Assembly (NCBI GenBank): GCA_003990745.1
Contig: RBNI01000420.1
Span: forward strand, 1 to 31,590
Source of the DNA: Jimgerdemannia flammicorona
Taxonomy: Eukaryota > Mucoromycota > Endogonomycetes > Endogonales > Endogonaceae
Direction of reading: 5' to 3'
Length of the DNA: 31,590 nucleotides
Below are positions 1 through 31,590 of the stretch, piece after piece. The notes under the pieces are model-generated. The model had not been told where the DNA came from. It made no database searches and saw only the letters and a program-made list of their open reading frames with translations. How positions within the stretch are numbered: position 1 is the stretch's first letter; the number at the start of each line of letters is the position of its first letter. The position numbers and the translations under genes are program-made.

Positions 1-973
1 CAACCACCACCACTGCAACAGCACCAGACATAGCTATACTCTTGTTTGACAATATCTTCCGCTATCATGGTCTTCCTAAGATCATTGTTAGTGACCGAGA
101 CCCGAAATTCACCAGCCATTTTTGGAAAGCCCTCCATGCGCACCTTGGAACAAAACTTGCACTATCTACAGTCTTTCACCCTGAAACTGATGGCCAAACT
201 GAAAGAATGAACCGAACTCTGGAACAAATGCTAAGAAACTATATTTCCTACAAATAAGATGATTGGCACGAACATCTCACTGCAGTCGAGTTTGCCTATA
301 ACAATAGCAAACAAGCCTCTTTAGGAATGACTCCATTCTTCGCCAACACTGGACAAAACCCAAACACTCCTCTAACACTCATCCGAACCACTGAAGAACC
401 CTCTACAGTTGAAGCTGTTGAAGAATTCTTACTCTGAATGCGTAATCTAAGCCAGATCGCAATTGAGAACTTATCATGAGCTCAAGAACAACAGTCACAG
501 TATGTTAACCAACATCGCTGAGAAGAAACCTTTGATATTGGAGAAAAAGTTCTACTAGACATCTGAGGATACCGAGTTGACAACCTCAAGCACAGACCAT
601 CTACAAAGCTGAACAGTAAGTTCATCAGACCATTCGAAGTCATTTCACAAGTCTCTCCGACCTCCTACAAATTGGCACTACCAGACACTATTAAGATTCA
701 CCCAGTCTTCAATGTCCAACGTCTCAAGCGATATAATGACAATGATGATGAACTATTCCCAAACTGAACTACAGAACCACCTGCATCTGTCATTATTAAT
801 GACCAGGAAGAATACGAAGTTGAACAAATCCTCAACAAATATGGCCACAAGAACCACCCCAAGTATCTCATTAAATGGAAAGGTTATCTGATCCATGATG
901 TAACATGGGAACCCAAGACCAATCTCCAGAATGCTACTGACTTAGTTTAGGAATATGATTCCTTGAACAACTG
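1..973 (+). pseudogene. Ty3/gypsy element A, 3' end of pol: integrase core and chromodomain (broken)
   Basis: This is the C-terminal part of a retrotransposon polyprotein entering from the left edge. The integrase core shows the second catalytic Asp in [13 protein letters not shown] (about 87-120) and the catalytic Glu in MNRTLEQML (about 208-235), with the typical [14 protein letters not shown] stretch between. A chromodomain follows at about 810-960 (EYEVEQILNK, YLIKWKGY, VTWEPKTNLQNA), which in chromoviruses directs insertion to chromatin. The frame is open except for stops at TAA 255, TGA 435, TGA 476, TGA 520, TGA 565, TGA 766 and TAG 947. They sit at positions where related elements have Gln, Trp or Arg, so they are explained by C-to-T or G-to-A changes. 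The first catalytic Asp lies left of the window. The copy is not functional as read. Confidence 0.9.
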
Positions 974-1110
974 AAATCCGAATACTCTAACATCTACCAG
1001 CACACAACATATACTACTCCCTTGAACACTATAATTATCATGAACCTAATCAAGAACTCAGTAAGACAGAACAAAATTAGAAGGCCCCGACAAGAATGTC
1101 GAAAGCTAAG

Positions 1111-1121
1111 AAGGGGAGAGT
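1111..1121 (+). other. polypurine tract of element A
   Basis: An AAGGGGAGAG-type purine run lies immediately before TGTAAG, the probable start of the 3' LTR. In Ty3/gypsy elements this primes plus-strand DNA synthesis. It fits its position, 140 bases after the end of pol. Confidence 0.55.
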
Positions 1122-1301
1122 TGTAAGCGCACAACCTCCAAGCCACAGAAATCACATGCAATCTCCGAACAAATCTAGAAATCACCTGCAAATTATGAAG
1201 CTGAGTCAAACAGAAGTCACAGTGCACAAAGCTGAGTCAATACCAAGTCACGGAACACAAGATTCACACAAATGGAATCTTACCAATCCAGAACAAATGC
1301 A

Positions 1302-1307
1302 TATATA
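1302..1307 (+). promoter_or_regulatory. TATA-like box upstream of the LTR open-frame relic
   Basis: TATATA in the context GCATATATACCC lies about 70 bases before the ATG at 1377. It could drive the LTR-borne frame. Supported by position only. Confidence 0.35.
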
Positions 1308-1376
1308 CCCAGCCTCGAGATGCGTTGAAACAGAGAACCAAAACAAATAACAACCACAACTTCCAAATACACAAAC

Positions 1377-2459
1377 ATGACCACCAAGATCTACAACTGC
1401 ATCCGTGCTGACATTTGGAATGCCATTGTCAACCAAGCTACACCCCCTCTGCCCCTCATGAATATCTACAGCCAAGCACCTCTCTACTTCATGGAAGCCT
1501 GATGGAATGCCCTGAACATGCTTAACGAGGCCCACCAGATTGGACAAATCTCAAGCTACTACCAGATCAGCTGCCTCCTAGAAGATATGGTTGAACACCA
1601 CTATGATACAGACATTACCCAGATGTCTCAACACCAGAAGCTCATTGCCTGCAAACACCGAGAGCTCTTTTATGAGTACAGCATCTTTATTCCCTATCTC
1701 CAAGTCACTACCAGCGAAATGGTTGCTATCCTGTCCTATGGCCAAATCGATGACATGATACAAGAACTCAACCACAAGTATCTTGAGTACGTTGAAACCA
1801 CAGACAGAACCTTCCCGCACCCCGATGACCACATCCTACAAATGCCCCAAGTTGGGTACGCCATGAAGGACATCTATGATATAATCAACTTCAACAAAGA
1901 TGAAGCAGAAGACAATGATCCTTCCGACGCTGACATGACCTCAAGCCAAGGATCTCTTCCAACTCTGATCACACCGCCAACTCTACCGATGAACTTACAA
2001 CAGTTCATAACCACATACGAGGCTTATTGGGACAATGACCACTAGCACGAATACCAATCTGCATTCACCCCTGATTACTTCAACTACAACGAAGAAACTG
2101 GAGAACACAACCTGTACCTTCAGACAACCCTCGAGATCGAACCAACCACTCCACCACCCGAGTATGAGTGACATGAACCACAACCGCCAGCATACTACAA
2201 CCCTGCTACTCATAGTACTGTAACCTACAGAAGATATGCAGACAGCGAATCTGATGAAAATGAAGATAATGCACCACTTCTTCACCCCCCAATACCTTAT
2301 CCAACATATGAGACAGATGATGCTATCCTGTAGGATAGAGATGAAGTTCCAATATATTATTACCTCAGCCAATAAGGAGAAGTAATCTATGAACCACTCT
2401 TCCTAGACGACTACTTCATTAGAGATGATGTCATCAAAGACTATCCAGATAGTGCCTAA
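1377..2459 (+). pseudogene. LTR-embedded open-frame relic, unknown acidic protein
   Basis: A single frame runs 360 codons from ATG 1377 to TAA 2457, interrupted only by TGA 1500, TAG 2043, TGA 2169, TAG 2331 and TAA 2373. Each of these is one transition away from a Gln, Arg or Trp codon. The predicted product is acidic: Asp and Glu are rich throughout, with a Pro/Thr-rich stretch around codons 185-205 and 255-275 and an Asp-rich end (DDYFIRDDVIKDYP). I see no membrane segment, zinc knuckle or catalytic motif, and I do not recognise the family. It lies after pol and inside the presumed LTR, where most Ty3/gypsy elements have no gene. The first residues are MTT, as in the comparable relic of element C, but I see no convincing overall similarity. 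Confidence 0.55.
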
Positions 2460-2647
2460 ACCATAAATAGTCTAGCAGTCATAGTATAGTTAGATTAGCC
2501 TTGTATGATGTGACTGTGAACTGACTCAGCAGTCAGATGATCTCTTGACATGTCAGATCACACTTGTACTACATGACTGCATTCCGACTCAGCAAAGCAC
2601 TTAGTGCTACACCCATATTTAGCATAGTCCAGATAGCCCCTCACTAG

Positions 2648-2655
2648 TATAAATA
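2648..2655 (+). promoter_or_regulatory. TATA box (TATAAATA) in the element A LTR
   Basis: TATAAATA followed by a C-rich stretch lies downstream of the LTR frame. It is the best candidate for the promoter of the genomic RNA. The LTRs of elements C and D carry the same TATAAATA motif. Confidence 0.5.
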
Positions 2656-3134
2656 CCCTCTCCCCCAGACCTCAGAATCTCAGACCTGAACAATCTGAAC
2701 ACAACTCCTGAGCACTTCCCCAATATCCCCCCACATAACTACTCCTAGTATAGCAATATCATGAATAGAGAATAAATCTATTTAATAACCCACAAACCAC
2801 TCTTAAGTAAAATCCGCTCTTCATTAGGTCCTACTCCTAACCCCATCACGAAATTTTCTAATTGGGTATTGTCTGCAGCGATACACCAATTCAACTAAGC
2901 TGGTCTTTGTTTCTTGAACTTCCTGAAATACGGAAAATTCTGAACATCCAGAACAAGTCTGAAAAAGGACTTTGGTTGAGACGTCAACCCGAACTTGAAA
3001 TCAATAAGCGTAGAGGACGTACTCCATATGAAATTGATCTTGACCATAAGAAAACGGTCTTCCAGAATATCCAGAACTTCCAGAAAACCCTTCCAGAACT
3101 ATGTAACGGTTACCCTAAAAAGCAACTCTCTTAC

Positions 3135-4150
3135 ATATAGTCTTCACTATTGCTTTCTTCTTCAAAGTTTTCAATAGAGTAGACTTTTATCTTCTTAAAC
3201 TAGATTTCATTCTTCTGATTTAGTGGGTTTGAGTCCCTTCAATCACTTCCTCTATTATAATATTCAGTAGTATAGTATCTAAATTATCTATAGTGAAATT
3301 ATTGAACTTGAGCTCTGTCTCAGACAGGATATCTTCTTTCTTCCTAATATCTTCTGTTATCTCTGAGAGAATAATCTTAGTTCTTTTATAGTATATACTC
3401 TCTATTGTCTTGTGGATAGCTTCAATTTTTACATATAGTGAGTTTTTCAATCTATCCAATCAATTGGTCCAACTTAGAGTTGAGGTCTTAGATTTCATTT
3501 TTCCCTTTCTTCTATTTTTTGGCTGGCTTTCTTTCTTCAGATCTTTCTTATCCTTGGAGGAGTCCTAATAGGGTTTTGATTAAGAAATCTTTCCTATCAT
3601 CCTTTTTGTTATAATTACTCTAGGTGGTTCTTTGTCTAATATTGAAAAATCCTTAAACTGCATCTACTTACTCCACAGACCACCTAATATCTATGGTATA
3701 GAGCAATGTTCAAGGGAATTTTATTTATAAAGGTCATTGGGCCTATAATGTCTTAGTTGATAGTATTGAATCAGTTATATACATTCTCTTTTCTTTATTC
3801 TTATGATAGATTTTTGGGCCTTGTAGTAGGTCTCATTTCTTATATACTTCTCAATGAGCCAGTGGATCATAGCTTCATACTCTACTTCTTAGGTTGCTGC
3901 TACATAAATGACTGCTTTAAGATCTGAATATATATTATTTCTTACTTAAGTGAAAATTCCCCTAGCTAGTTCTCTGAGTTGGGTCTTATAAATAGAAATT
4001 TTTCTTTTAGTAGAGAGGTTCTTCAAGACTACTTTATTCTATTAAGAAATTCCCTTGAGTCTTCTTCTAGATATCCTACAAAGATTAGTATTAGAGTAGC
4101 CATTTTATCATCACTGTCTTCTAGTTATAGTTCTAATTCTGATTCTAATT
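3135..4150 (-). pseudogene. AT-rich relic, coding trace on the minus strand, unrecognised
   Basis: The clearest open frame is 3220-3459, minus, 79 residues. It is Lys/Glu/Ile-rich and looks like a coiled coil (for example KTIESIYYKRTKIILSEI). A second trace on the same strand at about 3780-3960 reads DLKAVIYVAAT, then EVEYEAMIHWLIEKYI after a stop. A third at about 3990-4135 reads DDKMATLILIFVGYLEEDS. These could be parts of one decayed gag-like or other mobile-element gene. Stops are frequent, and base composition matches the heavily mutated neighbours. No function is assigned. Confidence 0.3.
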
Positions 4151-6497
4151 CTGATAATCTTGAGAACTTGATTCACCTAGTCCAGAAAGATGAAATTCTG
4201 AGTATCTTGTTAGCTATAAAGTAGAGCATAGCTCTTAGAGAGGATGGCTTATCTTGAGACTTCTAGAAGAAGATGATTGGAGTCTCTGAGGTGTTGGGAG
4301 AGATGATAATACTATATATGTGACTTTATTCTTATATCTGGAGAGTAAGTTGAGAGTCAGGATCTTAGTCTGGTGGTACTGCTATTTAAGGATAAGAGCA
4401 GAATAGAGAATTAAAGAATTAGAGACCAATTATACTCCTGGATATAGACAGGAAGTATATCACAAAGATAATTATTACAAGATTGCAGAAGGTAGTACAG
4501 CAGATATTAGGAGTTAAGTAGTAGAGTTTTATTAGTAGTAAGCTAATTTGGGATGAGACAGCCTGAGTTCATGATATGATTGAGGAGATAAGAACTGGTG
4601 GACTAAATGAATAACTGGTCTTCCTGAATCAAGAGAAGGCTTAAAATTGGGTTCAGTAAGTCTGGCTAGAGAAGATATTAACTAAGATAGATATTTCTTA
4701 TAGTTTTTAGCTATCAATGATTAATCTGTTAGAGAGTAGCTGGCCAGTAATTTTATATAATAGCTATCGAAGTACTGCTTTCTCATTAGAGAGAGGAGTT
4801 TATAAGGAGGACTGCTATCTTCTATTTTTTATACTTTATTATTAGAGCCTTAATAGATAGAATTCTTATAAGATATCTGGACTATAGATTCTAGAGGTGG
4901 TCTAGAATTTTGAGGCCTTTGTGAATGATATGGTATTTAAACTGAACTCTGTTAATGATGTGGGTAAATTGAGAGTTACAGTGAACTGATATGAGAAGTG
5001 CTCTAGAGCAAAGCTAAATAGATATAAATATGAGATAATAGTGCTGAAAAATGGTTTGATAGATAGAGATATTGTTGGAACAATTGTCTCTATAGGGGAA
5101 GTTGTACAGTATCTAGATATATTCCTATTAATATATGGATCTATCTTACCTAGAGCTTAGTGAGAAAGGAAGATAGTAGAATAGAGAGCTATCTTTAGAA
5201 GTTAGAGGGTGTGTCACATTTCTCTTACTAGATAGATATCAATTCTAAATACCTACTGATTGTCAAAGCTCTGGTATTTGATAGATATAAGTAGTAAAGA
5301 GATTACTGAAAATGACTAAAGACTGAATTTGAACTAAGAGGAGGAATCAGATAAGTTGAGAGATCTTAGTGACTCTGATAGACAGAGGAGATATAGGTCT
5401 GGTGGACTTCTTAAAGTGGTTGTACTGTCTTAGAGCTTAGTGGTTGAAGAGAGTTATTGAGCTGTAGAGAGAAGAGTAGGTGCTATTGATACAGAGAGTC
5501 TGAGAGATGAGATTCACTCCTGGAGGATCCTTGGATAATTTGTTATCTATAGTTAGACTGAGAAGTAAAAGATACTTAAAGTATAGAGGATTCTAGTAGA
5601 GAGTGGTAGAGGGGACTTACTATATTGATTTCAATTAATAGTAATAAGAGAGAAATCTAATAGAATTCTATAATATAGACATGAGATAGGCTTCTGTTGG
5701 GCAGTTTACTGCTAATGAACTTTGATATTAGTATGAATATAGAGTGATATCAGAGAGTGGGTCAGGATCTGTAGTCATTGGGCTGATAGATGACCAATAT
5801 TGGTCAGGCTTGAGACTAGGCTGAAGTGTGGTCTTAGAGTACTGAGATACAGTTGTAGCTTTTTCTAAAGTTCTGAAAATATAGTAGTATGTCTTAAGGA
5901 GAAATATAATACTAAACTTTTAATTAGGGTGCTTGATAGAGGATGGAAGTTTTGAGTATAAGGATTGTTTTAATATAGAGTGGGAGAGAAAGTTTATTAA
6001 GATGTCTAAATATTGATTGGATAAGTATGAGATACTTAATATCTTCTAGGAGAGAGTTGGAAACTGTCTGGGAGTGAGGCAGTATGCTAATAGAAAGAAG
6101 AATAGATAGAATAATTTGAAGGAGTAGTTGGTAGAGTGTGTTAGTGATCAGTGTAGGTCAGGCTAGCTAGATACTAGCTATATATATTTAAGAACAGAAG
6201 ATAGTTGGTCTTGAGATAAAAGGTAGTAAGATAGAAGGAGCTGAAGATAGATATTCTGTCTGGCTGATAGAGAGGGTGGGGCCCTCAGGGAGGTTACTAT
6301 TGATGTTTGGTAAAAGAGATATTTAAGAAGAGTAGTGGGTAAATTGTGGTAGTTAATAATATAGTTATTTTTGAGAGAGTAGAGATGTGGGGAAAGAAGT
6401 ATATTAGGGTGAGATAGAGTAGTATGAGTTAGACTAAAGCTACTGATATAGTATGAGAACTGTATATTTATTATAGATTATTTAATAAAGAAAAAAA
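4150..6497 (+). mobile_element. 5'-truncated, heavily mutated LINE (non-LTR retrotransposon) copy 1
   Basis: This is the RT-to-3'-end part of a LINE from the same family as the copy at about 25.9-31.6 kb. Matching stretches include EILSIL (4194), then RPIILLDIDRK, LVFLNQEKA, LLESSWP, IVGTIVSIGEVVQYL and SKLWYL, each aligning with a counterpart in the other copy in the same order. The RT catalytic box is FVND here (about 4915) against FADD in the other copy. Stops (TAG, TGA, TAA) occur every few tens of codons, and most G and C have become A and T. The 3' end is set by an A-rich AATAAAGAAAAAAA at 6484-6497. The left end is gradual, so the truncation point is only known to within about 50 bases. 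Confidence 0.85.
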
Positions 6498-6529
6498 TCA
6501 TATATAGAAAACAAATTGTCTTAGCCATT

Positions 6530-8959
6530 ATTGAAGTAATATATAATTATCTTAAAGTTAAAGAAACAAATGAACTATCACTCTCTGATAGAGGAGAAAA
6601 AGCTTTCAGGTGAATAGAAAAGTACTCAGATAAGACCAAAGTACAGAAGATCATCTATATTGAAGAATCTCAAGACTAAGATCAGAAATGGTATCAGTAT
6701 ATTGCTAATAAATATATCTCTATAGGATAATATTCTCATAAATTAAGATGTACTATTTTGAACATATAGGAGAGTATATATATTACATAAATTCTCAAAT
6801 CTAAGAAGTATAATTCAACTATCTCAGAATAATGAAATAAAGAAATTAAGAATATTAATAATAAAGACAGAGAAGCATAAGATTGAGAAGAAGAAACTAA
6901 CTCAGAAATAATTACTATCTAGTAAGAATATAATATAGAATATATCTACCTCTAAGTGAAAAATCAAAGGAAACTTTATTGAAGCTCTTATTGATAGTGA
7001 AGCAAACAAGTACTATCTTGATAAAGAAACTATAACAAATTCTACCTCAAGATATAGAGAAATCCAGAAGGAAATATTGTTATATTTGAAAATAAAATAA
7101 TATAAAAACTCTTGAAGATATATAAGAATATACTTCTATAACTCAGAAATTACACTATAAGGCAAATATTCTACATTGTACATCTCTTCTCATTCTCTAA
7201 AGATTCTGGCTCACTTAGAAAAATTCCCACATTGATTGATGAATTAATATAATCTCTCTAAGAGATATCAAGTTATAACCTGAGTATACTAAGAGAAAAC
7301 CTAAGATCAGATGTGATATTATCTCTATTATTCAGATAAAAAGCTGATTCAAAAATCAGATCAATATATCTATATATATATAGTTAAGAAAATCTCTAAA
7401 AAAAGATAATAAAAAACTTCTGAACTTCTAAAGGATAAAGATAATGAGAAAGATAACCTCCAAGAACTACTCAAGGAATATGAAGATGTTTTTCAAGAAC
7501 TCCAAGGACTACTATCTATCTGAGTAGTAGAATATAGGATTAAAACTATTTCTGATTCAAACTCTCTCTACTGTAGAATCTATTAACTAGTCTAATCTGA
7601 GCTAGTGATCCTCAAGGAATAATTAATAGAATTAGCAAGCAAAGATCTCATCTATCTATTGAAATTACCATATAGTGTACCAATCCTCTCTATCTACAAA
7701 AAAGATACAAGTCTTCAAATGTGTATTAATTACTAAGCACTCAACAAGATCTTAATTAAGAACTGATATGTACTCCTATAAATTAATAAACTACTTAACT
7801 AAGTATATAAGACCAAGACCTTTTTACTCATCAACCTTATATCTAAATAACATTCTGTTATATAGTATAAGCAGTATCATCTACTAATAATATCTATAAA
7901 TGGTTTTTGACATACTCTGTAAATATAAGCTTTCATTAAAAAAGAAGAAATACCACTTCTTCAAAAAGGAAATTTTATATCTAGGATATACATATTATCT
8001 CAGAAAATAGTATTGCTGTCAATCCTAAGAAGACTCAAGTAATCTGCAATTAGTTCATCCTAAAGACCCTTAAGTCTCTATAAGGATTCAATGAGCTAGT
8101 AGGATATTATAGAGATTCATTCAAGAATTCTCTATAATTATCTCTCTACTCACAAGTCTTACCAGAAAGATATACTATAGCTATGAATACTCTAAAGATA
8201 ATGCTGACTAATGTACTAATTTTAATTAGTCCTGATCTAACAGAACTCTTTATTGTTATTACTAATACTTCAAATATTATTATTGAAGCTATTCAGACAC
8301 AACATAAATACTCTATCACCTCTCTGTTTCAGAAACTCAATGAACATAAAAGGAACTATACTATATAAGATAAGAAACTCCTTACTTTTATCTAATCTTT
8401 GTAAATATAAAGATATTTTCTCTTCAGCAAAATATTTATCTTATAGACAGACTATCAGATCCTCTGATATATCCAGATATAGCTAATTCTTACAGAAAGA
8501 CAGATCTGATAAATATAGATTCTTATACTCTTTAATATCAAAATCAAATATATTACTAGAACTAAGAATAAAGTAGCTAATATACTCTTTCAGAGAGTTC
8601 AAAAAGACAATCTTATTGCAATTAGCAATTTTGTCACCAGCCTATTTGAAGAAGTTAAAAAAGAGTATACTAAGGATACTAATATAAAATATTACAAAAA
8701 AAATCCTCAAAGAAGAAAGAAAAATTATAAAGAAGATCTATAAGAATATATCAGTCCAAACAGATATATGTACTTTGATTATATAAGAATTTAAGTCTCT
8801 AATACTCTTATATACTTATGAATTCTATAAGAACTATATGATATATCTATAGCTAGATATATGGGATTTGATAAGATATACTAGCAAATTGTTCAAGACT
8901 TTTACTAGTCTAAAATAATATCTGACATCAAGAATTATATTATATTCTGCAATATTTAC
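6530..8959 (+). pseudogene. Ty3/gypsy element B, 5' half: protease, RT, RNase H, start of integrase (ruined)
   Basis: An ancient gag-pol riddled with stops, still readable by its motifs. Protease: ALIDSEA at about 6983 (normally LIDSGA). RT: EYEDVFQELQGL at about 7470, MCINY*ALNK at about 7719, then YHFFKKEILYLGY near 7950. RNase H: TNTSNIIIEAIQTQ near 8257 and a trace of the SRKLN motif. Integrase zinc-binding region: IARYMGFDKIY*QIVQDFY then DIKNYIIFCNI up to 8955. The frame stops in mid-integrase at 8959 and resumes at 16125 (CNIY then *RYKSSNQ), so the element was split by a later insertion. Gag is hardly recognisable at 6530-6900, and the 5' LTR was not found. Confidence 0.85.
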
Positions 8960-9190
8960 TGTTATGTAGTGGTCACTGAGTCTTTCAAATATGTCAGATT
9001 CTCTTTAAGGTGTATCTCTTAGACTAACCACAAGTTTGTTATAAGCAAGTTCTTATTAGAGTACCTTCTTAAGATCTTATAGTCCTCAAACTTCTTATAT
9101 TTAAACTGTCTTGTTATCTCTTAGATTGCTTGTATAGAATTGAGAGTAAGTGAACTAGAACTGACTTTATTTCAAATTAAATAAGAGAGG

Positions 9191-9198
9191 TATTTATA
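9191..9198 (-). promoter_or_regulatory. TATA box of the element C LTR
   Basis: TATAAATA on the minus strand, at the position equivalent to TATAAATA at 24832-24839 in the second copy. It lies downstream of the LTR-borne frame and upstream of the presumed transcript start. Confidence 0.5.
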
Positions 9199-9465
9199 TA
9201 AAATATAATTCAATAGTTGCTAAGTTATAAAGCTAAATATAAATTCTAATAACCAAATAAAATACTGGAACATAGAAAACTACAGTTGTAAGTATAAGTT
9301 CAAGTATCTATATAAATGATTGCACAAGTTCAGGATGTCAGTAGAATTTTGGTAGTATAGAAAAAGGATACCAGAAGAATTTCTGAGTTATACAAGATCA
9401 GAATGTCAGAAGAATAACAGCTATACAGAAAAAGGATACTGGTAGAATTCAGTGTTACCAAGGAC

Positions 9466-9700
9466 TTAAAGCAGAAAGTTCAGGACTATGGAAGCTTCAT
9501 CTTCATCACTATCATCAAGGTTAGAGGTCAGAGATAGGATGTTTTCAAAGGAGATGAGTCTATGAATATTTCATCCATTTCATATATATCATGCATTTTG
9601 TATGCTTTATCTATGTTGCATGGAGACATCATCATCAATGACATCATTGTGGTGACATCATCTTATTTGACAGCAGAGAAAGCAAGGAGGTCTGGGGCTC
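9466..9700 (-). pseudogene. LTR-embedded frame of element C, 3' exon-like part (decayed)
   Basis: This minus-strand continuation of the relic at 15240-15984 is cut by element D at 9700/15240. Traces include RAPDLLAFSAVK, then EASIVLNFLL-like residues just before TAA (9466-9468), matching the C-terminus and stop of the better copy at 24602-24604. Several stops and frame slips are present. It is listed because agreement of the stop position in two copies argues that the frame once encoded protein. Confidence 0.55.
9696..9700. repeat. target site duplication of element D, left copy
   Basis: GGCTC here and GGCTC at 15235-15239 flank element D exactly. The unoccupied equivalent is visible in the other element C copy as GAGCTC near 24402-24407. 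Confidence 0.9.
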
Positions 9701-10104
9701 TGTAACAGTTCTAGTTTCTAAATGAGGAAGCGACTAGTTCTGGTAATCCTAAGTAGTTCGAAGAGATACTAAGGGTTCAAGTGTTCTCAAAGGATTTCTG
9801 AGAGAAAATATTCTGAAGCTTTATTCATGAGAACAAAGGAGATATTTATACAAGATCTGAAAGAAGGATCTGGAAGGATCTGAGAAATCAAAGGAAAATG
9901 CCAAGAGGAAAGTTCTCGGCAAAGATGACAAATAATGATAAATAAAGTTCTACAAGTTTCCAGGGCATTCAGTGGCTAACTAAATAAGTACTAGTTAATG
10001 CTCGGTGCCAAGAAGGAGATTTCTAAATATGCAGAAAGTGCCAGAAGGTTATAGAATATTCAAGAAAGACAGAGAAAAGAAATAAACTATGCTAAAATGT
10101 TACA
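9701..10104 (-). repeat. 3' LTR of element D
   Basis: Begins TGTAACA and ends TGTTACA, perfect 7-base inverted termini. A minus-strand TATAAATA box lies at 9843-9850. It aligns end to end without gaps with 14831-15234. About 26 differences are visible, all but one of them transitions, many at CG or at CA/TG. Confidence 0.95.
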
Positions 10105-10117
10105 TCTCCCCCTCCTT
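10105..10117 (-). other. polypurine tract of element D
   Basis: On the minus strand AAGGAGGGGGAGA directly precedes the 3' LTR. It would prime plus-strand synthesis. Confidence 0.85.
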
Positions 10118-10437
10118 AAGAATCAATGTCCTCATTGAATTCTCAAAGTTACACATAATAAACAATAAGACTAAAAGAAACCACAAATTAAATATGTCGA
10201 CTCATTGGCAAGGATTGGCTGTCCATATATAAGGCGAGGGCCAAAGTATTATCTTGATTGGATGAGAACTGGTTTGAACCTCATTGGTTGCAGGATTTAT
10301 AGGGTTCTCCTGTATCTCTTATTTCTGATGCTATATCCCTTAGAGAGCCCTGATGCATAATGTGCCTGATCAGCACAGTAGGTCATCTACTATCTAAGGG
10401 GAGAACCTCACGGGCAGTCAATGAGTTCCTTTTTGCT

Positions 10438-13400
10438 CAAACTCTTGGATGTGGTCTTGAGAGTTCTTGAGATTGATAGCAGGTTCCCAAGTGGCATCAT
10501 ATTCAGGGTAACCCATCCACTTGACTAGGTATTCTGTGTGACGGTATCAGACTCACTTGTCTAAGATTTTCTCGACTTCATACTCAATGTGGTCTTCAAC
10601 TATGACTGGTGCTGATAGTGTCAGAATTTGGCCAGGGTATGGGGGTGACTGGTTCCAGGCCTTAAGTTGTGACACATAGAATACTGGGTGTATATGCATA
10701 GTTGTTGGCAAGTTGAGATGGTAAGACCAGGTAGAGACTTGCTTGGTAATTTTGAAGGGTCCAAGGTACTTGGGCTGGAATTTGGCTGACTGGCAGTTGA
10801 CTTGAGATTGAACCTTGATGTTGTCAGCTTTGAGTAGAACCATATCACCAATATTGTATATGACATCTCGCCACTTCTTGTCTGCATACTTAGCTTGATG
10901 TTGCTGAGCCTTTTGCAGGTTTGTAGTGATGATCATGAGAAGAGAATCCATTTTGTTGATAAGGTTCTGGGCTGTGGGGACTTGAGTGTGACTGGATTGC
11001 TGAAATTGGACTAGACTTGCAGGGGTCTCGGGGTTTTGACCGTGAAGTAGCTGGAATGGGGAAAGGCCAGTTGATGATTGGTTGGCATTGTTGTAGGTGA
11101 ACTCGACATAGGTCAGATAGTGGTCTCAATCATCTTGCTCATAAGACACATAGTTTCTGAGCATTTGTTCAAGTGTTCTATTCATTTGCTTGGTCTGTCC
11201 ATCAGTTTGAGGATGGAAGGCAGTGGATATAGCAATTTGGATTCCAAGGGTCTTGAAGAGTGCTTGCCAGAAGTAACTTGTGAACTTGGGGTCGCGGTCA
11301 CTGATAATTACTCGGGGAAGTCCATAATGGCAGAAGACAGTCTTGAAGAAGATTCTTGCAATTTCTGAGGCAGTGGCATTGGTTGTGGTTGGCTCGGTGA
11401 TTGTAATCTTAGTGAGACAATCCACAAACACAACAATAGCATCATGGCCTGTTTTGGTTCATGGGAGTTGCACAATGAAGTCCATTGTGACTTGTTCAAA
11501 CTTCTTGGTCAGAATTGACAAGGGTTGTAGAAGACCGGCAGGTGCTTGATTGCTTGACTTGTTTCTTTGGCAAAGATTGCAGCTTTGAACATACTCCTTG
11601 AATTCCTTGAGCATGTTTGGCCAGTAGTAGTCTTATTGGATATTCTTGATGGTCTTCTCAGTTTCCAGGTGACCAGCTAGTGGGGAGTCATGATGTTCAT
11701 GAAGGATCTTGTACCATAGTTCAGGGTTGGCAGGAATATATACTTTGTCTTAATAGTACACAAGGTTGTCCTTGATGGTGTACCTTTCCTTGAATTCCTT
11801 GGTGTTTCTTTGTAGAACCAGAGAGTCTTGTTCATAAGCCTTCTTGATTTGATTGAGAAATTCAGGTGCCACAGTGACTTGTAAGATTGCAGTAAGGTCA
11901 GGTCTTCTTGACAGTGCATCTGGTACAACTAGAGTTTTGCTGGGCTTGTAGATGATGTTTGGGGTAAAGGTCTGAAGTAATTGGCTTCACTTGGCTTATT
12001 GGCAAGAAAGGGTTGGTTGAGTGTTAATGTACTGAAGGGACCTGTGATCAGTGATCACGTCAAACTCAACTCCTTCTAGGTAGTGTTGCCAGGTCTTGAG
12101 AGCATGCATGATTGCCAGGAGTTCCTTTTCATGAGAAGCTAGCTTTTGTTCCACTGGGGACAATTTTCTTGATTCAAAGGCAATAGGTTGGTGTCCTTGA
12201 CCATCATCTTGAGAAATGACTGCACCAATGGCAAAATTAGATACATCTGTAGTAACCATGAACTTCAAGTTTGGGTCCATGTTTCTAAGGACAGGTGCAT
12301 GGGTTAGGCAGTTCTTGAGTTCTTGAAAAGCTTGTTGACAGAAAGCATCCCAGATGTAGGGGACATAGAGGTCAGAGTTGGGTTCCTTTCGCAGGAGGTT
12401 TGTCAAAGATTCTGCAATGCCAGAGAAGTTCTTGACAAATCAACAGTAGTATCCAGCCAGACCAAGGAAGGACCTGAGTTCAGTGAGGTTTGCTGGTACA
12501 GGCCACTGTTCAATGGCTTGTATTTTCCTTGAGTCTACTTGAATACCTTTGGCTGATACAATGTGTCCAAGGTATTTGACTTGGTCCTTGAAAAATTCAC
12601 ATTTCTTGAGCTTTGCATAGAGCTTGTTCTCACAGAGGATCTTGAGGACTCGTTCGATGTGCTTGAGGTGTTCTTCTTCGGTGCTACTGTAGATCAGGAT
12701 ATCATTAATGTATACCAGTACAAAGATATACAGCTGATCCTTGAAGACAGTTTGCATGAGGTCTTGAAAGGTTGCTGGTGCATTAGTGAGACCAAAGGCC
12801 ATGACTAGGAATTTGTAGAGTCCAAAGGGTGTCATGAAGGCAGTCTTGGGTATGTCTTCTGGCTTGATTCGAATTTGGTGATACCTAGAGGTAAGATCGA
12901 TCTTGGTGAAGTACTTTGCATTCTTGAGAGCATCAAAGATTTGATCTATGAGCAGTAGCAGATAATGGTTCTTGACAGTAATCTTGTTGAGTGCTCAGTA
13001 GTCTATGCATATTCACAGAGTATCATCCTTTTTCTTGACAAAGAGGACTGGGGAGCCAAAGGGTGACTTGCTTGGTTGAATGGCTCCTCACTCAATAAGT
13101 TCATTGAGTTCCTTCTTGACTGCTTCAATTTCAAGTAGAGACATATGGTACATTTTCTTCTTAGGTATAGCTGCATCAGGTACCAACTTGATTTCGTGGT
13201 CATGGTCTCTTGAAGGTGGTAGGCCAGGTAGTTTGTCTGGGAAGACATCCTTGTACTTGTTCAGTAGTAACTTGACACTTTCACTAATTGATAGCTTCTT
13301 GTCTTTTTTCTTTGATCAGATCAGTGCTACAAAGGCACAGGTAGCTTTCTTGAGGGCCTTCTTGAATTGAATTGCTGAAAGAGTAGCAATTAGGGTTCTT

Positions 13401-13912
13401 GTCTGAGTCTTGTCTGGCTTGATGGTAATGTTGGCTCCATTCTGAATCAAGGTGACTTCATTCTTGGTCCAATCAATCTGAGGGTTGTGCTGTGTAAGCC
13501 AGGGTTTACCTAGGATCAGGTCAGAATCTCCTAGTGGTGCTACCTCGAAATCTAAGCATTCTCAGTACTTCTGGATCTTGAGGGGAAGTTTAGCAGCAAT
13601 TGAGTCAATTGATAAGGTAGTGCCATCTGCAGTGACAACTCCACCATTCTTGTCAGCTGGTTTGGTAAGAATCTTGAGCTTGTTGATGAGGTTCTTGTTG
13701 ATGAAGTTCCCAAAAGCTCCGCTGTCTATGAGAACATTCAACTGATTGACCTTGAGTATCTTTGGACAGGACCAGGATCCTCTTTGGTTTGGCAGTTTTC
13801 TTGGGATATTTGGTTGCAATATGGCCAGACTGACGGCAAAAGAAGCAGGCTGCAGCCTTCTTGAAGCACTCCTTTTCCTCGGGTGTAAGCTTGCCTTTCT
13901 TATTCTTGTCAA
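10438..13912 (-). pseudogene. element D pol: protease, RT, RNase H, integrase, chromodomain (nonsense-broken)
   Basis: The polyprotein frame reads in order: protease NVLIDSGAFGNF (about 13700-13740, catalytic D-S-G present); pre-RT YKDVFPDKLPGLPPSRDHDHEI; RT with CIDY*ALNKITVKN (12985) and VYINDILIYSS (about 12690), where the usual YxDD is YIND; RNase H with TTDVSNFAIGAV and FESRKLSP (12170-12260); integrase zinc region HHDSPLAGHL...CNLCQRNKSSNQAPAG; integrase core [16 protein letters not shown] and NRTLEQML; chromodomain YLVKWMGYPEYDATWEP (about 10480-10530). In-frame stops occur for example at Trp, Arg or Gln positions near 10550, 11128, 11455, 11633, 12438, 12988, 13018 and 13091. Gag lies upstream in another frame and overlaps it. 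The product is inactive as read. Confidence 0.9.
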
Positions 13913-14815
13913 TGATGTCTAGGTCCATGGGGGCAGGTCCAACAGTTCTGACTTTGGGTTTCTCCCTTCTGTGGTTGTTGTTGTTGTTGTTGAAAGGTGG
14001 TCTCTTCTGTTCAAAGTGGTGACCATAGGTGATGATATCAAACCTATCAGCAATTTTCATTGCTGTATCTAGGTCCTTGGGTTCTTCTAGTTTGACATGA
14101 ACTTGGGTTTGACCTTTCAGGCCTCGGATGTACTTGTTGACCTTCTCGTCTTCCATAACATGTGATAATTCTAGCAGGATTGACAGGAATTGTATATTGT
14201 ATACTTGCACAGACTTGAGTTGTTTGACATTTGCCAGATGGTCTCGCGCGGCCTTAGTGCTGTTGACTGGTTTGAATTGGCCTTGAATGGTATCAGAGAA
14301 TTCGCCCCAGGTCTTGATTCAGCCAGAGAATCTGGTATTCTGGACATGATTTCACTACCAGATTGTGGCATTCCCTTGGAGGAGTGTGGCAGCAAATTGG
14401 ACTAGTGTTGCTTCTTCCAAATTCGTCAGCTCTCCATATTGCTCCAATTGGAAAAGCCAGGCATTGGTAGACAGTCCTCCTCTTTGACCATCAAAGGTGT
14501 CAGGCTTCTGAGGCTTGATAGTGACTGCTGTTGGATGTATTGATGTCAGTAGAGGTGCAGAGGTATGAGCAGAGGCCTTGCTTTCCTTTCTTTCCATGCA
14601 TTCTTGAAGTTGAGCAATCTGAGCTAGTGCATTCTGCAAAAGACTCTCAATGGCCCCATTTGACTGAGTAGGGTTTTGCTATTCCTCTTCTTCTTGCTGA
14701 TTGTATGAGGTATTGCCTGGACCATAGATACTGTATGAAGGGTTCCACCCATTGTCCTCTATAGTATTGTGACTGATATCTTGAGAGGTGTCTTGATAAG
14801 GCTAGGTGTAACTTC
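13653..14815 (-). pseudogene. element D gag (capsid and zinc knuckle, broken)
   Basis: Retrotransposon capsid protein, which would package the RNA. Visible parts in order: Gln/Glu-rich leader; PDTFDGQRGGLSTNAWLFQL (about 14450-14510), typical of the retrotransposon gag fold; LLQGNATIW followed by TAG TGA; WGEFSDTIQGQFKP; QFLSILLELSHVMEDEKVNK; an Asn run; and a zinc knuckle CFFCRQSGHIATKY near 13800-13850 whose last Cys is Tyr (a G-to-A change). No clean ATG is left near the start. The gag frame stays open to 13653, well past the start of the pol frame at 13912, so pol lies one base forward (+1) of gag. That may be the element's expression mechanism or an indel. Confidence 0.85.
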
Positions 14816-14820
14816 ACCAC

Positions 14821-14828
14821 TGCTACCA
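14821..14828 (-). other. primer binding site of element D
   Basis: TGGTAGCA on the minus strand, two bases inside the 5' LTR. TGGTAGC is complementary to the GCUACCA end of initiator methionine tRNA as known from yeast, so this tRNA is the likely primer. Confidence 0.65.
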
Positions 14829-14830
14829 AG

Positions 14831-15234
14831 TATAATGGTTCTAGTTTCTAAATGAGAAAGTAACTAGTTCTGGTAATCCTAAGTAGCTTGAAGAGATACT
14901 AAGGGTTTAAGTATTCTCGAAGGATTTATGAGAGAAAATATTCTGAAGCTCTATTCATGAGAACAAAGGAGATATTTATACAAGATCTGAAAGAAGGATC
15001 TGGAAGGATCTGAGAAATCAAAGGAAAATACCAAGAGGAAAGTTCTCAGCAAAGATGACAAATGATGACAAATAAAGTTCTACAAGTTTCTAGGGCATTC
15101 AGTGGCTAACTAAATAAGTACTAGTTAATGCTTGGTACCAAGAAGGGGATTTCTAAGTATACGGAAAGTGCCGGAAGGTTATAGAATATTCAAGAAAGAT
15201 AGAGAAAAGAAATAAACTATGCTAAAATGTTACA
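14831..15234 (-). repeat. 5' LTR of element D
   Basis: Partner of 9701-10104, same length, no gaps. Its outer end has CG-type decay (TATAATGG where the partner has TGTAACAG), while the other end keeps TGTTACA. The minus-strand TATAAATA box is at 14973-14980. Confidence 0.95.
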
Positions 15235-15239
15235 GGCTC
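15235..15239. repeat. target site duplication of element D, right copy
   Basis: GGCTC, identical to 9696-9700. Confidence 0.9.
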
Positions 15240-15984
15240 TCTAATCTATAAGGTTCTCTTCTACAAATAAGAGACAAATGTGGGGTCTTAGGGAGGTCTA
15301 ACCCAGATACTGGATCCTTGGAATGCTAAGATAAATTCTTACAGAAATTGATTAGGATTGTCCTTAAGGATAGAGTTCCAGAACTCTCCTATCTCATCAC
15401 TATTGAGAGTGATAGTAGACTGGGCTTCTGTAGCCACTATGGCTTCTAGTGTATTGGTATAGTAGGCTGACAGTTCCTTAAAGTCTGAGATCCTAGTATA
15501 CTCTAAGTTTGGGATTGACCATAGTATATACCTAAAGATCTGATGAATCCTTTTAGCTATCCTTATTTTATATATATCTATGGGGGTGGTATTTTATATT
15601 TCTTGGTGACTGGTCTGAGGGAATTCCCAGCAGAGGAGGTTTCCTATTTCATACTCCTGCTATATCCAGAGGCATTCAGTAGCAATGATGATCCTTGTTT
15701 CCATTTCATAGTAATAGAGGATATAATGATAAGAGTCACTGGTATCCAGGTTAAAGCTAGAAGTCCTTCTTGTACAGATCCTCATAGCTCTTCTGATGTC
15801 TTAGAATATCCTTTTCTAGACTGAGGGGCCTTGGTGGTTCCTAGATCTTGAGGTTTGGCAAGTGCCAGGTATTTTATTTATAGTAAGTCTTTAGAACTAT
15901 TTCTGTAAGCTTTATTTAGATTGCTGCTACTGCAGTTTCTTGATCCTTCTTTTATATTTCTCAAGATGTCTGTCTTGTAGTCAT
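15240..15984 (-). pseudogene. LTR-embedded frame of element C, 5' part (decayed)
   Basis: A minus-strand ATG at 15984 (MTTRQTS) lies about 32 bases after a TATAAG box. The frame carries many stops and slips. A later frame reads AYYTNTLEAIVATEAQSTIT, LNSDEIGEFWNSILKDNPNQ, then FQGSSIWVR and QDPTFVSY. These align residue by residue with TITLNSDKVEDFWHPILQDN and FQGPSIQVR in the copy at 24.2-24.6 kb. Conservation of amino acids across diverged DNA indicates it once coded for protein. The family is not recognised. Confidence 0.55.
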
Positions 15985-16124
15985 GATGACTTACAGTTAG
16001 TCATCCTTACTCATCTTATAGCCTGGGTGAGTCATGCCATATGATCTTCTTGTACTCTGATCTGGTGACTTGTAAGGAAAGACTGTCTTCTATATTGATG
16101 TCATCATTCTGAGATCACTGTTAC
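15240..16124 (-). repeat. LTR of element C, right (5') part
   Basis: Read on the minus strand it starts TGTAACAGTG at 16124 and runs to the element D insertion point. The part from about 15537 down to 15240 matches 24.10-24.40 kb in reverse orientation. The outer 590 bases (15537-16124) have no counterpart in the other copy, which is truncated. After 16124 element B's integrase frame resumes. Confidence 0.8.
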
Positions 16125-17270
16125 ACTACTAAAGATATAAGTCTAGTAACCAGATACTAGCTAGTATACTACAGCTACTACTAATTTATATCTAAAATTA
16201 AAACTATATTGAAATAGACTTTATTGTTCAGTTGTTAAAAACCAAGTACAATTGTAATTTTTATTAATTAATTCAACAAGTAGGCCCACTTCATTGTAAC
16301 AACTACTACTATAATAATATCAGAAACAGTATAGTTATTTATTGACAATATATTTTACCTTCATAGACTACTATCAATAATTATCTCAGACCAAGATATA
16401 AAATTCACAAGTAACTTTTACTCTTTAAAAACTTAAGAGTATAACTGAAAATATCTATAATATACTACTTACAAATAGATGGTTAGACAGAAACAATCAA
16501 TTAAACTCTAAAGCAGATGCTTAGTATCTATTGTAGCTATAAGCAAAATGATTAGGACAAAAAACTGACCTTTGTTGAATTTACATATAATAATAACTTA
16601 CATAAGTATAAGTATTAAGATAATACTATTTTATCTAAATCATAGATAACATCTATAAACTCTTATAGTTATTACTCAAACCACAGTACCAGCTATATAA
16701 GGAATTACTGATACTATATAAGGCAATATTTAGTAAGTATGAGATATTCTCAAGAAGATATAAAGAATATACATAAGTAATATATACTGATAAAAATAGA
16801 AAAGAAGTTATCTATAAAAAAGAACAATAAGTATTACTTAGTATTTGATACTTAACTGTAGATAATACAGACTCTAAAAGGAAGCTTAGACCCTACTATA
16901 TTAGACTATTCAAGATTCTTGAAAAATATAAACTTCATATATATAAGCCAGATCTTTCAGCAATACTAGGAAGAATCTATCCAGTGTTCTATATATTTTA
17001 ACTTTAGCTATATATCTCAAAAATCTTTGAAGAAAGAACTGTACTATCTACAGATCTAGTAATTATTGATCAGCAATTAGAATATAAAGTAGACTATATT
17101 CTAGATTATAAGAATTATTGATTTGGATGAGCTGCTGAGTCTACCTAGTACTATTTCATAAAATAGAAAGAATATTCTAAGTATAATACTATTCAGGAAA
17201 AAGAAGACAATCTTTTATCAAATATAGAAGAAGTAGTAACTCAATATAGATATCTAGTATAATGAAAATT
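16125..17270 (+). pseudogene. Ty3/gypsy element B, 3' half: integrase core and chromodomain (ruined)
   Basis: Continues the integrase cut at 8959. The frame opens with RYKSSNQ (16130), the residues expected after the zinc finger. AHFIVTTTT, then LFIDNIFYLHRLLSIIISDQ (about 16284-16390) contains the second catalytic Asp in IISDQDIKFTS. A worn version of the QTDGQTE stretch is at 16475 and EFTYNNN at 16580. A chromodomain trace follows at about 17085-17265 (EYKVDYILDYKNY, KEYSKYNTIQEKEDNLLSN, EEVVTQY). Stops are very frequent and base composition is strongly AT. No 3' LTR could be defined after it. Confidence 0.8.
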
Positions 17271-19300
17271 CTGATAGAATTTTTATACTTCTTAATATCT
17301 CCAATAAAGTGAAGTATAAATAATCTGAAAAAAATTTATATATATAACTCTTTCTCAATATGAGTATCTAGATAAAGAAACTGAGAATAAACTAAGAACA
17401 AAATTATCACTACTGTTTTTATAGCTATTGAACACTAATGAAATTCTATCAAACTACCTTCTATTAATATATAAATCTCTAGAGACCCAGACCCAAATAA
17501 GCTCAATAATATTTTAAAAGAATCTAATATTTTCAAGTTTTCTACTACTAATAAAAATAAAAGAAATATTATAAAATAGAATATCTTATCCATCATCAAG
17601 CTACTCTCAGTACTGCTAAATATCAAGCTTATCTTTTCATTAATAACTATATCTATATTATTGCCAAAAGACTCTATATCCTTTTCTGTATCCAACTCTA
17701 AGTTCTCAACTATCTCTAAGAAGTATTCTTTAAGAATATTATTAATTTGAGTGAAGAATAATAGAGTAATATTGTTTTTCAAGTAGTCTAGTATATTTTT
17801 CTTCAGTTTGATGAGTATCTAGAGTTTAGTACTGAGTCTAATAAGTAGGCTTAGATAAAGAAGAAAAGAATTTAATAAATCATTATATATCTATAAGTTA
17901 CTGAAAATTTCAATGGAAATTCTGACAGAAATTTATATGAAATTTCCAACTAGTAGATATAGTTATCTAAAATAGTATAAATATATATAAATATACTCAG
18001 TATATCATATTTAGTTATAGCCTCAAATATGTATATATAAATACTCTCTATACTGAATATATTATAACCTTAGCTTCACTTTCTCCAAATATAAAAATAA
18101 AGTAATATTCTTATTATATGTAGAACCCTTAGACTTAACTTATTAACAATTCTGAGTCTAATTAACTTGAGATATAAGTATGGTATTTTTCTTTCACTTT
18201 ATCAAAAGTAATACTTAGACAAAATCTATACTATAGATATTTTAAAACTTAGTACTTTCTCAAGAACTCTGAACTTAGAACTAATATATACTATTAACTA
18301 TTTGTAATATATTAATTCCATCAACATATAGTTTTATTATAATAATCTAATATATTAAATTTATTAAATTTATTAAATTATTAAATTTGAATCAGACCTT
18401 AAATTAAATTGAATTTAATTTTAATTTAATTTTAATATTTCAAATTAAATTAAATTAAATCTGACTTAAATTTAATTTGATTTTATTTATTAAAAGTACT
18501 ATTTCTGATTTTCTATATCTTTTAATAGATAGTAAGTAACTTTGTATAATATTAAACAAATGTTAGCTTTTATAAAAATATTTCTAATTAGTCTACTAAG
18601 ATAATCTTGATAATTAATAAAAATTATATTTTATCTTTATTCTTTTAACTTTTTATTAAATATAGAAAATAGAATATTTCTATTTTATAATTCTCATTTT
18701 ATAAATATATACTTCTTTTATTATAATCTTATAGCTGATTATCTTCAAAACTAGTTTTCTAAATATATGATAGTAATTAGTAAAGATATAATTTATTAGT
18801 CTTATCTATATATTTAATTATTAACAACAACTTTTAAAAGATATATTTTCATTAATAAGATTCTTAAAAGTAATAATTAAAGCTTAAAATTATCTTTAAT
18901 ATCACTATTATCTATCTTACTCTCGTTTAATTATCTTGAGCTATATCTCTTATTTATATGATTTTTAAATTTAAGATATTGAAGACTCCGATCCAATGTT
19001 CTACTTATTTCTAATTTATAAATGTTAATTCTAAAATAGCTCAGAATAATATAATGTATAGTTCTAAAGAAATGGTTTCTCTTTTAATTCTATTTACCTA
19101 ATTTTATTGTTTTATTTTGAATTTACTCTTATTTTTGCTTCACAATTAGACAGTCTTCATAAGCTCATTTTCTTTTCTATTTCTTTGAATATTCCTGACT
19201 CACGTGCTAAGCTTTCTGGGCTAAGGACTCAATGAGAGTTGAGATGTTCTTTTATTATTATTTTTTATATATATTTTACAATGCAAATATCTCACACATA
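17271..19300. other. AT-rich decayed DNA, no gene seen
   Basis: Very AT-rich sequence with short frames only. The longest is 115 residues (17435-17782, minus) and is Ile/Leu/Asn/Lys-rich, as expected by chance or decay. TATA-like strings near 17960-18050 could be remains of element B's 3' LTR, but I cannot define ends. 18350-18490 is a nearly pure A/T tract of repeated TTAAATT units. Composition changes abruptly to mixed-GC host sequence at about 19200-19400. Confidence 0.6.
18350..18490. repeat. A/T tract of interleaved TTAAATT-type units
   Basis: Repeated ATTAAATT and TTTAATTT units in both orientations make the tract self-complementary in several registers. It is probably mutational end-state sequence rather than a designed structure. 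Confidence 0.5.
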
Positions 19301-19551
19301 GGTCTTAAGCATATGTTTCACATTTTACATATGAATTATATATGTCTAAGACATATATAAAGCATGGCATTGCTTTCTGAACAGCAGAAATTACCTCATC
19401 ACGGTCCCCCACAATGCTCGCAAAGTCTAGGAATAAATGTGGCAGGCCCTCCGATTGGGTCTTGCGGCGCAGATTTAATTTATTCAATATTCCGCTGTAT
19501 CATCTCATATCAACTTTACACAGATAACAACACAGACAATCTCTTTATCGA

Positions 19552-20649
19552 ATGGACTTTTCTAACTCCACCCCTACTCTTCCATTCATTCCTCTGCAAT
19601 CTCCCAACACTCCCACCCGGCCACTTCATGACGTTGACACAGTCCCCCTGTCCCGGCTGTAAACCCAATCCATGCGCTCTCTGCCCCTCCCATCATACCT
19701 TTCTCCCCCACCATCGTGGCACCCGCTAGCAATGGTTAAACACTCGATGTGTCATGACTTCCTTCCAGTCACAATTGACCACTCGCCGCGCCGTAGGGCT
19801 AACTCTATTGTAGTGAACGGAGCTGGCTCCTTTGCAAAGAGGTATGTATCAGCTGTGAGCCGGCGCTCTTGCCTCGTCGCAAGTTCCTGTTCGATGATAA
19901 TGCGCTGGAATCCGAGGGAGAGTTGGACAAGAGCGCCAGCGACATAAGTGCCCTGTTTTTTGAGACCTGGAAGAACGTTTGTGGGAAACAGAACCTCGTA
20001 AGTGAGCCTCCAAGAGAGAGAGATGGGGGAGGGGCTGGAGGTGGAGAGAGGGAGGGCAGTGGGAATGGACGAGAAATGGTGGTATGTATGGTATGTCATA
20101 TATGGGTTTTGCTGTATGTTGGGCGAAATAGCGGAACACGACTTCATTTCTGTTATATGTTTATCTATATCCCTATACCACTCCACCGTGCAGGCACAAG
20201 ACAATTCACGAGGTCGACAACCGCAACGTCACCGTCATCGGCCTGATGGAGGCGCTCAACATCCCTGTCACCGACAACACTGTCGTCACGTACTGGGAGG
20301 GCGAGGTGGGTTTCACTGACTTGTGTGGTAGGGAGGAAGTTGGGTGTTTGTAGACGTGTCGTGGGAAGTTGGAGGTTTGTAGACTTGTCATGGGATGGGT
20401 GGTAAGAGTGAACCGTGGGGATTTCCGCTTCGTACGGGACTCAGTACTATTATTTCCCTCCCTTTCTCGACGACTGTCGTCTTCCTGAAACTTCTGTCTT
20501 AATCTATATCATCCTTCTTCCCTGCCATGCTGCAGATCGTCGACTCCGTTATCCACGCCCTGTGGACCAACAACTGGGACACTTCCATCACGCGTCACGC
20601 AACTAAAGTTGAAGACAAGATTGAATTATTTACAGTCGTCGACTGGTAA
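19552..20649 (+). CDS. spliced gene model, weak GID4/Vid24-like protein, possibly truncated
   Basis: A consistent five-exon model: 19552-19658, 19814-19854, 19949-19997, 20194-20305, 20536-20649; 423 bases, 140 residues, stop TAA. All introns are GT-AG. The best-supported part is the last three exons: FLRPGRTFVGN, then HEVDNRNVTVIGLMEALNIP, VVTYWEGE joined to IVDSVIHALWTNNWD. The order F-x-G, G-L-x-E, T-x-x-E-G-E-I and W resembles the start of the beta-barrel of GID4/Vid24, the substrate receptor of the GID ubiquitin ligase. The usual HW-x-KF and the whole later barrel are missing, so it may be a truncated copy or another family. The first two exons are chosen only because they keep the frame open. 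AATAAA follows about 100 bases after the stop. Confidence 0.4.
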
Positions 20650-21754
20650 ATGGCATTGTAGAAAAGTGTTTCGGACATTTACGATGGAAGTTCTGTTATA
20701 AGGATCAGTCTTGGTTTTTCTACTCAGTGTACGTTTTGGCCATCACTTCGAATAAATGATTTCTTATATGTCAACGGTCTCCTTATCAGTTATCTATCAC
20801 ATATCCGCCATTAGTGTCATGCTGTGCCCCCTCTGCGGGCTCTATTGAATGTGGACTGGTCGGTCATTTTGGGACAAACTTGATAGTTGATCAGGGGTGT
20901 CTGCCATCACGAACGAATTTAAGTTGTCGCTACGGTAGTATATCGGTTCATTGTTTGGTGGTGTATGAGGTTGTGGGCAGTGGTGATCTTCATAGCTCAT
21001 TACCTATATAATTGACACTTTGTGGCCATATTTTCTGCAAATAATTTACCATTACCCATGCCTGCCCAATTAATTCGTATTTCGACATTGTATATACTAC
21101 GATGAAACTTGACATGTAAATAGATCAAAAGCATACAAAACCCAACTATAAATTAGATTGGTCTTTCGCAAAAGTTTCATTAGGGCTGTTTCATGATTGT
21201 ATTCCACACTCACAATTTGCACGAGAATGCTCATAGTATTCACTGTTCTGTCAGCCCGATTTGATATAATTACCATCCGCAGCTCAGCTCATTTGATACT
21301 GTGACGTCGACAATTTTGTTCCGACGTGAGCGGCCTACTAGATCAGATATACCATACAAGCATCACACGACCGGACGACCGGATTCGCGCTTGTATATAC
21401 ACCGCAAGCGTCTTGATCATCCTGTACCTCTTCCACAACGCTGCAAAATGCGTGTCGTTTTATGTCTGGCACATCGTACAGGTATGGCACCCCTTCTACG
21501 CGCTAAAAATTGTTAACCGCAAAAGGCAGCATTTCACAACGCCTCGCATCCATTCAACATTGACTGGCTAGCTAAGGATGTAGTAGTTTTCGACGCTCAG
21601 AAGGACGGTGACTGTAAAAAATTTAATAATTAATTGAGTGGCTTTGCGCAACGCGCAGTAATTACAAATTAGGGTCCCGATTTTGACATTGCGATCCAAA
21701 TCCAAGAACGCATCCGGATAACACCCCGCATCCGCACAAACACCCTTATCAAAC
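20650..21754. other. intergenic region between the spliced gene and the NLR gene
   Basis: Mixed-composition host DNA. It holds a polyadenylation-type AATAAA at 20751-20756. A GTG-started frame at 21326-21571 (81 residues) has a hydrophobic stretch (TASVLIILYLF) and could be part of an exon, but nothing supports it further. I see no RNA gene. The last 150 bases would be the promoter and leader of the NLR gene; no clear TATA box was seen. Confidence 0.5.
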
Positions 21755-24034
21755 ATGCGAGTATCCTTGATAAAGAGTGATAATCCCGGGGAAATGAGGG
21801 TCCGTGTCAAAGTCTCCGCCGATGATCATCCAGAGGTAGAGCTCGTCGACAGCCATTCTTTCAACCTCAAAGAATGCGAAGATCATCGACCCGTTACCGT
21901 CGAGGTTTTCACCAAGGGGCCCCTGTCGAGGCACCTCAGGAACTACGGAAAGATGTTGTTTAAGGCTCTCTTCTCAACAAATGAGTCTAGTATCGCCCGG
22001 AAACTGCTGAAGGAAATATCGCCAGCACCCGGTCGCGTCCTGCTCGAGCTCAACGGCGACAGTGACCTCGACATCATCCCCTGGGAATACGCGTGGACTG
22101 GAGAGGGATATCTGGTTCATCGTTGCATGTTCGCTCGGGTCCCCCAATGGAAATATCATCAGCTGCCTAGACTTCCGCTGCGCATTGTCGCCGTCCTTCC
22201 GGATCCTATTATTCCGCCAGATCATCCCGAAGCGAACCTTCCGGATTTGCATTTGAGCGACCAATTCCAGAACTTCATCAACAAACTCCACGCAAATGCC
22301 AAAAAAGTAATATTGGAGAGAGTATTTCCGCCAACCGTAGACCAGATGGGATTGCTATTCACAAACAAACCCGAGACGGCCACAGTGCTTCATTTCATGG
22401 GGCATTGTGGGTCGAAGAACGGTGCAAAGGCTCTCATCTTCGAACATAACGAATCTGGCGAACACGAATTCGTTGATACGTTACACCTCGTCAGCTTGTC
22501 CAAGAATCTACGGCTTGCCTTCCTCTCCGCCTGTGAGACTCGTGACATCGCCCGAGTCCTGTGCGAGCATGGCATTCCGTACTCCATCGGTTCGTACTGC
22601 TCCTTACCAGACGACCTCGCCCGCAAGTTTGAATCCAACTTCTATCAACTCCTCGCCGGCGGCTACACAGTCGAAATGGCGATGTGGAGGGCGCGCGTGT
22701 CTTTTCAGGACCGTGACGACGTTCGCCAAAGCGACTACTTCTCTGGGGCCATGGTGCTCTACTCGTCCACGTTTCGGAAAGATGACGGCGCGTTCATGTA
22801 CGAAGAGAGCAAACCCACAGTCGAATTCCACATGCCCCCCAACAACCTCGAGGACATCCCCACTACGTCGACGTTTCGTGGACGTAAAAAGGAACTTGGC
22901 GAATTGAACTCTATTTTGAGACGTATGGCAAATCGCAACACGGAGTCTTGTTTCGTGTGCACCATTGAAGGAATCGGCGGCCAGGGCAAGACGGCGATAG
23001 CCATTGAAGCAGTAAGAAGAACGGCACATCTCTTCCCAGGTGGAATCTTCGCTTGGACGTTCGATAGCGAGCCGATATCTATCGTTACATATTTTCAACG
23101 ACTGGTTGATGCCGTATTTCCGGAAGAGATTCTATCGAAGTTGAGAAACCGGACTGGCGGCGACGACGGAATGTTAGGGCGGGCCATTATCAAGGAGTTG
23201 GTTTCCTATCCGACATGTTTGTTGATTATCGATCATGTCGATGCCTTGAAACATGCAGAGGTCCTGGGCAACTTGGATGCTGTAGAGTTGTGTAAATGGC
23301 TTCGGGGAATTGTATTGACATCGAATTGCGCCGTCAAAATACTTGCAACATCGCGCGAGCCTCTAGGTTGGACGCGTGAGAAAACGGTGCATCTCGACGG
23401 CTTAACTGACGTTGACAGAGGAGTGGAGTTATTCATTCGAAATCTTGACGCAAAGGCAAAGCAGAGGATGGAGGAGACAGATGCAAGGCAGTTGGTGCAG
23501 GACCTCGTTAGGCTTGTAGATGGACATCCACTGTCTTTGGAATCTATTGCCTTTGCGTTCCACTTACCACAATATCGCAATGCTTCGCTTGAAGAACTAG
23601 TTCGTGAACAGTACATTGCCATGCTAGTAGATGGCTCACATGGATGCAGAAACCTTGAAACCCGTTTCCGACCAACGGTCAACACGCTCCCAGCGCAGCA
23701 GCGCCTAATATTATATATGTGTTCTCTTTTCACTGGACCAATCACAGGCGGGGTGATCGAATTCGTTCGTCATTTTGTTGAGAACTTCGGAGAATCTCCC
23801 GAAAGGATCGATTCTGGTGGGGCCATCGTAGAGAGACTGCAACAACTATGCACTCGCGGATTATTGGCTAAAAAAGATGACGAATACAGGATTAACATTG
23901 CGCTTAAGGAAGGCGTGAGACGGTGTAATTCTGAAATGGAACTACAACTTATTTTGCGGAAATATGACATCTACTGTGATACATTTGTAATTGGCATTTC
24001 CAGGCCATCTGAACATGGTGAGAAATGTAACTGA
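21755..24034 (+). CDS. CHAT-NB-ARC protein (fungal NLR-like), C-terminal sensor absent
   Basis: A 759-residue intact frame; an in-frame TAA 36 bases upstream fixes this ATG. N-terminal CHAT domain (about 85-340), a caspase-like cysteine peptidase fold: IIPWEYAW at 107-114, catalytic-type His in LHFMGHCG (His217) and Cys in FLSACET (Cys260). A linker follows, then an NB-ARC/STAND ATPase (about 375-620): FRGRKKEL, Walker A GIGGQGKT 406-413, Walker B LLIIDHVD 489-496, ILATSRE 529-535, and GHPL 590-593. A winged-helix-like region follows at 640-735. In such proteins the ATPase is a switch that releases the effector when a C-terminal repeat domain senses a ligand. Here no TPR, ankyrin or WD repeats follow; the frame ends soon after, and retroelement sequence begins at 24095. 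It may be an immunity or self/non-self gene cut by a transposon. Domain calls are firm; the role is inferred. Confidence 0.9.
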   Translation: MRVSLIKSDNPGEMRVRVKVSADDHPEVELVDSHSFNLKECEDHRPVTVEVFTKGPLSRHLRNYGKMLFKALFSTNESSIARKLLKEISPAPGRVLLELNGDSDLDIIPWEYAWTGEGYLVHRCMFARVPQWKYHQLPRLPLRIVAVLPDPIIPPDHPEANLPDLHLSDQFQNFINKLHANAKKVILERVFPPTVDQMGLLFTNKPETATVLHFMGHCGSKNGAKALIFEHNESGEHEFVDTLHLVSLSKNLRLAFLSACETRDIARVLCEHGIPYSIGSYCSLPDDLARKFESNFYQLLAGGYTVEMAMWRARVSFQDRDDVRQSDYFSGAMVLYSSTFRKDDGAFMYEESKPTVEFHMPPNNLEDIPTTSTFRGRKKELGELNSILRRMANRNTESCFVCTIEGIGGQGKTAIAIEAVRRTAHLFPGGIFAWTFDSEPISIVTYFQRLVDAVFPEEILSKLRNRTGGDDGMLGRAIIKELVSYPTCLLIIDHVDALKHAEVLGNLDAVELCKWLRGIVLTSNCAVKILATSREPLGWTREKTVHLDGLTDVDRGVELFIRNLDAKAKQRMEETDARQLVQDLVRLVDGHPLSLESIAFAFHLPQYRNASLEELVREQYIAMLVDGSHGCRNLETRFRPTVNTLPAQQRLILYMCSLFTGPITGGVIEFVRHFVENFGESPERIDSGGAIVERLQQLCTRGLLAKKDDEYRINIALKEGVRRCNSEMELQLILRKYDIYCDTFVIGISRPSEHGEKCN

Positions 24035-24094
24035 AATGTGGTGATCAGTTCATTTCAGTGCACTTGATCTAACATCTTATTATATTTATAACAG
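24018..24094 (+). other. candidate intron at the 3' end of the NLR gene
   Basis: The donor GTGAGA follows CATG at 24017, a branch-like CTAAC lies near 24069, and the acceptor AACAG is at 24094. Splicing removes the TGA at 24032 and adds 48 codons ending at TAG 24238, within the element C LTR. The alternative is that the TGA at 24032 is the true stop. Confidence 0.45.
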
Positions 24095-24112
24095 GAATAT
24101 CCACTATGCTAG

Positions 24113-24604
24113 AATGGCAACTCTGCAACATTCAGGCTCACGCTGGTGATGATGCGGACAGGACTTTTGGAATACAATACTATGATATTGTCAACATTCC
24201 TGGTACTAGCCACTATATTCTCCACTATTACCCTCAATAGTGATAAAGTAGAAGACTTCTGGCATCCCATCCTTCAGGACAACCCAGACCAATTTCTGCA
24301 AGGATTGATCTCAGTATTCCAAGGCCCAAGTATCCAAGTTAGATCTCCCCAAGACCCTACATTTGTTCCCTATTTTGTGAAAGAGAACCTCATAGACTGG
24401 AGAGCTCCAGACCTCCTTCCTGCCACTGAATATGATGATATCATTAGCAATGATGTCATCCTGCATAATATATATAAGACATGTGACGAAGCATACAAAG
24501 TATGTGAAATGTGTGATGATGACAAATTCGTGGACCTCATCTCCTTCAAAGACATCCTGACCTCTGATGATGAAGCCTCTATAGTTCTGAAAATTCTGCT
24601 CTAA
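24113..24604 (+). pseudogene. LTR-embedded frame of element C, better copy
   Basis: Open from the TAG at 24110 to TAA at 24602, at most 163 residues, without its original N-terminus. It contains STITLNSDKVEDFWHPILQD, FLQGLISVFQGPSIQVRSPQ, FVKENLIDWRAPDLLPATEY, then an acidic C-terminal half rich in Asp (SNDVILHNIYKTCDEAYK, MCDDDKFVDL). Two Cys pairs occur near the end (CDEAYKVCEMC). I see no catalytic motif and do not recognise the family. It lies inside an LTR and upstream of its TATA box. Agreement with the decayed minus-strand copy shows real past coding. Confidence 0.6.
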
Positions 24605-24831
24605 GTCTCTTGGTTACACTGAATAATTCTAGCACTGGCATTCTGATGTAATACTGAATAATGCCAGCACCAGTATTCTGATGTGACACCGAATTATACC
24701 AGTATTCTGAACCTGTACAACCATCAGTACCAACCCTGGAACTTAGCAGTTTTTTCTATCCTGGTATTTTATTTTAGTTATTGGAATTTATATTTAGCTT
24801 TATATCTTAGCAACCATTGAATTATATTTTG

Positions 24832-24839
24832 TATAAATA
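24832..24839 (+). promoter_or_regulatory. TATA box of the element C LTR
   Basis: TATAAATA, about 240 bases before the end of the LTR. The same box is at 9191-9198 in the other copy. Confidence 0.55.
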
Positions 24840-25050
24840 TCTCTCTTATTTCTTCTGAAATAAAGTCAGTTCTAGTTCACTTATACACAATCTCTTGCAA
24901 GCAATCTAAGAAAGAAGTTTGAGGACTATAAGACCTTGAGAAGGCACTCCAATAAGAACTTACTTATAACAAACTTAAGTTAGTCTAAGAGATATATCTT
25001 GAAGAGAATCTGGTATATTTGAAGGACTCAGCAACCACTACATGATAACT

Positions 25051-25067
25051 TGGTGCCTATTGACTAG
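25051..25067 (+). other. candidate primer binding site of element C
   Basis: TGGTGCC starts directly after the LTR end. It would pair with a tRNA ending GGCACCA. Only seven bases look specific, and the tRNA was not identified. Confidence 0.4.
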
Positions 25068-25167
25068 TGATTCAAGATGAATCCCTCACTTTCAAGCTGA
25101 AAAATAAACAACCTCCACAACAACTACCCTGACTACAAGAGTCACCCCTGCAAGAATTTAAGACAAG

Positions 25168-25840
25168 ATGGAAATGCATCCCCCCACATTCTATAGATAT
25201 ACTACTGAAGAGTCAATCCTGATCTTCATTGAAGACTTTGAACAATTCACTGCCATATGAATCCTTAGTATAGATACACAATTGGCCCTTCTACCAGTCA
25301 GCCTCAGAGGACCTACCAGAGACAAGTTCAATGTAGCATAATGATGCAGCCAAACTTGCCAACATGAAAGCCTTTCTCAGAACAATATACTATACTGAAG
25401 AGATCAAGCAAGCTCTCAAGGATCAACTCAATACTATCTGCCAGAGATATAGTAAAGATCCCAACTCATTCTATATCTGAATCTGCCACCAGATTGTCTT
25501 GGCTGGCTATGATGATGCCCTCAAGGAACAAATAGCAGATTCAACCTTCCTCAAAGGAGTTCACCCTGAAATTGCCCTAGCAATCCAGTCTACTTCAGCT
25601 GTACTGACCCTTGATCAGAAAGTGGTCTTTACATAGAGATATTGGACTACCAGACACCCTGCTGAATACTCAATAGATAAAATAACTAGCATCAAGATGG
25701 AGCCATCAAAGCCAACTAGTATTATATCCACTACAGTTGTAAACAGACAACTAACCTCATCTATCCCCAATAAGCCAAAGCTGACCCAGTAGAAGAACTT
25801 GCCAAGCAGTTTGCCAAGATGACTGCACACCATCTTTCTC
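25168..25840 (+). pseudogene. element C gag (broken, cut by the LINE)
   Basis: A Ty3/gypsy-type capsid frame starts at ATG 25168: PPTFYRYTTEESILIFIEDF, then TQLALLPVSLRGPTRDKF, which fits the usual gag pattern of F-x-G, W/F-x-x-x-F-E and a Leu-rich helix. After TAA TGA near 25340 the protein continues in the next frame with KAFLRTIYYTEEIKQALKDQ, DPNSFYI*ICHQIVLAGYDD and STFLKGVHPEIALAIQ. Stops at 25258, 25478 and 25634 are TGA/TAG. The sequence KNLPSSLPR/EELAKQFAKMTAHH near 25790-25835 is the last part recognised. No zinc knuckle, protease or RT follows, because LINE sequence takes over. Confidence 0.75.
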
Positions 25841-25912
25841 TACTACAATTCACATTACATACACTTTCACAACACACTTTCAAGTTATTTATTGGAGAAA
25901 GATACTAAGAAG

Positions 25913-27948
25913 ATGTCAAGCAGCAAGCAAGCCGATGCACATACTAGGTTGGGTGGACCTGAGGCTTTCGACTGGCAGCATGTTGGGAGGAGGCATGGGC
26001 TGGGGATGGGGTCTTTCAGTGGCTTAAGTGGACTGGGCAGCTTGGGTAGTAGAGGCGGCATCAGTGGGGGGGCTGGAGGACAGCAGGGGCGGAGCTTTAC
26101 AGATATGCTGAGGGCTGGGGGTTGGTCGATGGGAGCCCACAGTGATCAGGCTGGAGGGAAGGGGAAGCAGAAGGCTGAGGATACTGGGGGAGCTGGGCCT
26201 TCGCTGGTGGGAGGGGGGGGGAAGTGGAGGGACTGCTGGGGATAGTGGTAGGACTGCTGATAGTGGCATGATGGTGAATTAGGAAAAAAAAAGAGATGTG
26301 ATGGCTGATGGTCAGGGGGGGCAGGGGATCCCGATGTGGAAGGGGGACCTGGCAGATGATATGACAGGACTGGTGGTGGCCCCATTGCTCAAGAAGTCAA
26401 TCTCAGAGTTCATGGCTACCTTGTGCTTCCGGGGCTTGACAGTGATGGTGAGGATGGTCCAGGGGCTTATTTCGAGGCAGGTGGCTGGTGCAGCCTCGGT
26501 AAAGTTCTTGAAGGGTCTGGAGGGGATTGAGGTGGGCTTTGAGGAGGCTGGCCTACTGGACAAGGCCATGAAGACTGGAGTGGTGGTTGGGGAGGTAGTG
26601 GTTCCCATAGTGAGGTACTTAAGGTGGGACCCCAGGGTGGTACAGCTTCTGGTAAGGGGGGTGCCCACAGTGACTAAGGAGGAGACTAGGAGGAGGGTGG
26701 AGGAGGTGATGGTAGAGTATGGTGATGTGGTGGACATAGGCTTTCAGTTGTGGGAGGGGACAACTTTCAGGATAGGTGACATCAATGTCAGGATTTGGTT
26801 GGTAGGGAAGAAAGCCACCAGGAAGACAAGTGACTGGCCCTTGGTGATGATGTGGGGGGCCATTGTCTGTAAGGTGTCAAGGGTGAAAGGGAGTGAAGAG
26901 GAGGAGGAAGACTTGTTGGAGGCACTAGAGGAGTTGAGTGGTACTGTAGAGAGGAGGGTGAAGGCCTGGAAGCTGTATGAGGAGTTGATGCATCTGGAGG
27001 TTGTGGATGGGAAGCATATCTGTATGGATAAGAAGCAGTGGAAGTGGGCCCAGGGATGCAAGAGGCAGAGGGAGCTGTTGGCGAGTATGACAGGAGAAGT
27101 GAAGAAGAAGTCAGTTGGAGCTGAGGAGTCTGGAGGTGCTGAGACCAGTGTCTGGGCTGGTAAAGGAGGAGAGGAGGTGGAGGTGAAGGAGGCAGGGGCT
27201 GGGGGGAAGCTGGACAAGAACCCATTTGCTGATGGTACCTTCAAAGTGTGGGAGCCGGAGTTGGAGGCCACCCCCCCCCCACTTATCAAGAGGGGCCCAG
27301 TTGTGAAGAGAGGGACGACGGAGGATACATGGATGTAGGAGGCCCAGCAGGTGCACTTTGGGGTCCCTGATATGGGGCAAGGGGGTCAGGTGGTGGCAGT
27401 TGGCAAGGATGAGCTGGTGGATGTCTCTGAGGAGGAGTGGGATGAGGCTGCCAGTATAGGAGCTGATACTATGATGCTGGATACAGGGCAGCCAGGAACT
27501 CCAGGAGGGAAGGAGGTGGGGAACTTGTTATAGATATACAAGGTGATGGATAATCTCACAGCAGAAGCTTTGGGGGAAGTGGACCTGTGGGCAATACCTG
27601 AGGAGCATTGGGCACAGATTCTACAGGGTGATGGAATGGTGGAGGCACTAAAGGTGGAGATTCTGGGTATTTTCCTGGAGGAGGAGGGGTATGAGGTTGA
27701 TGAGGTGAGGAAGGCAGAGCTGGGGGTGGTTGCTGGTGAGCAGGCAGCCTACTGCTGGGCAGAGCATTATGGTTTGTAGCTCTGGCAGGAGGCCTGTCTG
27801 GAGTATCACAAGGAATTTGAGGAGTATGAAGATGGGGCAATGGTAGAACTTCTGAGAGAGTTGGCAGCACAGGAAGTAGGGGAGAGGGAACGAGCTGCTG
27901 AACATGTCTTGGACTTGGTGCAGGAGGAGCAGAATGCAGACTTGTAGA
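25913..27948 (+). pseudogene. LINE copy 2 ORF1 (frame-broken)
   Basis: Presumed nucleic-acid-binding ORF1 of a Tad1-like LINE. It starts at ATG 25913 (MSSSKQADAHTRLGG) with a Gly/Ser-rich N-terminus and runs to TAG 26244. It continues one base forward from about 26298 as a long frame. The break lies near runs of nine G (26213-26221) and nine A (26284-26292), typical slip sites. The second frame is 550 codons long, interrupted by TAG at 27336, 27531 and 27777 and ending TAG 27946. It holds a Glu/Lys-rich middle (SEEEEEDLLEALEELSGTVE, coiled-coil-like) and an acidic C-terminal part. No zinc knuckle was recognised. G is very frequent on this strand. Confidence 0.65.
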
Positions 27949-27978
27949 GGATGGGACTATGATATATCATTATTTCTT

Positions 27979-30900
27979 ATGAACAGTACAACCAACATTT
28001 TCTCCTTGAATGTGAATGGGTTAAGGGGCTCTGGGCAGCATAAGAACATTTTTACTTGGCTCAAGGGATTGGAGGCTGATCTCTTTTTACTACAGGATGT
28101 TTGATGTGAGGATGAGGATGATCGGGTAGAGTGGACAAGGGAATGGGGTGGGGCTACTGCTTGGTTTGGAAAGATAGCAATTTTGGTAAGGAAGGGTAGA
28201 GGTGACTTGGGGGATATCAGGAGCTGGGGTGATTGCTTGGTCTGGGGAGATTGGTATTAGCCAGGGTGGGAATTGGTGAAGGTGGGCTCTTGCTACTGCC
28301 CTGTAGCTAGGGGTGATAGAACTACATAGATTAGGGGGTTGCTGGAGGAGGGTATTCTCTTGGAGGAAGGGGTTGACATGCTCAGTGGGGACTTTAATAT
28401 GGTTTGGGATCAGTGTCTGGACAGGACTGATGGAGGGAGGAGTGCCAGGGGTAGAAGTGGAGGTCTGGATACATGGGAGGAGGTGGAGACATTGAGCTCC
28501 TTGGTGGATATGGGCAGAACAAGGTGGGGTGATGCCAGGGTCTACACACATTGGTTGAATAGCTTGGGCACAAGGATTGACTGGATTCTGATGGTGGAGT
28601 GCTGGGGTTCGGATGTTTGGAAGGCATTGGAAGTGGAGTGGTGCCCATGGTCTGATCACTGGAGACTGTTGGGGCAGGGGCAGTTTGGGGGGAGTGGAGA
28701 TGGACCTGGACATTGGCACCTTAACTCCTTTCTGCTGGCTGAGAAGGGGTTGTGGGAATTGTGGGTGGAGGACATTCAGGTGAAAGTTTTTAACTAGAGG
28801 CATGAGGGTTTGCCTGTGGCTGTCTGCTGGATGAGATTGAAAGAGACTGCAAGGGTTTATTGGGAAGGGGCTGGTAGAGAGGCCAGGAGGCAGAGGAGGA
28901 GGTGCATGAGGTGTGCTTCCAGCAGGCTGAGGAGACTACAAATGGATTGGACAGATTTGCTTACTGTTGTTGGGGCAGAGGATTGGAGGATTGAGAGGGC
29001 GAAATTGGAGATTGTGGAACTACAACAGGTATTGAGAGAAGAGGAGGAGATTCATATGCGGGGCATGGCTGCTAGGCTACAGTGGCAGGGGCTCGAGGAG
29101 GGTGAGCAGTCTACTAGGTACTTATCAAGACTTCTTAAAGCTAGGAGAGTGTGATATCAGTAGGATGGGGTCCTGGATGCTGATGGGGACATGATACACA
29201 GCACACAACAGATCTTAGGAGTGTTGAAGGAGAGATGGCAGGGCTTGTGGAGTGAGGGAGAAGGGGGTGCAGATGAGGAGGAGATTGCAGATATACTAGA
29301 AGAGTGGGGGCCACCACAAGTAGCTGGACTGGGTGACTTGATCTTACTGGTGCAGGGAGAGGAGATCCTGAGTATCCTGGCAGCAACTAAACTTGAGATG
29401 GTACCAGGGGAGAATGGATTGCCATGGGACTTCTGGAAGAAGATGATAAACATCCCCGGAGTTTTGGGTGAGATGGCTGCTCTCTGTGACCATGTCCTTC
29501 AGAGCGGTGAGTGGGTTGGAGAGCAGGATCTTGGGCTGGTGGCCTTATTGTACAAAGACAAGGAGAGGAGGGAAGACTGGAAGAACTGGAGGCCAATCAT
29601 ACTTCTGGATATAGACAGGAAGATGGTGACTAAGGTGATTGTTGCACAGCTGCAGAAAGTTGCCCAACAGGTGCTGAGGGAGGAGCAGTAGGGCTTTGTT
29701 GGGGGCAGACTTATAAGAGATGGGACTGCATGGGTTCATAGTATCATTGAAGGGGCCCAGGCCTGTGGCCTGGATGGAAGGTTGGTCTTTTTGGACCAGG
29801 AGAAGGCCTATGACCATGTATGGCAGGTGTGGCTGGGCAAGGTATTGGACCAAATTGGGGTTCCCCCAAGGTTTAGGGCCTCTATGTTGAGTCTGCTAGA
29901 GAGCAGTCAGGCAGCTCTGACATGTAATGGTCACCATAGGAGGGCATTTTCCTTGGGAAGAGGAATTCCCCAGGGGGACCCTCTGTCCCCTATTCTTTAT
30001 GCCCTTTCACTGGAGCCATTGATGGATAGGATTTGCCAAAAGGTGGCAGGGCTCTCTATATATGGTATAGTGTGGAAGGTGGGGGCCTTTGCTGATGATA
30101 TAGTGGTTGGACTTGGGTCTATAGCAGATGTAGAGGCACTTCAGGAGACTGTGGAATGGTATGAGGCTCACTTGGGGGTGAAGCTCAACTGGCATAAGTG
30201 TGAGACAATGGTGCTAGGGAATGGGCTAGTGGGTGAGGACATCATTGGAACAATTGTCCCTACTGGTGAGGTGGTGTGGTATCTGGGCATCTTCCTCTCT
30301 ATATTTGGTTCTGTCTTGCCATGAGTGTGGTGGGAGAGCAGGGTGAAAATTTGGTTAGAGACCCTTCGAGGATGGGGAGGCCACCATATCTCTCTAGCAG
30401 GGCAGGTGTCAATCCTGAATGTATATTGGTTCCCCAAGCTGTGGTATGTGGCATATCACCTTGACTTCCCAGTGTGGGTAGTGAAAAAGCTGATGAAGGT
30501 GGCTAGGGATTGGATTTGGGCAGGGAGGAGGTCCCAGGTCAGTTGGGATACTCTTGCAAGGCCAGTAGTCAGGGGAGGTCTTGGACTAGTGGACTTTCCT
30601 AAGAGGCTGCACTGCTTGTGAGCCTGGTGGTTGAAGAGAGCTGTAGAACTGCAGAGCAGTGGTTGGGAAGGTATGGGAGATGCAAACATCCCCTTGGGGG
30701 TCCTCCGGAGATCTGCTCTCTTTGGTGGGGCTGAATGGAATTTGGCGGCTGCAGTTCAAGGGCTTTTGGTGGGGCATGGCTGATGGAGCATACCAGATTG
30801 GCCTGCACTGGCAAGATAATGAGGGGGAGGCAGTGTGGGGGCCTAATATGTGGCATTGGGATAGATTGCTTCTGGGGGGTGCTCCACTTGCTATGTTTGA

Positions 30901-31590
30901 TATTGGGGAGGGAGTAGAGTGTCAGCAGGGGCTTGGCCAGGATCTTTGGCCGAGTGGCTGGCAGGCAGCAGAGATCAGCAAGGAGTGGGACTGGGCCAGT
31001 ATCTGGTCTTGGAGTGCAGAGGTACAGAGGTGGCTTCCCCCCAAGTTCTGGGTAGTATGGTGGAGAATGTTGCAGAGGAATATTATACTGAATTTCCACA
31101 TGGGGTATTTGGTAGATGGTGGACAATTTGACTGTGAGAAGTGTTATGATGTTGGGCAAGCTGGGGGTCATGTATAGATGCCAGAACATTGGCTGGAAGA
31201 GTGTGAGGTTTTGGGGGAATTTTGGGCTGAAATAGGAGATAGACTGGGTGTGGGGCATAGACTGGTGGGGGAGGGGAGTCGTTGGGAGGACTTGAGATCT
31301 TGGCTTGTGGGTGGGGTGAGTGATAGTTGGCTCACTGTAGGGTAGGTATTAGTAATATGGGTGGGACTGGCAGATCATTGGCTTTTTGTATTTGAGGAGG
31401 GGCAGCAGTTGGGGCTGCAGGAGAAGGTGTTAAGGTGGGAGGGGCTGTTGGGGGATCTGTTGACTGGATGGTGGGTGGGTTGGGGTCCTCAGAGGGGATG
31501 ATATCATGGTTTGGTGATAAGGATTTGTGAGCAGAGTGGTGGGAGGGTGGCAATAGTGTTAGATAAAGTAGTCTTCTATCAGGAAGAGGT
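27979..31590 (+). pseudogene. LINE copy 2 ORF2: endonuclease and reverse transcriptase (broken, runs off the window)
   Basis: Starts ATG 27979 with FSLNVNGLRG, the first motif of the apurinic-type endonuclease, then LSGDFNMVWDQCLDRTDGGR (28380-28440) and WCPWSDH (28640-28660), its catalytic Asp/His motifs. The RT follows: NWRPIILLDIDRKMVTKVI (29590), LVFLDQEKAYDHV (29780), GRGIPQGDPLSPILY (29957-30000) and the active site AFADDIVVG (about 30088). A C-terminal region after a +1 slip near 30620-30740 ends in a Cys/His motif, FDCEKC then H and WLEECE (31130-31210). In-frame stops: TGA 28102, TAGs near 28258 and 28327, TAG 28795, TGA 29152, TAG 29689, TGA 30322 and TGA 30619. RT catalytic residues are intact, but the protein cannot be made whole. 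Confidence 0.85.

Follow-up and report, generated by a model that had tools for sequence, protein, structure and literature searches.

The analysed stretch of DNA, referred to here as the window, comprises 31,590 nucleotides of a Jimgerdemannia flammicorona contig (RBNI01000420.1). Its forward strand carries the first exon of a gene for a CHAT domain followed by an NB-ARC switch, a phase-1 intron and the beginning of a second exon, which breaks off at a long terminal repeat (Table 1). Read without splicing, the frame runs from the ATG at 21755 to a stop at 24032-24034 with all 759 codons (759 aa) open, and an N-terminal start of the form MRVSL or MRISL is common to several homologs. The exon 1 donor position is shared by the window copy and its paralogs, whose splice models place an intron of 64-90 nt at the corresponding point. 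Several homologs elsewhere end near the unspliced stop of the window gene, in ...GI..EDGE or similar, and we infer that these ends come from predictions blind to introns. The predicted spliced product of the window gene has 802 aa, the last few of them contributed by a retroelement. The preliminary description had given the gene as one intact frame spanning 21755..24094. The start was correct; the end was the end of intron 1 and not a stop, and the gene in fact runs on past the intron, with its 3' part removed by a retrotransposon, both of which had been missed.

Table 1. Features of the window copy, in window coordinates.
Feature	Position	Strand	Remarks
CHAT-NB-ARC gene, exon 1	21755..24017	+	754 codons + 1 nt; ends at a phase-1 intron donor
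CHAT domain (PF12770)	22004..22723	+	Pfam, residues 84-323; by fold residues 1-351
His217, putative catalytic His	22403..22405	+	motif HFMGH
Cys260, putative catalytic Cys	22532..22534	+	motif LSACE
NB-ARC 1 and winged-helix region	22835..23980	+	residues 361-742 by fold, 386-599 by Pfam
Walker A GIGGQGKT	22970..22993	+	residues 406-413
Walker B LLIID	23219..23233	+	residues 489-493
TSR sensor motif	23348..23356	+	residues 532-534
GHPL motif (GLPL-like, GxP)	23522..23533	+	residues 590-593
Intron 1	24018..24094	+	77 nt, GTGAGA...AACAG, phase 1; counterpart intron in paralogs
Exon 2 start	24095..24220	+	encodes the first ~42 residues of domain X, then broken off
LTR of the LTR retrotransposon cutting exon 2	24221..25043	+	start from repeat copies; end approximate

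The CHAT domain scores 58.4 bits against a Pfam cut-off of 24, and the structure model of this part of the protein matches Craspase and separase, suggesting a caspase/separase-like fold. CHAT is here fused to a STAND switch, unlike in Craspase TPR-CHAT/Csx29 and separase, and neither a CRISPR partner nor a separase arm was seen. We aligned 31 sequences: the window, ten of 12 close homologs (P0002 and P0004 were left out) and 20 of the 23 loci L010-L032, leaving out L026 for an internal stop and L031 and L032 as short matches. The column of His217 holds His in 29 of the 30 sequences with a residue there (Tyr in P0006; L030 has a gap), and that of Cys260 holds Cys in 28 of 31 (Ser in P0007 and L028, Tyr in L025). 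These substitutions would suit a CHAT domain that is a non-proteolytic scaffold or interaction module, with death or signalling proceeding through something else. We consider this quite improbable, given that the window copy and almost every aligned relative retain the dyad and that the window fold is predicted to align with known proteases.

The NB-ARC part carries these STAND hallmarks in the window copy: Walker A, Walker B, TSR, GHPL and a winged helix. Its structure model (residues 361-742) matches the NB-ARCs of plant resistosomes and CED-4, supporting assignment to this class. By Pfam it reaches 17.8 bits, below the cut-off of 23.5, and the first NB-ARC of the sibling on contig C3740 clears it at 27.3 bits. 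NCBIfam gave three weak matches across the switch, all far under their cut-offs, and PADLOC returned no match for the window protein. In the same alignment the GK of Walker A is kept in 26 of 31 sequences, Walker A is broken in four, and the Arg of TSR is replaced in most relatives. The lost Cys (3/31) or His (1/30) and the broken Walker A in four sequences suggest that not every family member is capable of proteolysis or switching. The N-terminal CHAT domain and the NB-ARC switch proposed in the preliminary description were both supported, the former by the profile match above its curated cut-off, the dyad motifs and the fold match, the latter by motifs and fold with the Pfam profile alone sub-threshold; every motif that it named lies at the residue given.

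The second exon of the window is 62% identical to exon 2 of the paralog L011 across 24097-24204, and the similarity reaches 24225 at most. A similarity search (E up to 1) matched the remainder of exon 2 nowhere in the window. Repeat copies elsewhere in the genome match from 24221 on (query base 7). Forty places, the window included, were scored out of 2426 candidates, and five same-strand repeat pairs lie 7.2-7.3 kb apart, a spacing as for the two LTRs of one element. The common start of the copies and this spacing indicate that the window copy was truncated by an LTR retrotransposon. The segment 24768-25043 is similar to an inverted copy at 8964-9262. Over the 7365 bases that follow the window exon 2 we detected no match to the second NB-ARC domain (NB-ARC 2) or the Sel1/ankyrin repeats found in paralogs, and a pattern search detected no leucine-rich repeat (LRR) exon downstream. 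The window copy consequently lacks a C-terminal repeat sensor and is not a tripartite NLR as it stands.

We favour, with moderate confidence, the reading that the window retains the effector and the switch, but not the 3' half, of one gene of an expanded fungal NLR family, and that intact siblings of this gene encode single polypeptides running from CHAT to the repeats. Somewhat less probable, at slightly less than an even chance, is that the window copy is a dying pseudogene from which X, NB-ARC 2 and the repeats were removed, with exon 1 open only because the insertion is recent. The break of exon 2 near 24221 and the missing downstream domains point that way, and other copies are plainly decayed (for instance, L033 with 12 stops and L037 with 10). 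Against decay, the exon 1 frame has no stop in 759 codons, and a CHAT-NB-ARC protein of this reduced length might still serve as a helper. Among ten paralogs compared, L010 and L011 are nearest to the window copy, and its pairwise dN/dS with these two amounts to 0.18 and 0.16, respectively, for CHAT and to 0.32 and 0.41 for NB-ARC; these low values suggest that the gene was constrained for most of its history, although they speak of past constraint only. If the window copy is made, it would be a sensor-less executor only, or non-functional. By itself it is an ordinary truncated member of its family.

The genome searched comprises 134.8 Mb in 7754 contigs, the window being contig C420. Its fungal nature, assumed in the preliminary description, is borne out by glucan synthase, chitin-synthase-type matches, a eukaryotic rRNA operon and short introns. 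Glucan synthase scored 1324 bits and was found in none of 14 controls; the chitin-synthase-type matches reach 816 bits with a profile that also scores in four bacterial controls, and the Chitin_synth_1 profile gave zero matches in the genome and was equally silent in the controls. The 5.8S end appears Mucoromycota-like, and the ITS stretch had no near-identical match among plasmids. CHAT matches number 40, on 40 contigs, all above cut-off. The full window protein has 78 matches in the genome; 16 of them, the window included, span at least 700 of 759 residues, and the 15 paralogs are 54-63% identical to the window protein.

In the paralogs the shared donor is followed by a conserved exon 2, which encodes domain X of about 140 residues, a GTPase-like fold being one candidate for it. 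The exon measures 414-429 nt in six loci with an open splice model, and 50 matches to this exon type were counted in the genome. The search for NB-ARC 2 covered 22 paralog loci that have 767 bases or more beyond exon 2 (L030, L038 and L009 are repeats of L039, L043 and the window, respectively). In 21 of them the domain was detected beyond X in the same orientation, starting 133-360 bases from the X match; L028 has none within the 996 bases that follow exon 2. Six loci (L021, L033, L037, L048, L049 and L054) carry NB-ARC 2 in broken or partial form. In three loci scanned with Pfam, NB-ARC 2 scored 27.5-43.9 bits, and Sel1 and ankyrin repeats were confirmed as well. Sel1/ankyrin repeats come next in six of the seven loci with more than 1.5 kb of sequence (L049 is the exception), and also in L033. 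Two of the 12 close homologs, P0002 and P0004, are CHAT-NB-ARC-ankyrin proteins with one NB-ARC seen in each.

Between X and NB-ARC 2 a pattern scan detected a 42-nt microexon (14 residues) with conserved splice ends in eight of ten loci; L049 has GG for the acceptor AG and L048 has GC for the donor GT. Spliced models that join exon 1 to X, the microexon and NB-ARC 2, in which the precise acceptor of the NB-ARC 2 exon is not fixed, were open and in phase 1 throughout in six of the eight loci tried, and no open model was obtained for L026 or L021. Downstream of these joins the sibling genes carry Sel1, ankyrin and LRR repeats that are splice-consistent in silico. Taken together, the NB-ARC 2, Sel1/ankyrin and LRR joins of the paralogs suggest the family architecture CHAT-NB-ARC-X-NB-ARC-Sel1-ANK(-LRR). 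Most likely, judging from sequence, each intact sibling encodes one polypeptide with CHAT, NB-ARC, X, the 14-residue microexon segment, NB-ARC 2, Sel1, ankyrin and, in some, ribonuclease-inhibitor (RI)-type LRRs.

The same loci could be read as two genes, a CHAT-NB-ARC-X executor and a co-oriented NB-ARC-Sel1-ANK-LRR sensor forming a paired NLR, which we regard as unlikely. Each half has its own NB-ARC, and nine proteins are listed separately (P0003, P0005-P0007, P0015-P0018 and P0020), although the callers that produced these entries were probably blind to introns. In-frame ATG sites just ahead of NB-ARC 2 allow for a separate second gene: they occur in 14 of 18 loci, at one site in six (L019, L021, L022, L026, L039 and L049) and at another in eight (L012, L014, L016, L017, L020, L027, L046 and L051). 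However, no ATG site is common to the 18 loci, with L015, L018, L043 and L048 having neither, and loci of the L039 group resemble one another in the frame that precedes the ATG site. The shortness of the gap between X and NB-ARC 2, the microexon with its conserved ends and the open phase-1 joins likewise argue for a single gene.

The predicted single-gene form extends into LRRs, in silico and in three loci only. The ankyrin exon of L039, L043 and L048 passes into half an LRR unit and then reaches a phase-1 donor, and from there it joins openly to 84-nt LRR exons: nine in L039 (eight with stricter filters), 11 in L043 and one in L048. The joined exons encode 28-residue repeats of the type NSIGDEGARALAESLKQNTTLTTLNLY. 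L039 and L043 are open in silico from NB-ARC 2 through to the LRRs; L048 is open from the ankyrin repeats to its one LRR exon, and its own NB-ARC 2 frame is broken. The pattern search found no LRR exon in the sequence examined for L046, L049, L051 and L054; the ankyrin frame of L051 and the Sel1/ankyrin match of L054 extend to the end of that sequence. The LRR_6 profile scored 231 bits on the L043 piece, and the solved relatives of the LRR piece are ribonuclease inhibitor and NLRP chains together with 5irm/5irl, which we take to be NOD2. The repeats are thus of the RI type found in animal NLRs such as NOD2 and NLRP3. Animal NLRs carry NACHT, whereas the siblings have NB-ARC with CHAT, and ankyrin repeats lie between switch and LRR.

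Mean identity of the LRR exons is 0.80 within L039 (28 pairs), 0.85 within L043 (55 pairs) and 0.81 between the two loci (88 pairs), which hints faintly at concerted evolution. LRR units were also noticed at L042 and L034; they lie upstream of the CHAT match and may belong to a neighbouring gene, and we dropped them as LRRs of this family.

The best named relatives outside the genome are bacterial. P0021 (Ktedonobacteraceae) and P0022 have CHAT, NB-ARC and TPRs in colinear order. Their CHAT domain shares 27-28% identity with the window CHAT; their NB-ARC is 29-30% identical to the fungal NB-ARC 1 and 33-34% to NB-ARC 2. Among the matches listed, near full-length relatives of these two proteins come from Dictyobacter, Ktedonospora, Oscillochloris, a Ktedonobacteraceae bin and an Anaerolineae bin. 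Ktedonobacteraceae, Oscillochloris and Anaerolineae belong to the Chloroflexota, as presumably does Dictyobacter. A scan of bacterial and archaeal genomes yielded at least 88 loci, of which 80 were kept; loci of the Chloroflexota type were found in Dictyobacter kobayashii (L059), Ktedonospora formicarum (L060 and L061) and Oscillochloris (L057). The Chloroflexota proteins resemble the fungal family in the colinear order of CHAT and then NB-ARC, and differ from it in that P0021 and P0022 have one NB-ARC followed by TPRs, with no X, Sel1, ankyrin or LRR seen.

We built an NB-ARC tree of 45 sequences, in which three other bacterial sequences served as outgroups. NB-ARC 1 (16 sequences) forms one group with support 100/100, and NB-ARC 2 (18 sequences) another with 98/99. 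Both groups, together with eight sequences of the Chloroflexota type, split from the three other bacterial sequences with 97/98. The branch uniting NB-ARC 1 with the Chloroflexota type is weak (83/64), and the order among the three groups is weakly supported. The colinear domains and the tree fit a shared origin of the CHAT-NB-ARC core of the fungal family and the Chloroflexota proteins, which provide a bacterial reference point for this core.

CHAT as the N-terminal effector of an NB-ARC protein had been thought uncommon in the preliminary description. This does not hold, considering the CHAT matches in this genome and the published class of fungal CHAT NLRs, as far as the accessible parts of the sources go (PMC9815663, PMC10197012, PMC12881547). 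The 19 Pfam domains employed there for the N-termini of fungal NLRs include CHAT (PMC9815663), and in the accessible text of two reviews fungal CHAT NLRs are established, some of them clustered with gasdermins, and CHAT proteases activate fungal gasdermins (PMC10197012, PMC12881547). As described there, fungal CHAT NLRs and the gasdermin-linked, HET-Q2-like CHAT receptors have an N-terminal CHAT and a nucleotide-binding switch, with repeats in many, as is the case here. Compared with the CHAT NLRs in the available portions of these reviews (PMC10197012, PMC12881547), the siblings differ in having two NB-ARCs, X, Sel1 and, in three loci, RI-type LRRs. The nank (NACHT-ANK) genes of Tuber melanosporum are another fungal STAND family that is expanded, has ankyrin repeats and contains very small exons. 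The microexons of nank are codon-sized and alternatively spliced, and the nank genes differ from the family here in carrying NACHT and not NB-ARC, with no CHAT mentioned in the accessible part of the paper (PMC4986451).

The available text of a survey of 5,616 fungal NLR candidates reports no LRR motifs, with chytrids and mucorales yielding no NLR hits (PMC4986451). Likewise, the sensors of fungal NLRs are stated to be WD, ANK or TPR, without LRRs, in the accessible parts of three sources (PMC4986451, PMC12881547, PMC5658179). A further survey, in its accessible part, included LRR profiles and has eight Mucoromycota among its species (PMC12258605). In titles and opening abstracts of the open-licence literature we found no CHAT-NB-ARC-X-NB-ARC-Sel1-ANK-LRR layout. 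If our reading is true, the siblings would provide a fungal NB-ARC receptor with LRRs, a sensor type stated to be absent from fungal NLRs. Such an NB-ARC and RI-type LRR family would bear on the question whether the NB-LRR layout evolved anew in fungi or went unnoticed in lineages that have been poorly sampled.

We consider it fairly probable that the siblings are single-gene double-switch receptors with RI-type LRRs, that their CHAT-NB-ARC core is shared with Chloroflexota, and that the 84-nt LRR exons could be skipped or shuffled in frame. Two switches in one chain would offer a testable single-molecule analogue of executor/sensor pairs. Skipping or shuffling of the in-frame LRR exon cassettes could vary the sensor, and alternative splicing of a fungal sensor is directly testable here.

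The analysis establishes the anatomy: domains, motifs, fold match, paralogs, splice-consistent joins and truncation. The likely function is a protease-armed death switch, with cell death as the presumed outcome. The ankyrin/LRR part may sense a non-self or altered-self ligand, upon which the NB-ARC switches would exchange nucleotide and oligomerise. The CHAT domains thus clustered would act as proteases and cleave a substrate, a gasdermin-like pore former being the best-precedented candidate, and the cleavage would kill or wall off the cell. The animal gasdermin profile had no match in the genome and none in any control.

With the family unmasked, a scan for neighbouring genes was taken up by the family's own shadow frames. 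With the family masked, the 45 top rows of the flank scan (16 loci with wider flanks) consisted of family NB-ARC 2, Sel1, ankyrin and LRR exons, their shadow frames, or an ankyrin open reading frame, and no recurrent partner gene from outside the family stood out. One paralog, L025, continues directly into an unrelated C-terminus.

We detected the genome's top CHAT match (188 bits in the profile search) in the C-terminal CHAT domain of a separate TPR-CHAT gene at L053, which encodes 987 residues.

The L025 family member has Tyr at the position of the catalytic Cys, and its frame extends past the point where exon 1 normally finishes, giving an unrelated C-terminus. In the L027 copy, the domain X sequence of exon 2 includes a short tandem repeat of acidic DSIDD units. 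The metagenome relatives P0008-P0011 retain CHAT and have a broken or deleted Walker A motif; they are possibly switch-less CHAT proteins.

The LRR units upstream of the CHAT gene at L042 share its strand and may be the end of an adjacent member of the family. At L029, the ORF next to a CHAT-NB-ARC copy encodes an NB-ARC-like switch of another type (GLGGMGKS).

Two direct repeats in the window, 300 nt each and 94% identical, flank ORFs resembling gag (with a zinc knuckle) and the end of a retroelement polyprotein, identifying this region as an LTR retrotransposon. Elsewhere in the window, one LTR-type sequence is present in two copies inverted relative to each other, 86-92% complementary. Downstream of the LTR element that interrupts exon 2, a G+C-rich stretch carries ORFs that were judged by eye to be non-LTR retroelement-like, including reverse transcriptase.

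Coordinates of the features in the window and at other loci (L) of the same genome
Sequence	Positions	Strand	Feature
Window	8964-9262		LTR-type DNA, inverted copy
Window	9703-15132	- (ORFs)	LTR retrotransposon
Window	24768-25043		LTR-type DNA, inverted copy
Window	26283-27335	+	non-LTR retroelement-like ORFs
Window	29692-30321	+	non-LTR retroelement-like ORFs
L025	262-3717	-	family member
L027	798-1427	-	exon 2
L029	3-1409	-	ORF with NB-ARC-like switch
L042	5045-6236	-	LRR units
L053	1904-4864		TPR-CHAT gene
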